The translations under genes were made by a program, and so were the position numbers. Positions 1 to 64,000 of a stretch of DNA of 64,000 nucleotides are shown here, in pieces (the first letter of the stretch is position 1; each line of letters begins with the position of its first letter). Origin of the DNA: Halobellus clavatus (GTDB lineage: Archaea > Halobacteriota > Halobacteria > Halobacteriales > Haloferacaceae); contig NZ_FNPB01000001.1 in NCBI RefSeq assembly GCF_900107195.1, forward strand, positions 186,001 through 250,000, read 5' to 3'. Below the pieces are notes generated by a model. It had not been told where the DNA came from and did no database searches. It saw only the letters and a list, made by a program, of their open reading frames with translations.

Positions 1-128
1 TGATCCTGACGGCGATCGTCGTCGGCGTGAGCCTGACCGCGGTAGCACTCGCGCTCGTCGTCCGAATCTACGAGGCCTACGGGACGCTTGATGAGGACAC
101 CATTCGGGAGGTGCGCCTGAATGACTGA
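1..128 (+). CDS. mrpC: Mrp antiporter subunit C, C-terminal end (partial)
   Basis: Only the last 41 codons are inside the window; the reading frame begins upstream. The visible part is one hydrophobic helix rich in Ala, Val and Leu, followed by a short charged tail ending in VRLND. This is how NuoK-like MrpC/MnhC subunits of multi-subunit Na+/H+ antiporters end. Its stop (TGA at 126-128) overlaps the ATG of the next antiporter gene by 8 bp, as expected for a translationally coupled mrp operon. The assignment rests on the tail plus the context of three MrpD-like genes downstream. Confidence 0.75.
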   Translation, partial: ILTAIVVGVSLTAVALALVVRIYEAYGTLDEDTIREVRLND

Positions 129-1680
129 CGCGATCGCACTCTTGGTCGCCGTCCCGATCGTCTTCGCGCTGTTCCCCATCGCGTTCGGCGGCCGGTGGGA
201 GCATATGGGCTGGGGGACCGCCGCGCTCGGAGCGCTCGTCCACCTCGGGCTGTCGCTCACCGTCGCGGCGACGGTGCTCTCGGGCGGCCGGTTCACGTAC
301 GCCGTCGGCGGCTATACGCCCCCGTTCGGCATCGAACTGGTCGGCGACGGCGTGAGCGCGGTGCTCGTCGTGTTGACGTCGCTGGTGACCGTCGCGGTGG
401 TCGCCTACGCGCGGCGGGCGGGTCCGCACTCGAACACGTTCTACAGCGAACTACTGGTGCTCACCGCCGGCATCTCCGGGGTGTTCGTCACCGGCGACGT
501 GTTCAATCTGTACGTGTTCATCGAGATCACGGGGTTAGCGACGTACGCGCTGGTCGCGACCGGCCGCGGGCCAGCCGCGGCGCTTGCGAGCCTGAAGTAC
601 CTGCTCGTCGGAACGGTCGGCGCCTCGCTGTATCTGCTCGGCGTCGGCTACCTCTACGTCGCGACGGGGACGCTGAACATGGCGGATCTGGCCAGCCAAC
701 TCTCCTCGGTGGGGTACGGCTCGCCGCTCGTACTGACGGGCTTCGGGCTCATCGTCGTCGGTCTCGCGGTCAAGGCGGCGCTCTTTCCCCTCCACACCTG
801 GCAGCCCGGCGCGTACGCCGAGTCGCCAGACAGCGTCACCGCGTACATCTCGGCGCTCGTCTCCACCGCGGCCGCGTACGCACTGTTCCGGATCATATAC
901 GCGGTGTTCACTCCCGCCTTCGACGCCGCGGTCCCGTTCGCGCTCGACGCGCTGGTGATACTGGCGTCGGTGAGCGTCGTCGTCGGCTCCGTCCTGGCCG
1001 TCCTCCAGTCGGACCTCAAGCGGATGCTGGCGTACTCCTCGGTCGCACAGTTCGGCCTGATCGTCGCCGGGTTCGCCATCGCTAACGCGACGGCCGTGAC
1101 CGGCGGGTTGGTCCACCTGATCGGTCACGCAGTGATGAAGGCGGGACTGTTCGTCGGCGTCGGGGCACTCGCCGGCGTCGCGGGTGGGCGGACCGTGGAC
1201 GACTTCGCCGGCCTCGCCGAGCGCGCACCGCTCGTGAGCGCCGCCTTCGCCGTCCTCGCGTTCGCGCTGGTCGGCGTGCCGCCAGCGATCGGCTTCGCCG
1301 GCAAGTGGCACATCGTGCTCGGAGCGGTCGAGGGCGGCCGGTGGGGGGTCGCACTCGTCGCAGTCGTGAGCACGCTCCTGACGCTGGCGTACTTCGCGCG
1401 CGTCGTCGAGCGGATGTACTTCCGCGACGCGCCCGCGCCGGCTGAGGAATCCGTCGCTGCGGCCGCTGACGGTGGCGACGCGGAACTGGCGTCCGACGGC
1501 GGGAGCGACGGCGACGGTGACGCGTCCGGGGCGGCCTCGGACGCGGGAGCCGAACCCGAGACGATCTCGATGACCGCCCGGATCATCGTCGTCGGCGCGG
1601 CCGTCGCGGCGGTCGGCGTGGGTCTGGTCGCCACGGACCTGATTGCGGTCTTCGAACCGGTCCTGGAGGTGTACTTCTAG
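121..1680 (+). CDS. mrpD: Mrp-type Na+/H+ antiporter, MrpD/NuoN-like subunit (first of three)
   Basis: 519-residue polytopic membrane protein of the proton-translocating NuoL/M/N-MrpA/D family (complex-I antiporter domain). Conserved landmarks are visible: the Glu-containing helix FIEITGLATYAL near residue 130, the broken-helix segment PLHTWQPGAYAESPDSV near 223, DLKRMLAYSS near 299 and the lysine helix HAVMKAGLF near 335. The usual LP-x-AH of the 223 segment reads QPGAY here. A short Ala/Gly/Asp-rich hydrophilic loop (about residues 440-480) precedes the last helix. It would move H+ against Na+ in the cytoplasmic membrane as part of the Mrp complex. It overlaps mrpC by 8 bp, and its stop abuts the ATG of the next subunit. 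Confidence 0.88.
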   Translation: MTDAIALLVAVPIVFALFPIAFGGRWEHMGWGTAALGALVHLGLSLTVAATVLSGGRFTYAVGGYTPPFGIELVGDGVSAVLVVLTSLVTVAVVAYARRAGPHSNTFYSELLVLTAGISGVFVTGDVFNLYVFIEITGLATYALVATGRGPAAALASLKYLLVGTVGASLYLLGVGYLYVATGTLNMADLASQLSSVGYGSPLVLTGFGLIVVGLAVKAALFPLHTWQPGAYAESPDSVTAYISALVSTAAAYALFRIIYAVFTPAFDAAVPFALDALVILASVSVVVGSVLAVLQSDLKRMLAYSSVAQFGLIVAGFAIANATAVTGGLVHLIGHAVMKAGLFVGVGALAGVAGGRTVDDFAGLAERAPLVSAAFAVLAFALVGVPPAIGFAGKWHIVLGAVEGGRWGVALVAVVSTLLTLAYFARVVERMYFRDAPAPAEESVAAAADGGDAELASDGGSDGDGDASGAASDAGAEPETISMTARIIVVGAAVAAVGVGLVATDLIAVFEPVLEVYF

Positions 1681-3591
1681 ATGTCCGAAATAGCGTCTCT
1701 GAGGCCGCTTGCGGCGGTACTACTCCCCGCACTCGGCATTCTGGCGATCGTCGCATCGCAGCGTCGACCGAACATCCGAGAGGGATTCACCATCCTCACC
1801 GCGCTCGCAACCTTCGGGACGGTCGCGAGCCTCGTGCCGTCGGCGCTGTCCGGCGCGACGCACGTGTCCCGGCTGGGGACGTTCGTACCCGGCATCGAAC
1901 TCACGTTGCGCGCCGATCCGCTCGGGATGATCTTCGCGCTCCTCGCGAGCGCGCTGTGGCTCGTCACGAGCTTCTACAGCATCGGATATATGCGCGGCCT
2001 CGACGAGCACTCGCAGACCAGGTACTTCGCGGCGTTCGCGGGCAGCGTCGGCGCGGCACTCGGCGTCGCGTTCGCGTCGAACCTCGTCGCGCTGTATATC
2101 TTCTACGAACTGCTGACGGTCGCGACCTACCCGCTCGTCGCCCACGACGAGAGCGAGAAGGCGCGGGCCGCAGGTCGGAAGTACCTCACCTACACCTTCG
2201 GGGGCGGCGTCGCCGTCCTCGCGGGGACCGTCCTACTCTTCTGGACCACCGGAACGGTCGCGTTCACGCCCGGCGGCATCGCGGCCCTGGCGACGGCCGA
2301 TCCGGTCATCGCGCGGGCGGCCTTCGCGCTCCTGGCCGGCGGCTTCGGCGTGAAAGCGGCGCTCATCCCCGTCCACTCGTGGCTGCCGGACGCGATGGTC
2401 GCGCCGACGCCGGTCTCGGGGCTGCTGCACGCGGTGGCGGTCGTCAAGAGCGGCGTGTTCGGGATCGCGCGGGTCGTCCTCGACGTGTTCGGGCCCGAGA
2501 CGGTCGCCGACCTCGGCGTCGGTCTCCCGCTGGCGGCGGTCGCGGCGGTGACGATCCTCGTATCGAGCGTCATCGCGCTCCGACAGGACAACCTCAAACG
2601 CCGACTGGCGTACTCGACGATCAGCCAGTTGTCGTACATCGTGCTCGGACTCGGACTGCTCTCGCCGGCCGCGCTGATCGGCGGCCTGCTGCACATCCCC
2701 GCACACGCGTTTATGAAGCTCACCCTGTTCTTCTGTGCGGGTGCGATCCACGTCGAGACCCACACCGACGACATCAGCGAGATGGCCGGGATCGGAAAGC
2801 GGATGCCGCTCACGATGGCCGCCTTCGGCGTCGCGAGCGTCGGGATGGCCGGACTGCCGCTCGTCGCGGGGTTCGTGAGCAAGTGGTACCTCCTGATCGG
2901 CAGCCTCGACAACGGGACGGCGATCTTCGCCCTCGTCTTGCTCACGTCGGGCCTCCTGAACATCGGCTACTTCTGGCCGATCGTCTATCAGGCGTTCTTC
3001 CAGACGGCCGAGGACTCGGACGCCAAACCGCTCGTCGAGTTCCCGATCGGCGGAGCCCGTGTCCGCACAGACGGCGGCGAGCGAGCGGAGGACCGAGATG
3101 ACGACGCCGAGGAGGCGGCCGGCGAACCGGAGGCCGCCGAGGCCGCGGCCGGGGCGGGAGACGTCCCCATCGATACCGCCGAACCGGTCGACCCGGAGAT
3201 CGATCCGGACGTCACGCCCTCCGAGGAAGAGGGCGACGTCGAGATCGACGCCCGAATCGAGAGCGAAGGCCAGTACGCCGTCGACCGGAACCCCAGTGAT
3301 CACCTCCAAGAGGACGCGCCTGGTGCCGTCGACGGCGAGAGCGACGGCGAACGCGACGACGAGGACGAGGCCTCGCTGAGCGATGCCGGGAGCGACGGAC
3401 ACGCCGACGTCCACGGTGGCCCGTCCGGCTGGGAGCGCCGCGGCTTCGGCGAAGAGAGCACGTGGTTTATGCTCGGACCGATCAGCGTGGCGGCGGCCGG
3501 CGCCGTGGCGCTCGGGATCGCGCCGCAGGCGATGGTGTTCCTCGCGCTCGTCTATGAGGTCGTCGCGAACGCGACGGGGGTGGTGTTCTGA
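1681..3591 (+). CDS. mrpD: Mrp-type Na+/H+ antiporter, MrpD/NuoM-like subunit with acidic insert
   Basis: 636-residue membrane protein of the same proton-translocating family. Landmarks: YELLTVATYPL near residue 142, IPVHSWLPDAMVAPTPVSG near 229 (canonical W-LP-D-A), NLKRRLAYSTISQL near 303 and HAFMKLTLFF near 342. Between about residues 460 and 590, before the last two hydrophobic segments, there is a roughly 130-residue insert made mostly of Asp, Glu, Gly and Ala, which should be cytoplasmic or external rather than membrane-embedded. The ATG directly follows the upstream TAG, and the stop TGA shares one base with the next ATG, so the three subunits are probably translated together. The functional assignment is firm at family level; which cation is exported cannot be read from sequence. 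Confidence 0.88.
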   Translation: MSEIASLRPLAAVLLPALGILAIVASQRRPNIREGFTILTALATFGTVASLVPSALSGATHVSRLGTFVPGIELTLRADPLGMIFALLASALWLVTSFYSIGYMRGLDEHSQTRYFAAFAGSVGAALGVAFASNLVALYIFYELLTVATYPLVAHDESEKARAAGRKYLTYTFGGGVAVLAGTVLLFWTTGTVAFTPGGIAALATADPVIARAAFALLAGGFGVKAALIPVHSWLPDAMVAPTPVSGLLHAVAVVKSGVFGIARVVLDVFGPETVADLGVGLPLAAVAAVTILVSSVIALRQDNLKRRLAYSTISQLSYIVLGLGLLSPAALIGGLLHIPAHAFMKLTLFFCAGAIHVETHTDDISEMAGIGKRMPLTMAAFGVASVGMAGLPLVAGFVSKWYLLIGSLDNGTAIFALVLLTSGLLNIGYFWPIVYQAFFQTAEDSDAKPLVEFPIGGARVRTDGGERAEDRDDDAEEAAGEPEAAEAAAGAGDVPIDTAEPVDPEIDPDVTPSEEEGDVEIDARIESEGQYAVDRNPSDHLQEDAPGAVDGESDGERDDEDEASLSDAGSDGHADVHGGPSGWERRGFGEESTWFMLGPISVAAAGAVALGIAPQAMVFLALVYEVVANATGVVF

Positions 3592-5417
3592 TGAGCGCCG
3601 CTGTCGCCCCGTTCGTGGCCGGCCTCGCCGCCAGAGCGACCGTCCTCGCCTCGGAGCCGTCGGTGTCGCTGCCGACGGCCGACGTCCCGACTGTCGTCCC
3701 GCCGGCGGCCGCGATCCTCGCAGTCGCGATCGTGCTGCCGGTCCTCTCGCGGAAACTCGGACACGCGCTCGGCGTCCTCGCGACCGGCGGCGTGTCCCTG
3801 TGGTCGCTCTTGGCTCCCGCCGGAGCGTACCTCGACGTGACGTTCCTCGGCTTCGACGCGCTGCTGTTCAACGTCGACGCGTTCTCGCGGCTGATGGGCG
3901 TCATCTTCGGGCTGATCGGAGCGGCCGCCGTGCTGTACTCGTACTCGTCCGACGCGAGCAACCGCCAGACCGCGTTCGCGCTCGGCTACGTCGGAACGAG
4001 CGTCGGCGCCGTCTTCGCCGGCGACTGGCTGACGATGATCTTCTTCTGGGAGCTGATGGCGGTCACGAGCACGCTCTTGGTCTGGGATTACGGCGGGGAG
4101 GCCGTCCGCGCCGGCTTCCGCTACGCCGTCTATCACGGCCTCGGCGGAAGCCTGCTGATGGCGGCGATCGTGTGGCACTACACCGAAGTCGGCTCGTTCC
4201 TGTTCAGCGCCAGCGACGGGATCGTCGCGGGCATCCCGGCCGCGTTGGCCGCGGTCGGGATCGGCGTCAACGTCGGGTTCGTGGGGCTGCACACCTGGCT
4301 GCCCGACACGTATCCGCGTCCGCACGTCGCCGCGAGCGTCTTCCTCTCGGTGTACACGACAAAGACGGGCGTGTACGGACTCGCGCGGGCCTTCCCCGAC
4401 GGCAACCTCGCGGTCGCGTATATGGGGGCCGCGATGGCGCTCGTCGGCGTCGTCTACGCCCTGCTGCAGAACGATATGCGCCGCCTGCTCTCGTATCACA
4501 TCCAGTCGCAGGTCGGTTATATGGTCGCGGGGGTGGGCGTCGGGACGGCGCTCGCGACCGCCGGTGCCTTCGCGCACGTGTTCAATCACATCCTCTACAA
4601 GGCGCTGCTCTTCATGACCGCGGGCGTCGTCATCTCACGAACGGGCAAGCAGAGCCTGAAGTACCTCGGCGGACTGGGTCGGGCGCTGCCGGTGACGGCG
4701 CTGGCTTTCACCGCCGCGGCGCTGTCGATCAGCGGCTTCCCCGGCTTCAACGGCTTCGTCAGCAAGGGGATGATCACGGCCGCGGCGCACAAAGAGCACC
4801 TCGACGGGATCTTCTACATCCTGCTCGCGGCGGGCGTGGGGACGTTTATGTCCTTCATCAAGTTCGGCTACTACGCCTTCCTCCGCGAGAGCGACAGCAC
4901 CTGGGCGATCCAGCGGTCGGTCACCGGCCAGCGGGTCGCGATGCTGGGAGTCGCCACGCTGTGTGTGCTGCTCGGCCTCTACCCCGACGCGCTGTTTGCA
5001 CTCCTCCCCGGCAGCACGGCCGACGCGCACCCGTTCACGCTGAGTCACCTCGGCGAGGGATTCCTGCTCGCGGCGCTGGGCGTCGTCGGCTTCGCCCTGC
5101 TGAAGACGCCGCTCTCGAAGATCGGCAACGGCATCGACGTCGACGTCGTGATCGAACCGGCGACCTTCTACGGGATGCGCGGTCTCGTCCGCGGGACCAC
5201 GGAACTGTTCGCGGCCGTCGATCGGGCAGTCGTGGCCGCCGCTTCGACGGCGCTGGCGGCCGCCGGCGACCCCTACGGCGCGATCCGCGGTCCGGCGGTC
5301 GCGCTACTGGGCAGTGAGGGCGAGTCGCTGCAGGACGGCGGCCTGCGTGCGACCATCGCGACGAGCGTCCTCCTCGTGGTCGTCGTCCTGGCGGCGACGC
5401 TGGTCGGCCTGCTGTAG
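3591..5417 (+). CDS. mrpD: Mrp-type Na+/H+ antiporter, MrpD/NuoL-like subunit (third)
   Basis: 608-residue polytopic protein with the antiporter-domain signatures FFWELMAVTSTLLVWD near residue 152, GLHTWLPDTYPRPHVAAS near 233, DMRRLLSYHIQSQVGYM near 294 and HVFNHILYKALLF near 329. About 14 hydrophobic segments are visible, ending in a final helix at 585-608. It overlaps the preceding gene by one base (TGATG). Three consecutive MrpD-like proteins are typical of haloarchaeal mrp loci, where they replace the large MrpA of bacteria. Together with MrpC and the subunits expected upstream it would form a membrane Na+/H+ exchanger for pH and sodium homeostasis. Confidence 0.88.
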   Translation: MSAAVAPFVAGLAARATVLASEPSVSLPTADVPTVVPPAAAILAVAIVLPVLSRKLGHALGVLATGGVSLWSLLAPAGAYLDVTFLGFDALLFNVDAFSRLMGVIFGLIGAAAVLYSYSSDASNRQTAFALGYVGTSVGAVFAGDWLTMIFFWELMAVTSTLLVWDYGGEAVRAGFRYAVYHGLGGSLLMAAIVWHYTEVGSFLFSASDGIVAGIPAALAAVGIGVNVGFVGLHTWLPDTYPRPHVAASVFLSVYTTKTGVYGLARAFPDGNLAVAYMGAAMALVGVVYALLQNDMRRLLSYHIQSQVGYMVAGVGVGTALATAGAFAHVFNHILYKALLFMTAGVVISRTGKQSLKYLGGLGRALPVTALAFTAAALSISGFPGFNGFVSKGMITAAAHKEHLDGIFYILLAAGVGTFMSFIKFGYYAFLRESDSTWAIQRSVTGQRVAMLGVATLCVLLGLYPDALFALLPGSTADAHPFTLSHLGEGFLLAALGVVGFALLKTPLSKIGNGIDVDVVIEPATFYGMRGLVRGTTELFAAVDRAVVAAASTALAAAGDPYGAIRGPAVALLGSEGESLQDGGLRATIATSVLLVVVVLAATLVGLL

Positions 5418-5483
5418 CGCCCGACCAGCGACCCCGATTGCGAACAGCGACGACGGTTTCTACAGACCCGTCGTAGTAGCGGT

Positions 5484-5681
5484 ATGCGTACGCTCACACC
5501 CAAAGAACTCCTCGCCGGCATATGGGTCGCCTCCGGGCTGGCACTGCGGGGTGGCGGCGGGGAATTCGTCGGGAGCGTCCTCGCGGCGGCGTTCATCGCG
5601 AGTGGGTTCGAGATCGGCCTCGGGGGACTCGTCGGCTTGGTCTACAAGGTCGCCGCGGATGCGAATCGGCAGGATTCCTGA
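5484..5681 (+). CDS. small membrane protein, unknown function
   Basis: 65-residue protein starting with ATG at 5484, 66 bp after the last antiporter gene and on the same strand. The first 15 residues are hydrophilic with one Lys and one Glu. Two hydrophobic stretches follow, broken by GGGGEF and by a Gly-rich turn, and it ends in a short charged tail. Codon use and composition match the neighbours. I do not recognise a family. Its position suggests co-transcription with the mrp operon as an accessory membrane peptide, but that is only a context argument. Confidence 0.55.
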   Translation: MRTLTPKELLAGIWVASGLALRGGGGEFVGSVLAAAFIASGFEIGLGGLVGLVYKVAADANRQDS

Positions 5682-5740
5682 CCGCAGCCCGTGCTGTGCC
5701 CGCCGCATACGCTCAACGACGGCTGCACAGCGCGATTCCG

Positions 5741-6901
5741 TTACTCGACGACGCCGGCTGCGAGTCGCTCCGCCACCGCCGCGCCGAGTTCGCGCTTCGA
5801 CCCGGAGAACTCGGAGACGGCCTCCTCGTCGACGAACAGCGTCCGCGTCGCGTCCGACCCCATCACGGAGGCGTCGTTGGCCACGACGAACGCCAGTCCC
5901 ACGCGGTCCAGGATGCTGCGCGCGGCCTCAGTCATCGCCCCGTCGTCGCCGGACGTCTCGGCTTTGAACCCGACAATCGGGAGGTCGGGGTGGGCTTCGC
6001 GCACGTCGTCGAGCAACTTCGGCGTCGGTTCGAGTTCGAGCGTCCGCCGTTCCCCCGAGCGGAGTTTCTCGCTCGCGGCCTCGACGGTGTAATCGGAAAT
6101 CGCCGCCGCAGAGACGACAGCGTCGGTGTCGCGGTCGGTGTGTGCGACCACCGCGTCGCGCATCTCCGCGGCGGACTCGACCGTGACGGTCTCGGCGTAG
6201 TGGACGTCGCCGCCGGGGTGGACGAGCGTCACGTCGGCCCCGCGGCAGTGACACGCCCTGGCGACCGCCCGTCCCGTCTTGCCGGATGCGCGGTTCGTGA
6301 GAATTCGGACGGGATCGATCGCCTCCGCGGTCGCGCCGGCCGTGACGACGACGTGGCTGTCGGCGAGCGTCTGTTCGGTCGTCGCCCGCGCGGTCGCGGT
6401 GACGATGGCCTCCTCGGTCGCGATCTTGGCTTTGCCCTCGTCGATTCGGGGATCGACGAAGTCGACGCCCCACGACTCGACGCGGTCGATCGCGTCGAGT
6501 ACGCCCGGATGGTCGTACATCGGTTCGTGCATCGCGGGGGCGATCACGACGGGAACGTCCGCGCCGAGCGCGGTCGTCGCACAGGTCGTCACGGGCGTGT
6601 CGTCGACCGCACCGGCGATCTTTCCGACCGTGTTGGCCGTCGCGGGAGCGAGCAGGAGCACGTCGGCCCAGCCCTCGCGGCCGCAGAGTTCGACGTGTTC
6701 GACACGGCCCGTGATCTCGGTCACGACCTCGTTCTCGGTCGCGAACTCGACCGCCCACGGGTGGATGATCCCCTGTGCGCTCTCGGTCATCACGCCGCGG
6801 ACCGTCGCCCCCTGCCGACGCAGCTCGTGAGCGAGTTCGACCACCTTCACGGCGGCGATGCTCCCCGAGATCCCGAGCGCGACGTTAACCCCGTCCAACA
6901 T
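5741..6901 (-). CDS. coaBC: bifunctional phosphopantothenoylcysteine decarboxylase / phosphopantothenate-cysteine ligase
   Basis: 386-residue CoaBC fusion of coenzyme A biosynthesis. The N-terminal flavoprotein (CoaC) half has GISGSIAAVK near residue 9, the active-site PATANT near 82 and the substrate-binding clamp PAMHEPMYDH near 121. The C-terminal CoaB half begins near residue 190 with TAGATAEAIDPVRILTNR and the ASGKTG motif. The ligase converts 4'-phosphopantothenate plus Cys to phosphopantothenoyl-Cys, and the decarboxylase gives 4'-phosphopantetheine. I chose the ATG at 6901 because the protein then starts with MLDGVNVALGISG, the usual beginning of the flavin fold; an in-frame ATG 36 bp upstream adds only polar residues. 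Confidence 0.93.
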   Translation of the reverse strand: MLDGVNVALGISGSIAAVKVVELAHELRRQGATVRGVMTESAQGIIHPWAVEFATENEVVTEITGRVEHVELCGREGWADVLLLAPATANTVGKIAGAVDDTPVTTCATTALGADVPVVIAPAMHEPMYDHPGVLDAIDRVESWGVDFVDPRIDEGKAKIATEEAIVTATARATTEQTLADSHVVVTAGATAEAIDPVRILTNRASGKTGRAVARACHCRGADVTLVHPGGDVHYAETVTVESAAEMRDAVVAHTDRDTDAVVSAAAISDYTVEAASEKLRSGERRTLELEPTPKLLDDVREAHPDLPIVGFKAETSGDDGAMTEAARSILDRVGLAFVVANDASVMGSDATRTLFVDEEAVSEFSGSKRELGAAVAERLAAGVVE

Positions 6902-6979
6902 CGGTCGATGGTTCGGGTGCGGCAGGTAAAACTCCACGTCTTTCGGCGACGGCGCGAGCCCGGGGCAGCGCGACGGACG

Positions 6980-7879
6980 TCAGCGATCGCGGTCGCGAGT
7001 GGGCACGGCCGGCATCCGTCGTTTGTGTGCGGTCGCCTCGTGCCGATCGAGGAGATCGGTGACAGTCGTCACGTCCACGCCGACGCGGGCCGCGACGGCG
7101 TCCGGCTCGAGCCCGGCGTCGACTCCGAGTTCGAGTATCGGGTCGATGACGTCGTAGGGTGCCCCGAGGTCGTCGGCGTCCACCTGGCCGGGACGGATCC
7201 CGGGGGTCGGTTCCTTGTCGAGGACGAAGTCCGGGACGTCGAGAGCCTCGGCCAGCTCTCGAACTTCGGTCTTGTACAGGTGGCCGATCGGAAGGAGGTC
7301 GGCCGCCCCGTCGCCGTGCTTCGTGAAGTACCCGAGGAGCCGCTCACTCCGGTTGGTCGTGCCACAGACCAGGCGGTCCGTCGCGTTGGCCGCAAAATAC
7401 GCGAGCATCATACGGAACCGGGCGATCGCGTTGCCGGCCGGGACAGGTTCGTCGTGGAACCCGAAACTGTCGGGGACGACCGAGCCGAAACGGGCGAACA
7501 GCGGCTGGAGGTGGACCGTGTCGTGATCGATGCCGAGTGCGTCGGCGAGCGCCTCCGCGTCGCGCGCGGCGGTGGCACCGAGTTTGGTGCACGGGAGGAT
7601 CAGCCCGTAGACCCGTTCGGGTCCCAGCGCATCCACCGCGAGAGCCGCGGTGACTGTCGAATCCAGCCCGCCACTCATATTGACCACGACGCCGCGGGCG
7701 TCGGCGTCCTCGACCGTCTCACGAACGACAGTCTCGATCCGCTGCCGGGCCACCTCGGGATCGACGATGGATGGAACCGCTGCCTGCTCTCCGTCGAGCG
7801 ACCCGTCGGTGGTCGAGAGACTGTCGGTGGACTCGGCGTCGGCCGCCCGCGACTCCGACGCAGTCGAAGAGTCGGTCAT
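6980..7879 (-). CDS. nadE: ammonia-dependent NAD+ synthetase
   Basis: 299-residue NadE. It adenylates nicotinate adenine dinucleotide and amidates it to NAD+. The ATP-pyrophosphatase loop SGGLDS lies near residue 70, followed by LPCTKLGATAARDAEALA, the substrate site CGTTNRSERLLGYFTKHGD and a C-terminal KRRMP tail seen in the family. No glutaminase domain is present, so ammonia is the expected nitrogen donor. The first 35 or so residues are an acidic, Ser-rich extension. The ATG at 7879 was preferred over an upstream in-frame Met at 8074, which would add 65 Cys/Arg-rich residues read from AT-rich non-coding DNA. It lies 78 bp upstream of coaBC on the same strand, so both cofactor genes may share a transcript. 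Confidence 0.92.
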   Translation of the reverse strand: MTDSSTASESRAADAESTDSLSTTDGSLDGEQAAVPSIVDPEVARQRIETVVRETVEDADARGVVVNMSGGLDSTVTAALAVDALGPERVYGLILPCTKLGATAARDAEALADALGIDHDTVHLQPLFARFGSVVPDSFGFHDEPVPAGNAIARFRMMLAYFAANATDRLVCGTTNRSERLLGYFTKHGDGAADLLPIGHLYKTEVRELAEALDVPDFVLDKEPTPGIRPGQVDADDLGAPYDVIDPILELGVDAGLEPDAVAARVGVDVTTVTDLLDRHEATAHKRRMPAVPTRDRDR

Positions 7880-8211
7880 CGCTCGCGGCCCCTCCGCGCA
7901 CCCGCGGAGCGATCGAACCACGGTGCCTGCGTCCGGCGGTCGATGCCAGCGTCGACACGAGCAAACATCACTGGTGGCGGTCAGCGGGCACGGTGTAAAT
8001 ACGCTTTGTACTGTTTGTTTAAGGAATACCCGAGAGACACAAGCCATACGCATAGTATTCGGTTTTGATAACAATATGTACGGTCTCTCGGTCGTATTTT
8101 CATACGAACCTCAATTACGCCCAAAACAGCGTTTGGAATCATATAATGTAAGGTATTTCCGCACTATAGACGAAGTATTTCGTTTTTCTCGGTTTTTGTT
8201 TTCTGTTTAAG

Positions 8212-8232
8212 GGATATAACGCCATTATATCC
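8212..8232. promoter_or_regulatory. perfect inverted repeat, candidate operator
   Basis: GGATATAA, five bases (CGCCA), then TTATATCC: an 8-bp perfect dyad ending 35 bp before the regulator's ATG and directly upstream of its TATA-like element. A dyad just upstream of the BRE/TATA region is where archaeal activators or autoregulators bind. The obvious candidate ligand is the winged-helix protein encoded next to it; that link is inference. Confidence 0.45.
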
Positions 8233-8237
8233 AAACA

Positions 8238-8243
8238 TTTATC
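8238..8243 (+). promoter_or_regulatory. TATA-like box of the winged-helix regulator gene
   Basis: TTTATC centred about 28 bp before the ATG at 8268, preceded by an A/C-rich BRE-like stretch. The spacing implies a leaderless or nearly leaderless transcript. Confidence 0.5.
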
Positions 8244-8267
8244 AAAATAGTTTCCTCACCATATACT

Positions 8268-8801
8268 ATGGCGATACCCGAGTTGACGTCGAGTCAGAAG
8301 CGGATTCTCCGGTCGCTGGTCGACTTATCGAGTGAAAGCGAACGCGCGGTCCGAGGCGAACTGATCGCCGAGGACATCGACCGCAATCCCGGAACGATCC
8401 GTAACCAGATGCAGAGCCTCCGGGCGCTCCAGTTAGTCGAAGGGATTCCGGGGCCGAAAGGCGGGTACAAACCGACCGCGAACGCGTACGAAGCGCTCGA
8501 CATCGAGGAGATGGACGAGGCCGCTCAGGTTCCGGTCGAGCGCAACGGCGGCGCGGTCGATGGCGTCAACGTCGAGGAGATCGACCTCGCGACCGTTCAC
8601 CACCCCGACCTGTGCCGCGCGGCGGTAACGTTCCGTGGATCGGTTCGACGGTTCTCCGAGAGCGACCGCGTGACGGTCGGGCCGACGCCCTCGACTGGCC
8701 TCCGCCTGTCGGGGACCGTCGACGCCGTGAAAGCCGACGAGAGCACGCTGATCCTCAGCGTCGGGCAGATGAACACGGCCGCAGAGCAGTCGGCGGGCTA
8801 A
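8268..8801 (+). CDS. winged-helix transcriptional regulator (Rrf2-like HTH)
   Basis: 177 residues. Residues 5-75 form a winged helix-turn-helix: SSQKRILRSLVDL, then a recognition-helix region NPGTIRNQMQSLRALQLVEG and a wing GPKGGYKPT. The arrangement with a Gly-rich wing recalls the Rrf2-like regulators annotated in many haloarchaea, but there is no Cys cluster, so no Fe-S sensing is suggested. Residues 95-170 form a second beta-rich domain of unknown ligand (VTVGPTPSTGLRLSGTVDAV). The gene is divergent from nadE across an AT-rich gap with a dyad, which fits autoregulation or control of the neighbour. Confidence 0.72.
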   Translation: MAIPELTSSQKRILRSLVDLSSESERAVRGELIAEDIDRNPGTIRNQMQSLRALQLVEGIPGPKGGYKPTANAYEALDIEEMDEAAQVPVERNGGAVDGVNVEEIDLATVHHPDLCRAAVTFRGSVRRFSESDRVTVGPTPSTGLRLSGTVDAVKADESTLILSVGQMNTAAEQSAG

Positions 8802-8837
8802 CGTCCCCCGCGAACTGCTGTGGGCCGAGCCGCGGGC

Positions 8838-8845
8838 GTTTAGTC
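8838..8845 (+). promoter_or_regulatory. TATA-like box of the gene at 8869
   Basis: GTTTAGTC lies 24-31 bp before the ATG at 8869, the spacing of a leaderless haloarchaeal promoter. Confidence 0.4.
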
Positions 8846-8868
8846 GTTCGCTCGCGTACGCGGCGGCG

Positions 8869-9300
8869 ATGACCGCACAACGCTGGTGGGTCCGACTGGC
8901 CGCTCGGTGGCTGGCCCGCGTCGACGGTGTCTCCGGGATGGTCAGACTGGCGATGCTGGGGATGACCGGGCTCTCGACCGCCACGATCACGCTCAGACAG
9001 TACGGACACGGCGAGTACGCCTGGCCCCTGATCGGGGTGACGCTCGGCGGCACGCTCGTGTTCACTTACTTCTACACCGAAGGCGGCGTCTGGAACCAGA
9101 TGTCGCGCGACCGTCAGGACCTCTCGAGTAACTTCGCGAACCCGTCGATGCGGATGAACAACGAACTCCTGGCGCGCGCGGTGCTGGCCGCGCAAGAGCA
9201 GCGAGAGCTCACCGAGTCCGAGCGGGCGGCTATCAAGGCGGAACTCGACGACGCGTTCGAGGAGTACCGCGACGGGATCGAACTGGACGACGACCGGTGA
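8869..9300 (+). CDS. membrane protein of unknown function
   Basis: 143 residues. A basic amphipathic start (WWVRLAARWLARV) is followed by two hydrophobic segments (about residues 23-40 and 50-66), then a soluble acidic helical tail (residues 75-143) rich in Glu and Arg, likely coiled. The topology is a small two-helix anchor with a cytoplasmic tail. I recognise no domain. Composition and codon use match neighbours, and a promoter-like element stands at leaderless distance, so it is very likely a real gene. Confidence 0.6.
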   Translation: MTAQRWWVRLAARWLARVDGVSGMVRLAMLGMTGLSTATITLRQYGHGEYAWPLIGVTLGGTLVFTYFYTEGGVWNQMSRDRQDLSSNFANPSMRMNNELLARAVLAAQEQRELTESERAAIKAELDDAFEEYRDGIELDDDR

Positions 9301-9316
9301 GTCGGGCCGCGAGCGC

Positions 9317-10132
9317 TTACTCGTCCAGCCGACCCAGGTCGTCGGCGACGAGACTCGGGTGCGTCCGTTGCGGTTCGGGATGTGGTCCGTCGAAGGACCG
9401 CTGCAGTCGCTCGCGCGCCGCCGCACGCCGGCGCGCACGCTCGTCAGCGTCGATCTCCTCACAGCCCGGGGGGACGTCCCGACCGCGGTCGGTGAAGTAG
9501 CCCTCCGGGGTCACCCAGTCGTGGTAGTACGCTACCTCCGAGTCGTGGACGACTGTCAGACCGACTTCCGCGCCGTGACCGGCGGCGACGACTGCTTGGT
9601 GGTATTTCTCGGTGAGCCGCCCGGCGGCGTAGAGGCCCTCGACGGCCGTCCGGCCGAGTTCGTCGACGTCGACGTACTGCTTCGATCCCGCGCTGCGGAT
9701 CTCGACATCGAGGCCGTCGAGATACGAGACGTCGGCCCACGACGCCGCGATAACAGCGTCGGCTCCGGCGGACCACTCGTCGACCGCGGCGTCGTCGGCG
9801 GCCGCGACGGTGACGTCGAAGCCGTCGCCGCTGATCGCGACGTCGGTGACGCGGCCCGACCGTCGGTGGACGTCGTTCTCGTCGGCCTGTTCGCGGAGCA
9901 GGTCCAGGAATCGGCGGGCGTCGATGCCGCCGGGGAAGCCGGGCATATTCTCGAGGTGCGCGTTGCGTGCGAGGATGCTTTCGGGCGCATCGACGACGAG
10001 CGTCCGAAGGCCGGCCCGAGCGGTGTAGGTCGCCGCGGTCAGCTCGGCGACGCCGCCGCCGACCACGACGACGGCTGCCCCGTCGTCGTGGGTCGGTCCG
10101 CCGGTCCGTGCGTCAGTATCCGAGGGTGACAT
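9317..10132 (-). CDS. FAD-dependent oxidoreductase, thioredoxin-reductase-like fold
   Basis: 271 residues. The N-terminal dinucleotide-binding region reads VVVVGGGVAELTAATYTARAG (about residues 20-40); homologous folds normally have Gly where this one has Glu (GGGVAGL). The C-terminal flavin-contact segment VEGLYAAGRLTEKYHQAV is intact. There is no CxxC redox pair, so it is not a thioredoxin reductase in the usual sense. The reaction is unknown. The ATG at 10132 gives a natural start after a short acidic leader (MSPSDTDARTGG); the frame stays open upstream for 172 codons, but that sequence is Arg-rich shadow. Confidence 0.72.
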   Translation of the reverse strand: MSPSDTDARTGGPTHDDGAAVVVVGGGVAELTAATYTARAGLRTLVVDAPESILARNAHLENMPGFPGGIDARRFLDLLREQADENDVHRRSGRVTDVAISGDGFDVTVAAADDAAVDEWSAGADAVIAASWADVSYLDGLDVEIRSAGSKQYVDVDELGRTAVEGLYAAGRLTEKYHQAVVAAGHGAEVGLTVVHDSEVAYYHDWVTPEGYFTDRGRDVPPGCEEIDADERARRRAAARERLQRSFDGPHPEPQRTHPSLVADDLGRLDE

Positions 10133-10203
10133 ACACGCCGAGACGCCGTCGGACCGAATGAGTGTCACGGTCGGCACCGCACAGACGCGGGTGCCGATCG
10201 GTC

Positions 10204-11088
10204 TCAACGGTCGGTGTTGCGGTCGTAGAGCCGTCGGTCGTTGCGAGCGTCGAGCGACGCCAGGCCCCCGGGCACCCGGTCCGGCTCGATACGGAGCTGC
10301 CAGGTGTGGTCGTCCAGTGGCGTCGCGTCGGCGAGGCGGAACGGCGTGGTCGGGAGCTGCCGGGCGAGAGCGATCGAGACGGGGAGCGTCGGCAGCCGTC
10401 CGGTTCGCTCTGCGAGCGCGTACCCGTCGAGTCTGATCCGCCACCCCGCCTCGTCCGCGGCCGACTCGACCGCGTGGGCGTCGAGAAAGCCGACCGCTTC
10501 GAGGTGATCGAGCGCCGCCTCCAGTCCCGCTGCCGGCCGTCCTGTGGTGTCGACGTCGTGACACCGGAGGGCCGACGCGGCGGATGCGACGACGGCGGTC
10601 TGCTCGCGACGGCCCGTGAGTCGAGCCAGTTCGCTCGTCACGCTCCACAACAGCGTGAGACAGAAGTCGTCGGGATCGGTGACGACTTCGGCGAGGGTCA
10701 GATACGTCTCCATCGCGGCCGATTCGACATCGCGGAGGCCGGCCGCCGAGAGGGCCTCGAACGTCGCGCCGGCGACGTCGTGACAGAAGGAGAGATAGCG
10801 CACCCGCTCGTCCGTGCGGTCCTCGATCACGTCCCCGCGCGGGGCGTCTTCCACGTCGTGGACTAGCGGTTCATAGAAGAGGACTTGCGGGTCGTACTGC
10901 CGGAGCGTCGCGCGGTACTCGCTGGCGGCGTCGGCTGCCTCGGCGGCCGTGTCGCGGTCGTCGAACCGCAGTCCGGTGACGGGCGAGGGCTCACAGCCCG
11001 TCCGTCCGCAGACCACGGCGTACGGACCGCGGGGCGTGGCCAGCGCGTCGACGTGACGGCGGATGTCGAGGAGGGTCGACCCGACCAT
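10204..11088 (-). CDS. conserved-looking haloarchaeal protein, unknown function
   Basis: 294 residues with the start ATG at 11088 (MVGSTLLDIRRHVDALATP). The N-terminal third carries VVCGRTGCEPSPVTG and a region resembling a small alpha/beta domain. The middle is helical and acidic (VLFYEPLVHDVEDAP, RYLSFCHDVAGATFEAL). The last 130 residues look like a winged-helix or beta domain (LDHLEAVGFLDAHAVESAA). No membrane segment or catalytic motif is visible. I could not assign a function. It has no obvious operon partner: the flavoprotein on the same strand starts about 70 bp further downstream. Confidence 0.6.
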   Translation of the reverse strand: MVGSTLLDIRRHVDALATPRGPYAVVCGRTGCEPSPVTGLRFDDRDTAAEAADAASEYRATLRQYDPQVLFYEPLVHDVEDAPRGDVIEDRTDERVRYLSFCHDVAGATFEALSAAGLRDVESAAMETYLTLAEVVTDPDDFCLTLLWSVTSELARLTGRREQTAVVASAASALRCHDVDTTGRPAAGLEAALDHLEAVGFLDAHAVESAADEAGWRIRLDGYALAERTGRLPTLPVSIALARQLPTTPFRLADATPLDDHTWQLRIEPDRVPGGLASLDARNDRRLYDRNTDR

Positions 11089-11200
11089 CGACTTCGAAAT
11101 GAATGCTCGATAACAAGTGCGTTCCGATGCGCGGCGAGTGGCCGTGGTGCCAGGTGTGACCGCCCGCAACGCTTTCGACGCCCCGGCCCCAGCGTCCGGC

Positions 11201-11734
11201 GTGGACGAACTCGTCGTCACCACTGTCGTCTACCTCCCCCCGGAGGAGACCTACGACTTTCTCATCGACTTCCCACGGTACGCGAAGTATTCCGAGCACC
11301 TCCGGACCGTCTCGCGGCGCAGCGGCGACGGCGGCGCGGGGACCCGGTACGCGCTGCGGTTCGCCTGGTGGAAGCTCACGTACACCGTCGAGTCCGAGGT
11401 GACCGAAGTCGAAAAACCGGAGACGATCGACTGGCGGATCGTCCGGAACCTCGACGCCAGCGGCCGCTGGGTCATCGAACCACTCGACGAAGTCCCGTCG
11501 GACGCCCCAGACGACGTGGACGCCGCGTCCCGGGTCTCGTTCGAGGTGGCCTACGATCCGGGATCCGCGAACGAGGGCGGACTCGACCTGCCACGCTTCG
11601 TTTCGTTCGGCTGGGTGCTCGACCGCCTCAAGCCCGCGATCGCAACCGAGGCCGAGCGCATCGTCGAGCGCGTCGTCGAGGACCTCGAGGGGACGCACAG
11701 ACCCATCGATCTCACCGTCGAACGACGGTCCTGA
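11201..11734 (+). CDS. SRPBCC (START/polyketide-cyclase-like) family protein
   Basis: Starting at GTG 11201 the protein has 177 residues and opens with DELVVTTVVYLPPEETYDFL. A ligand-binding SRPBCC fold follows: PRYAKYSEHLRTVSRRSG, the central strand region FAWWKLTYTVESEVTEVEKP and a long C-terminal helix ending in IVERVVEDLEG. Such proteins bind lipids or other hydrophobic ligands, or act in coenzyme-Q-like pathways; the ligand is unknown here. An in-frame ATG at 11117 would add 28 residues, but that extension looks non-coding. It is divergent from the unknown gene at 10204-11088. Confidence 0.72.
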   Translation: MDELVVTTVVYLPPEETYDFLIDFPRYAKYSEHLRTVSRRSGDGGAGTRYALRFAWWKLTYTVESEVTEVEKPETIDWRIVRNLDASGRWVIEPLDEVPSDAPDDVDAASRVSFEVAYDPGSANEGGLDLPRFVSFGWVLDRLKPAIATEAERIVERVVEDLEGTHRPIDLTVERRS

Positions 11735-11835
11735 GTTCGTCGTCGTCGAAGCCGCCGGGGGCGGTCGGATCGATGCCGAAAGATGGATACGCCCACGCGG
11801 GACACATCGGGACGAATGATTTCGGGTGATCGGCA

Positions 11836-13173
11836 GTGCGCGTAGTCATCATCGGTGCGGGCCAGGTCGGATCGAGTATCGCCGCCGACCTCGCCAGCGC
11901 GCACGAGGTAATCGTCGTCGACTGCGACGAGGAACGGACGGAGGAGCTGAACTACTCTCTCGACGTCCTGGGTGTAACTGGCGACGGGACCTCCGTGTCG
12001 ACTCTCGAGGAGGCCGGCATCGGAGAGGCCGATATGGTGATCGCCTCCACCGACGACGACGAGACGAACATCGTCGTCTGCTCGACGGTGAAGGCCATCT
12101 CCGACGCGTTCACGATCGCTCGAGTGAAGAACACCGAGTATCTCCGGACGTGGGAGCGTTCCGAGCGCGCCTTCGGTGTCGACTTTATGGTCTGCACGAA
12201 CCTGCTCGCCGCGGAGTCGATCGTCCGGATGATCGGCCTGCCGGCCGCCCGCGACGTCGATCCCTTCGCGGGCGGAAAGGTGCAGATGGCCGAATTCGAG
12301 GTCGACGAGGAGAGTCCAGTGGCGAATCAGACTGTCGCGGAGGCCGACCGCTTCGACTCGCTGACGTTCGTCGCCATTCTCAAGAACGGCTGCGTCGAGA
12401 TCGCTCGTGGCGAGACGCTGATCGAGGTGGGCGACCGAGTCGTCGTCATCGGCTCGCCGGAGAGCGTCCGAGAGTTCGCCGGATCGGTCGCTCCCGAGGA
12501 ATCTCAGGGGACCGCCGAGGAGGTCGTCATCGTCGGCGGCTCGGAGATCGGCTATCACGCCGCGCGGTTGCTGGAGTCTCGGGGCTTCAAACCGCGTCTG
12601 GTCGAACAGGACACCGATCGCGCGCGAGACCTCGCAGAGCGGCTCCCACAGACCGTCGTGATGGAGTCCGATGCGACGGACATCGAGTTCCTCGAGCGTG
12701 AGCACATCGGCGATGCCGACATCGTGATCGCCGCGCTGGACTCCGACGAGAAGAACCTCCTCGTGTCGCTGCTCGGTCGTCGGATGGGCGTCGAGCGGAC
12801 GATCGCGATCATCGACACCAACGACTACGTCGAACTCTTCGAGACCGTCGGCGTCGACGTCGGCGTGAGCCCGCGCAGCGTCGTCGCCGAGGAGATCTCG
12901 CGGTTCACCCGCGAGGGAGAGGCCGAGAACGTCGCACTGATCGAGTCCGACAAGGCCGAAGTTCTCGAGATCGAGGTCGACGCCGAGAGCATTCTGGCCG
13001 ACCGTCCGATTCACGAGTCGGTCGCCGATCTGCCCGACGGCGTCGTCATCGGTGCGATCACCCGCGATGCGGAGTTCATCACGCCCCGCGGCGACACCGT
13101 CGTCGAGGTGGGCGATCACGTCGTCGTCTTCGCCGACATCGACGTCGGAGAGGAAGTCGCCACCCGGCTGTAG
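11836..13173 (+). CDS. trkA: Trk potassium uptake system NAD-binding subunit TrkA (two RCK units)
   Basis: 445 residues with GTG start. Two tandem RCK_N/RCK_C units are present: the first Rossmann motif is IIGAGQVGSS at residues 5-14, the second VIVGGSEIGYHAARLL near residue 231. Each is followed by a TrkA-C domain with the strands VGDRVVVIGSPE and VGDHVVVFADID. TrkA forms the cytoplasmic gating ring, sensing NAD(H)/ATP, of TrkH K+ channels. The gene is 72 bp upstream of trkH on the same strand, so the two are likely co-transcribed. High-affinity K+ import is central to salt-in osmoadaptation. Confidence 0.92.
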   Translation: MRVVIIGAGQVGSSIAADLASAHEVIVVDCDEERTEELNYSLDVLGVTGDGTSVSTLEEAGIGEADMVIASTDDDETNIVVCSTVKAISDAFTIARVKNTEYLRTWERSERAFGVDFMVCTNLLAAESIVRMIGLPAARDVDPFAGGKVQMAEFEVDEESPVANQTVAEADRFDSLTFVAILKNGCVEIARGETLIEVGDRVVVIGSPESVREFAGSVAPEESQGTAEEVVIVGGSEIGYHAARLLESRGFKPRLVEQDTDRARDLAERLPQTVVMESDATDIEFLEREHIGDADIVIAALDSDEKNLLVSLLGRRMGVERTIAIIDTNDYVELFETVGVDVGVSPRSVVAEEISRFTREGEAENVALIESDKAEVLEIEVDAESILADRPIHESVADLPDGVVIGAITRDAEFITPRGDTVVEVGDHVVVFADIDVGEEVATRL

Positions 13174-13245
13174 CCGACCGGAGCGAGCAGACCTCGGACC
13201 GAAACATCTTCCCCCCGTGAGAGTATCCCTCCGCTCGTATCTCTG

Positions 13246-14847
13246 ATGAAACTCCGCGTCGACGCCCGCGCCAGTCTCAGCCTCGTCGGGTCCGTGCTGA
13301 AGTACCTCGCGGTCCCGCTGTGTCTCCCGCTCGTCGTCGCGCTCTACTACGGGGATCCGGTCGCTCCGTTCGTCGCGACGATCGCACTGACCGTCGTCGC
13401 GGGGGTGGGCCTCGAACGGCTCGACCCCGACCCCGAGATCAGGCCCCGCGAGGGCTTTCTGATGGTGGCGGCGACGTGGCTCGCGGTCGCAATCGTGGCG
13501 GCGGTCCCGTACCTGATCGAGGCGCACGGCATCCCGATGGTAACGCAACCGATCAACCCCGAATCGACGCTCGGGAACCCCGCAAACGCCCTCTTCGAGG
13601 CGATGAGCGGCTTCACGACGACTGGGGCGACCGTGCTCGGCGAGATCTCGTTCGATGCGCACACGCGGTCGATTATGCTGTGGCGACAGCTCACCCAGTG
13701 GCTCGGCGGGATGGGGATCGTCGTGCTGGCGGTCGCGATCCTCCCCGAGCTGTCGGTCGGCGGTGCGCAGTTGATGGACGCCGAAGCGCCCGGCCCGGGC
13801 ATCGAGAAGCTCACGCCGCGGATCGCCGAGACCGCACGCGCGCTGTGGGGGGCGTACCTCGGGCTGACCGTGTTGGAGATCGTCCTGCTCTACTCGCTCA
13901 ACGTCGCCGGGGTCGATCAGGCGATGACGCTCTACAACGCCGTCGCGCACGGGCTGACGACGATGCCGACGGGCGGGTTCTCGCCGGAGGCGCGGAGTAT
14001 CGAGGCGTTCAGCGCGACGGCGCAGTGGATCATCATCCCCTTCATGGTCGCCGCCGGGACGAACTTCGCCCTGTTCTGGCACGTCCTGACCGGCGATCCG
14101 CGGCGGCTGTTCGGCGACTCCGAGTTCAAGTTCTACGTCGGAGCGATGGGGACGCTCACCGCGGTCATCGCCGGGATCCTGTTCGCCGGCGGACTAGTGG
14201 GTGCCGCGCCGGCCGGCGAGACGTTCGACGCCGCGTACCTGGAGACTGTCCGGGCGCAAATCGTCGGCCAGGTGGAGCCGTCGCTTCGGTACGCCGCGTT
14301 CCAGGCCGTCTCGATCGTGACCACGACGGGGTACGCGAATATGGACTTCAACGCGTGGGGCCCGCCCGCACAGTATCTGCTGCTCTTCGCGATGTTCATC
14401 GGCGGATCAGCCGGGTCGACCGGTGGCGCGGTGAAGATCGTCCGCTGGTACGTCATCCTCAAATCGATCCGCCGCGAGCTGTTCACGACTGCCCACCCTG
14501 AGGCGATCCGCCCGGTTCGCCTCGGTGGCCGGACGATCGACGAGAACGCCGTTCGGGGTATCTACAGCTTTACGCTCCTGTATATCGTGATCTTCTTCGT
14601 GGGTGCGGGGCTGTTGTTCCTCGATTCGCTCCGGATCGGCCCGACGCTGTCGGTCCTCGAGGTCCTCTCGGCGACGGCGGCGACGCTCGGGAACGTCGGT
14701 CCGGGATTCGGCATCGTCGGACCGATGGGGAGTTATCTCGCGTTCTCGGACGCGTCGAAGTACTTTATGGTGGGGCTGATGTGGATCGGGCGGCTGGAGA
14801 TCATCCCCGTCTTGGTGCTGCTGACGTCCGAGTACTGGACGCGATGA
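13246..14847 (+). CDS. trkH: Trk potassium uptake system membrane subunit TrkH
   Basis: 533-residue polytopic protein with the four pore loops of the TrkH/KtrB superfamily, each with its filter Gly: SGFTTTGAT near residue 121, LTTMPTGGFSP near 238, IVTTTGYANM near 357 and ATLGNVGPG near 479. About ten transmembrane segments surround these loops. It forms the K+-selective pore gated by the adjacent TrkA. Its 3' end converges with a second trkH on the opposite strand only 54 bp away. Confidence 0.92.
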   Translation: MKLRVDARASLSLVGSVLKYLAVPLCLPLVVALYYGDPVAPFVATIALTVVAGVGLERLDPDPEIRPREGFLMVAATWLAVAIVAAVPYLIEAHGIPMVTQPINPESTLGNPANALFEAMSGFTTTGATVLGEISFDAHTRSIMLWRQLTQWLGGMGIVVLAVAILPELSVGGAQLMDAEAPGPGIEKLTPRIAETARALWGAYLGLTVLEIVLLYSLNVAGVDQAMTLYNAVAHGLTTMPTGGFSPEARSIEAFSATAQWIIIPFMVAAGTNFALFWHVLTGDPRRLFGDSEFKFYVGAMGTLTAVIAGILFAGGLVGAAPAGETFDAAYLETVRAQIVGQVEPSLRYAAFQAVSIVTTTGYANMDFNAWGPPAQYLLLFAMFIGGSAGSTGGAVKIVRWYVILKSIRRELFTTAHPEAIRPVRLGGRTIDENAVRGIYSFTLLYIVIFFVGAGLLFLDSLRIGPTLSVLEVLSATAATLGNVGPGFGIVGPMGSYLAFSDASKYFMVGLMWIGRLEIIPVLVLLTSEYWTR

Positions 14848-14901
14848 TCGATCGAGGGTCCGGGGTAGGCCCGAGAGGTCGTCTCGGTCGACCGCCGTGC
14901 C

Positions 14902-16560
14902 CTACGGATCGAGTCCGTAGAGCAGCGACCGAGCGAAGACGAGGATCGGGATGATCTCCAATCGACCGACCCACATATTCAGGAGGAACATCGCCTCGGC
15001 GACCGGATGCATCGTCGGACCAGTGATCCCCGCCGAGAGGCCGACGTTCCCCTGTGCCGACGCCACCTCGAAGAGCGCGTCGGCGTAGGTGAAGTCCGGA
15101 CCGGCGAGGTTGACGAGGACGATGCTGGAGGCGAGCAGCACCACGAGCCACAGCAAGGTGACGATGGCCGCTTCGGAGAACTCCCGCTCCATTCCTTCCC
15201 GGTCGAGCCGCCGACCGTTGAGTTGAGTCCCGACGACTGCGCTGGCGGGGAGAAACACGCGTCGGAACTGCCACCGGATACCGCGGCCGATGACGTAGCC
15301 GCGAATGATCTTGATCCCGCCGACCGTCGAGCCGGCGGCTCCGCCGAGCGTCATCGCGCCGGCGATCAGCACTTTCGCGCCGGCGGTCCACCGACCGATC
15401 GGCGCGGACTGGAACCCGGTGCACGTGAGCGCGCTGATCCACTGGAACGTCGAATCGCGGACGGCATCCGCGACGATCGGATCGACCGCACCGCCGACGT
15501 CGAGTGTGCCCGTCGCGACGAACGCTCCTTCGACGGACGGAATCGAGACGAGGTTCTGGACGGACAGCGCCAGCACGCCGAGACCGAGAAGCAAGAAGAG
15601 CCACCGGGTCTGGAGGTCCGAGACGAGTTCCCCGAGATCGCGCTCGGAGAGGATCGTGTAGTGGACTGGAAACGCGATCGCGCCGAGCGCCATCACCGGG
15701 AGGAGAACGGTCTCGATGAGCGGTGAGTCGTAGGTCGCGATCGAGTTGTCCGTGACGGAGAACCCGCCGGTCGAGAGGCCGGTCATCGCGTGATTGAGTG
15801 CCTGCCAGGCGGCCTCCCACAGCGGGAGTTGCGAGCCGAAGGGGGAGAGTCTGATCGCGACGAACAGCACGAGAATCGAGACCGCAGTGTAGCCGAGAAA
15901 GAGCTTCCAGACGGTTCGGACCGTCGAGACGATGCTGGGGTGGATCTTCTCTTCGCGCGTCTCCGAACGGTAGAGCGCGTAGCTCCCGCTCCCGGGGCGG
16001 GCGAGGATCGAGACCGTGAGGACGATCACGCCGACGCCGCCGACCCACTGGATGAGCGATCGCCACCACTGGATCGTCCGCGGCAGCGACGGCTCGTGGA
16101 CGGCCATCGTGAGCCCGCTGCCCGTCCACCCGCTCATACTCTCGAAGAACGCGTGCAGCGGGTTCGCGAAGTACGCGAGACTCGACTGACCGTAGGACGC
16201 CCCCGCCGGGACGTACGACGCGGCGACCTCTGCGGGGACGAACACCGCCGCGAGAAAGAAGGGGAGCGACCCGAAGGCAGCAGTCATCAGCCAGCCGCTC
16301 GCGGCGATGATCATCCCGTGTTTCATCCGGGGATCGGGCGCGTCGGCGAACGCGCGGCGTGCGCCCAGTCCGACGACGGCCGTGACCCCGCCCGCGAGGG
16401 CGAACGCCAGCGCGACGTACCACTCGCCGAAGAGGGCCGCGACCACGGTACTGAGGGTCATCAACGTGGCTTCCATCGTGAGCAGCGACCCGACGTCGTG
16501 GGCGATCGTCGCCAGGTCTGTCGGCCAGCCGCTGACGGTTCGAGATCGCGGCCGCGGCAT
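14902..16560 (-). CDS. trkH: second TrkH potassium transporter subunit
   Basis: 552 residues. Pore-loop motifs SGWTGSGLTM near residue 145, LSTGGFSV near 261, LTCTGFQSAP near 378 and QGNVGLSAG near 503 retain the filter glycines but differ clearly from those of the neighbouring TrkH, so this is a divergent paralogue rather than a recent duplicate. An extra N-terminal hydrophobic pair is present before the first loop. The ATG at 16560 overlaps the stop codon of the upstream trkA by one base, so the channel and its regulator are translationally coupled. Confidence 0.9.
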   Translation of the reverse strand: MPRPRSRTVSGWPTDLATIAHDVGSLLTMEATLMTLSTVVAALFGEWYVALAFALAGGVTAVVGLGARRAFADAPDPRMKHGMIIAASGWLMTAAFGSLPFFLAAVFVPAEVAASYVPAGASYGQSSLAYFANPLHAFFESMSGWTGSGLTMAVHEPSLPRTIQWWRSLIQWVGGVGVIVLTVSILARPGSGSYALYRSETREEKIHPSIVSTVRTVWKLFLGYTAVSILVLFVAIRLSPFGSQLPLWEAAWQALNHAMTGLSTGGFSVTDNSIATYDSPLIETVLLPVMALGAIAFPVHYTILSERDLGELVSDLQTRWLFLLLGLGVLALSVQNLVSIPSVEGAFVATGTLDVGGAVDPIVADAVRDSTFQWISALTCTGFQSAPIGRWTAGAKVLIAGAMTLGGAAGSTVGGIKIIRGYVIGRGIRWQFRRVFLPASAVVGTQLNGRRLDREGMEREFSEAAIVTLLWLVVLLASSIVLVNLAGPDFTYADALFEVASAQGNVGLSAGITGPTMHPVAEAMFLLNMWVGRLEIIPILVFARSLLYGLDP

Positions 16561-17240
16561 CAGTGATCCTCGAAGTGGCCGAAGACGTCCGTGACGTCCG
16601 GCGTCGCGCCCTCGGCCGAGTAAACCGTCAGGAGGTCACCACTTTCGATTACGGTCGAACCGCGCGGGGTGATCGGGTTGCCGGTCCCGTCGCGCTCGAT
16701 CGCGACGACGAGCATATCGCTCCGGAGGTGGTCCGCCTCGGCGGCCTCCCGGATCGACATCCCCGCGATCGGCGCGCCGTCGTCGACGCGGATCTCGAAG
16801 ACCTCCGCCTCGTCGCCGATGCGCATATAATCGACGATGGACGGCCGCTTGACGGCGCGGTAGAGGTACTCCGCGATCAGTCGCTGCGGGTTCTCCATCG
16901 TGTTCACGCCGATCTGACGGTAGAGACTCATATGCTCGGGGTTGTGAACGACCGAGACGATGTTCGGAATGTCGAGTTCCTTCGAGAGCAGGCACACCAT
17001 CACGTTCGTCGCGTCCTGATCCGTCGTCGAGATGAGCGCGTCTGCCCGGTCGGCCCCGGCGTCGACAAGCGTTTCCTTTGCGGTCGCGTCGTCATGCAAG
17101 ACGAGACAGTCGAACGCGGACGCCGCGGCCTCTGCCTTGGTCTCATCGTTCTCGATGACGACGACCTCGTTCCCGCCCTCGGCCGCGATCTCGATGAGCG
17201 GCGTGCCGATGTTCCCGGCACCGACGACGATGATGTACAT
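16560..17240 (-). CDS. trkA: TrkA-type K+ channel regulatory subunit, single RCK unit
   Basis: 226 residues, half the length of the other TrkA in the window: one Rossmann RCK_N (IIVVGAGNIGTPLIEIAAE at residues 3-21) and one TrkA-C (residues 140-222). The Asp after beta-2 is replaced by an ENDETKAEAA segment; an acidic residue at that position is what NAD(H)-preferring RCK domains use. It should form an octameric gating ring as a dimer-forming single unit. It is the first gene of a two-gene operon with trkH. Confidence 0.9.
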   Translation of the reverse strand: MYIIVVGAGNIGTPLIEIAAEGGNEVVVIENDETKAEAAASAFDCLVLHDDATAKETLVDAGADRADALISTTDQDATNVMVCLLSKELDIPNIVSVVHNPEHMSLYRQIGVNTMENPQRLIAEYLYRAVKRPSIVDYMRIGDEAEVFEIRVDDGAPIAGMSIREAAEADHLRSDMLVVAIERDGTGNPITPRGSTVIESGDLLTVYSAEGATPDVTDVFGHFEDH

Positions 17241-17315
17241 TCGAACTCAGTCAACGATCCAGCGGGCAGCGTTGAAAACGTACCGCTACGCCCCCGGGCG
17301 ACTCACCGGCAGCGG

Positions 17316-18641
17316 TCAGTCTTCGGCTGCCGAGGCGGCCCGGACGATCGCTTCCTCGCCGAACTTCGGGCCGATCAACTGGAGGCCGACCGGGAGGCCG
17401 TCGGCCTCGCCAGCGGGCACCGAGATGGCGGGGAGGTTCGCGAGGTTCACCGGGACCGTGTTGGCGTCCATCAGATACAGTTGCAGCGGGTCGTCGAGGC
17501 TCTCGCCCAGCGCCGGCGGCAACACGGGCATCGTCGGCGTCGCCAGCACGTCCGCGTGCTCGAAGGCCTCGTCGAAGTCGCGTTTCACCCACGCGCGGGC
17601 GTCCTGCGCCTTCTTGTAGTACTTGTCGTGGTAGCCCGCCGAGAGGGCGTAGGTGCCGAGCAGGATCCGGCGCTTGACCTCCTCGCCGAAGCCCTCCTCG
17701 CGGGCGCGGGCGAAGGCGTCGTTCCAGTTGCCCTCGTAGCCGCCCGACTGGCCGTACCTCACGCCGTCGAAGCGTGCGAGGTTCGAGGAGGCCTCCGACA
17801 TCGCGATCACGTAGTACGCCTGGACCGCGTGCTCCAGCGAGTCGAGCGACACCTCGACCGTCTCAGCGCCCTGCGCACGGAGGTCGTCGAGAGACGCCTC
17901 GAACGTCTCGACGACGCGGTCGTCTGCGCCCTCGAGAAGGTCGGTGATCACGCCGATCGTGGTCCCGTCGACGTCGCCGTCGGCCGCGGCCGCGTAGTCG
18001 GCGTCCGTCGCGGGATGATCGGCGTCGGACTCCGCGGCCGAATCGTCGGGGCCGCCACCGCTCGCGTTGAAGCGGGTCGTCGCATCGTGCGGGTCGGGTC
18101 CCGAGATCACGTCCAGGAGCGCCGCGGCGTCCGCGACCGTGTTGGCGATCGGCCCGATCTGCTCTAAGGAGTTGGCGTAGGCGACGAGGCCGTACCGGGA
18201 GACGAGTCCGTAGGTCGGCTTGATGCCGACGACGCCGCAGAACGCGGCGGGGTTGCGGACCGAGCCCCCGGTGTCCGAACCGAGCGCGAGGTCCGCCTCG
18301 CCGGCGGCGACGGCGGCCGCCGACCCGCCCGAGGATCCGCCCGGAACGTGGTCCTCGTTGACGGGGTTCTTGACCGCGCCGAAAGCAGACGTCTCGGTGG
18401 TGCCGCCCATCCCGAACTCGTCCATATTTGCCTTGCCGACGATGGTCGCCCCGGCGTCCTTCAGCCGCTCGACGACGGTCGCGTCGTACGGCGGGACGTA
18501 GGAGTCCAGCATCGCCGACCCGCACGTCGTCCGGACGCCCTCGGTGCTGATGTTGTCTTTGACCGCGACGGTCTGACCCGAGAGCGGGCCGTCGGCGTCG
18601 GGGTCGATCTCCGCTTCGGTGATGAACGCGTTCAGGCTCAT
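17316..18641 (-). CDS. gatA: Glu-tRNA(Gln)/Asp-tRNA(Asn) amidotransferase subunit A
   Basis: 441-residue amidase-signature protein. The Ser-cisSer-Lys triad is recognisable: the Lys in VAVKDNI near residue 29, the Gly/Ser-rich signature VPGGSSGGSAAAVAAG near 100 and SDTGGSVRNPA near 122 with the nucleophilic Ser. GatA releases ammonia from Gln for amidation of mischarged tRNA by GatB. A polar, Asp/Ser-rich insertion of about 35 residues follows residue 190. The gene starts directly after the gatC stop. No gatB is in the window. Confidence 0.93.
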   Translation of the reverse strand: MSLNAFITEAEIDPDADGPLSGQTVAVKDNISTEGVRTTCGSAMLDSYVPPYDATVVERLKDAGATIVGKANMDEFGMGGTTETSAFGAVKNPVNEDHVPGGSSGGSAAAVAAGEADLALGSDTGGSVRNPAAFCGVVGIKPTYGLVSRYGLVAYANSLEQIGPIANTVADAAALLDVISGPDPHDATTRFNASGGGPDDSAAESDADHPATDADYAAAADGDVDGTTIGVITDLLEGADDRVVETFEASLDDLRAQGAETVEVSLDSLEHAVQAYYVIAMSEASSNLARFDGVRYGQSGGYEGNWNDAFARAREEGFGEEVKRRILLGTYALSAGYHDKYYKKAQDARAWVKRDFDEAFEHADVLATPTMPVLPPALGESLDDPLQLYLMDANTVPVNLANLPAISVPAGEADGLPVGLQLIGPKFGEEAIVRAASAAED

Positions 18642-18920
18642 CTACGACACCCGCGGTCCCTTGAAGAAGCCGTCCTCGGTCTCCTCGGCGTTCTGCAGCG
18701 CCTCTGCCTGATCGAGGCCGTCGGTAACCTCGTCGGGGCGCATCACGTTCACCAGGTCCGCCTCACTCTCGACTTCGGGCACTTCGTCCAGCGCCTCGAA
18801 GTACTCGAGGATCTCCGCGAACTGCGTCGTGAACGCGTCGACTTCGTCGTCAGCGAGGTCGACGCGCGCCAGTTCGGCGACGTGTTCGACCTCCTCGGCG
18901 TCGACGGGCGTCTCGCTCAT
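18642..18920 (-). CDS. gatC: Glu-tRNA(Gln)/Asp-tRNA(Asn) amidotransferase subunit C
   Basis: 92 residues with start ATG at 18920 (MSETPVDAEEVEHVAELARV). The helical GatC fold is recognisable from VEHVAELARVDLADDEVDAF, LEYFEALDEVPEVE and the C-terminal FFKGPRV, which wraps GatA in known structures. The stop TAG is immediately before the gatA start codon, a typical gatCA operon. Confidence 0.92.
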   Translation of the reverse strand: MSETPVDAEEVEHVAELARVDLADDEVDAFTTQFAEILEYFEALDEVPEVESEADLVNVMRPDEVTDGLDQAEALQNAEETEDGFFKGPRVS

Positions 18921-19058
18921 ACCCGTGAGGAACCGTGGACTGGGAGTAAGCGTTTCGGTGCGGGCCGAACCCGGACGCACCGCCCGGTCGCACGGTGTGG
19001 TTATCACGGCTGATCTTCGGGGTAGAAGTGTTATTACGCGTGCGTGAGAGGAAATCGT

Positions 19059-20864
<1,806 letters not shown>

Positions 20865-20915
20865 ACTCGCAGCGCGGATAGTAAGAGACACCACGACGCC
20901 GCCGCAGGGACGGAT

Positions 20916-21392
20916 ATGGAGACGACGCGGCATTTCACGGCCACGGTCTACATCGTCGAGAGCGGCGCGGTCGCGCTGCACCGCCACGACGGACTCGGAA
21001 TCCGGATCCCCCCTGGCGGCCACGTCGACCGCGACGAAGTCCCCCACGAGGCCGGCCTGCGGGAGGTCTACGAGGAGACCGGTCTCGACGCGGAACTGCT
21101 CGATCACGCCGAACCGGTCGACGCGCCGGCGGGCGAACACCTCCCGCAGCCCCGCCACCAGATGCTCTACGACATCAACGTTCACGACGGCGGACACGTC
21201 GGTCACCAGCACATCGACCACATCTACTACGCCCGTGTCGCGTCACGGGAGATCGACCCTGCGGGCGACGACGAGGCCGGCCCCGAGGCCTGGGCGTGGT
21301 ACGACGAGACGGCGCTCAGGGAGTCCGACCTCGACGCCGACACCGTCCAGTTCGCGCTGGAGGCGATCGAAGCCGCGGCCGACGCTGAGTAA
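20916..21392 (+). CDS. Nudix hydrolase
   Basis: 158 residues. A perfect Nudix box is visible at about residues 34-57: GGHVDRDEVPHEAGLREVYE followed by ETGL, matching G-x5-E-x7-REUXEEXGU. These enzymes hydrolyse nucleoside diphosphates linked to other groups with Mg2+. The rest of the fold is present, including the FTATVYIV first strand and a C-terminal helix. The substrate cannot be told from sequence; the His-rich segment HDGGHVGHQHIDHIYY around residue 90 is unusual but sits where substrate loops vary. Confidence 0.88.
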   Translation: METTRHFTATVYIVESGAVALHRHDGLGIRIPPGGHVDRDEVPHEAGLREVYEETGLDAELLDHAEPVDAPAGEHLPQPRHQMLYDINVHDGGHVGHQHIDHIYYARVASREIDPAGDDEAGPEAWAWYDETALRESDLDADTVQFALEAIEAAADAE

Positions 21393-21441
21393 GCGGACGC
21401 ACAGCATAACGCGACCTCGCACGACCGGATCCCGCTTCGCG

Positions 21442-22611
21442 TCAGACGTCTGCGACCAGCGACTCGACGTACCGCTCGACGTGGTTGTCCATCCGGCGCT
21501 TGAAGCCGGCCTGCCGAGCCAGTCGGTCCAGTTCGCGGGAGACGTAGGTGCCGTACTGGACCGCCTTCTTGTCGGCCGTCCGGACCGTGTCGGGGACGAG
21601 TCCGCGCGCCGCCTCCCGGAGTGCGACCTTCCGCGTCTCGCCGTCGACGAGCAGCGATTCCGGGAGCCGCAGCGCCGCCGCGACGACGTCGTCGTGCAGC
21701 AGCGGCGTGACGGGCTCGACGCCGCCCAACCGAATCGCCAGCACGTCGCGTTCGGCCTGCTCGGGGATCGTCCCGAGGAGTTCTCGCCGAGCGCCCCTGA
21801 CGGAGTCGGCGTCGACGCGGGGGTCCTCGGGGGCCTTCTGCACCTTCGCGTAGCCCCCGAACAGTTCGTCGGCCCCCTGGCCGAGCGCGAGGCGGTCGTA
21901 GCCGTCGGCGGCGACGCGCTCGGCGACCAAGAACAGCGGCAGCGCGATCGAGAGGTCCATCGGATTCGTCCGGCCGAAGGCGTCGACGAGCCGTGGGACC
22001 GCCTCGCGAAGAGCCGCGTGGTCGAGTTCGACGACGCGGAGGTCGCGGTCCATCGCCGTGGCCGCGTCGCGAGCGGCGGCGACGTCGTGACACCCCTCGA
22101 ATCCGGCCACGTAGCAGGGCGCGTCGGGGACGCCGGCCGCGACGAGGCCGGAGTCGACGCCGCCCGAGAAGGCGACCGCGACGTCGTCGTTTCCGGCCCC
22201 GGCGGCCCCGTCCTCACCGTCCGCTCCGACGGCCCGCGTCCGTTCGCGCACTGCGTCGCGGACGGCAGCGAGCGCGGCCTCGCGGTCGGCCGCGGGCGAT
22301 GGGTCGGGGAGCGTCCACTGCGCATCGACGCTCTCGGGGGCGGTCCCGACCCGTGCGACGGTTCCCGCCGGGACCGAGACGGGATCGTCGAGACTGGTCG
22401 GCACGAAGGACCACCGGGCGGGATCCGCCGCGTCGACGAAGAGGGGGCGACGGCCGAGCACGTCGCGGACGAGGTACTCGTCCACCTCACCCGCAAACCC
22501 GGCGGTCCCGAGAAGCGGCGCTCCGGTGTCGAGTGCGTCGCGGACGAGTGCCGGCGACGCACCGTCGAGCCGTGACGCGGCTCCCGGGGCGGAATCGGAA
22601 ACGTGAGGCAT
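21442..22611 (-). CDS. asparagine-synthetase-like ATP-pyrophosphatase domain protein
   Basis: 389 residues. The synthetase domain contains the PP-loop VAFSGGVDSGLVA near residue 149 and the second conserved block LALGQGADELFGGYAK near 245, both typical of asparagine synthetase C-terminal domains. The first 110 residues resemble a degenerate glutamine-amidotransferase fold, but the catalytic N-terminal Cys is absent (the protein begins MPHVSDSA), so it would need free ammonia or another nucleophile. The product may be asparagine or an unrelated amide. The ATG at 22611 overlaps the stop of the upstream PHP gene. Confidence 0.8.
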   Translation of the reverse strand: MPHVSDSAPGAASRLDGASPALVRDALDTGAPLLGTAGFAGEVDEYLVRDVLGRRPLFVDAADPARWSFVPTSLDDPVSVPAGTVARVGTAPESVDAQWTLPDPSPAADREAALAAVRDAVRERTRAVGADGEDGAAGAGNDDVAVAFSGGVDSGLVAAGVPDAPCYVAGFEGCHDVAAARDAATAMDRDLRVVELDHAALREAVPRLVDAFGRTNPMDLSIALPLFLVAERVAADGYDRLALGQGADELFGGYAKVQKAPEDPRVDADSVRGARRELLGTIPEQAERDVLAIRLGGVEPVTPLLHDDVVAAALRLPESLLVDGETRKVALREAARGLVPDTVRTADKKAVQYGTYVSRELDRLARQAGFKRRMDNHVERYVESLVADV

Positions 22612-23294
22612 TACACGAGGTCCGAGACGGTGCGCTTGATTCGGCGCTTGACACCGCCGCCGAACTGGCGGAAGGAGATCCGCCAGGGCGTGCGGCGGCC
22701 GACGACGCTGGTCTGTCCGTCGACGATGGCGTCGAGGATCCCGCCGACGGAGCGGTCGTCGGTGCCGACTTCGGTGACGGCCTGCCCGACCATCTCCCCG
22801 ATGTGGGCGTCGCTGCCGGCGGTCATCGGCAGCCCTCGGGCGGTCGCGAAGCGCTCGGCCTTCCGGTTGGCCCAACCGGTGAACAGCCGGGAGTTGTACA
22901 CCTCGACGGCGTCGGCGGCCGCGAGTTGGTCGCGACTGACGTGCGCCGCGACGCCGTGTCGCGAGGACTGAAACGGGTGCGGAACGACGGCGATCCCCCC
23001 CTGGTCGTGGATGCGGTCGAGCGTCTCGTCGTAGGAGAGGCCCGCCGGGACGAGTTCCTCGATCCCGAACGCGAGGACGTGGCCAGCCGCCGACGTGACT
23101 TCCATCGCCGGGATGCCGACGAGTCCGTATTCGGCGGCCTTCTCGGCCGCTTCGAGGCTCGCGTCGATCTCGTCGTGATCGGTGATCGCGAGCGCGTCGA
23201 GGCCGACCGCCTCTGCCTGCGCTAAGAGCAGGTCGACCGGATCGCGGCCGTCGTACGACAGCGACGAGTGCGCGTGCAACTCGACCGATAGCAC
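22611..23294 (-). CDS. PHP-domain metal-dependent phosphoesterase
   Basis: 227 residues. The PHP signatures are in order: ELHAHSSLSYDG at residues 5-16 (HxH), ITDHDEI near 37, the metal Glu in AMEVTSAAGHVLAFG, VVPHPF near 102 and the closing AGSDAHIGEMVG near 157. Stand-alone PHP proteins act as phosphatases or phosphodiesterases (RNase AM-like, histidinol-phosphatase-like). Substrate unknown. The C-terminus is basic (GGGVKRRIKRTVSD). TAATG coupling with the asparagine-synthetase-like gene suggests a joint role. Confidence 0.85.
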   Translation of the reverse strand: MLSVELHAHSSLSYDGRDPVDLLLAQAEAVGLDALAITDHDEIDASLEAAEKAAEYGLVGIPAMEVTSAAGHVLAFGIEELVPAGLSYDETLDRIHDQGGIAVVPHPFQSSRHGVAAHVSRDQLAAADAVEVYNSRLFTGWANRKAERFATARGLPMTAGSDAHIGEMVGQAVTEVGTDDRSVGGILDAIVDGQTSVVGRRTPWRISFRQFGGGVKRRIKRTVSDLV

Positions 23295-23418
23295 GGGTGG
23301 GGGTAGTGACCGGGATTAAAAAAGCGACCCGGTCCGCGTCCGCGGGAAACGGCCGTGTGCGAACCGCCACCGACGACAGATCCTCGCGACGATACACGTC
23401 CGTGCACACAGAAAAGCA

Positions 23419-23425
23419 TTAATCG
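23419..23425 (+). promoter_or_regulatory. promoter element of purL
   Basis: A TTAATC core preceded by the BRE-like GAAAAGCA, ending about 24 bp before the purL ATG; leaderless spacing. Confidence 0.45.
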
Positions 23426-23448
23426 AACCTTCTTGAACAGGGAAGTGA

Positions 23449-25578
23449 ATGAGCCTGCCGGACTCCGACCGCGAACTCGTCACGGCCGAACTCGGGCGCG
23501 ACCCCACCCCGACGGAGGCCGCACTCTTCGAGAACCTCTGGAGCGAACACTGCGCGTATCGCTCGTCGCGGCCCCTCCTCTCGGCGTTCTCCTCGGAGGG
23601 CGACCAGGTCGTCGTCGGCCCCGGCGACGACGCCGCCGTCGTGCGCCTCCCCGACAACGACGGCGACAGCGACGCGGAGACGTACGTCACGATGGGGATC
23701 GAGAGCCACAACCACCCGTCCTACGTCGATCCCTACGACGGCGCGGCGACGGGCGTCGGCGGGATCGTTCGGGACACGCTCTCGATGGGGGCCTACCCGA
23801 TCGCGCTCGCAGACAGTCTCTACTTCGGCGACTTCGACCGCGAACACACCCGCTATCTGCTCGAGGGCGTCGTCGAGGGCATCTCCGATTACGGCAACGC
23901 GATCGGCGTCCCGACAGTCGGGGGCAGCGTCGAGTTCCACGACGACTATGAGGGCAATCCGCTCGTCAACGTGGCCTGCGTCGGACTCGTCGACGAGGAG
24001 CGCCTCGTCACCGCCGAGGCACAGGAGGCCGGCAACAAACTCGTCCTCCTGGGCAACGCCACCGGCCGGGACGGTCTCGGGGGCGCGTCGTTCGCGAGCG
24101 AGGATCTCGCCGAGGACGCCGAGACCGAGGATCGCCCCGCAGTCCAGGTGGGCGACCCCTACTCGGAGAAGTTGCTCATCGAAGCGAACGAAGAACTCGT
24201 CGACGACGGCCTCGTCCAGGCCGCACGGGACCTCGGCGCGGCCGGTCTCGGCGGCGCCTCCTCCGAACTCGTCGCGAAAGGCGGACTCGGCGCTGACATC
24301 GAACTCGAACGGGTCCACCAGCGCGAGCCGAATATGAACGCACTGGAGATCGTGCTCGCCGAGTCCCAAGAGCGGATGTGCTATGAGGTCCGTCCCGAGG
24401 ACGTCGAGGCGGTGGAAGCGATCGCCGCGAAGTACGATCTCGGCTATTCGATCATCGGCGAGGTGACCGCGGGCAACTACGTCTGTACGTTCGAGGGCGA
24501 GACTGTCGTCGACGTACCGGCGGAGTTCCTCGCCGACGGCGCGCCGATGAACGATCTCGCAACGGTCGAACCGAGCCAGCCGAGTCGCGATCGGCCCGAC
24601 GTGGATCTCCAGTCCGCGTTCGAGGCGGTCGTCGGCGCGCCAAACACCGCGTCGAAGCGCTGGGTCTACCGCCAGTACGACCACGAGGTCGGGGCGCGGA
24701 CCGCCCGCAAGCCCGGCGACGACGCGGCGCTGCTCGCCGTCCGCGAGGCCGGGACCGGCGTCGCGCTCTCGTCTGGCGCGGTGCCAGCCTGGACCGACTG
24801 TGCGCCCTACGACGGCGCGCGGGCGGTTGCACTGGAGAACGCGACCAACCTCGCGGCGAAGGGCGCGACGCCGCTGGCCGCAGTCGATTGCCTCAACGGT
24901 GGAAACCCCGAGAAACCGGAGGTGTACGGGCGCTTCAGCGCGATCGTCGATGGCCTCGCGGATATGTGCCGCGAGCTATCGATTCCGGTGGTCGGCGGCA
25001 ACGTCTCGCTGTACAACGACTCCGTCGCCGGACCGATTCCGCCGACCCCGACGCTCGCGGTGCTCGGGGCGAAGGCCGGCTACGACGCCCCCCCGACAGC
25101 GCTCGACGGGAGCGGGACCCTGCTGCTCGTGGGCCGCGGCAGCGACGCGCTCGGCGGCTCCGAGCTACTCGCTCAGGAGGGAGGCTCCGACACGTTCCCG
25201 ACCCTCCCCGAAAACGCGGGCGACGTCGTCGCAGCGCTCGCGGCCGTCGCGAACGACGACGCGACGCTCGCGGTCCACGACGTGAGCAACGGTGGGCTGG
25301 CCGTCACGCTGGCCGAGATGATCACGTCGGCGGCGGGCGCGGACGTCGCCGTCGACGACGCGGTCGCGCTGTTCGAGGAGACGCCCGGCCGCGCAGTCGT
25401 CGAGACCGCCGATCCGGCGGCGGTCGAGGCGGCCTTCGACGGCATCGCACCGGTCACGACGCTGGGCGAGGCGACCGACGACGGGACGCTCCGGCTGTCG
25501 GTCGGCGACGAGAACCTGGCCGTCGACGCCGAGGCGATCGCGTCGCTACGGGACGTGCTCGCGTCGGAGTTGGACTGA
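23449..25578 (+). CDS. purL: phosphoribosylformylglycinamidine synthase subunit PurL
   Basis: 709 residues, the length of the small archaeal/Gram-positive PurL that works with separate PurQ and PurS. It uses ATP and ammonia channelled from PurQ to convert FGAR to FGAM in purine synthesis. Motifs: [17 protein letters not shown] near residue 25, the ATP-site [20 protein letters not shown] near 84, [20 protein letters not shown] near 153 and the C-terminal half with [19 protein letters not shown]-type domains are duplicated as in the family. No purQ or purS is adjacent. Confidence 0.95.
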
Positions 25579-25587
25579 GAACGGCGT

Positions 25588-25794
25588 TCAGAGGAGGAGC
25601 GGGACGCCGAAGGCGACAGCCAGGCCGACGACGAGGACGAGGAGACCCGTCGTGACCTGACTCATTCCGAAGTCCTGCATCGGCGAGGTGACGCGGCCGT
25701 CGTCGTCTCCGTGGCCGTGGCCACCGTGGTCGTGGCCGTCCCCGTGATCGTGCGCTTCGTCGCTGTGGCCGCCGTGGTCCTCGTGGTCGCTCAT
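25588..25794 (-). CDS. His-rich small single-span membrane protein
   Basis: 68 residues. The first 40 residues are almost entirely His, Asp and Gly with repeating HDHGDGHDHGGHGHGDD, followed by SPMQDFGMSQVTTG and one C-terminal transmembrane helix (about residues 49-68). The His/Asp cluster could bind Zn2+, Ni2+ or Co2+. It is convergent with purL, 9 bp apart. Similar short His-rich tail-anchored proteins are annotated in haloarchaea (I believe as DUF7550), with no known function. Its coding potential is supported by clean start/stop placement and the hydrophobic anchor. Confidence 0.68.
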   Translation of the reverse strand: MSDHEDHGGHSDEAHDHGDGHDHGGHGHGDDDGRVTSPMQDFGMSQVTTGLLVLVVGLAVAFGVPLLL

Positions 25795-25998
25795 ATTCGA
25801 GCGGTCGCGTGCCGACTACTAAAACGCTCTTGAATCGTCGAGTCCGGAGACACGGGGGCGAACAGGCGACACCGTCGAGCGAGCCCGGGGGACTCCGCCC
25901 GCGACGCGTGGTGTCGCACACCCGCTGGCGCGTCGCGGCCGCGTTCAGCGCACGCGGCGTCTGGCCCCGTCATCGCACAAAAACCATCGCCTCGGGAG

Positions 25999-26346
25999 TT
26001 ATGACCGACCGAACAGATCGCTGTCTGTCGGTTTGGTCTGGCGTTTCTGCCGGAGGTAATACAGGAAGAATCCCGAGATGCCCGCCGTGTATGGCGTTAC
26101 GATGGCGACGCGAGCGACGGCATCGGCCGGCAGCCAGAGCGTGAATCCCGTTACGCCGCCGAGCAGGGTGAGAATCGAGAGGACGATCACGACCGCAAAG
26201 ATCACTTCGCCGACCCGCATCAGGCGGGGCCTGTACCCCTCGGGCTGGTAACTGCAGACTGGACACCGGGTCGCGTCGGCCGGAATCGACATCCCGCAAC
26301 GGTCGCAGGGGGCGGTCTCCTCGGTGTCGTCGACGTCGTCCGCCAT
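25999..26346 (-). CDS. zinc-ribbon membrane protein, unknown function
   Basis: 115 residues starting [11 protein letters not shown] rubredoxin-like zinc ribbon [18 protein letters not shown] occupies about residues 13-30, then [10 protein letters not shown], and two transmembrane helices (about 42-66 and 75-96) end in a basic tail. Proteins of this layout are common in haloarchaea and lack an assigned role. The start is read as the Met before DD; an in-frame upstream Met lies inside hisF and is unlikely. It is divergent from hisF. Confidence 0.65.
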
Positions 26347-26452
26347 AGGTGATACACGCCGTTCGACGGAGTTGAGTCGTTCGCCGCGTCCGCCGCTCGA
26401 GACCGCCCTTCCGACACCTTTTGATGGCGGGCGTCGTATCCGGACGTATCGT

Positions 26453-27268
26453 ATGACTCTGACGAAGCGGATCATCCCGTGTATCGACGTCGACCTCGAC
26501 GACGACGGGAATCCGGCGGTCTACACCGGTGTCAACTTCGAGGACCTGAAGTACACCGGCGATCCGGTGGAGATGGCCAAGTTGTACAACGAGGCCGGGG
26601 CCGACGAGTTCGTCTTCCTCGACATCACGGCCTCCGCGGCCGGCCGGGAGACGATGCTCGATACCGTCTCCCGGGTCGCCGACGAAGTGTTCATCCCGCT
26701 GACGGTTGGGGGTGGCATCCGCACGCGTGAAGACATCAAAGAGACGTTGCGGGCCGGCGCGGACAAAGTCTCGATCAACACCGCGGCGCTCGAACGCCCA
26801 GAACTGATCGACGAGGGCGCGCGGGCGTTCGGTTCGCAGTGTATCGTCATCTCCGTCGACGCCAAGCGGCGCTACGACGAGGAGGGCGAATACTACGCCG
26901 AGATCGACGGGGAGTCCTGCTGGTTCGAGTGCACGGTGAAAGGCGGCCGCGAGGGGACCGGCGTCGACGTCGTCGAGTGGGCCACCGAGGCCGAATCCCG
27001 CGGAGCGGGCGAACTGTTCGTCAACTCCATCGACGCCGACGGGACGAAAGAGGGGTACGATATCCCGTTGACGAAGGCGGTCTGTGACGCCGTCTCGACG
27101 CCCGTCATCGCCTCCTCGGGTTGTGGCGGGCCCGAAGATATGTACGACGTGTTCACCGAAGCGGGCGCCGATGCGGGGTTGGCGGCGTCGATCTTCCACT
27201 TCGACGAGTACAGTATCGAAGAGACGAAGCAGTACCTCGACGAGCACGGCGTGCCGGTCCGACTGTAG
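26453..27268 (+). CDS. hisF: imidazole glycerol phosphate synthase cyclase subunit HisF
   Basis: 271 residues, TIM barrel. The first strand [19 protein letters not shown] contains the catalytic Asp of CIDVD (residue 11). The phosphate-binding loops [20 protein letters not shown] near residue 84 and the late-barrel [13 protein letters not shown] near 222 are intact, and [16 protein letters not shown] gives the second catalytic Asp. HisF closes the imidazole ring using ammonia from HisH. No other his gene is nearby, which is usual for dispersed haloarchaeal his genes. Confidence 0.95.
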
Positions 27269-27298
27269 CGCGAGCGCGGATCGGGCCCCGAACCGACG

Positions 27299-27583
27299 CT
27301 ACTGTGCGGCCTCGAAGGCCGCGGAGAAGTCCTCGACCGTCGTCTGCACGTGCTGAGACGCGTCGCCGAGTGCGTCGAGCGGATCGACGCCCGACTCGGT
27401 CTTGATCGAGAGGATCGGTTCGGTCTGTCCGCCCGACTGCTCGGGGTTCACGTCGTAGGTCGCGGCGGCGACGCCTTCAGTTTCTAAGAGCGCGCCCTTG
27501 ATCACGTTCATAAAGGTGTGATCCTCGCCGGCGACCTCGATGCGGAGTTCCTCGTCGGTCTTGTCGATGACCCGCAGTTCCAT
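27299..27583 (-). CDS. rpo11: DNA-directed RNA polymerase subunit Rpo11 (RpoL)
   Basis: 94 residues, the length of archaeal Rpo11. Diagnostic features are [17 protein letters not shown], the [14 protein letters not shown] loop that contacts Rpo3, the central [13 protein letters not shown] and a C-terminal helix. Rpo11 dimerises with Rpo3 to nucleate RNA polymerase assembly. It is convergent with hisF (30 bp between stops) and followed on the same strand by a metallo-hydrolase gene that starts independently. Confidence 0.95.
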
Positions 27584-27609
27584 ACCGTCTTCTTTCCGGC
27601 GACGGCGTT

Positions 27610-28599
27610 TCAGTATTTCGTATTCGGGAACAGGGCGTCGACGTCGGGATCGGTGTCGACCAGTCGGTACTCGAAGTCCTCGCGTTCGACCGCCCCGACG
27701 CGTTCGAGGTGATCTAAGTGGGCGTACGCCTCACCCGGTCCGTGGAGAATGTGGATGTGCTCAAGTTCTCCGAAGAGGTGCGCACTGACCGTCCAGGCGT
27801 CGGCGGGGCCGTGTTCCTGGAGGGTCTCGACGACGCGGCGGGTGCGGTCGTAGTGGTGATCGCGGATGACCTCGATTCGCGCCGCGGGATCCTCGATCGG
27901 ATCGCGGTGGCCCGGCCACGCGGTCTCGAGGTCGTGACTCGCCAGGCGGTCGAGGCTCTCGAGGTACGTCGCCAGGGGTTCGTCGACGCGGAGGTCCGCG
28001 CCGCCGATGTTCGGCGTGTACTCCGGCAGGATGACGTCCCCGACGAACGCCGAGTGGCCGCCGTCTTCGGTCTCGAATGCGAACGCGATGTGGCCCGCGG
28101 CGTGTCCGGGGAGGTGACGAACCGTCAGTTCGCCGTCGCCCGCACGGATCTGATCACCGTCGGCGAGCGTCTGCACGTCGACGGGGTCGCCGGCGACGCC
28201 CTGGAAATCCGACTGGACGCCTAAGAGGACCTCGCGCTTGTCCGGCGGGATCCCCCACTCGCTGAACCGGCGATCCCGGAGTTCGTCGAGCGCCTCGGCG
28301 GTCTCGTCGTCGCCGGCGATCAGCGAGGCGTCCATCTCGTGAGCGAAGACGTCCGCGCCCGACTCCGCCTGGAGTTCACCCGCGAGGCCACAGTGATCTG
28401 AGTGCCAGTGGGTCAGCAGGATGCGATCGATGTCGGTCACCGCCACGCCGGCCGAGTTGAGACCGGCTTCTAAGTCGCTGCGGACGGACTCCGTCGACGC
28501 GCCGACGTCGACGAGCGTCGTCAGGTCGCCCTCGAGGAGGTAGGCGTTGTTCTCGCCCTCGAACACGGAGTTGCCGAGCGCGATGCGTGTGAAATCCAT
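27610..28599 (-). CDS. metallo-beta-lactamase fold hydrolase
   Basis: 329 residues. The zinc-binding motif [11 protein letters not shown] lies near residue 61; further ligands are in [11 protein letters not shown] near 166, FVGDVILPE near 185 and AWPGHRDPI near 225. This resembles the glyoxalase-II/LACTB2 branch, i.e. thioester or ester hydrolases. A C-terminal winged-helix-like domain (about 240-329, [20 protein letters not shown]) is typical of LACTB2-like proteins. The substrate is unknown. The ATG at 28599 is the first Met giving a canonical start ([13 protein letters not shown]). Confidence 0.87.
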
Positions 28600-28713
28600 A
28601 CACAGAGGACCCGGGCGAACGACTATGAGGGTTACCATCCCGGCGAGAGGGAGCGGGCCGCGACGCCCGTCGGTACATTCAATTCGGTCGGTGTCAAACT
28701 CCGCCCGAAGAGG

Positions 28714-29802
28714 ATGGACGACTTCTACGAACTGCTCGGCGTCTCGGAAGACGCCTCTGCCGAGGAGATCGACCGAGCGTGGCGAGAGCGCGTCCGCCGG
28801 TATCATCCGGACGTCAACGACGACGCGCGAGCCACCGCGCAGTTCAAGACGCTCAAAGCGGCCCACGAGGTCCTCAGTGCGGAGGAAAAGCGGGCGGCGT
28901 ACGACCGTATGGGCCACGCGAAGTACGTCCGCAAGCGCCTCGACGGCCTGCCGACGGCCGGACAGCCGGGGCCGGACGCAGCGGACGACGAGACGGACGG
29001 AGAGGAGTCGACCCGGAGCGGCGACCGATCGTCGACCGATCGGCGGAGTGCGACAGGGACCGGGCGGAGCCGAAGCGGACGTTCGTCGAGCAGTCGATCG
29101 GGCTCCACGCGTCGTTCCGACTCGACGGGATCCGCGACGAGCGATCGAACGCGGTCGTCGTCACGAACGAGCGCGAACGGCCAGAGCACGTCGCGGACCC
29201 GACAGACCGAGTCACAGAGCCGATCGAGTCGGCGCACGCGAAACACCCAGCGCACCGAGCGCAATCGGCGCGCGCAGTCGACGACCGACAGCGGGGACTC
29301 TGCGGCCGACGCCGGAGCGAGTCGCGAAACAGCAGCGACGGCGCGGCGCGGGCTCTCTCGACTCCAGTACGCCTGGATCAGCGTGGTGTTGGCCGGGGCG
29401 ATCTACCTGGCCGGGCTCTGGCAGTATCTCGCCGCGAACGCGGGAGCGCTCGGGACGCTCCGTCCGGCGGTCGTCTCCGACCCGGTCAGTGCGTTGGCCG
29501 CCACCGGGGCCCTGACGCCGCCCGGGACGTTCGCCCTCCGGGCCGTATCGGGTATGGCAACGACGACGCTGTTGTTTCCGATCGGATCGGTCGTCCTCGC
29601 TATCGCGTTCGTCGCCGTCGTCGTCGCCGTCGGCCGGGGGTCAGCGTATCTCTACGCAGTGGCCGGATTGGCGCCGCTGGCCGGGCTGGCTGTCGGCCCG
29701 GTGGCCCTGCTTCCGACTGGGGCCGTCCTGGCGCTCGTCGTCGTGCTCCCGGTCGGCGGGACGGTCCTGTTTGCACTCGACGTGGGACGCTACGTGACGT
29801 GA
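28714..29802 (+). CDS. J-domain membrane protein with Ser/Arg-rich linker
   Basis: 362 residues. The N-terminal J domain (1-68) is complete: FYELLGVSEDASAEEIDRAW, the HPD tripeptide in RRYHPDVN and AYDRMGHAKYVRKR. It should stimulate the ATPase of DnaK-type Hsp70. Residues about 80-200 form a low-complexity linker dominated by Ser, Arg, Thr and Gln, unusually basic for a halophile. Four hydrophobic segments follow (about 213-360). No zinc-finger or DnaJ C-terminal domains are present, so it is a membrane-anchored co-chaperone rather than DnaJ itself. Confidence 0.85.
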   Translation: MDDFYELLGVSEDASAEEIDRAWRERVRRYHPDVNDDARATAQFKTLKAAHEVLSAEEKRAAYDRMGHAKYVRKRLDGLPTAGQPGPDAADDETDGEESTRSGDRSSTDRRSATGTGRSRSGRSSSSRSGSTRRSDSTGSATSDRTRSSSRTSANGQSTSRTRQTESQSRSSRRTRNTQRTERNRRAQSTTDSGDSAADAGASRETAATARRGLSRLQYAWISVVLAGAIYLAGLWQYLAANAGALGTLRPAVVSDPVSALAATGALTPPGTFALRAVSGMATTTLLFPIGSVVLAIAFVAVVVAVGRGSAYLYAVAGLAPLAGLAVGPVALLPTGAVLALVVVLPVGGTVLFALDVGRYVT

Positions 29803-30177
29803 CTGACAGAAGACCGACGCGGTCGTCGGGGTGCTCGCTCGAAAGGAAGGGGACCGCAGTGTGCGGTCCGTGACTGACCAAGCCACTGCGAAGAGCACCA
29901 GTCTCGCAGGTCCTTACCTGACGCGCCCGGTATCGACCACGCGCGTCATTTTTGATTTCCGCGTTTGTAGTGAAAAGCTCTGTGATTGGACCAATATCGG
30001 CCGTCCTTCACCAAACGACTACGTGAATTAGAATACTTCTCGGTGTATTGGTTCAATAAATGAAAAATTTGTTTCTCTGCGGCGCAGCGGTGTACGTTCT
30101 CGATATGTCTCGGTCAATTGTTGCAAAATGAACAAAAAATGCTGTAGAATCGGTTCTCCCGGTGACTCAGCGCGAAA
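29803..30177. other. gene-free stretch, moderately AT-rich
   Basis: 375 bp between two genes that converge on it. It holds two short dyads, ATTGG-A-CCAAT (29985-29995) and TATTG-GTT-CAATA (30046-30058), and A/T-rich tracts near 30060-30070 and 30125-30145 that could help termination. I see no ORF with haloarchaeal codon use and no RNA gene. Confidence 0.4.
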
Positions 30178-30804
30178 TCACCGGACGAGGTAGGGATCGT
30201 TCCCGGCACCGAAGCGCCCGAGATCGGCCTCGCGCCGGTAGTCAGTCGACGTGAGCGTCTCGAGACCGTCGACGAGACGGCCGGGATGTGTCTCGTCCCA
30301 CGTCGCGGGCTCTGCGATCGGGACGACGAGGAAGCCGCTGCCCCGGATCTCCGTCCCGTGGAGCGCGTCCATATCGACGGTCGTCTTCCGCGCCTGTGCG
30401 GTGTAGGTTTCGAGCACGTGTCTCGTCGCCCGCTCGCCGACCGGGAGGAGGACGTGCGCGGCGATCGCCCGGAGTTCGGCGTCGAAGAACCGTTCGAGGT
30501 CGTCGTACGACGACTGCGAGGGCTCACCGTCGCCGGCGCACAGGTGCAGATACGAGAGAAACGTCTGTTTCGGGTTCGGACGGTCGCCCACGGACTCTAA
30601 GAGACCGGCTTCGGCCAGGGCCGCCTGGAGCCGACGGCCCGCGTCGTTGGTGAACGGAACGCCGGTGTCGAGGCCGCCGTGGCGTTCCGGGCGGTCACCG
30701 ACGACGTGAAAATCCGCGTTCGCGTCGCCGTACCCGGGGACGAATCGCTCACAGGGGGGCCGCATATCGAAGGGGTTGCTCGTCCGGTCTGTGACGTTCT
30801 TCAC
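30178..30804 (-). CDS. uracil-DNA-glycosylase superfamily protein
   Basis: 208 residues. RPPCERFVPGYGDANADFHVVGDRP near the N-terminus and GLDTGVPFTNDAG resemble motif A and the following loop of family 4/5-type UDGs, and LHLCAGDGEP and LLPVGERATRHVLE resemble later conserved segments. The four-cysteine Fe-S cluster of family 4 is not complete: only two Cys are in likely positions. Uracil excision is therefore a family-level suggestion rather than certain; haloarchaea encode several such paralogues. The gene is monocistronic. Confidence 0.72.
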   Translation of the reverse strand: MKNVTDRTSNPFDMRPPCERFVPGYGDANADFHVVGDRPERHGGLDTGVPFTNDAGRRLQAALAEAGLLESVGDRPNPKQTFLSYLHLCAGDGEPSQSSYDDLERFFDAELRAIAAHVLLPVGERATRHVLETYTAQARKTTVDMDALHGTEIRGSGFLVVPIAEPATWDETHPGRLVDGLETLTSTDYRREADLGRFGAGNDPYLVR

Positions 30805-30888
30805 GGGTGAACCCTCACAGCGAGTCGGAGAAAACTGAACCGATTCGACGCCCGAATCGTGGTCACGGCTCGACGCGTACCCCCGCCG

Positions 30889-31362
30889 TCACAGTTCGAC
30901 GCCGGAGGGGATCAGGCTGTGCGATCGAAGGAGATTGCCGTCGGCGTCGTACACCAGGAACGTCTGTTTCTCGTAGGTGACGACCTCATCGCCGTCCATC
31001 GTGACCTCGACGCGGTAGCGCCCGTCGTTCACCTCGGCGTCGTGACCGTACTCGCGAGCGGCGCGGATGAACGTGAGTACGTCGTCTGCGTCCTCGTTGA
31101 GTTCGAGGACGAAGTCGCCAGTGATGCGATTCGTGACACTGACGACGCCCGTCGCGTCCGGTTCGTCCAGTGAGTTCTGCAGCCTGAACGCGACGTCTGT
31201 CTCGCTCGCGTCGAGATATGTTCCACTGGGATCTGAGAGCCGGCGGTCCAGTTCCTCGCTCGGTCCGTGGAAGGCGATCCGGACCAAGGGCTTGCTCGGG
31301 TCGCCGTCGTCGTCGACCCAGGAGATGTTTTCTACGTCCAACTCGAAGTAATCCCGCCTCAT
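30889..31362 (-). CDS. haloarchaeal conserved protein, possibly DUF5793
   Basis: 157 residues, soluble, acidic. It begins RRDYFELDVENISWVDDDG, a beta-rich opening; further segments are RIAFHGPSEELDRRL, VVSVTNRITGDFVLELNEDA and the late beta strands RYRVEVTMDGDEVVTYEKQT. No catalytic motif, Cys or membrane helix is visible. I associate this pattern with a domain family restricted to Halobacteria (DUF5793 from memory), whose function is unknown. Confidence 0.62.
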   Translation of the reverse strand: MRRDYFELDVENISWVDDDGDPSKPLVRIAFHGPSEELDRRLSDPSGTYLDASETDVAFRLQNSLDEPDATGVVSVTNRITGDFVLELNEDADDVLTFIRAAREYGHDAEVNDGRYRVEVTMDGDEVVTYEKQTFLVYDADGNLLRSHSLIPSGVEL

Positions 31363-31503
31363 TCCGTACGTTCTGCTTGGACGTCATCGGGTATGAACGT
31401 AACGCCCGCGTCAGACAGTAGTCGGGTCGTTCGATCGAATTTCTGCGGGTCCGACCGGCGTCACCAAGCTGGGCCGTCACGCGGGGGCCGCTGACTCCGA
31501 TAG

Positions 31504-31511
31504 GATATTTT
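31504..31511 (+). promoter_or_regulatory. TATA-like box of the GGR-family gene
   Basis: GATATTTT lies 24-31 bp before the ATG at 31535, consistent with a leaderless start. Confidence 0.42.
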
Positions 31512-31534
31512 GCCACGACTCCTTCGAATCCGGT

Positions 31535-32731
31535 ATGGTCGAGCGATCGATCGCCGTTGTCGGCGGTGCAGTTGCGGGACTCGCTGCTGCGGACCGGCTC
31601 GCGTCGGCGGCCGACGTAACGCTCTTCGAGCGGCAATCGTACGACGACAAGCGCGTCAACTGCGGGGAAGCGATCAACGATACGTCGTTGATCCCGCTGG
31701 CGAAGACGCCCGAGAACGGGTTTCTGAACGACGTCGACGGCTTCGAGTTGCGCGTGTTCGAGGGGCGAGAACACGGACCGAACGCGCCGCCGCTCGGGAC
31801 CTCGCTGATCCGGTGCCCGCCGGGATACATCACCGACCGGGACGTCGTCGAACGGACGTGGGCCGAGAAGGTCGCCGCCGACGGCGTGGACGTCAAAGAG
31901 AACGCGGCCGTCGGGCCGGACCGGTTCCGCGAACTGTGTCGGTCACACGACTACGTGATCGATGCCACCGGACAACCGGCGCTGTCGATGCGAGCGTTCG
32001 GCGATCTGGACGCGTACACGGGTGAGATCGTCGCCGTGAACGCCGACGTGGATGGCGACTTCGGCTCGATCGCGTCGTCTCCACAGATTTTCTTCGAGGG
32101 ATACGTCGGGTACGCGTGGCTCTTTCCGAAGTCCGAGACGCGGGCGAACGTCGGCATCGGCTGGGCGGGCGAGGAGCGTCCAGACGAGTACTACGCCGCG
32201 CTCGAAGGGGCGTGCCGCCGGAACGGCCTCCCCGTTCCCGATCGCTCGGAGACGAACATCTACACCATCCCGCGCGGGCCGAGTCTGGATCCGGCGGCGA
32301 CCTACCGCGCGGGCAAGAACGTCGTCCTCGTCGGCGACGCGGCCGGGATCGCCAATCGGTATCAGGGTGAGGGGATCTGCCAGGCGATCCGTTCGTCGTC
32401 CCTCGCCGCCGAAGCGATCCTCGAGGACCGCCCCGAGACCTATCCCGACCGCCTCTACGAGCTGATGCAGTCGGAGTACCGACTGGCCCACCTGATGCGG
32501 GGGGCCTGGGTCGAACATGGCGATCCGCGACTCCTCGCCAGGGTGGCCGAGGCACTCGACGGCCTGACCGTCGACGACATCACGCGCTCGCCGGGACGCG
32601 TCGCCGCCCGCCTCGCCCGACACCCGGTGACGGCGTCTCGGCTGTTAGCCGACGCCGGAATGCGCCAGCGACTCGTGGACGCCTATACCGACTCCTGGGA
32701 GTACACTCGGGGACCGCACCCCGCGGATTGA
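31535..32731 (+). CDS. geranylgeranyl-reductase-family FAD-dependent oxidoreductase
   Basis: 398 residues. An N-terminal FAD Rossmann segment, IAVVGGAVAGLAAADRLASA (residues 6-25), is followed by RVNCGEAINDTSL. The C-terminal FAD signature VLVGDAAGIANRYQGEGICQ lies near residue 263, with AGKNV just before it. This layout is that of the geranylgeranyl/digeranylgeranyl-glycerophospholipid reductases that saturate archaeal isoprenoid chains. The fingerprint PxxYxWxFP of the family is represented by YVGYAWLFPKSETRANVG near 189. Haloarchaea carry several paralogues acting on lipids, menaquinone or chlorophyll-like substrates, so the exact substrate is open. Confidence 0.82.
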   Translation: MVERSIAVVGGAVAGLAAADRLASAADVTLFERQSYDDKRVNCGEAINDTSLIPLAKTPENGFLNDVDGFELRVFEGREHGPNAPPLGTSLIRCPPGYITDRDVVERTWAEKVAADGVDVKENAAVGPDRFRELCRSHDYVIDATGQPALSMRAFGDLDAYTGEIVAVNADVDGDFGSIASSPQIFFEGYVGYAWLFPKSETRANVGIGWAGEERPDEYYAALEGACRRNGLPVPDRSETNIYTIPRGPSLDPAATYRAGKNVVLVGDAAGIANRYQGEGICQAIRSSSLAAEAILEDRPETYPDRLYELMQSEYRLAHLMRGAWVEHGDPRLLARVAEALDGLTVDDITRSPGRVAARLARHPVTASRLLADAGMRQRLVDAYTDSWEYTRGPHPAD

Positions 32732-32820
32732 CCGTTCGATATCGCTGTATACGATTTATTTCGGTGAGACGCAGTGCGGTCTCGAACGATGGAACTCGCA
32801 CAGAAACCGTCGTCAGCGAC

Positions 32821-33729
32821 TCACGAAGCGTGATTCCGAACGGACTCGAAGTCGCCGGCCGCGACGCTGTCGTTGACGCTTTCGACGTCGACGTCCGGGA
32901 GGTTTCGCGGGTACTTTCGATTGAAGTACGAGAGGAGGTTCTCGACGTCGCGATCTAAGAGTTCGCGGGCGTTCTCGTGATCGGTCGGGACCGACTGCGG
33001 CCAGTCGAAGACCGTCACCCCGGACTCGCTGATCGCGACGTTGTACTCGCTCATGTCGGCGTGGACGTAGCCGATGTCGTACGCGGTCGCGATCTCCTGG
33101 AGGATGAGATCGAGGACGCCAGTGACCTGTTCGTCCGGGAGTTTCGCGCGGTCCAGTTCGACGCCGTCGAACTTCGCCATCACGATTGCGTGCCGATTGT
33201 GATCGATCGGACGGGGCACCGAGACGTCCGGATAGAGGGATTCGAGGGCCTCGTGTTCACGCTCTGCGGCCTTCCGAGCGGTGTAGAGCCACGAGACGTG
33301 TTGGTTGTCCGATGTGTAATCCCGCTCGCGCATCACCTCGCGAAAGTTCGTGTAGCCCTCGCGGTGGAACTTCAGCGCCAGCGGTTGGTACGACTGCACC
33401 TCGAACACGTCGCTCTCCTTGCCGACGCCCAGCGGTGCACCGACGCCTTCGATGGTGTCTCGCTCGGAGAACGTCCGGAGCGCGAGGGCGTCGTAGCCCT
33501 CAGCCGTCAGGGTGTAGCCCTCGTACTGGATGGTCTTCCGTTCGATCAGGCCCCGTGTCGCACAGCGGTCCAGTCGGTAGTCGACCTCCTCTGCGGTGAG
33601 ATTCGAGAGGTCCGGGAGCTTCCCGCGGTTCACCCACTCGGAGAACCGCATCCCCTGCTCGACGCCGGAGAGGAGATAGAAGTCCTCGGGTTCGAGTTCT
33701 GCCATCACGCCGGCGACGTTCCGCACCAT
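32821..33729 (-). CDS. rio2: RIO2-type atypical serine kinase
   Basis: 302 residues. An N-terminal winged-helix domain (1-85) precedes the RIO kinase domain, the arrangement of Rio2. Kinase features: flexible P-loop GVGKESDVFEV near 98, catalytic Lys in ALKFHREGYTNFREVM, the catalytic loop YVHADMSEYNV near 231 and the metal Asp in VFDWPQSVPTDHENA near 248. Rio2 acts in maturation of the small ribosomal subunit. The start ATG at 33729 was chosen because upstream codons to 33816 lie in the divergent promoter region. Confidence 0.93.
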   Translation of the reverse strand: MVRNVAGVMAELEPEDFYLLSGVEQGMRFSEWVNRGKLPDLSNLTAEEVDYRLDRCATRGLIERKTIQYEGYTLTAEGYDALALRTFSERDTIEGVGAPLGVGKESDVFEVQSYQPLALKFHREGYTNFREVMRERDYTSDNQHVSWLYTARKAAEREHEALESLYPDVSVPRPIDHNRHAIVMAKFDGVELDRAKLPDEQVTGVLDLILQEIATAYDIGYVHADMSEYNVAISESGVTVFDWPQSVPTDHENARELLDRDVENLLSYFNRKYPRNLPDVDVESVNDSVAAGDFESVRNHAS

Positions 33730-33866
33730 ACCGGAGGGAGGAAAGCGACGTGTAAAAGGCTCGCGAGTCGGTTCGTCCGCTGATATAGTGTATGATGCGA
33801 TATGAAATTGGAACACGGGCGACGCAACGACGAAACCGCTTTGCCGCGGCAGGCGTAGCCTGCGGT

Positions 33867-34685
33867 ATGAGCGACAACGACGGCGGGCCCCTCGCTGACG
33901 CGGAGTGGCGACTCATCAGGGAGGAGGCTCGCGACGGGCCGATGCAGATGGCACTCGACGAGGTGGCCGCCGAAACTGCTGCCGACGGCGGCCCGCGGAC
34001 GGTCCGCGTCTATCGGTGGGATCCCAGTACGCTCTCGCTCGGATACGGACAGGACCCCGACACGGTCGACTGGGACCGCTGTGCGGCCGAGGGGGTGTCG
34101 GTGACCCGGCGGCAGACCGGCGGCGGCGGCATCTACCACGACGTCGATGGCGACGTCTCCTACTCGATCGTCGCGCCGAAGCGCGAACTGCCCGGCGACC
34201 TCCTCGACGCCTACCACCTCCTGTGCGAACCGATCCTGGCGGCGTTCCGGGCGGTCGGGATCGACGCGGACTACGTCTCAGAGTCAGTCGAAGCGATCTG
34301 GTCGCCCGCGTGCTACCTCCGGGAACTCCACCCGGCCCACGACATCGTCGCCGAGGGTCGGAAGATCAGCGGCAACGCCCAGTACCGGCAGCAGGATGCG
34401 GTCGTTCAGCACGGATCGCTCACGTACACGGTGAAGGCGGCCGAGCACCTCGCGACGTTCGCCGGCCACGACGTCGACCCGGACCGGTTTCGGGACCGGG
34501 TCGTCGGCGTCGACGAACTGACAGACGTGTCCCGCGCCGAACTCGTCGAGGCGGTCGAGGACGCCCTGGCGACGTGGGCGGACGCCGCCGACGGATCGTG
34601 GACCGACGACGAACTCGCGCGTGCCCGTGAGCGCGCGGAAGAGAAGTACAGAAGCGAGGGGTGGATTCGCCGGCGAACCGAGTGA
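33867..34685 (+). CDS. lplA: lipoate-protein ligase A-like protein
   Basis: 272 residues. The biotin/lipoyl ligase fold is recognisable by [15 protein letters not shown], the lipoate-binding [20 protein letters not shown] near residue 80 and the catalytic-Lys segment [19 protein letters not shown] near 163. It activates lipoate (or octanoate) with ATP and attaches it to lipoyl domains of 2-oxoacid dehydrogenase or glycine cleavage H protein. Residues 200-272 provide a short acidic accessory region. The ATG at 33867 was preferred to one at 33792, which would add 25 residues from the intergenic region. Confidence 0.85.
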
Positions 34686-34759
34686 CGTCGTTCGGCGGGA
34701 GGGCGGGACGGACCCGCTCGGAGTGCCGGTCCCCGACCGCCGCCGCGACCCGAAGTCGC

Positions 34760-34765
34760 TTTACT
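34760..34765 (+). promoter_or_regulatory. TATA-like box of nfo
   Basis: TTTACT preceded by CGAAGTCGC (BRE-like), 22-27 bp before the ATG at 34787. Confidence 0.42.
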
Positions 34766-34786
34766 CCCGGCGTGCCAGCGGCCAGT

Positions 34787-35617
34787 ATGCGCGTAGGAGC
34801 ACACGAGTCGATCGCCGGGGGCGTCGCGAACGCCGTCGATCGACAGCTCGACGACGGTGGCAACTGCGGACAGATTTTCACGCACTCGCCGCAGGTCTGG
34901 CAGAACCCCGACATCGCTGACGACGACGCGGCGGCCTTCCGCGAGCGGTCGACAGACCACGACGTCGGCCCGTGGGTCATCCACTCGTCGTATCTCGTGA
35001 ACCTCTGCACGCCGAAAGACGACCTCCGTGCGAAGTCGATCGATTCGATGCAGCGCGAGGTCGACGCGGCCGCCAAACTCGACATTCCGTACGTGAACGT
35101 CCACCTGGGGGCACACACCGGCGCGGGCGAGCAGCAGGGTCTCGACAACGCCGTCTCGGCGCTGAACGAACTCGACGTTCCCGATGGCGTCACCGTGCTC
35201 GTCGAATCCGACGCCGGGTCCGGAACGAAGTTGGGCGACGACTTCGCCCACCTCGGCTACGTCCTCGAAGAGAGTACCCAGGACCTCGAAGTCTGTCTCG
35301 ACACGGCCCACGCCTTCGCGGCGGGCTACGACCTCTCGAGCGCCGAGGGGGTCGACGAGACGATCGAGGCGCTCGATGCCGAGGTCGGCGTCGAGAACCT
35401 CGCGTGCGTCCACCTCAACGACTCGAAGCACGAGTGCGGGACCAACAAAGACGAGCACGCCCACATCGGTGAGGGGCTGATCGGCGAGGCGGGGATGACC
35501 GCGTTCGTGAACCACGAGGCGATCCGCGACGCCCCGCTCGTGCTGGAGACGCCGAACGAAGACGGCAAGGGGTTCGCCTGGAACATCGACCGCGTCCACG
35601 AGCTCCGTGAGTCGTAA
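34787..35617 (+). CDS. nfo: endonuclease IV (apurinic/apyrimidinic endonuclease)
   Basis: 276 residues, the usual Nfo length. The TIM-barrel AP-endonuclease motifs are visible: [16 protein letters not shown] at the start, [41 protein letters not shown] near 106, LVESDAGSG near 143, [14 protein letters not shown] near 170 and [20 protein letters not shown] near 208, supplying the three-Zn site. It incises DNA 5' of abasic sites in base excision repair. The next gene is on the same strand but separated by a promoter-like gap. Confidence 0.94.
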
Positions 35618-35659
35618 GCGGCGCGTTCTTCAGCGGCCGGCCGATAGCGGTCCCTAACA

Positions 35660-37018
35660 GTGGACAAGCGTGATTTCTCACCTCGGGCGCGGCCGTCGCG
35701 CCGGGCTGTCGTGCGCGGAAGCGCCAGCGTGCTCGGAACGCTCGGCGCTGGGGCATCGCTTCGTGGTGTCGAGACGGCGGCCGCGACAGCGACGCCCGAG
35801 CGCGATGCCGACGGGACGGCGCTCACGACGACGGTCGCTACGCAGAACCTCGGGCTGGGCGCGGACTTCCTCTCGATCGCGAGAGACGACAGCGACGCGC
35901 CGATCCCCGAGCGGGTTGGCGACCTCTACGACACCGTCCGCGCGAGCGATCCGCGCGCGCGGATGACCGCCATCGCGGACGAACTCGCAGGCCTCTCGCC
36001 GACCGTGCTCGGTGTGCAAGAGGCCGCAGTCGTCCGCCGCGGGCCACGCTCCGGTGGGGATCCGACCGACCCCGACGCCGGGACCGTTGTCTTCGACTTC
36101 CTCGCGATCCTCCGCGACGCGCTGGCCGACCGGGACGTCCCGTACCGCCTGGTCGCAGCGACGACGAACACGGATCTGGAGCTCCCGGCTCGGGTCGACG
36201 GCGAGCGGATCGACGTCAGGCTCACCGACCGCGACGCCGTGCTCGTCCGGGCCGACGCCGACGTCGCGGTCGAATCGACGGCGGGCGCGACCTACGACGC
36301 CTCGCTGACGCTGCCGGTCGGCGGCGACCGGACGGTCGAGATCGAGCGCGGGTACGCGCGAGCGGACCTCCGCATCGAGGGCGCGTCGGCGACGATCCTG
36401 AACACGCACCTGGCGTCCGGTCTCGCGGACGTCCGGACGGCACAGGCGCGGGAACTCGCCGCGACAGTCGAGTCGCTGTCCGGGCCGCTGGTCGTTCTGG
36501 GCGACCTCAACGACGAGCCGAGCCGGACCGGAGAAACGCCGACGCCTGACGGAAGTGACAGCGCCGACGCGGGGGCATACGGACTTCTGACCGAGGGGCT
36601 CACCGACGCCCCCCGAGCGGCGGGGGCCACAGGCGGTACGTGTTGTCGGCCTTCGGCGCTCCGCCCGCCAGACGAGGACGGCCTCTCTCAGCGCATCGAC
36701 CACGTCCTCGTCCGCGGGCTCCGAGCGCCGAGCGCCGAGCGGTTCGCCGTCGATCCGATCGAGGGAGCGAGCGACGGGTCGGGGCTGTTCCCCTCCGATC
36801 ACGCCGGGGTGCGGGTCGGCCTGACGTCGGCGCCGGCGACGCCCTCGACGTCGACGACGGACACGCCCGATCCGCGGACGACCGACGACGCGACGACTGA
36901 CGCGGAGCCGGAGGCGTCGACCACCGCGACCAGCACGCCCGGCTTCGGTCCGCTGTCCGCGCTGGTGGCCGTCGTCAGCCTCGGTGTCGCGTCGATCCGC
37001 CGACTGGGTGGCGACTGA
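35660..37018 (+). CDS. secreted endonuclease/exonuclease/phosphatase-family hydrolase with Tat signal and PGF-CTERM anchor
   Basis: 452 residues with GTG start. N-terminus: a twin-arginine signal, with SRRAVVRGSASVLGTLGAGA at about residues 13-32. Core: an EEP (DNase-I-like) fold with TQNLGLGADF near 58, the metal Glu in VLGVQEAAV near 115, LGDLNDEP near 280 and the closing SDHAGVRVG near 375. C-terminus: a Thr/Ser/Pro/Asp-rich stalk, then PGFGPLSALVAVVSLGVAS and basic residues, the archaeosortase PGF-CTERM sorting signal. It should be an extracellular, lipid- or S-layer-linked nuclease or phosphoesterase, giving access to nucleic-acid phosphate. Confidence 0.82.
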   Translation: MDKRDFSPRARPSRRAVVRGSASVLGTLGAGASLRGVETAAATATPERDADGTALTTTVATQNLGLGADFLSIARDDSDAPIPERVGDLYDTVRASDPRARMTAIADELAGLSPTVLGVQEAAVVRRGPRSGGDPTDPDAGTVVFDFLAILRDALADRDVPYRLVAATTNTDLELPARVDGERIDVRLTDRDAVLVRADADVAVESTAGATYDASLTLPVGGDRTVEIERGYARADLRIEGASATILNTHLASGLADVRTAQARELAATVESLSGPLVVLGDLNDEPSRTGETPTPDGSDSADAGAYGLLTEGLTDAPRAAGATGGTCCRPSALRPPDEDGLSQRIDHVLVRGLRAPSAERFAVDPIEGASDGSGLFPSDHAGVRVGLTSAPATPSTSTTDTPDPRTTDDATTDAEPEASTTATSTPGFGPLSALVAVVSLGVASIRRLGGD

Positions 37019-37080
37019 GGGAGAGGGAGAAGAGGCGCGGAATCGACCTGCTTTTGAGCGCGCCCGAAGAACGCTCGTCC

Positions 37081-37884
37081 GTGCGACGATTCTCGCCGGA
37101 GTACCTGCGTCGGACCCGCGAGGGGATGTGGGCGGACTCCCGCGCGGCGCTCGCGCCGCTCTCGCTCGACGGCCGGGAGCGGATTCTCGACGCGGGGGCG
37201 GGCACCGGCGAACTCGCTCGCGTCCTGACCGCCGAGTCGCCGGCGGAGGTGGTGTGTCTCGACGCCGACCCCGGGCTGTTGTCGGTTGCACGCGAAGAGA
37301 CCGACCTCGACGTGGTCGCCGGCGACGCGGTCCGGCCGCCGTTTCCCGACGACGCCTTCGATCTGGTGGTCTGTCAGGCGCTCTTGGTCAATCTTCCCGA
37401 CCCGACGGCGGCGCTCCGGGCCTTCGGATCGCTCTCGCGTGACGCCGTGGCCGCCATCGAACCCGACAACGCCGACGTGGGGGTCGATTCGACCGTCGAG
37501 GCGGAAGTCACCCTCGAGCGGCAGGTCCGCGAGGCCTACATCGAGGGCGTCGAGACCGATGTCGCGATGGGCGACCGTCTCGTGTCGGCGTTCCGCACGG
37601 TGGGGCTGGAGTCGATCGAGACGCGGCGGTACTACCACCGGAAGGTCGTCGAACCCCCCTACGAGGAGGCGTCGCTGTCGGCCGCCGCACGGAAGGCCAG
37701 CGGGGCGGGACTGGCGGATCACGAGACCGAACTCCGCCGCGTGCTCTCCGCCGAGGAGTACGACGCCCTCCGGCGGGAGTGGCGCGAGATGGGCCGAGCC
37801 GTCGTCGAAGCGATGCAGGAAGAGACGTATCGGCGCGCCGAGGTGGTGCCGTTCGACGTCGTCGTGGGTCGCGTCCCGGGCTGA
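37081..37884 (+). CDS. class I SAM-dependent methyltransferase
   Basis: 267 residues from GTG 37081 (RRFSPEYLRRTREGMW). The SAM-binding motif I ILDAGAGTGELARVLT lies near residue 36, the acidic post-II loop VVCLDADPG near 57, then DLDVVAGDAVRPPFPDDAFD and DLVVCQALLVNLPDP. The C-terminal half (150-267) is a helical region of unknown specificity. The substrate cannot be inferred. The frame remains open to a TTG at 37054, which would add nine residues; GTG is the likelier start because the peptide then begins in recognisable family-like sequence. Confidence 0.8.
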   Translation: MRRFSPEYLRRTREGMWADSRAALAPLSLDGRERILDAGAGTGELARVLTAESPAEVVCLDADPGLLSVAREETDLDVVAGDAVRPPFPDDAFDLVVCQALLVNLPDPTAALRAFGSLSRDAVAAIEPDNADVGVDSTVEAEVTLERQVREAYIEGVETDVAMGDRLVSAFRTVGLESIETRRYYHRKVVEPPYEEASLSAAARKASGAGLADHETELRRVLSAEEYDALRREWREMGRAVVEAMQEETYRRAEVVPFDVVVGRVPG

Positions 37885-37899
37885 CCGGCGGAGTCCCCC

Positions 37900-38544
37900 T
37901 CAGACGACGTCGCCGCGGACGGTGCGTCCCGACTGCGACGCCCGGTACGCTCTGATGGCGTCGGCGGCCTCGGCGGCGGTGTCGTCGTCGAGGCCGAGCA
38001 TCGACAGCGACTCCGGGAGCGTCGGGAAGACGAGTTCACCGTCGCGCAGTTTCTGGAGCGCCGACTCCGAGCGCTGCTCCTCGGCGTAGAGGCAGACGCC
38101 GCGGGGGTCGAGGATCTGCTCGTAGGCGTCGCGGTCGATCGCGCTCTTCAGACGCTGTCGGACGTTGTCCTCGAACGACGCGTTGCAGACTTCGAGGTGG
38201 ATGGGTTCGTCGCCGTCGAGCAGATGCGCCGCGAGGCACTTCTCGGGCGCTGCGTGCCCGCTGGCGTTGGTCCGGATGCGGTCGGGATACGCTTCGGCCC
38301 ACGCCGCAGAGACGCTGCGACCGATCCCCTTCACCCCGTGTTCGGTCTCGAAGCGCGCTGCGGCGTCGGCGTCGCCCCGGAGCAGGAGGTCCTTCGTGAC
38401 GTAGACGTCGAGCCGCTCGATCGGGTCGAGGCCGAGCGCGACGTCGCCGTAAACCCAGACCTCTCGAACGGGGACCGGCATCGGGTCGTTCTCCACGGCG
38501 TCGAGAACGGCTTCGATCCGGGCCAGCGCGCGATCTCGTTCCAT
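37900..38544 (-). CDS. conserved haloarchaeal protein, unknown function
   Basis: 214 residues, soluble, with ATG at 38544 (MERDRALARIEAVLDAVEND). An N-terminal helix is followed by PVREVWVYGDVALGLDPIER and LDVYVTKDLLLRGDADAA. The VYGDVALGLD segment is reminiscent of a nucleotidyltransferase-type G-[GS]-x-x-x-x-D strand-loop, but the catalytic acidic pair is not clear, so I do not call it one. Three Cys and a C-terminal helical region follow. It is convergent with the methyltransferase (15 bp gap). I believe the family is annotated DUF7095 in haloarchaea. Confidence 0.62.
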   Translation of the reverse strand: MERDRALARIEAVLDAVENDPMPVPVREVWVYGDVALGLDPIERLDVYVTKDLLLRGDADAAARFETEHGVKGIGRSVSAAWAEAYPDRIRTNASGHAAPEKCLAAHLLDGDEPIHLEVCNASFEDNVRQRLKSAIDRDAYEQILDPRGVCLYAEEQRSESALQKLRDGELVFPTLPESLSMLGLDDDTAAEAADAIRAYRASQSGRTVRGDVV

Positions 38545-38895
38545 ACACGGGATGGGAGGAGGACGACCGAATGTGTTTCGACGACGACACGGCACCTGTC
38601 AGTCGATGCTGAAGCTCCCACGCGGCAGCGACCCGTGAGAGAACCCACCGCACTTCCGGAGGAATTTTGAATGCGGTCGTTCTACCACCGAATGGCACCT
38701 CTGGGGTGTCGATCGATCGGTCATCGTACGGTGACCACTCGGGGTAACGCTACCCTAGGGTGCCGTTCCCCCCATCCCCCCTCTCCCTTCGACACGCGTA
38801 CCCCGTTTGTGACGGTGGCGCTCGCCGAGCACCGCGGCCGTGTGCGACACCCTGAGACGAAACCCGTATCCTCTCCCGCCGCCAACGGCGGACCG
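38545..38895. other. gene-free stretch upstream of ncsA
   Basis: 351 bp between a minus-strand gene start and the ncsA start. An open frame runs through its second half in phase with ncsA, but its translation is poor in Asp/Glu and rich in Arg, Pro and Thr, unlike local proteins. It includes a C-run near 38765-38783 and a CTAG inside CCCTAGGG (38754-38761). No RNA gene or clear dyad is seen. The divergent promoters should lie here. Confidence 0.35.
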
Positions 38896-39861
38896 ATGGA
38901 GTGCGACAAGTGCGGCCGCGACGCCGTAATGCACGCGGGTTACTCCGGAGCGCATCTGTGCGAAGAGCACTTCTGTGCCTCCGTCGAGAAGCGCGTTCGT
39001 CGCCGGATCCGCCGCGACAGCCTCGTCCCGCGAGATGCCTCGCCGGACGACCCCGAGCGCTGGGTCGTCGGACTCTCCGGCGGGAAAGACAGCGTCGTGC
39101 TCACGCATATCCTCGACGAGACGTTCGGCCGCGATCCCCGGATCGAGATCCTCGCGCTGACGATCCACGAGGGCATCGAGGGGTACCGCGACGAGAGCGT
39201 CGACGCCTGCGTCGAACTCGCCGCCGACCTCGACCTCCGCCACGAACTCGTCTCGTACGAAGACGAATTCGGCGTCCGGATGGACGACGTCGTCGAGGAC
39301 GACCCCGAGGGGATGGCCGCCTGCGCGTACTGCGGGGTGTTTCGGCGCGATCTCCTCGAGTCGTACGCCGCGGAGTTCGATGCGGACATTATGCTCACCG
39401 GTCACAACCTCGACGACGAGGCCCAGACCGCGCTGATGAACATCCTCGAAGGCGACGTCGAGCAGATGGCCAAACACTTCGACGCGAGTCTCGGCCCGTT
39501 CGACGAGCGTCACGACTCCGAGCAGTTCGTCCCCCGGGCGAAGCCGCTCCGCGACGTCCCCGAGAAGGAGGTGGCGCTGTACGCGCACCTGAAAGAGTTG
39601 CCGGCGCACATCACCGAGTGTCCGCACTCCTCGGAGGCGTTCCGCGGCGAGATCCAGGACCTCTTGCTCTCGCTCGAAGAGGCCCACCCGGGAACGAGGC
39701 ATTCGATCATCTCGGGGTACGAGGAACTGGCGTCGATGGCAGCCGAGCGCTACCGCGGGGCGTCCACACCGGACCTCGCCGAGTGCGAGCGCTGCGGGTC
39801 GCAGACGACGAGAGACGTCTGTCGGAAGTGCCGGCTGTTGGAGTCACTGGAAGCGGCGTAG
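38896..39861 (+). CDS. ncsA: tRNA 2-thiolation protein NcsA (Ncs6/TtuA-type)
   Basis: 321 residues. An N-terminal zinc finger (CDKCGRDAVMHAGY near residue 3, then LCEEHFC), the PP-loop VVGLSGGKDSVVLTH near 57, the mid-domain CAYCGVFRRDLL near 143, and a C-terminal zinc finger CERCGSQTTRDVCRKC near 300 define the TtcA/Ncs6 group. It adenylates U34 and accepts sulfur from a ubiquitin-like SAMP carrier to make 2-thiouridine in tRNA Lys/Glu/Gln. The gene is convergent with ftsZ2. To my knowledge the ncsA-ftsZ2-RHH neighbourhood is shared with Haloferax. Confidence 0.87.
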   Translation: MECDKCGRDAVMHAGYSGAHLCEEHFCASVEKRVRRRIRRDSLVPRDASPDDPERWVVGLSGGKDSVVLTHILDETFGRDPRIEILALTIHEGIEGYRDESVDACVELAADLDLRHELVSYEDEFGVRMDDVVEDDPEGMAACAYCGVFRRDLLESYAAEFDADIMLTGHNLDDEAQTALMNILEGDVEQMAKHFDASLGPFDERHDSEQFVPRAKPLRDVPEKEVALYAHLKELPAHITECPHSSEAFRGEIQDLLLSLEEAHPGTRHSIISGYEELASMAAERYRGASTPDLAECERCGSQTTRDVCRKCRLLESLEAA

Positions 39862-40044
39862 TCTCGCCGGCGGTGGCGACGGTGCCTGCCCGGCTCTGTG
39901 AGCGATCGTGCCAGGGAGTGAGCCAGAGCGGGCGCTACGGGAGCAGGCGACAACCGAAAACCGTGGACGAAACGCGAATGACTGGAGACTGCGGGAGACG
40001 CACCGGCGGTCAACACGGTGCGGTCGGGTCTGTCTGAGGCGCGA

Positions 40045-41247
40045 CTATCGAATGACGTCGACGCCGTGCTGTGTTTCGCGCTGTTCTTTGCCGCCATCGG
40101 ACTGCCAGGAACCGCCGGTCGCAGTCGATCCGGAGGAGGTTCCCCCCTGCGCGAACTCGGCGTTCTCACTCGCGTCGAACTCCGAAGCTTCCAGGCTCTC
40201 TCTTGAGCGATCGGCCTGCTTCTGCGTCGACGGGCCGAGCACCTGTGCGGACTGGACGCCGGTCATAATCGCCATCACGCGGACTTTCCCCTTGTACTCG
40301 TCACGGATGCGAGCGCCCCAGATGACGTTCGCGCGCGCCTCGAGGCGCTCGGTGATGTTGTTGGCGATGCCCTCGGCCTCTTTCAGTGTGAGGTCGGGGC
40401 CGCCAGTGATGTGAACCAGGCCGCCGGAGGCGCCGCGGTAATCGACGTCCAGCAGCGGGTGGTTCATCGCGTCGTTGACGACTTCCTGCGTCTTGTTCTT
40501 GTCCTGGGTCTGACCGACGAGCATCACCGCGACGCCGCCCTGGTCCATAATCGTGGACATGTCCGCGTAGTCCAGGTTGATGAGCGAGGGCTGGGTGATG
40601 GTCTCGGAGATTCCCTTTACCGTCTCGGCGATGATCTGATCCATCACCGAGAACGCCTTCCCGATCGGGAGGTTGGGGACGTAATCGAGCAGGCGGTTGT
40701 TGTCGAGGACGATGATCGAGTCGGCTTCGTTGCGAAGCTTCTCGAGTCCTTCCTCGGCTTTGACCGTCCGCGCGCGCTCGACGTTGAACGGCGTCGAGAC
40801 CATCCCGACGACGATCGCGCCCTGTTCTTTCGCGATCTTCGAGACGACGGGGGCCGCACCGGTGCCGGTGCCGCCGCCCATCCCCGCGGTGACGAAGACC
40901 AGGTCGGCCTCGCCGAGGACTTCCTTGATCGTCCCCTGGGCCATCTCGGTCGCCCGCTCACCCATCGAGGGATCGCCGCCGGCACCGAGTCCCTGCGTCA
41001 GCGATTTGCCGACGAGGATCTTCGTGTCCGCCTCGACCATCTTGAGGTGCTGCTTGTCGGTGTTGATCGCCACCGTGTCAGCGCCCTCGACGCCGATGTT
41101 GTAGAGACGATTGACGGTGTTGTTTCCGGCGCCACCGCAACCGACGATGACGATGCGGGGACTCCCGAACTCGTCGCCGTCTGGGCTGTCGGCGGCGTCG
41201 CGTTCCTCCTCGTCGCGTTCCATCGCCTCTCTGACAATGTCCTGCAT
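40045..41247 (-). CDS. ftsZ2: tubulin-like cell-division protein FtsZ2
   Basis: 400 residues. The GTPase core contains [13 protein letters not shown] near 36, the tubulin signature [14 protein letters not shown] near 124, T5 [12 protein letters not shown] and the T7-loop region [17 protein letters not shown] near 220 with the catalytic Asp. The N-terminus [20 protein letters not shown] and a Gln/Ser-rich C-terminal tail are as in haloarchaeal FtsZ2, which acts in constriction after FtsZ1. The immediately upstream CdrS gene (4 bp gap) supports FtsZ2 over FtsZ1. Expression is expected to be controlled by CdrS and CdrL. Confidence 0.9.
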
Positions 41248-41250
41248 CGT

Positions 41251-41427
41251 TTACACCTTGGCCCAGTGCTTGGTCGGTGAGTCGCGGTTCTCCGGCTGCT
41301 GTTCGTTGAGCATCTCGCGGACGGCCGAGCGAATGGCTTCGGACCGGTTCGGGAACTCCCCGGTCTCGACCATCTGTTCGACCTCCTCGATCTGCTGCTT
41401 CGGAATTCGTAGTGTCACACGCTCCAT
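41251..41427 (-). CDS. cdrS: short ribbon-helix-helix regulator CdrS
   Basis: 58 residues with ATG at 41427: [20 protein letters not shown] followed by [18 protein letters not shown], a textbook ribbon-helix-helix (beta strand with TLRIP, turn NRSEAIR). The start was taken 19 codons inside a longer frame because the upstream part lies in the operator region. CdrS is known in haloarchaea as the RHH protein co-transcribed with ftsZ2 and controlling cell division. The gene is separated from ftsZ2 by 3 bp. Confidence 0.9.
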
Positions 41428-41442
41428 TGTTGCATTCCCCCG

Positions 41443-41478
41443 GTAAGACGGCGCGCACACCCTGTGCGAACGTCTTAC
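41443..41478. promoter_or_regulatory. candidate RHH operator, wide dyad in the cdrS leader
   Basis: GTAAGACG (41443-41450) and its exact inverse CGTCTTAC (41471-41478), separated by 20 bp, lie 16-51 bp upstream of the cdrS ATG. The two half-sites equal those of the tighter dyad at 41529-41546. They may bind an RHH dimer pair or form a hairpin in the mRNA leader. Confidence 0.5.
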
Positions 41479-41528
41479 ATCCACGAAAACGGAAGCCAGA
41501 GGGCATCTCGCCCGCTTCCGTCGGTTCT

Positions 41529-41546
41529 GTAAGACGACCGTCTTAC
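41529..41546. promoter_or_regulatory. candidate RHH operator at the cdrS transcription start
   Basis: Perfect inverted repeat GTAAGACG-AC-CGTCTTAC, 8-bp arms and 2-bp spacer. On the minus strand it lies 27-49 bp downstream of the TATA element at 41573-41578, i.e. over the expected transcription start of cdrS-ftsZ2, where a bound protein would repress. CdrL or CdrS are the natural candidates. Confidence 0.6.
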
Positions 41547-41572
41547 GCGAGAGTTACCACAGACTGATACGT

Positions 41573-41578
41573 TATAAA
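41573..41578 (-). promoter_or_regulatory. TATA box of the cdrS-ftsZ2 operon
   Basis: On the minus strand this reads TTTATA within CATTTATAAC, in an AT-rich pocket of otherwise GC-rich DNA. It predicts transcription start near 41550, giving a leader of about 120 nt before the cdrS ATG. Confidence 0.55.
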
Positions 41579-41591
41579 TGTACCGACGGTC

Positions 41592-41598
41592 GTAAGAC
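41592..41598. promoter_or_regulatory. third GTAAGAC half-site, upstream of the cdrS TATA box
   Basis: An isolated GTAAGAC half-site lies about 14 bp beyond the TATA element, in the position of a BRE or activator site. Together with the two dyads it makes five copies of the heptamer in 160 bp. Confidence 0.42.
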
Positions 41599-41637
41599 AA
41601 AGCCGTGAAACGAACGTATACAGGCGTTTCAGCGCGT

Positions 41638-42204
41638 TTACGTTCGTTCGAGCACGTCGGCCGCAGAGGTTCGCCGGCCGCAGCTGGGGCAGAACGCCCA
41701 GTCGGAGCGGAGTTCGTCGCCGCATTCGCAGAACACGCGGTGGGAGGCCTTTTCACCGCAGTTCGGGCAGTAAACGTGGTCAGAGCCCACGTTTTCGCCA
41801 CATTTGTCACACGTCTTCTCGTGTCCCTCGCGCGCGTCCACGTCGAGCTCGTCGCGTGTCTTACGCTCAGCCGAGTCGACCCCACGGGCTTCAACGCCGT
41901 CGTTTTCGACCGTTTCGGATGTTTGCGCGCCGTCTACAGTGACGTTGACGTTCAGGTCGCGCGCAGGACGCGGACGCTCACGTCCGACGAGTTCGTCGAG
42001 TCGTTCGGTTACGAGTTCGTCCACGCGTTCACGGATGACGTCGTCGACGGTGTCAGACGTGGTCGGGGCGTCCGCAGACACCTCACGGTCCGCGCCGTCG
42101 AGGTACGTGCGCAGCGCGTCGCGCATCGCCTCGCTCTTGGAGGTCTCCAGCGCCTCCAACCGCTCGACGAGATCGTCGTCGGCACGGAACGTGATCTTAC
42201 TCAT
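41638..42204 (-). CDS. cdrL: long ribbon-helix-helix/zinc-ribbon regulator CdrL
   Basis: 188 residues, ATG at 42204. Residues 1-42 form an RHH domain (SKITFRADDDLVERLEALET then KSEAMRDALRTYL). A linker with a coiled-coil-like stretch (VIRERVDELVTERLDELVG) leads to two C-terminal zinc ribbons, CDKCGENVGSDHVYCPNCG near 131 and CECGDELRSDWAFCPSCG near 159. This matches the larger RHH protein encoded upstream of cdrS-ftsZ2 in haloarchaea. It would bind the GTAAGAC dyads located between the two genes. The frame is open further upstream, but Met-Ser-Lys at 42204 is the RHH start. Confidence 0.85.
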   Translation of the reverse strand: MSKITFRADDDLVERLEALETSKSEAMRDALRTYLDGADREVSADAPTTSDTVDDVIRERVDELVTERLDELVGRERPRPARDLNVNVTVDGAQTSETVENDGVEARGVDSAERKTRDELDVDAREGHEKTCDKCGENVGSDHVYCPNCGEKASHRVFCECGDELRSDWAFCPSCGRRTSAADVLERT

Positions 42205-42313
42205 CGGTTCAACATATGTGACACAGTATTTGAATCTTCCTTCGTGTCTGACGGCTGTCTGTCGCTCCGCGGACGCCGGCAAATTCAAGTCGACTTTCGT
42301 CGATGCACTCGTC

Positions 42314-42973
42314 GTGGCAGTTACGTTCGATCTCTTCGGCACGCTGGTGGCGATCGATCGCCCCGGGGACCCCGCAGCGACGGTTGCGACCGCCCTCCGC
42401 GATCGCGGCGTCACCGTCCCCGACGGCTGGAGCGAGCGGTACACCGAGCAACACGTCGAGGCTCCCGCAGGGGCGGAGATCCCGCTTCCGGCACACGTCG
42501 CCGCGGCGCTCCGGGCGGGGGGCGTCGACGCGTCCGCGAGCACCGTCCGACGTGCTGTCGTCGCCGCGTTCGATCCCGACGTGCGCACCCGCCCGGGTGC
42601 CGACGACGCCCTGTCGGCCGCCGCGGCGCGCGGCCCCGTGGGGCTGCTCTCGAACTGTTCGGTGCCCGAACTCGTCCCGCGGACGCTGATCCGCTCGGCG
42701 CTGGATCGAGAGACGTTCGACGCGATCGTGACGAGTGTCGGGTGCGGGTGGCGCAAACCTCACTCGCGGGCGTTCGAGACCGTCGCCGGGGAGGTCGGCG
42801 TCGGTGCCGACGCGCTGGTGCACGTCGGCGACGACGAGGCGTCCGATGGCGGCGTCGAAGCAGTCGGTGGGACGTTCCTCGACGTTGCCGACATCGGACT
42901 GGAGACGATCGCCGATCGGCTCCGCGCCGGTGACCAGCCCGCGTCGCTGGCGGAGGCGTCGCCGTGCCGGTGA
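42314..42973 (+). CDS. HAD-superfamily hydrolase linked to the cobalamin operon
   Basis: 219 residues from GTG 42314. HAD motifs: motif I VTFDLFGTLV at residues 3-12 (DxFGT, nucleophile Asp present but the usual second Asp replaced by Phe), motif II LLSNCS near 115, motif III Lys in CGWRKPHSRAFE near 142 and motif IV HVGDDEASDGG near 172. The 3' end overlaps cbiB by 10 bp, so it belongs to the cobalamin operon. A phosphatase is needed in the pathway to dephosphorylate alpha-ribazole-5'-P or adenosylcobalamin-5'-P, making this a candidate, but the altered motif I also suits dehalogenase-like or other HAD chemistry. Confidence 0.75.
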   Translation: MAVTFDLFGTLVAIDRPGDPAATVATALRDRGVTVPDGWSERYTEQHVEAPAGAEIPLPAHVAAALRAGGVDASASTVRRAVVAAFDPDVRTRPGADDALSAAAARGPVGLLSNCSVPELVPRTLIRSALDRETFDAIVTSVGCGWRKPHSRAFETVAGEVGVGADALVHVGDDEASDGGVEAVGGTFLDVADIGLETIADRLRAGDQPASLAEASPCR

Positions 42974-44019
42974 GCGCGGCGACCGCCGTCCTCGTCGCCG
43001 TCGGTCTGGATGCCGCCTTCGGCGAGCCCCCGGCGCGCGTGCACCCGGTCGCGCTGTTCGGACGGCTCGTGGGTCGAATCGAGCGCGCGATCAGCAGTGG
43101 ATCCGTCGACCGGCCGGGTCGCGCACGGCTCGCCGGCGCGCTCGTCGCACTCGTGCTCCCGCTCGGGTTCGCGGGCGTCGCCGCCGGCGTCGTCGGCGTC
43201 GGGACTCGAATCGACCCCTGGATCGGAGCCGCACTGGCTGGCCTCGCGCTCTTCTCGACGACGAGTCTCCGACTGTTGATCACGAGCGCCCGGGGCGTGA
43301 TCGACGCGACCGAGACGGACCTCGACCGGGCGCGCCACGACCTCCGGGCGCTCGCCGGCCGCGACGCGACCGAACTCGACGCGGCGCACGTCCGCTCGGC
43401 CGCGGTGGAGAGCCTCGCGGAGAACCTCGCGGACGGGCTGGTGGCCCCGCTCACGGCCTTCGCACTCGTCGCGGGCGGTGCGGGACTCCTCACCGGTAGC
43501 GGAGCCGTTCCTGCTGGAACCAGCGCCGTCGCAGCATCGACTTCGCTCCCGGCGGCCGCCGGAGCAGCCGCGTGGGTGAAGGGCGTCAACACGCTCGACT
43601 CGATGCTGGGGTACCACTCGAAGCCGGTCGGCTGGGCGTCGGCCCGCCTCGACGACCTCGTGATGTGGCTGCCGGCGCGGGCGACGGCGCTGCTGCTCGC
43701 GATCGCCGGCGGGTCGCCGCGGCTCCCGTTTCACGCGGAGACGAGGGCGCTCGCACGGCGTCCGGCATCCCCCAACTCCGGCTGGCCGATGGCGACGATG
43801 GCGGCGGTGCTGTCGGTGCGGTTGCGGAAGCCCGACGCGTACGACCTCGATCCCGAAACTGCCGTGTCGTCAGACGCGTCCGACAGTGCGAAGACGGGAG
43901 ACGGCGACGGGGAAGGGGCTCCGCTTCCGGACGTTGCGGCGGCGACGCGAGGGATCCGTGTGACGCGGCGGGCCGGCCTGCTCGCGGTCGCGGTCGCGGG
44001 GGTGGCCGCGTGGTGGTGA
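42964..44019 (+). CDS. cbiB: adenosylcobinamide-phosphate synthase CbiB
   Basis: 351 residues, GTG start overlapping the HAD gene by 10 bp. Multi-span membrane protein with the family landmarks LDAAFGEPPARVHPVALFGR near residue 13, GRDATELDAAHVRSAAVESL (about 130-150), ENLADGLVAPL and the highly conserved VKGVNTLDSMLGYHSKP near 205. A hydrophilic, Asp/Gly-rich loop near 290-325 is longer than in bacterial CbiB. CbiB attaches (R)-1-amino-2-propanol phosphate to adenosylcobyric acid. Confidence 0.92.
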   Translation: MPVSAATAVLVAVGLDAAFGEPPARVHPVALFGRLVGRIERAISSGSVDRPGRARLAGALVALVLPLGFAGVAAGVVGVGTRIDPWIGAALAGLALFSTTSLRLLITSARGVIDATETDLDRARHDLRALAGRDATELDAAHVRSAAVESLAENLADGLVAPLTAFALVAGGAGLLTGSGAVPAGTSAVAASTSLPAAAGAAAWVKGVNTLDSMLGYHSKPVGWASARLDDLVMWLPARATALLLAIAGGSPRLPFHAETRALARRPASPNSGWPMATMAAVLSVRLRKPDAYDLDPETAVSSDASDSAKTGDGDGEGAPLPDVAAATRGIRVTRRAGLLAVAVAGVAAWW

Positions 44020-44774
44020 GCGCGCTCCGCGGCGCACTGGGCTTCCTCACGCGACTCCCCGTCGGCGGCGACGAGGCCGCCTGGGAGGCGTTCCGCCGCA
44101 CGCCGGTCGCGATCACGCTCGTCGGCTACGTCGTCGGCGCTGTCGCCGCGCTGCCGCTCCTCGTTCCGCTCCCCGTGCCGAGCGCGGCCGCGCTGTATCT
44201 CATCACGATCGTCCTCCTCACGGGCGTCACACACGCCGATGGGTTGGCCGACCTCGGCGACGCAGCGGCGGTCCACGGCGGCGTCGACACCGCGCGTCGG
44301 CGCGAGGTGCTGAAGGACTCACAGACCGGTGTCGGGGGCGCGCTCGCCGTCGCGCTCGCGCTCGTCACGCTCGGGCTGGGCGCGCTCGGGATGGCCGGGA
44401 CCCGGCCGCAGATCGCGTTCGGCGTAGCGCTCGCGGTCGAGGTGGGCGCCAAGAGCGGGATGGCCCTGCTGGTCTGTACGGGCGATGCGATCCACGAGGG
44501 GCTCGGCTCAGCGCTCAGTGAGCACGCGACGCCGACCGCGTTGCTGCCGGTAGCGATCGCAACGCTCCCCGCGCTCGTGCTCGGAAACGCGATGGGGTCG
44601 GGGTATGCGGGCCCGGTTGCCGCACTGTTGTCTCCGATCGCCGTCGCGTGGCTCGTCGGCCAGTGGGCGGCGGGCGCGCTGGGCGGGATCAGTGGCGACG
44701 TCCTCGGCGCGGCGAACGAACTCGGCCGCATCGCGGGGGTGCACGCGGGGGTGATCGTGTGGACGCTCTGGTGA
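44016..44774 (+). CDS. cobS: cobalamin 5'-phosphate synthase CobS
   Basis: 252 residues. The polytopic membrane enzyme joins alpha-ribazole(-5'-P) to adenosylcobinamide-GDP. Family motifs: ALRGALGFLTRLPVG at the start, the metal-binding LTGVTHADGLADLGDA near 70 and KDSQTGVGGALAV near 100. The start is ambiguous between three successive GTG codons (44010, 44013, 44016); I chose 44016 because GTGA couples it directly to the cbiB stop. It is the third gene of the overlapping operon. Confidence 0.9.
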   Translation: MSALRGALGFLTRLPVGGDEAAWEAFRRTPVAITLVGYVVGAVAALPLLVPLPVPSAAALYLITIVLLTGVTHADGLADLGDAAAVHGGVDTARRREVLKDSQTGVGGALAVALALVTLGLGALGMAGTRPQIAFGVALAVEVGAKSGMALLVCTGDAIHEGLGSALSEHATPTALLPVAIATLPALVLGNAMGSGYAGPVAALLSPIAVAWLVGQWAAGALGGISGDVLGAANELGRIAGVHAGVIVWTLW

Positions 44775-45400
44775 TGTGCGGCGGCCGCGGGACCCGGCTC
44801 CGGGAGGTCGACGGCACGAACGACGCCGACGCGATCCCGCCGGACCGTGAGAAGCCGCTCGTCGAGATCTGCGGGCGATCGATGCTGGCCCGCGTCGTCG
44901 ACGCGCTGAGAGCGAGCGGCCTCGACGGCACGATCCACGCAGTCGTCTCACCGCAGACGCCCGCGACGGCCGACCGGGCCGCCGACCTCTCGGTATCGGT
45001 CGTCGAAACGCCGGGAGCGGGGTACGTCTCCGATCTCGGGGCGGCGCTGGCGTCGGTCGGTCGCCCGGCGCTCACGGTCCCCGCCGACCTGCCGCTCCTG
45101 GCTCCGGAACACGTCGACGACGCACGTTCGCGGGCGCGTGTCGCGGACGGCCGCTCCGACGCAAGCACCGACGCCGAGACCGTCACGTCGCTCACCGTCT
45201 GCGTCCCGGCGGTACTGAAGCAGCGCCTGGGGGCGTCCGTCGGGACGACCTTCGAATCGGCGGGGCGCGCGGTCGCGCCGACGGGACTGAACGTCGCCGC
45301 CGGCGACGACGACACCGTGGCGTTGACGTACGACGCCCGCCTGGCGGTCAACGTGAACCGACCCGGAGATGTCGCGCTCGCAGAGGTGCTGTGCGAGTGA
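44759..45400 (+). CDS. cobY: GTP:adenosylcobinamide-phosphate guanylyltransferase CobY
   Basis: 213 residues, GTG start 16 bp inside cobS. Nucleotidyltransferase fold with [11 protein letters not shown] at residues 4-14, [20 protein letters not shown] near 29 and the [11 protein letters not shown] acidic site near 101. In archaea CobY replaces bacterial CobU guanylyltransferase activity to form AdoCbi-GDP; it has no kinase domain, in line with de novo and CbiZ-mediated routes. Residues 115-130 hold a polar Asp/Ser insertion. Confidence 0.9.
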
Positions 45401-46503
45401 CTCGAGCGACCGAACCGCCGCGGGTGATCCTCGTCGCGGGGACGACCCGCACGGCCGAGATCGAGGGGATCAGCGCCGCTGGCGCGTCCCGGGACGCCCT
45501 CCTGCACACGCCCGGTGCGGACGCCGAACTTCTGACGTACGGCGACGTCGTTCGCGCGCCTGCCCTCCCGGTGAGTCCGACCGGCTGTCCGACGCCCGCG
45601 CTCGTGACGCGGGCCGTCCGCGACCTGGTGGGATTCGACGTGACCGTCGTCGACGGCGGACTCGCGCGCCCGACCGGCGCGCCGACCGTGACCGTCGGCG
45701 CGAGGCCCGGCGACGACATCCGCGAACCCGATCCGGTCCAGACCGCCCCCGGCGCGTTCACCGCGGCGCGAGCGTTCGGCCGCGGACTGCCGGACGAGCG
45801 AATCGTCGTCGGCGAGACCATCCCCGGCGGAACGACCACCGCGATGGCGGTCCGCCGAGCGCTCGGCGAGTCGCGGATCGAGCCGTCGTCGTCGCTACCG
45901 GAGAATCCGATCGAGTTGAAGCGGCGGGTCGTCGACGAGGCGTTCGAGACCGCACCTCTCGAACCCGGACAGGCGGCCCACACTCCCGAGCGCGCGGTCC
46001 GATCCGTCGGCGATCCCGTGCTGGCGGTCGCCGCGGGCCTCGTCGCCGGCGCGCTCGAATCGGGAACCGAGGTGATGCTCGGTGGGGGGACGCAGCTGCT
46101 CGCGGTCGCCGCCTTGGTCCGCCACGCCGGCGTCCCGCGACCGGCGACGCTCGCGACGACGCGATACCTGGCAGACGACGTCTCGGGCCTCCGCGAGGCC
46201 GCCGCTGCGTTCGACCTCGACGTCGTGGTCTCCGATCCCGGCTTCGACGCCGACGGGGCTGGACCGCTCGCAGCCTTCGCCGACGGCGTCGCCAAGGAGG
46301 GCGCAGCGATGGGTGGCGCGCTTCGGCTCGCGGACGAGGCCGGGCGGCTCGACGACGTGACCGAGACGACGCTCGGGGTGCTCGATCGGGTGAGGAGCAG
46401 TCGCGACGAGCGTGCGGGCCGCGGCGGGATCGACGGCCGGGGTGACGGCGACGGCCGGCGCGGCGGGCCGGGCGGCGACGGGGGAGGCGACCGTGGACCC
46501 TGA
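45391..46503 (+). CDS. cobT: nicotinate-nucleotide:dimethylbenzimidazole phosphoribosyltransferase CobT-like (UPF0284)
   Basis: 370 residues, GTG start overlapping cobY by 10 bp. Characteristic segments are [20 protein letters not shown] near residue 12, [20 protein letters not shown] near 51, [20 protein letters not shown] near 140 and [20 protein letters not shown] near 230. This matches the archaeal CobT-like/UPF0284 family, expected to activate the lower-ligand base with nicotinate mononucleotide. The last 35 residues are a low-complexity Gly/Arg/Asp tail that overlaps the start of cobD. Confidence 0.87.
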
Positions 46504-47503
46504 CGCCGTCGCGGACGTCGGTCGCGTGCCCCACGGCGGCAGCGACGATCCCGATCTGCTCGACTTCAGCGCGAACACGAACCCCGTGCGACCCGCGGGC
46601 GTCGCCGACGCCTACGAGGCCGCGCTCGACGCGTCGACGCGGTACGCCGACGACCGCCCGCGGTTCCGCGCCGCCGCGGCCGACTACGTCGGGTGCGACC
46701 CGGCGACCGTCGTCCCGACTCCCGGGGGCCTCGCCGCGCTCCGGTTGGCGTTCGGCGTCACCGTCGGCCCGGACGACCGCGTGGCGGTCCCGGAGCCGAG
46801 TTTCGGCGAGTACGCCCGCGAGATCCGTCTGCAGGGCGGCGAGCCGGTCGGCGTCGCCCACGACGCGATCCTCGACATCGATCCGGAGGACTACGCCGCA
46901 GTAGTCGTCTGCACGCCGAACAACCCGACGGGTGAACGGCCCGAACTGGGGCGACTCAGGGACGCGCTCGCGGACTGCCGCGCGGCCGGCACGCCGCTCG
47001 TCGTGGACGAGGCGTTTCTGGACTTCACCGACGCGCCCGGTCTCGCGGGCGAGCGAGGCGCGATTGTCGCCCGCTCGCTGACCAAGATGTTCGGGCTGCC
47101 CGGGATTCGCGCCGGGTTCGCCGTCGCGACCGGTGACCTGGGCGAGCGGATCCGCGCGGCCCGTCCGGCGTGGTCCCTCTCGACGCCGGCCGCGGCGGTC
47201 GGGCGGCACTGCCTCGAGCAGACCGAGTTCGTCGAGCGGACGCGCGAGCGGGTCGCGAGCGAGCGTGAACGGCTGCGTGCGGCGCTGGCGGGACCGTACG
47301 ACGTGTTCCCCTCGGACGCGCCGTTCCTCCTCTTGGACGTCGGCGAGGCGTCAGTCGACGGCGTGCTCCGCCGCGCTCGCGACGCTGGGATCGCACTCCG
47401 GGACGCACGGACGTTCGCGCGACTGGATTCGCACGTGCGCGTGGCCGTTCGCCGACCGCACGAGAACGATCGGCTGCTCGCGGCGCTACTTGACGACCGA
47501 TGA
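46493..47503 (+). CDS. cobD: threonine-phosphate decarboxylase CobD-like PLP enzyme
   Basis: 336 residues from GTG 46493, whose peptide begins [15 protein letters not shown]. Fold-type I aminotransferase features: [12 protein letters not shown] near 24, [17 protein letters not shown] near 138, the PLP-contact VVDEAFLDF near 166 and the Schiff-base Lys in [17 protein letters not shown] near 192. CobD decarboxylates L-Thr O-3-phosphate to aminopropanol phosphate, the CbiB substrate. A GTG at 46412 would add 27 Gly/Ala residues lying in the cobT tail and is less likely. An HisC-like role is excluded mainly by the operon context. Confidence 0.88.
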
Positions 47504-48324
47504 GCGGATCCGAGCCTGATCGGGAGTTCGACGCCGAGACCGAACCGGTGTTCGACGCGACGGTCGCCGAGGAGGTCTGTCGACTGCGTCGACCGGGGAC
47601 GCGGTGGCTCTCGACGGGCTACGACGGCGGCGACTCCCGCGCGGACGCCGCGTATCTCTGCTCGGTGCCGGAGGGGTGGGACGACGTGGACATCGAACGC
47701 TACGTCGAGCGCCGTCGTCGGGACGCCGGGTTCGACGACACCGATCCCGGCCCCGCCCTGCTGACCGGCGTGTCGATGGGTCACGCTCACCGCGCCCGCC
47801 TCGGCCCAGTCGAGGCCGTCGCGACGGCCGGCCTGAGCAACCCCGCGGCGCTCCCGATCCCAGACGAGGGGCGAGTTGGTGACGGCAAGAACGCAGTGGG
47901 GAGCGGCGACGGCGGCGGCGAGAAGGCAGTGGGGACCGGCGACGACTCGAATCGGATCGGCACCGTCAACGTCGTCGTGGGCACGACGAGATCACTCGCA
48001 CCGGGCGCGCTCGCGAATCTCGTCGCCGTCGCGGCCGAGGCGAAGGCGGCGACGCTCCTGGCCCGGACCGGGTTCCCCGGCACGACCTCAGACGCCGTGG
48101 TGGCCGCCTGCGATCCCGCCGGCGAACGCGCCGCGTTCTCCGGGAGTGCGACCGCCGTCGGCGCCGCGGCGCGCGCCTGTGTCCGCGACGCGCTGCTGGC
48201 GGCACTCCGTTCGCGGTATGATACCGAACGCCCGCCGGCGTCGGTCGCAGACGCGGCCTACGGCGTCGTGACCGATGCCCGGGCGACGGTCTCGAATATC
48301 AACATCGATATCTCGAACAGATGA
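47500..48324 (+). CDS. cbiZ: adenosylcobinamide amidohydrolase CbiZ
   Basis: 274 residues, ATG overlapping the cobD stop (ATGA). Conserved CbiZ segments: RWLSTGYDGGDSRADAAY near 37, ALLTGVSMGHAHRARLG near 86, TAGLSNPAALP near 108, NVVVGTTRSLAPGALANLV near 155 and AKAATLLARTGFPGTTSDAV near 177. CbiZ cleaves the aminopropanol chain from imported cobinamide to give cobyric acid, which re-enters the CbiB route. A Gly/Asp/Lys-rich insert of about 30 residues (118-150) interrupts the fold in this protein. The C-terminus is unusually Asn/Ile-rich (SNINIDISNR). Confidence 0.88.
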   Translation: MSGSEPDREFDAETEPVFDATVAEEVCRLRRPGTRWLSTGYDGGDSRADAAYLCSVPEGWDDVDIERYVERRRRDAGFDDTDPGPALLTGVSMGHAHRARLGPVEAVATAGLSNPAALPIPDEGRVGDGKNAVGSGDGGGEKAVGTGDDSNRIGTVNVVVGTTRSLAPGALANLVAVAAEAKAATLLARTGFPGTTSDAVVAACDPAGERAAFSGSATAVGAAARACVRDALLAALRSRYDTERPPASVADAAYGVVTDARATVSNINIDISNR

Positions 48325-48330
48325 TTTATT
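48325..48330 (+). promoter_or_regulatory. TATA box of cbiA
   Basis: TTTATT overlapping the cbiZ stop region, 25-30 bp before the ATG at 48355. A GAGGAGG purine run (48343-48350) that could serve as a Shine-Dalgarno site also precedes the ATG, so cbiA may be expressed both leaderless from its own promoter and from operon read-through. Confidence 0.5.
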
Positions 48331-48354
48331 CCCGACTGCGACAGAGGAGGGGCA

Positions 48355-49683
48355 ATGCCGACTGAATCGGTTCCGTCGGACCTCCCCGGGGTCGTCGTCG
48401 CGGGGACGTCCTCGGGCGTTGGCAAGACCATCGCGACGCTGGCTGTCTGTCGTGCGCTCGAACGCGCGGGGAAGACGCCGGTGGCGGCCAAAGCCGGCCC
48501 CGACTTCATCGATCCGAGCCATCACGCCGCTGCGCTCGGCCGCCCTTCCCGAACCCTCGATCCGTGGCTCTCGGGAGATCGGGGGCTCCGCCAGGCGTAC
48601 GCTCGCGGGGCCGACGACGGCGACGTCTGTGTCGTCGAGGGGATGATGGGCCTCTACGACGGCGACGTGAGCACCGCCGCCGTGGCGTCGGCGCTCGACC
48701 TCCCGGTGATTCTGGTCGTCGACGCCAGCGGGGGGATGGAGAGCGTCGCCGCGACCGGACTCGGGTTCCAGCGGTACGCCGCGCACGTCGATCACGACGT
48801 CGACGTCGTCGGCCTCCTCGCGTCGCGTGCGCACAGCGGCCGTCACGAGCGTGGGATTCGTAACGCCATCGCGGAACTCAGGTACGTGGGTCGGATCCCG
48901 CCGCTTGACGGCCTCGAGATCCCCGACCGCCACCTCGGCCTCCACGCGGGCGACGAAGCCCCCGTGAGCGACGACGCGCTCGACGCCGCAGCGCGACAGA
49001 TCGAGACGGAGCGCCTGCTCGACATCGCGCGGCCGCCGGCGTTCGACACGACGCCCTCGCTCCGCGCCGCTGACGAAACGGGCGTTCGCGTCGCGGTCGC
49101 GACCGACGATGCCTTCCGGTTTATGTATCCGAGCACCGCGGACCGCCTGCGCGACCGCGCCGTCGTCGAACAGTTCTCGCCAGTCGCCGGCGATCCCGTC
49201 CCCGAGTGCGACGCCGTCTATCTCCCGGGCGGCTACCCCGAACGGCACGCGGCGGCGCTCGCGGCGTCACCGACGCTCGACGAACTGGGGGACCTCGCTG
49301 CCAGGGACGTGCCGATCTTCGGCGAGTGCGGCGGGATGATGATCCTCGGCGAGTCGCTCGCGACCGAGGAGGGCGATCACGAGATGGCAGGCATCCTGCC
49401 AGTTCAGACGCGGATGACGGACGCCCCCGCCGGCCTCGACCACGTCGGCGTTCGGGCCACCCGAGATACGCTCGTCGCGCCCGTGGGCGAAACACGCCGC
49501 GGGCACGAGTTCCACTACTCGTCGGCGGCGCCCGCATCCGACGCGCGCTACGCCTTCGAGATGGTCCGGGGGGCGGGGATCGACGGCGCGAACGACGGCC
49601 TCGTGGAGTACCGGACGCTGGGGACCTACACGCACTTTCATCCCGGATCGGGCGTGTTCGACTACCTGCTCGAAACGGTGTGA
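48355..49683 (+). CDS. cbiA: cobyrinic acid a,c-diamide synthase CbiA (CobB)
   Basis: 442 residues. An N-terminal P-loop/DTBS-like domain with VVVAGTSSGVGKTIATLAV at residues 10-28 and AAKAGPDFIDPSHHAAA near 43 is joined to a class I glutaminase domain with the nucleophile Cys in IFGECGGMMILG near 322 and HEFHYSS near 384. It amidates the a and c side chains of cobyrinic acid using Gln and ATP. The absence of CobQ-specific sequence and the position after cbiZ support CbiA. It is last in the cobalamin cluster, with a promoter of its own. Confidence 0.92.
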   Translation: MPTESVPSDLPGVVVAGTSSGVGKTIATLAVCRALERAGKTPVAAKAGPDFIDPSHHAAALGRPSRTLDPWLSGDRGLRQAYARGADDGDVCVVEGMMGLYDGDVSTAAVASALDLPVILVVDASGGMESVAATGLGFQRYAAHVDHDVDVVGLLASRAHSGRHERGIRNAIAELRYVGRIPPLDGLEIPDRHLGLHAGDEAPVSDDALDAAARQIETERLLDIARPPAFDTTPSLRAADETGVRVAVATDDAFRFMYPSTADRLRDRAVVEQFSPVAGDPVPECDAVYLPGGYPERHAAALAASPTLDELGDLAARDVPIFGECGGMMILGESLATEEGDHEMAGILPVQTRMTDAPAGLDHVGVRATRDTLVAPVGETRRGHEFHYSSAAPASDARYAFEMVRGAGIDGANDGLVEYRTLGTYTHFHPGSGVFDYLLETV

Positions 49684-49751
49684 GCGGGTGAGCGAGCGGG
49701 GCCGTCCGACGGCACCGCCCGTGCCAGCCGCGGCGACTGCGTCTCGCAGGG

Positions 49752-49757
49752 TTTATG
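49752..49757 (+). promoter_or_regulatory. TATA box of rpl37ae
   Basis: TTTATG preceded by GCAGGG, 28-33 bp before the L37Ae ATG at 49785; leaderless spacing. Confidence 0.45.
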
Positions 49758-49784
49758 CCGCCGCCCGGGGTAGAACGCGGTACT

Positions 49785-50054
49785 ATGGCCGACAATAAGG
49801 CGCGAACGACCGGCAGCGCCGGTCGCTTCGGAGCGCGATACGGGCGGGTCGCCCGTCGACGCGTGAAGGAGATCGAAGCGGAGATGCGGAACGCGACGGT
49901 CGACGAGGACGACGTCACCCGTCTGGAGCCCGGAATCTGGAAGAACGAGGAGACCGGCGAGGTCTTCACCGGCGGGACGTACCGCCCGCAGACCCCGGGC
50001 GGCACGCAGGTCCGCCGCTCCATCCGCGCCGCACTCTCCGGCGACGAAGAGTAA
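49785..50054 (+). CDS. rpl37ae: ribosomal protein L37Ae (eL43), zinc-less variant
   Basis: 89 residues, ATG at 49785. The N-terminal [19 protein letters not shown] and the C-terminal [13 protein letters not shown] and VRRSIRAAL are diagnostic of eL43. The zinc ribbon (two CxxC pairs) that normally lies between them is replaced by a Cys-free segment ([20 protein letters not shown]) of similar length, so no Zn can be bound; the strands flanking it (GIW...GEVFTGG) are retained. The gene heads a short block with rpo12, pcc1 and prefoldin beta, a conserved archaeal neighbourhood, so it is probably the functional copy. Confidence 0.92.
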
Positions 50055-50090
50055 CGTACGCATCAGCCAACAGCCCCGACTACTATACAG

Positions 50091-50225
50091 ATGAGCTACA
50101 AGTGTTCCCGGTGTAAGCGCGACGTCGAACTGGACGAGTACGGCGGCGTGCGCTGTCCCTATTGCGGACACCGCGTCCTCCTGAAGGAGCGCGCACCGGA
50201 CGTCAAGGAAGTCCCGGTCGAGTAA
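50091..50225 (+). CDS. rpo12: DNA-directed RNA polymerase subunit Rpo12 (RpoP)
   Basis: 44 residues, too short for most ORF finders. The protein reads [20 protein letters not shown] then [19 protein letters not shown], with the CxxC...CxxC zinc ribbon of RpoP/Rpo12 and the usual basic RVLLKERAP tail. ATG at 50091, 36 bp after L37Ae; TAA at 50223-50225. Rpo12 bridges Rpo3 and Rpo2 in the polymerase core. The intact zinc site contrasts with the adjacent L37Ae. Confidence 0.95.
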
Positions 50226-50246
50226 CGCTGGCTGCGTCCGCCGCCG

Positions 50247-50615
50247 ATGACAGCGCCAGAGTCACCCGCAGACGGCGACGACGTCGTTCACGCGGCAGCA
50301 ATCGATTTTACCTACCCGACCCAGCGGCGCGCTCGCATCGTCGCCGAGAGCGCGGGCGTCGAAGTCGGCGAGATCGACGACGATCGCTCGGGAGCCGAGC
50401 TCGTACACGAGGACGACCGCGTCAGCCTCGACGTCGAGGCGACCGACCTCGTCGCAGTGCGCGCGGGGCTGAACACGTGGCTACGACTCGTCGACGTCGC
50501 GGAGGCGGTCGCAGACGACGCCGCATCGCGAGGTCCCGAGAGCGTGCCAGCCGGCGACGACGCGTGCGGGGACGCACCGTCGAGTGAGAGCGCGACTCAC
50601 GGAGACGAGGGGTAG
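50247..50615 (+). CDS. pcc1: KEOPS complex subunit Pcc1
   Basis: 122 residues. The N-terminal 80 residues form a compact beta-alpha unit: AAAIDFTYPTQRRARIVAES, then GAELVHEDDRVSLDVEATDL and VAVRAGLNTWLRLVDVAEAV. This is the Pcc1 dimerisation subunit of KEOPS, which makes the N6-threonylcarbamoyladenosine modification of tRNA with Kae1, Bud32 and Cgi121. The acidic Ser/Asp tail (85-122) is likely disordered. The position directly after rpo12 is conserved in haloarchaea. Confidence 0.85.
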   Translation: MTAPESPADGDDVVHAAAIDFTYPTQRRARIVAESAGVEVGEIDDDRSGAELVHEDDRVSLDVEATDLVAVRAGLNTWLRLVDVAEAVADDAASRGPESVPAGDDACGDAPSSESATHGDEG

Positions 50616-50690
50616 CGGACGTGACGCGGTCGCCGCGTCCGCGAGCGGAGAATACGGGCCTTTTTCAGTCCGCATCCCGTCGCCACGGAT

Positions 50691-51080
50691 ATGCAGGGTA
50701 ATCTGCCGCCGGAAGCGCAAGAGAAACTCGAAGAGCTGCAGGACCTCCAGGACACCGCCCAGAAGGTGGCCGCCCAGAAGGAGCAGGCCGAGTCCACGCT
50801 CACCGAGTCGAAGACAGCGCTGGAAGCCCTCGAAGAGATCGACGAGGGGACCACGATGTACCGCGAGGTCGGCGAGCTGCTCGTCGAGACCGAGTACGAC
50901 GAGGCACACGAGGAACTCGACGACAAAGTCGACAGTCTCGAGATCCGCGTCGAACAGCTGACGAAGCAGGAAGAGCGCGTCGAAGAGCAGTTCGAGAGCC
51001 TCCAGCAGGAGCTCCAGCAGATGCTCCAGGGTGGCGCGGGCGGCGGCCCGATGGGCCCCGGCGGCGCCGGCGGCGCGTAA
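50691..51080 (+). CDS. pfdB: prefoldin subunit beta
   Basis: 129 residues. Two long coiled-coil helices (about 6-45 and 75-113, e.g. [20 protein letters not shown]) are joined by a beta-hairpin region around [15 protein letters not shown] (residues 55-70), the prefoldin beta layout. The C-terminus is Gly/Met/Pro-rich ([16 protein letters not shown]). It assembles with alpha subunits into the hexameric jellyfish chaperone that hands unfolded proteins to the thermosome. Confidence 0.92.
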
Positions 51081-51084
51081 GTCG

Positions 51085-51330
51085 ATGCCGAGTGACGAAA
51101 CGGTCGTCCAGACGGCCGCCGAGGCCGCAGAGGGCGTGATTCTCGCCCACTACAAGCAGTCGGAACTCACCGACTTCGACGTGACTGTGACGTTCGAAGA
51201 GGGCGTTCTCGACGTCGACGTCTACGTCAACGCCCCCGACGACGCCGACGAGGACGAGCAAGCCGTCGCCGACGAGGCCGCGCGCACGGCGCGCGACGCC
51301 GTCGACGAACTGTTCGAAGACGACGGCTGA
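51085..51330 (+). CDS. DUF3194-like archaeal protein
   Basis: 81 residues, starting 5 bp after the prefoldin stop. A single small alpha/beta domain: an N-terminal helix (ETVVQTAAEAAEGVILAHYK), strands DFDVTVTFEEGVLDVDVYV and a C-terminal acidic helix. A DUF3194 protein next to prefoldin beta is a common archaeal arrangement; its function is unknown. It is likely co-transcribed with pfdB. Confidence 0.78.
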   Translation: MPSDETVVQTAAEAAEGVILAHYKQSELTDFDVTVTFEEGVLDVDVYVNAPDDADEDEQAVADEAARTARDAVDELFEDDG

Positions 51331-51366
51331 CACCGGCACCCGGCCGGCCCGATTCGAACTCGCGCG

Positions 51367-53271
51367 TTACGCGAACAGGAATATCAAGATACTGACAGCC
51401 ACGGCCGCGAGGATCACCGAGACGGCGAACGCGCCGCCCAGCGCGACGACGGCGTTGGCGTGGCTGGCGAGCGTCTCGGTGCGGTCGTTCCCGAAGACAG
51501 TCACCGCCGCGCGCTCGACAGCCACCCCGGCCTCGACCGGCTCGCAGTCCGCACGGGCCTCGGCGACGAGGTCGCTGACCAGGCGTTCGAGCTCCGCCGA
51601 ATCGAGGGCCGCACCGACCTGATTGTCCGCCTCGACGCTGTTGACGATGTGGGTGTCGGTCGTCATCACCTCCGCCTCGTCGAGGGGCCCCTCGGCGACG
51701 ACCGCGTCGTGGAGTTCGCCGCGAAGCCCGGGCTCCATATTGTTGCCGTCGATCAGCACGTACGCTGTCTCCTGCCCGTCCACGACCGTGACAGCGACGC
51801 GAATCCCGAGCGGGCCGATCCCGTCGGCTGGCTCCCACGGGGTCTCGTCCCAGGCGACGCCGAGTTCGATGTCGCTGCGGTCGGCCGTCGAGAGCCGCTG
51901 ACCGGTGATGCCGGCCGCCCCGATCATATCGAACGCGCGCTGTGAGCCGGGCGTGACGTGGCCCAGATCCGGGCCGTTCAGGCCGTCGTTGGAGTTGTGG
52001 GCATCGACGAGGACGACGTTGTCGAGGCCGCTTGTGCGTGCTTCTGCGGCCGCAGAGAGCCCGACACCGTACTCCACGTCGTCGGCAAAGCCGGGCGCGT
52101 AGGTCGACACCAGGAGGGCATCGTCGCCGAAGGCCTGCCCCAGCATCGAGTTCTCGCCCGATTGGACGCGGACACTCTGCGTCGCTGCCGTGTCGTAGGA
52201 GATCCGGTCGGCCGCCGTTCGCGCGGCGTCGAGGATCGTGTCGACCTCCCGTTCGGTCACGAGATTGAAGTCGTGGCCGGCGGTGGCGTGCGGCGGGAAG
52301 ACGAGCGCCGAGCAGTCTCGTGCGACCCGCTCGGGGAAGTTACCGCCGCCGATCTCGCCCATCGGGCCCGGGTGGATCATCGGGAGGACGAACCGGGCCT
52401 TTTCGCCCTCCGGAGTGCGGAAGGAGAGAACCGAGACGGGCACCAGCGCTTCCTCGCCCAGTTGCTGGAAGAACTCCTCGAGTTCGCGGGACCCCTCGGC
52501 GACGTGGCCGACGAAGCCGCGGAGGAAGTCGAGCATCGAGACCCCGAGGCTCCGCCGCCACGGCCGATCGACGGCGACGATGAACGCGTAGACCGCCAGC
52601 GCGTAGAGTCCGCAGGTGACCCCGAGAAGGACGAAGTGCTGCGCGGAGATCGCAGACAACTCCGCCGGCGCGTCCGCCGAGCGCGCCAGGTAGGGCATCA
52701 GGTAGACGTCGAGGAGCGACCCGCCGACTTCCAAGAGGCGGAGCGTGCCGCTGTAGATGAACAGCAGAGCGGCGGCGGCGGCGGTCTGGAGGCTCGCCGG
52801 AATCGACGCGATCAGGAGTGACGAGCGCGAGACCGCCATCACGACGAGCAGGCGGAAGGCGAACACCGACGCGAGCGCGATGACCAGCGCGTCGAAGACG
52901 AACCGCTGTCCGAGGCCGGTGAATACCGAGACGATCGCCGCACCCGTGACGATCGCGACGACGATGACCTCCGAGATCAGCGCCAGGAGCGACGAACGGT
53001 TGTGCGTGAGTTTGCCGCCGACGAGACGGTCGAGGCCGGTCGTGCCGAACGCCGCGACGACTGTCGGGATCCCGATGAAGAAGATCCCCTCCCACGCGTC
53101 GCGACCAAAGAAGAACAGGCCGCGCCACGAGCGGGCGTAGACACCGGAGTCGAACGCAGCGACTCCGGCGACGGCGGCGATGAGGAGGGCGAACGCGAGA
53201 CTGGTGTACCACCTCGGTGCACGGAAGATGAACCGAGACAGGCCGGCAAGATCGCTTTGTGTGGATGTCAT
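51367..53271 (-). CDS. DUF2070-family membrane protein
   Basis: 634 residues. About seven transmembrane helices occupy residues 18-260. A large soluble domain (about 270-590) follows with MIHPGPMGEIGGGNFPERVA, FPPHATAGHDFNLVTEREVD, VLVDAHNSNDGLNGPDLG and VLIDGNNMEPGLRG. One C-terminal helix (about 608-634) closes it. The His/Asp-rich conserved segments look like a metal-dependent hydrolase site facing one side of the membrane. This is the archaeal DUF2070 family; no biochemical role is known to me. It is convergent with the DUF3194-like gene. Confidence 0.85.
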   Translation of the reverse strand: MTSTQSDLAGLSRFIFRAPRWYTSLAFALLIAAVAGVAAFDSGVYARSWRGLFFFGRDAWEGIFFIGIPTVVAAFGTTGLDRLVGGKLTHNRSSLLALISEVIVVAIVTGAAIVSVFTGLGQRFVFDALVIALASVFAFRLLVVMAVSRSSLLIASIPASLQTAAAAALLFIYSGTLRLLEVGGSLLDVYLMPYLARSADAPAELSAISAQHFVLLGVTCGLYALAVYAFIVAVDRPWRRSLGVSMLDFLRGFVGHVAEGSRELEEFFQQLGEEALVPVSVLSFRTPEGEKARFVLPMIHPGPMGEIGGGNFPERVARDCSALVFPPHATAGHDFNLVTEREVDTILDAARTAADRISYDTAATQSVRVQSGENSMLGQAFGDDALLVSTYAPGFADDVEYGVGLSAAAEARTSGLDNVVLVDAHNSNDGLNGPDLGHVTPGSQRAFDMIGAAGITGQRLSTADRSDIELGVAWDETPWEPADGIGPLGIRVAVTVVDGQETAYVLIDGNNMEPGLRGELHDAVVAEGPLDEAEVMTTDTHIVNSVEADNQVGAALDSAELERLVSDLVAEARADCEPVEAGVAVERAAVTVFGNDRTETLASHANAVVALGGAFAVSVILAAVAVSILIFLFA

Positions 53272-53309
53272 AAGAGAATCTGATCGGCGGAGCGGTCGCA
53301 GCGTCCGGA

Positions 53310-53858
53310 TTACTCGCAGATGTCGATGAAGTTGCGGAAGACCTCCTCGCCGCGCTCAGTGTGGGCGACCTCCGGGTGCCACTGCACGCCGTAGCGGTCG
53401 CGGTCGGGATCGCTCATCGCCTCGACGTCGCAGACGTCGGACGTCGCCGTGTGCGAGAAGCCCTCGGGGACCTCTTTGACCTCGTCGGCGTGACTCGCCC
53501 ACACGCGGGTCCTCGGCGCGAGCGAGCCGACGAGCGGGTCGTCACCGTCGAGGATGTCGACGTCGACGTCCGCGTAGCCGCCGTAGTCACCGGAGTCGAC
53601 TCTCCCCCCGAGTTCGTCCGCGAGGATCTGCATCCCGAGACAGATCCCGAAGACGGGGATTTCGAGGTCGAGGTACGCGGGGCAGTTGCCGATGTCGTCG
53701 ATGTCCGGCCCGCCCGAAAGGACGAGTCCGTCGGCGTCGATCTCCTCGGGCGGCGTGTCGTTGTCGACGAGTTCGACGTCGACGCCGAGGTCCCGGAGCG
53801 CGCGTCGCTCGAGGTGCGTGAACTGACCGTGGTTGTCGATGACGACGATGCGGGTCAT
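53310..53858 (-). CDS. guaAa: GMP synthase glutaminase subunit
   Basis: 182 residues, ATG at 53858. A class I glutamine amidotransferase: VVIDNHGQFTHLERRALRDL at the start, oxyanion strand LVLSGGPDIDDIGN near 47, nucleophile Cys in VFGICLGMQILADELGG near 72 and the His-Glu pair in YGVQWHPEVAHTERG near 157. In archaea GMP synthase is split, and this subunit supplies ammonia to the ATP-pyrophosphatase subunit encoded elsewhere. The upstream extension of the frame (to 54002) is Arg/Gly-rich and judged non-coding. Confidence 0.93.
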   Translation of the reverse strand: MTRIVVIDNHGQFTHLERRALRDLGVDVELVDNDTPPEEIDADGLVLSGGPDIDDIGNCPAYLDLEIPVFGICLGMQILADELGGRVDSGDYGGYADVDVDILDGDDPLVGSLAPRTRVWASHADEVKEVPEGFSHTATSDVCDVEAMSDPDRDRYGVQWHPEVAHTERGEEVFRNFIDICE

Positions 53859-54053
53859 CAGTTGGGGACAGTACACCGAACAAGGCCAAAAAGCGCCCGG
53901 TCTGCGTGCGTACGGCGTGCCCGGTCCTGCGCGGCCGACGCCGCGAGAGGTGCCCGGTCTCCGCAGGCGACGGGCCCCGCCGACGTGACAGCCGATTCTC
54001 ACGAGCGGAGAACGGTGTCAGGAGCTAACACTATTGCGTCCCTACCCCCGCGT

Positions 54054-54488
54054 ATGCACCTGCTACTGCCATTCGACATCGTTCCCGTAGAGAGCCGGGT
54101 GCCACAGAGCGCCTTCGGGGTATCGCCGACGAGCGAACGGGCGGTCCGGTACGCGTTCGAGGTGTTCGGCCGTCACGACGACCTCAGCGTGACGGCGGTC
54201 GAACTCTCCGCTGAGACGATCAGCCTCGAGGAGAATCTGGGCGTGGCCGACATCCGGTCGCTAGCGAACGAACGGGACGTCGACGCGGACATCCGCCAGC
54301 ACTCGGTGACCGACGTCGACTCGATGGCGTCCCTCCGGGAGGAGATCCTCGACATCGTCGAGACCGAGGACGTCGACGCGGTGGTGATGGGCTACGAGGA
54401 AGCGTCGTTCGACGACGCGGCGTTCGCCGGAAGCACCGTCGAACAGGTCTTAGCGGAGCGAGGCGTCCCCGTCGTCTTGGTCCCCTGA
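54054..54488 (+). CDS. universal-stress-protein (UspA) family protein
   Basis: 144 residues from ATG 54054: HLLLPFDIVPVESRVPQSAF, a Usp-like first strand, then a helix with SERAVRYAFEVFGRH, strands with LSVTAVEL, and VDAVVMGYEEASFDDAAFAG followed by STVEQVLAERGVPVVLV, the usual Usp C-terminal end. The ATP-binding G2xG9xGS is not clear, so it may be a non-nucleotide-binding Usp. It is divergent from guaAa across a promoter region. Confidence 0.78.
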   Translation: MHLLLPFDIVPVESRVPQSAFGVSPTSERAVRYAFEVFGRHDDLSVTAVELSAETISLEENLGVADIRSLANERDVDADIRQHSVTDVDSMASLREEILDIVETEDVDAVVMGYEEASFDDAAFAGSTVEQVLAERGVPVVLVP

Positions 54489-54588
54489 ATCGGTGATCGA
54501 GTCCCCGGAGCGATACGGGTGAACGCGGGCATCGCCGGCGGCCGCGACGGTCACCGCTCGGAATCGGCGTCGTCGTCGGTCGCGACCG

Positions 54589-55131
54589 TCACCCCTCGGA
54601 ATCGCCGTCGCGGCGCTCCCGCGCGGAGGTGAAACCGAACTCCGACTGTTCTTTCGCGCGGCGTTCCTCGCGGGCCGCGAACGCGTCCGGGTCGGGTTCG
54701 GCGTCGTCGTCGATCCGGGCGAACGACTCGTGGATCTTCGCGTGACACCACCGGCACAGCGCGACCGTGATCTCGTGCGTCGGGTCCCCGTCCTCCCCCT
54801 GACCGCTCGCGCTCCCGTACGAGAGGTGGTGTTCCTCCAGGAGGGGCCGCGAGTCGTCGTGAGCCATCCGAACCGACTCCAACCCGCAGCGGACGCACGC
54901 ACGGCCGTCCGTCGTCGAACGGTAGTGCGGACAGTCGCGGAACTCCCGGTCGTCGTCGGCCGCCACGCAGTCGTAGTCGGCGCGGCGGCGGGCGGCGGCG
55001 AACTCCGGATCGTCGCCGGCGCGGGTCAGCGCGAATCGACACCGCCCGTCGTCGGTGAGGTGATCACAGACCCCGGCGTGGTCGTAGGGGTCGTCGACGC
55101 CGACCGGCGTGCCTGTTGGCGTCTCCCGCAT
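54589..55131 (-). CDS. HNH-like zinc-finger protein
   Basis: 180 residues, ATG at 55131. The middle carries ACVRCGLESVRMAHDD, then LLEEHHLSYG and ITVALCRWCHAKIHESF, i.e. CxxC...HH...CxxCH..H, the spacing of an HNH endonuclease (ggamma-type zinc with His pair). The N-terminal 80 residues contain further Cys/His pairs (GVCDHLTDDGRCRF, DCPHY). The C-terminal region is charged and helical. It could be a nuclease or a zinc-binding relative; similar proteins are seen in haloarchaea without a known role (I believe DUF7097). Confidence 0.68.
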   Translation of the reverse strand: MRETPTGTPVGVDDPYDHAGVCDHLTDDGRCRFALTRAGDDPEFAAARRRADYDCVAADDDREFRDCPHYRSTTDGRACVRCGLESVRMAHDDSRPLLEEHHLSYGSASGQGEDGDPTHEITVALCRWCHAKIHESFARIDDDAEPDPDAFAAREERRAKEQSEFGFTSARERRDGDSEG

Positions 55132-55219
55132 AGGCGACGGCTCCGGCTTCCGGGGAGTTGAATCCGCCGGTGCGCCCGGAGTCGAACGCGCGGGGAACCG
55201 CCACACCCCAGCCGAGCGA

Positions 55220-55225
55220 TTTATC
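55220..55225 (+). promoter_or_regulatory. TATA box of the DUF192 gene
   Basis: TTTATC with a CGAG-type BRE just upstream, 24-29 bp before the GTG at 55249; leaderless spacing supports that GTG as start. Confidence 0.48.
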
Positions 55226-55248
55226 CGCCCGGCCGCAGACCGGGGCCT

Positions 55249-55596
55249 GTGCGACTCGAACACCGCAGCGGGGGCGATCGTCGGACACTCGCGGCCGACG
55301 TCGAGGTGGCGGATACGTTTCTCTCACGGGCGCGCGGTCTGATGTTTCGGCGGTCGATTCCCGACGACTACGCGATGGTGTTCCAGTTCGACGATGCCGA
55401 GCGCCGCGACCTCCATATGGTCTTCGTCCCGTTCGACCTCGACGCGCTGTGGCTCGTCGGCAGCGAAGTGGTCGCGAAAAAACGGCTGCGGGCGTGGCGC
55501 GGCATCGGGGCCGCGACGGCCGATACGGTGGTCGAACTCCCGGCGGGCGCCGCAGACGGCGTCGAACCCGGAGACACCGTCCACGTCGTCGATTGA
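55249..55596 (+). CDS. DUF192 family protein
   Basis: 115 residues, GTG start placed at leaderless distance from a TATA box. The DUF192 core is recognisable: DTFLSRARGLMFRRSIPDDY near 26, DLHMVFVPFDLDALWLVG near 55 and the C-terminal VELPAGAADGVEPGDTVHV. The family forms a small beta-rich fold, often exported in bacteria; no signal peptide is present here. Function unknown. Arg/Leu at the start and a slightly basic composition are notable for the organism. Confidence 0.82.
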   Translation: MRLEHRSGGDRRTLAADVEVADTFLSRARGLMFRRSIPDDYAMVFQFDDAERRDLHMVFVPFDLDALWLVGSEVVAKKRLRAWRGIGAATADTVVELPAGAADGVEPGDTVHVVD

Positions 55597-55632
55597 GCGG
55601 GGCGAGTGAGACACCGTGCCGAGAAGCGTCAG

Positions 55633-55638
55633 TTTAAG
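55633..55638 (+). promoter_or_regulatory. TATA-like box upstream of the citramalate/isopropylmalate synthase
   Basis: TTTAAG in CGTCAGTTTAAGTAGC. It predicts transcription start near 55660, just ahead of the GTG at 55676. Confidence 0.4.
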
Positions 55639-55675
55639 TAGCTGCGTGAACACAGTCCGTGTGAGTACATGACTC

Positions 55676-57244
<1,569 letters not shown>

Positions 57245-57318
57245 CACCGCCGGCGTGCCCGCTGTTCGATACGGGGCGGGACCGCACGATGAAGTAACCG
57301 CGTCCCGTAGCCGCCGGT

Positions 57319-57642
57319 GTGAGCGAGTACGTCGTCGACGTGAAGCCGTCGGCGCGACGGACGAACGCCGCGGCCGGGAATCTGGTCCAGCGGTCGGGGA
57401 GTCGCCACCGCTTCGACAGCCGTGCGGACGCCGAAACGTGGGCCGCGGGACTGACCGCGCAGGGCGGGTCGACGGTGTGGGTTCGGACGGCCAATCCCGA
57501 CGATCGATCCGACGCCGACGCGTATCTGATCGGTCGGCGGACGCGGCATCACGGGAGCGAGGCCGCGGACGCGGCGGGCGGTCGGACGTCGGACACCGGC
57601 GAGCAGGCAGGGCTCGACGGCGACCCCGTCGCCGAGTCGTGA
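57319..57642 (+). CDS. small haloarchaeal protein, unknown function
   Basis: 107 residues, GTG start. Residues 1-70 look folded: SEYVVDVKPSARRTNAAAGN, then SRHRFDSRADAETWAAGLTA and STVWVRTANPDDRSDADAYL, suggesting a small alpha/beta domain that ends in a YLIGRR strand. The remainder is a disordered, Gly/Asp/Ala-rich tail. No motif is recognised. It follows the synthase on the same strand by 74 bp. Confidence 0.55.
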   Translation: MSEYVVDVKPSARRTNAAAGNLVQRSGSRHRFDSRADAETWAAGLTAQGGSTVWVRTANPDDRSDADAYLIGRRTRHHGSEAADAAGGRTSDTGEQAGLDGDPVAES

Positions 57643-57681
57643 GCGACCCCGCCGGGAATGCAGCGGTGCAGCGGCTCGGCG

Positions 57682-57849
57682 CTACCGCTCTTCGACGAGG
57701 TACGTCCAGCCGCCGCGCCGTTCGAAGCGAACGGACTCACAGGTCGCCGCGTACGCCGCGACCTGCGCCGTCTCGACGTCAGTGACGTCGATCCGTCGCG
57801 TCTCGCTTTTGCGTTCCGCCGTCGGGTCGTCGATGGCCGTTGCGTGCAT
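57682..57849 (-). CDS. small protein, unknown function
   Basis: 55 residues from ATG 57849 (HATAIDDPTAERKSETRRID). A single alpha/beta unit with RIDVTDVETAQVAAYAATCE and a C-terminal strand pair RFERRGGWTYLVEER is plausible. One Cys. Composition is consistent with real haloarchaeal small proteins, but the length makes the call uncertain. It is convergent with the preceding gene (39 bp). Confidence 0.5.
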   Translation of the reverse strand: MHATAIDDPTAERKSETRRIDVTDVETAQVAAYAATCESVRFERRGGWTYLVEER

Positions 57850-58020
57850 ATCTCCACTATCGGCGGGAATCGGTATGTAAGTCAGCCTAGCGGAGTGAAA
57901 GTGAAATCGGGAGACAGCGGTGGGTGACGCTACAGATTGCGATCGAGCACAGCGGGGCACTTGTGACGCTTCGAGCGAGGGCGTCGCTCGGGGATCGCGC
58001 TGCTGCGATCGGTACGGCCC

Positions 58021-58085
58021 GCGGCGCGACGAGCGCGCCGCTCCGGGGGTGAGTCGTACAGAAGCGCCGAGGGTGAGATTTGAAC
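58021..58085. repeat. 65-bp direct repeat copy A (contains tRNA-Ser 3' fragment)
   Basis: Identical over 65 bp to 58166-58230, offset 145 bp. Its last 21 bases are the 3' end of tRNA-Ser (discriminator, acceptor 3' strand and part of the T arm); the other 44 are the DNA downstream of the tRNA, including GGCGCGACGAGCGCGCC. No complete tRNA follows copy A. Confidence 0.85.
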
Positions 58086-58165
58086 CTCAGTCGCGGTACT
58101 CGCGCCGCTCGCGACGCTCCCTGTTTCAAATCTTCCGTGCTGCACCATCACGACTACCGCGTCCA

Positions 58166-58230
58166 GCGGCGCGACGAGCGCGCCGCTCCGGGGGTGAGTC
58201 GTACAGAAGCGCCGAGGGTGAGATTTGAAC
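58166..58230. repeat. 65-bp direct repeat copy B (at the intact tRNA-Ser)
   Basis: Second copy of the 65-bp repeat; bases 58210-58230 belong to the functional tRNA-Ser gene. The arrangement resembles the duplicated attachment site left when an element integrates at a tRNA 3' end. Confidence 0.85.
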
Positions 58231-58294
58231 TCACGTGTCCGAATGGACAGTAGATTTCGAATCTACCGCCTTGGCCAGGCTAGGCTACCTCGGC
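58210..58294 (-). tRNA. tRNA-Ser(CGA)
   Basis: 85 nt on the minus strand. The 7-bp acceptor stem GCCGAGG/CCTCGGC with G73 is intact. The anticodon stem GTAGA/TCTAC encloses the loop TTCGAAA, giving anticodon CGA (reads UCG, Ser). A long variable arm (TGTCC-ATTC-GGACA) marks a class II tRNA, and the T arm is GTGAG-TTCAAAT-CTCAC. CCA is not encoded. No intron is seen. Confidence 0.93.
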
Positions 58295-58320
58295 TGCAGT
58301 CGATAGTGGTCGGTGACGCG

Positions 58321-58336
58321 TTTAATCGGTTTCGAT
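58321..58336 (-). promoter_or_regulatory. promoter of tRNA-Ser
   Basis: On the minus strand this reads ATCGAAACCGATTAAA: a BRE-like CGAAACC directly before a TATA-like GATTAAA whose end lies 27 bp before the tRNA 5' nucleotide. Confidence 0.5.
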
Positions 58337-58376
58337 TTCGGCGGAGTCCCGGCGTTCGACGGTCGTCCGATGCGAC

Positions 58377-58384
58377 GATATAAG
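58377..58384 (+). promoter_or_regulatory. TATA box of moxR
   Basis: GATATAAG, 24-31 bp before the ATG at 58408; leaderless spacing. Confidence 0.5.
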
Positions 58385-58407
58385 CCCGCGCCGGAACAGA
58401 CGACGGT

Positions 58408-59373
58408 ATGGACCTCGACGACGCGACCGCCGCCTGCGAGTCCGTCCGCGCCGAAGTGTCGACGGCTGTCATCGCCGACGAGCGCTTCCTCGAACGCGTC
58501 CTCCTCGGCGTCCTCGCTCGCGGCCACGTCCTCCTCGAAGACGTCCCTGGCACCGGCAAGACCCTCACCGCCCGCAGCGTCGCGCGGGCGCTGGGCCTCT
58601 CCTTCTCGCGCGTCCAGTTCACGCCCGACCTGCTCCCCGCGGACGTGACGGGGACGAACGTGTTCGACGAGCGCGAGCGGACCTTCGAGTTCAGTGAGGG
58701 ACCGATCTTCGCGAACGTCGTTCTCGCCGACGAGATCAACCGCGCGCCGCCGAAGACACAGGCAGCGCTCTTAGAGGCGATGGAGGAGCGACAGGTGACC
58801 GTCGACGGCGAGACCCACCAGCTCCCGGACCCGTTCTTCGTGATCGCGACCCAGAACCCCGTCGAGAGCGAGGGGACGTTCCCGCTGCCGGAGGCGCAGG
58901 TCGACCGCTTCGTCGTGCAGACCGCGATCGGCTACCCCGACGAAGCGGGCGAGATCGAACTGCTCCGCCGACGCGTCGATCGCGAGGCGCGCTCACCGAG
59001 TGTCGGGGCAGTGCTCGATCGCGAGGCCGTTCGCGAACTCCGCCGCGCACCGGAGTCCGTGCGAGTCGACGACGACGTCCTCGAGTACGTCGCCAGGGTG
59101 GCGCGCGCCACCCGCGAGCATCGACACGTCGAGGTTGGCGTCTCGCCGCGGGGAACCCAGCGCCTGCTCGAGGCGGTCCGCGCGCAGGCGATCCTCGAGG
59201 GGCGCTCGTTCGTCACGCCCGACGACGTGAAGCGCGTCGCCGATCCGGTGCTCGCACACCGCGTCGTCCTGACGCCCGACGCGCGGGTCGACGACGTCGC
59301 GGCCGCCGACGTCGTCGCCGACGTACTCGACCGCGTCGACGTGCCGACTGTCGAGGCCGACGGCCCGGCGTGA
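58408..59373 (+). CDS. MoxR-family AAA+ ATPase
   Basis: 321 residues. Walker A LLEDVPGTGKTLTARSVA near residue 45, FTPDLLPADVTGTNVFDE near 71, Walker B FANVVLADEINRAPPKTQA near 103, sensor 1 FVIATQNPVESEGTFPLPEA near 141 and a C-terminal lid domain. MoxR ATPases act as chaperones that insert metals or remodel vWA-type partners; they are typically encoded with DUF58 proteins, as here. The gene faces the DUF4129/DUF58 operon, with which it converges. Confidence 0.92.
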   Translation: MDLDDATAACESVRAEVSTAVIADERFLERVLLGVLARGHVLLEDVPGTGKTLTARSVARALGLSFSRVQFTPDLLPADVTGTNVFDERERTFEFSEGPIFANVVLADEINRAPPKTQAALLEAMEERQVTVDGETHQLPDPFFVIATQNPVESEGTFPLPEAQVDRFVVQTAIGYPDEAGEIELLRRRVDREARSPSVGAVLDREAVRELRRAPESVRVDDDVLEYVARVARATREHRHVEVGVSPRGTQRLLEAVRAQAILEGRSFVTPDDVKRVADPVLAHRVVLTPDARVDDVAAADVVADVLDRVDVPTVEADGPA

Positions 59374-59415
59374 GGCCCGGGCGGAGTCGCGGCCGCGACG
59401 TGTGCGCCCCGCGGA

Positions 59416-59919
59416 TCAGCGACGGAGCACGGCGACGAGAATGACGACGCCGACGAGGAGCGACGCGACGGCGGACGCGGGCTGACCGCCCTGGGTACCG
59501 AGGAAGACGCCGTAGAGCACGCCCGCGCCGACGACCCCGACGAGGAGGCCGGACGCGGCGTGGACGATGGTCAGTCGCGCAGTGTCGGCCTCGCGCCCGA
59601 GTTGCTCGCCGACGCCGACCGCGAACGCTCCGAGGTCCCACGCGAGGACGGCCCCGAGCGCGGCGAGCAGGAGTGGCTCCGCCGCCGCACCGCGAGCGCC
59701 GGCCACGAGAATCCCGAGGAGGAAGGCACCGCCCGCGAACGCCACGACGCGTCGAGAGGCGGCGTACAGTCCCCCTGCCAGCAGGACGGCCCCTGCCGTC
59801 CCCGCTGCGAGCGCGCCGAACGACCCGACTGCGAGCGCGAGCACCGAGGCAAAGCCGGCGAGCAGCGCCAGCGACGCCGCGAACGTCGGCGGCCGCGCTG
59901 TCACCCGCTGTCGGGTCAT
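59416..59919 (-). CDS. membrane protein of the MoxR/DUF58 cluster, unknown function
   Basis: 167 residues. After a basic start (TRQRVTARPP) there are five hydrophobic segments rich in Ala, Gly, Leu and Val, with short loops; the last ends ILVAVLRR. The ATG at 59919 overlaps the stop of the DUF58 gene (ATGA), so it is the last gene of a coupled operon. Several haloarchaeal MoxR clusters end with such a protein (I believe DUF7519). No catalytic residues are evident. Confidence 0.68.
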   Translation of the reverse strand: MTRQRVTARPPTFAASLALLAGFASVLALAVGSFGALAAGTAGAVLLAGGLYAASRRVVAFAGGAFLLGILVAGARGAAAEPLLLAALGAVLAWDLGAFAVGVGEQLGREADTARLTIVHAASGLLVGVVGAGVLYGVFLGTQGGQPASAVASLLVGVVILVAVLRR

Positions 59920-61187
59920 CCCGACCACCGCCGTTCGGCGCGGGCGACGCGTGCGCCGAGCGGTTCGGCGCCCCAGTCGACGACGCGGAGCCCCGCGCGC
60001 CGCAAGCGGGTCAGACGGTTCCGACGTTCGAGTCGCGCCAGGCGGCGACCCACCGTGTCGGTCGCCGTCGCGTCCGGCGAGACGACGGTGACCGGATGCC
60101 CGCGCGCGTCGAGTCCGCGGGCGACCTCGACGGCCCGCTCGTCGATCAGCGGCGAGAAGAACAGCACCTGTGCGTCCGCGGGGAGACGCCGGCGGAGTCG
60201 CCTGATCGCCGACGACGACAGGTAGGACTGCTCCGGCGGCGTCGGCGCGAGCGCCGGGTGCGAGGCGAGCAACTCACGCCCCCGGTTCCGGTGATCCCGC
60301 CCGGCCCCCGGCGCGAGCCAGCACTCCCGCGGCGACAGCGCGGCGATGCCGACGCGGTCGCCCGCGTCGAGTAGCGACGCGAACGCCTGTGCGGCCGCGT
60401 CGACGCTCCGCTCGACGGCGTTTCGGTGTTCCCGGTCCGGGGCGACGTAAGCCGTCTCGCGGGCGTCGACGAGGAGGACGACCGCGGCGGCGCGCTCCTG
60501 GCGGAACTCGACTGTCGAGAGTTCGCCCGTTCGAGCGTAGCGGTTCCAGTCGATCCGCGAGAGCGGGTCCCCGCGACGGTACTCGCGCGTGGAGGAGAAC
60601 TCCAGCCCCGAGCCGGTGACGTCGGTCGAGACGCGGCCCGCGTACGGCGTCGTCAGTCCGCGAAGCGGCAGCGTCTCGATCGCCTCCAGCGTCGGGGTGC
60701 ACGACAGCGAGGTCGGTTCCGCCGCCTCGACGTCGACCGACTGCTCTCGGCTCCCGCTGGGAGACCGCGTGATCGCGGTGAGCGGTTCCCACTCGTGCGC
60801 GCCGCGCACGGCCTCGACGGTGTAGGAGAACGTCGTCCCGGCCCCGGGACGGAGTGCGGTGCCGTGGCGCGGCGAGCCGTCAGTCACGGCGAGGGCCGGC
60901 GGCACGCCGTCGACGAGTCGGAGGTCGGTCAGCGTTCGTGAACCGACGTTTCGGACCTCGACTGTCACGTCGACCTCGGCCTCGGGATCGGGGTCCGCGT
61001 TGCCGACCCGTCGCTCGACCGCGAGCTGGGGCTCCGGCGCGTCGCCGAACCACGCGTAGGCCGTGTACACGACACCGAGGGCGGCCACGAGCAGGAGCGC
61101 GGGGCGCTGAAAGAGCACGCCGGCCGCGCCGGCCACCAGCGCCGCACCGTCGATGCCGACCCAGCGGTTGGTGTCGATGCGGCGCAT
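59916..61187 (-). CDS. DUF58 domain protein (vWA-like partner of MoxR)
   Basis: 423 residues. Two N-terminal hydrophobic segments (about 11-45) form the anchor, followed by a beta-sandwich-like region (60-150). The signature of DUF58 is FSSTREYRRGDPLSRIDWNR near residue 197, then ARTGELSTVEFRQERAAAVV and the metal-site-like LVDARET near 233. The C-terminal 150 residues form the rest of a vWA-type fold. Such proteins are thought to be MoxR substrates or targets. It is coupled by overlap to both flanking genes. Confidence 0.88.
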   Translation of the reverse strand: MRRIDTNRWVGIDGAALVAGAAGVLFQRPALLLVAALGVVYTAYAWFGDAPEPQLAVERRVGNADPDPEAEVDVTVEVRNVGSRTLTDLRLVDGVPPALAVTDGSPRHGTALRPGAGTTFSYTVEAVRGAHEWEPLTAITRSPSGSREQSVDVEAAEPTSLSCTPTLEAIETLPLRGLTTPYAGRVSTDVTGSGLEFSSTREYRRGDPLSRIDWNRYARTGELSTVEFRQERAAAVVLLVDARETAYVAPDREHRNAVERSVDAAAQAFASLLDAGDRVGIAALSPRECWLAPGAGRDHRNRGRELLASHPALAPTPPEQSYLSSSAIRRLRRRLPADAQVLFFSPLIDERAVEVARGLDARGHPVTVVSPDATATDTVGRRLARLERRNRLTRLRRAGLRVVDWGAEPLGARVARAERRWSG

Positions 61188-61873
61188 CAGGTCCGTCCCT
61201 CCGCGACCGAGTTGGCCCCGTCGGCTTCGGCATCGGCGTCGCCGTCGGCTCTGTCAGCCGTGCCACCCGATCCTATCGCCGCACGTTCGGCCGATTCGTT
61301 CCGGAGTGCCTCCAGCGCGTCGAGCGCTCTGGCGGCCTGTGCTTGTCGCGGACTGCGGGCGAGGAGCCGCCGGACCCGAGTCGAAAGCGACAGCGGGACG
61401 TCGGCCCCGAGATACCGCGCCGCGATCGGGTCGTCCGTCCAGGTCCCCGCCTCGATGCGGCGCTCGGCTTCCGCGGCGGAGCAGTGCTCGCGGAGCCGAA
61501 TCGTCTCGACCGTCGCCGCTTCGATCCGTCGCCGGAGGGTCCGCGGGACGCGTCCTCGACGCCGCCGACCCGACCCCGACCGTCGTCTCCCGGCGCGTCC
61601 CCGTCCACTTCGGTAGCCGTCGTGGCCGCGGATCTCGTCGCCCGGAACCGGGACCTGATACCGCCGCTCCGGATCGCCGGGGTCGGTCGCGGCGTAATCG
61701 AGGCCCGAGCGGCGGATGAGGTACCTCGCGCCCTGCACGCCGGCGAGGACGCCGACCAGCGCGACGAAGACGAACGAGGCGTTCAGCCCCGGGATGAGGA
61801 CCCCCGCGAAGCCGGCGATGCCGAGAAGCACGCCCAGTCCGCCGAGGGCGGTCAGCACGTCCGACTCGTTCAC
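61187..61873 (-). CDS. membrane protein with basic linker, MoxR/DUF58 cluster
   Basis: 228 residues. Two adjacent N-terminal hydrophobic segments (about 7-50) are followed by a soluble part. Residues 80-115 hold a strikingly Arg/Gly-rich stretch (RSGRGRAGRRRSGSGRRRRG), then a helical domain with RIEAATVETIRLREHCSAAE and AERRIEAGTWTDDPIAARYL. The start shares bases with the end of the DUF4129 gene (4-bp overlap). In related clusters a protein of this layout (I believe DUF7269) sits between DUF4129 and DUF58. Function unknown. Confidence 0.7.
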   Translation of the reverse strand: MNESDVLTALGGLGVLLGIAGFAGVLIPGLNASFVFVALVGVLAGVQGARYLIRRSGLDYAATDPGDPERRYQVPVPGDEIRGHDGYRSGRGRAGRRRSGSGRRRRGRVPRTLRRRIEAATVETIRLREHCSAAEAERRIEAGTWTDDPIAARYLGADVPLSLSTRVRRLLARSPRQAQAARALDALEALRNESAERAAIGSGGTADRADGDADAEADGANSVAEGRT

Positions 61874-62808
61874 GACTCCTCACCGGCGTACGCCGATTCG
61901 ATGCGCCTGAGCGCCGCGACGGCCCGTTCGGCGCGGGCGTCGGTGACGCCCTCGTCACCGTAGCGGACCGCCTCGAACAGGTGGGTGAGTTCGTCGACGT
62001 CGTCGGGATCCATTCCGGCGTCGACCGCCGCGGCGGCGAACTCGCCGGGCGTGCTCGAAGCCGGCCGCTCGACGTCGAGGTGGGCGGTCATCTCCACCCA
62101 CGCGCGGTACACCTCGTTGCCGACGTCGGCGTCGCCCTCGAGGCGGTCGGCTGCCGCCCCCGCGGCCCGCCCCACTTCGCGAACGTCCGCCGGCGGTGTC
62201 GACTCTGACTCCTCGGTCTCGTCGTCCTGCGTGATGGCGTCCCCGGTCGACGCCACTAAGAGGACGACGGCAGCGACGAGCGCGACGAACAGAGCGAGGC
62301 CGAAGACCGCCGTCGGCGTGGCGACCGTGCCACCGTCGCTCCCCCCGAGACCGAAGGCACCGCCACCGGATGGGAACAGAGCCCCACCGTCGGAACCGAA
62401 GAAGCCGAACCGGAAGATCGGCCCGGACTCGAGCTGGCAGGCCACGAGCAGCCCCCACAACAGCGCCAACGGGAGGCCGACACCCACAGCAGTGGCGGCG
62501 ACGGCACCGAGCGACTCCGTCTCGCGGTAGACGAGATAGTGGCCGACGAGGGCGACGGCCACGAGTCCGGCGACGACGGGCGGCCGGGCGAGAAACGGGA
62601 CGCAGATCACGACGGCGCGGAAGGCGCTCTGGCTCACCGGGACGCCGATCACGGGTTCGGGGCTGTCACCGACGCTACCGCTCGAGCCGAACCCGAAGCC
62701 CCCACCGGCCCCGCCCGTTACGGTCGTCTCGATCGTCGCAGCCGCCGCTGCGAGTGCGACGACGGCCAGGAGGGCGACGGCGACCCGACGGGCGGTCGTT
62801 CTGTCCAC
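61870..62808 (-). CDS. DUF4129-domain membrane protein
   Basis: 312 residues. An N-terminal hydrophobic segment (7-27), a Gly-rich external loop (GGAGGGFGFGSSGSVGD) and three further membrane segments (to about 195) precede a C-terminal cytoplasmic DUF4129 domain (about 225-312) with GNEVYRAWVEMTAHLDVERP, STPGEFAAAAVDAGMDPDDV and ELTHLFEAVRYGDEGVTDAR. DUF4129 proteins are regularly found with MoxR and DUF58. It is the first gene of the minus-strand operon. Confidence 0.85.
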   Translation of the reverse strand: MDRTTARRVAVALLAVVALAAAAATIETTVTGGAGGGFGFGSSGSVGDSPEPVIGVPVSQSAFRAVVICVPFLARPPVVAGLVAVALVGHYLVYRETESLGAVAATAVGVGLPLALLWGLLVACQLESGPIFRFGFFGSDGGALFPSGGGAFGLGGSDGGTVATPTAVFGLALFVALVAAVVLLVASTGDAITQDDETEESESTPPADVREVGRAAGAAADRLEGDADVGNEVYRAWVEMTAHLDVERPASSTPGEFAAAAVDAGMDPDDVDELTHLFEAVRYGDEGVTDARAERAVAALRRIESAYAGEES

Positions 62809-62869
62809 TGGTTGCTGTCACATCGGGCGCACCGTGCTAAAACTGTTCGCCGCAGGGCCGAGGCCGGGG

Positions 62870-64000
62870 TCACTCCGTCGCCGATCCCGGGAGCTGGATG
62901 ACGGCCACGGTACGCAACGACCGCGGGGTGTCGAGCGATCGACCATCGTCGCCCGCGCCACTCGCCGGTGAGATATCGTCGTCGCTGGACACCTCCTCGT
63001 CGTCGAAGCGGAGCGAGCCGCCGTTCTCGATCACGCACCAGTACGCGAGCCAGAGCCCGAGCCCCTCAGCGTGCTGGAGCGGCGTCTCCGATCCGGCGTC
63101 GAGCGCCTCCCGGTCGACGGCGGGGATGTCCGGGCCGTTGGATTCGATCCGAACGGTGACCGTCCCCGTCGGACTGTCACTGGTGACGCTGATCGACAAC
63201 GCGAGATCTTCACGGGCCACCTCGGCTTCCGCGACGAGCAGGTCGGTCAGTTCCTCGATCGCCGTTGTGATCGCCGTCGCGTCCGTGAGTTCGGCTCTCG
63301 CGTGCTCCTGGCCCCGACACGTGAAGCCGACAGCCGGGTACGCACGGCGGGCGCTGCGGACGGTGCTCGCGACGATCTCACTCACGTCGTGCGTGGCGGG
63401 ACTCTGCGTGTGGGTGTCGTTGAGCTGTGATACTTTCCGGGCCTTGTCGCTGACCGTGAGGAGGTCGTCGGTCCGATCGAGGATCGACGCTGCGGCCTGC
63501 TCGACGTCGTCGGCAGAGCCACCCGCTACGACGTCGGCGTACCCCCGGACCACGTTCATATCGTTCCGGAGGTTGTGCCGGAGGATCCGGTTGGCGACTT
63601 CGAGCCGCTGTTCGTAGCGGTGCCGGCCCGTGACGTCGCGGAGCGCCAGCGCGTATCCGACCTCGTCGCCGCGGGTGTCGGTCAGATCCGAGACACGGAC
63701 GTCGTACGCGAGGTTGTTGGCATCGGTGACAGTGGTCTCGTGTAACTGTTCGAATCCCTGTTCCGGGAAGAGTTCGCTGACGGGGGTCCCCGCCTCGGGT
63801 GGCGGATCGAGAACTCGGCTGGCCGTCTCGTCGGCGTCGACGACGACGCGGTCGGAATCCAACACGATCAGTCCGTCGCCCATCGCCTCGAAGGCACGGC
63901 GGCGAGCGACCGGCATCCGTTCGAGCAGGTCGTAGTGATAGAGCCCGGCCACCAGGAGCGCCCCGGTGATCGTGAACGCGAACACGGTCAGGTTGACGCC
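62870..64000 (-). CDS. sensor histidine kinase (N-terminus outside window)
   Basis: At least 376 residues are visible; the frame continues past the right edge. The edge shows the end of a membrane helix bundle (VFAFTITGALLVAGLYHYDL), as in haloarchaeal 7TM kinases. Next comes a PAS domain (about 35-130: FEAMGDGLIVLDSDRVVVDA), then an H-box RILRHNLRNDMNVVRGYADV and the ATPase domain with VTVRIESNGPDIPAVDREAL and GLGLWLAYWCVIENGGSLRF. The N box is weak (EELTDLLV). It senses an unknown signal and would phosphorylate a response regulator not seen here. Confidence 0.85.
   Translation of the reverse strand, partial: GVNLTVFAFTITGALLVAGLYHYDLLERMPVARRRAFEAMGDGLIVLDSDRVVVDADETASRVLDPPPEAGTPVSELFPEQGFEQLHETTVTDANNLAYDVRVSDLTDTRGDEVGYALALRDVTGRHRYEQRLEVANRILRHNLRNDMNVVRGYADVVAGGSADDVEQAAASILDRTDDLLTVSDKARKVSQLNDTHTQSPATHDVSEIVASTVRSARRAYPAVGFTCRGQEHARAELTDATAITTAIEELTDLLVAEAEVAREDLALSISVTSDSPTGTVTVRIESNGPDIPAVDREALDAGSETPLQHAEGLGLWLAYWCVIENGGSLRFDDEEVSSDDDISPASGAGDDGRSLDTPRSLRTVAVIQLPGSATE

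Follow-up and report, generated by a model that had tools for sequence, protein, structure and literature searches.

The cdrS-ftsZ2 promoter of Halobellus clavatus contains an array of GTAAGAC heptamers which, judged by its conservation and layout, is almost certainly a protein-binding operator. In the explanation that fits best, the array would be a conserved operator with several sites for ribbon-helix-helix (RHH) proteins, setting the level of cdrS-ftsZ2 transcription and tied into a feedback loop of CdrS and CdrL that uses two operator codes. Taken as a whole, we regard this explanation as about an even bet; the conservation of the array, its geometry, its uniqueness and its difference from GTCWGAC sites are direct observations.

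The window (i.e., the whole stretch of DNA analysed, 64,000 nucleotides) contains the following genes and sites at this locus:

40045 to 41247, minus strand: ftsZ2, identified as FtsZ
41251 to 41427, minus strand: cdrS, a small RHH regulator (NCBIfam NF058555)
41443 to 41449, minus strand: leader heptamer nearest to the cdrS start, reading GTCTTAC on the coding strand and 15 nt from the ATG
41472 to 41478, minus strand: leader heptamer lying farther upstream of cdrS, reading GTAAGAC on the coding strand
41529 to 41546, no strand assigned: core dyad, GTAAGAC-N4-GTCTTAC, located at the predicted start site, with 11 bp from one heptamer centre to the other
41573 to 41578, minus strand: predicted cdrS-ftsZ2 TATA box, TTTATA, read from the sequence
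41592 to 41598, minus strand: putative operator half-site, reading GTCTTAC on the coding strand, adjoining the upstream side of the BRE/TATA, 52 bp before the start of the dyad
41638 to 42204, minus strand: cdrL, with an RHH domain, CdrL_M and a double zinc ribbon
41858 to 41864, minus strand: sixth GTAAGAC, inside cdrL (codons CGT AAG ACA), at a distance of 318 bp from the dyad on its upstream side
42246 to 42263, no strand assigned: putative CdrS-type site GTCTGAC-GGCT-GTCTGTC, directly upstream of the cdrL BRE/TATA

The gap between cdrL and cdrS is 210 bp and holds five of the heptamers, listed here with the strand that reads GTAAGAC: 41443-41449 (+), 41472-41478 (-), 41529-41535 (+), 41540-41546 (-) and 41592-41598 (+). 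These are the five copies that a preliminary description had placed within 41443-41598, and its positions are all correct. The perfect 18-bp dyad that it described is real, with 8-bp arms at 41529-41536 and 41539-41546 separated by 2 bp, as is the wide dyad in the leader (8-bp arms 41443-41450 and 41471-41478, 20 bp apart), and the single site beyond the TATA box is found at 41592-41598. The core dyad begins approximately 30 bp downstream of the centre of TTTATA, which places it on the expected start site or a little beyond. Between the leader heptamer at 41443-41449 and the cdrS ATG (window 41428-41450) there is a conserved G-rich stretch, CGGGGGAATG, which is perhaps a Shine-Dalgarno-like element. 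As for the encoded proteins, CdrS is similar to the RHH domain of NikR, residues M1-T5 and R7-D9 of the CdrL strand are invariant among 35 diverse CdrLs, and the aCcr1 model matches the RHH domain of CdrL weakly, below the cut-off.

GTAAGAC occurs six times in the 64-kb window (five copies in the gap and one in cdrL), where 2.7 would be expected. For the five copies in the 210-bp gap the Poisson probability is ∼5e-13, or ∼1e-6 after correction for all heptamers and positions. In the class as a whole, the exact GTAAGAC-N4-GTCTTAC dyad is present in 309 of 391 genomes (301 of the 377 good ones) and in 72 of 86 genera. It is a single-copy element in each genome, with one visible exception (G083) that has two copies, and the reversed control pattern has a match in just one genome of the 391. 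Chance repeats are ruled out because the array is conserved across the class, and also by the cluster statistics and the clean reversed-pattern control.

The promoters were compared in a set of 170 distinct cdrS promoters, which were taken from 29 genomes lacking the exact N4 dyad, 30 genomes with it, family members and named species. (A CdrS search match, L093, is a paralogue and was excluded, and genome G118 gave no cdrS match.) A dyad with a spacer of N2 to N6 is present in 165 of these promoters, and close variants are found in the remaining five. The spacer is N4 in 136 of the 165, i.e., the heptamers are paired at 11 bp, and N4 is not a fixed spacing, as the exact N4 dyad is absent from 82 of the 391 genomes and those sampled mostly have N2-N6 dyads or close variants. 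In 139 of 147 promoters the dyad starts 29-31 bp from the TATA centre, and it therefore covers the transcript start. A heptamer upstream of the TATA box is kept in 151 of the 165, either as GTCTTAC 52-53 bp or as GTAAGAC 62-65 bp before the dyad; the two forms are the two arms of a single N4 dyad, and each lineage retains one arm or the other. In the leader, the ATG-side heptamer is found in 155 of the 165 promoters, 13-24 nt before the ATG, and the other leader heptamer is often degenerate (a match in 94 of these 155), with a start-to-start spacing of 25 to 37 bp for the pair. Three of the five promoters with close variants belong to Halobellus members (L064, L065 and L066), which have a tandem GTATGAC/GTAAGAC/GTATGAC in 10-bp steps instead of an inverted dyad, and their CdrL is diverged (45-48% identity). 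The preliminary description had proposed a search for the dyad in relatives with the same gene order, and it is present there. On the strength of this distribution, we consider that the array is real and is ancient within the haloarchaea.

The geometry of the array is that of an RHH operator, with promoter heptamers repeated at a fixed helical spacing. The operators of Arc, CopG, MetJ and NikR are likewise composed of short subsites, one per dimer, in phase. Each heptamer of the array would be covered by a single RHH dimer, and a pair of dimers spaced by 11 bp would occupy the core dyad at the start site. Archaeal sites directly upstream of the TATA box usually serve activation and those over the start usually repression, an argument from position that was also made in PMC8406309. 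The sites of the array lie on both sides, upstream of the TATA box (activator-like) and over the start and leader (repressor-like); the graded switch that the preliminary description suggested for cdrS-ftsZ2 is conjectural.

CdrL is likely a reader of the array, but not the exclusive one. The CdrL-CdrS-FtsZ2 system of Halobacterium salinarum shares its genes and their order (cdrL-cdrS-ftsZ2) with this locus, and CdrL occupies the promoter there; the main text of the paper names no DNA motif (PMC7439475). By ChIP-seq of CdrL-FLAG, the cdrS-ftsZ2 promoter is the only reproducible site in H. salinarum (PMC7439475), and this single peak is fitted by a dyad that likewise occurs once per genome. The control of cdrS-ftsZ2 by CdrL, which had been suggested in the preliminary description, is thus supported by the conserved sites, the RHH-type geometry and the ChIP occupancy; the part that does not stand is CdrL as sole reader, which is contradicted by retention of the dyad in genomes without CdrL. 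No CdrL was found in G016, G040, G206, G149 and G153 by CdrL profile and RHH-family searches, or in G058 and G148 by CdrL profile search, and the dyad is retained in G016, G040, G206, G148, G153 and G149, i.e., the site was not lost with CdrL. Approximately four CdrL-less lineages (g16, G206, g29 and G149) keep the array, which argues that CdrL is not its sole reader. Between G040 and G016 of lineage g16, the heptamer positions are identical at 35 of 35, versus 164 of 233 (70%) for the remaining positions. The heptamers thus seem to be under purifying selection in this CdrL-less lineage, on the assumption that CdrL was lost before the G040/G016 split, as is suggested by its absence from both.

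It is accordingly unlikely that CdrL alone binds the array as cooperative dimers and represses cdrS-ftsZ2, with CdrS uninvolved. This would agree with the one ChIP peak in H. salinarum (PMC7439475) and one dyad per genome, with the dominance of GTA arrays only in the class having CdrL, and with the lack of a peak at the cdrS promoter in the H. volcanii CdrS ChIP (PMC8406309), but not with dyads that are intact in g16, G206, g29 and G149 and apparently under selection in g16.

The heptamers that are apparently read by CdrS have a different third base. The published CdrS targets in Haloferax volcanii include ftsZ1, dacZ and psmB, and the motif of the CdrS regulon is symmetric and lies upstream of promoters including that of ftsZ1 (PMC8406309). 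We examined these targets in named Haloferax species, which stand in for H. volcanii. GTCAGAC or GTCTGAC is present at the ftsZ1 and dacZ promoters of all sampled species and at psmB in five of six, and we infer that GTCWGAC is the CdrS site because it is carried by these published target promoters. At the Haloferax ftsZ1 promoter, the GTC heptamers form an N4 dyad upstream of the TATA box, and exact GTCWGAC dyads are upstream of ftsZ1 in five genera besides Haloferax, in several genera ∼45-50 bp before the ftsZ1 start. In its symmetry and its place upstream of promoters, the published motif (PMC8406309) agrees with the GTCWGAC dyads at ftsZ1 and with the related heptamers at dacZ and psmB, whereas the array described here has A for C at the third base and covers the start and leader. 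All five gap copies have this A in place of the C of the putative CdrS operator, and the array thus appears to differ from the apparent CdrS site at one base only. The 170 haloarchaeal cdrS promoters contain 710 copies of GTAAGAC (6.9 expected) versus 29 of GTCWGAC. The H. volcanii CdrS ChIP gave 18 sites, with neither the cdrS nor the cdrL promoter among them (PMC8406309). The idea that CdrS might also act at this array is weakened by the absence of the cdrS promoter and by the apparent use of GTCWGAC by CdrS.

Exact GTCWGAC-N4-GTCWGAC dyads number 0-3 per haloarchaeal genome, which is fewer than the 18 CdrS ChIP sites. Besides ftsZ1, such dyads are near sepF, bactofilin, volactin, parA, archaellum genes and MCH, and they possibly mark a wider cytoskeleton and motility regulon. 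The distances are 34-132 bp before the MCH, ParA-like ATPase, archaellum DE, volactin and bactofilin genes (L346, L347, L355, L357, L341, L332). In the genome of the window, an exact GTCAGAC-N4-GTCTGAC lies directly upstream of sepF (L003, L372; G000:C22:403361-403378). Repression of cdrS in H. volcanii lowers sepF, and sepF is missing from the CdrS ChIP list. A GTCAGAC-N4-GTCAGAC in the same genome is 52 bp before a HerA-like ATPase gene and adjoins the end of a Y-family polymerase-like gene, both named by eye (L002, L342; G000:C12:166092-166109).

The cdrL promoter itself has sites of the GTC type. Of 158 distinct cdrL promoters, 97 have a GTC-type dyad, counted at ≥12 of 14 positions matching, directly before the BRE/TATA (0.35 expected). 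At both cdrL and cdrS a heptamer is found 11-13 bp before the TATA box, and the distance is similar at ftsZ1. The Haloferax cdrL promoter has a single GTCAGAC only, and the Natrialba-like genomes examined have no GTC site at cdrL. The loop may vary between lineages, because the H. volcanii ChIP lacks cdrL and Haloferax has the single GTCAGAC. In L044, L058, L145, L168 and L175, a GTATGAC is found downstream of the TATA box, ∼14 bp before the cdrL start codon, and this could represent autoregulation of cdrL.

The sixth GTAAGAC, at 41858-41864, was omitted from the preliminary description. It falls on codons for the peptide RKT, which is spelled CGT-AAG-AC[A/G] in 67 of the 68 distinct CdrL genes that encode RKT. 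Elsewhere in these genes Arg is encoded by CGT in 16.5% of cases and Thr by ACA in 9%, and this codon usage contradicts a coding coincidence. The sequence flanking the site shows no conservation. From its codon choice, we take it that the sixth heptamer is a DNA element within the cdrL coding region.

Outside the haloarchaea, GTCWGAC is found in 31 of 33 cdrS-ftsZ promoters of other Halobacteriota, methanogens included. These 33 promoters contain 60 copies of GTCWGAC (0.7 expected) and two of GTAAGAC. Of 58 GTCWGAC spacings, 55 are multiples of 11 bp, and with one mismatch allowed there are spacing peaks at 11, 22, 33, 44 and 55, with values near zero elsewhere; RHH dimers stacked along the DNA would be expected to give such phasing. 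Some of these arrays (L255-L287) run to many consecutive units. The methanogen arrays are most simply viewed as CdrS autoregulation, since CdrL has been reported from haloarchaea only (PMC7439475).

In the favored explanation, GTA-type heptamers would be read by CdrL where it is present, with an effect that is probably mainly repression, as judged from their position. A second RHH protein, most likely CdrS, may also use the GTA array, as is suggested because CdrL-less lineages retain it. CdrS would read GTCWGAC at ftsZ1, sepF and cdrL from an activator-like position, giving a negative feedback in which CdrS would raise CdrL and CdrL would lower cdrS-ftsZ2. The haloarchaeal GTA array would have taken the place of an ancestral GTCWGAC array, by which CdrS probably regulated its own operon, a state to which the methanogen promoters still point. 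Against this, the absence of the cdrS promoter from the H. volcanii CdrS ChIP (PMC8406309) argues against CdrS reading GTA in that species, and the absence of cdrL argues against the loop there; the activation of ftsZ2 by CdrS reported by Darnell et al. (PMC7439475) also counts against this explanation. Only tentatively do we suggest the fully closed form, with a pair of RHH paralogues whose operator codes differ at a single base, where CdrS activates cdrL, ftsZ1 and sepF, CdrL represses cdrS-ftsZ2, and an ancestral 11-bp CdrS array has been recoded. CdrL would then perhaps act as a dimer with CdrS on an asymmetric GTA-W-GAC site.

CdrS might instead be a general reader of both GTC and GTA sites, with the A as a tuned, weaker autoregulatory version and CdrL as a modulator or competitor. 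CdrS is the RHH protein encoded beside the array in every array-bearing genome, and the promoters of methanogens, which have no CdrL, bear phased CdrS-type arrays. We find this reading doubtful, as the third-base A is essentially invariant and does not drift, which argues for specific recognition, and the CdrS ChIP list has no peak at the cdrS promoter (PMC8406309).

Another reader, such as a NikR-like protein as a third haloarchaeal RHH protein, is very unlikely, although a NikR-like protein is present in all CdrL-less genomes checked. The strand of E. coli NikR has R3 and T5, and the haloarchaeal strand, MTVVSVSMP, is without them. The E. coli recognition sequence, GTATGA-N16-TCATAC (PMC7055735), has a half-site close to GTAWGAC, but the N16 spacing is not found in the array, where the core is N4 and the leader spacing, at 25-37 bp, varies by 12 bp. 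CdrS and CdrL themselves lack the nickel-binding domain of NikR, and the 11-bp pairs differ from the widely spaced NikR halves. Finally, it is extremely improbable that the leader repeats act mainly as an RNA hairpin governing cdrS translation: the arms are complementary and lie ahead of the G-rich, Shine-Dalgarno-like stretch, and the H. salinarum operon shows signs of post-transcriptional control (PMC8303175), but the right arm is constant across promoters in which the left arm is often degenerate (61 of 155), a pattern that preserves no pairing and shows no compensatory change, and the heptamer is also conserved upstream of the TATA box, outside the transcript, in either orientation.

The CdrS and CdrL regulators and the contact of CdrL with the cdrS-ftsZ2 promoter were already known. 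To the H. salinarum system, the present analysis adds the heptamer array and the fact that it is unique, the site within cdrL, the retention of the array in genomes without CdrL, and the GTC site in the cdrL promoter. The literature searched, with subscription journals outside its coverage, gave no haloarchaeal report of these heptamers among the papers listed, and in it we did not find the sites, the arrangement of two codes, the phasing of the methanogen arrays or the cdrL site. The aCcr1 protein of Saccharolobus is also an archaeal RHH regulator of division genes (PMC7617429), but that system uses a different division machinery (cdv genes).

Very few regulators are known for archaeal division, whose timing is still poorly understood, and CdrS and CdrL are two of them. 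A class-wide, single-copy operator offers an exact target for mutation, and the one-base difference between the cdrS array and the ftsZ1, sepF and cdrL sites makes the CdrS/CdrL wiring testable. The phased methanogen arrays suggest that this control of ftsZ is older than the haloarchaea, and the closed loop, if true, could time or limit division.
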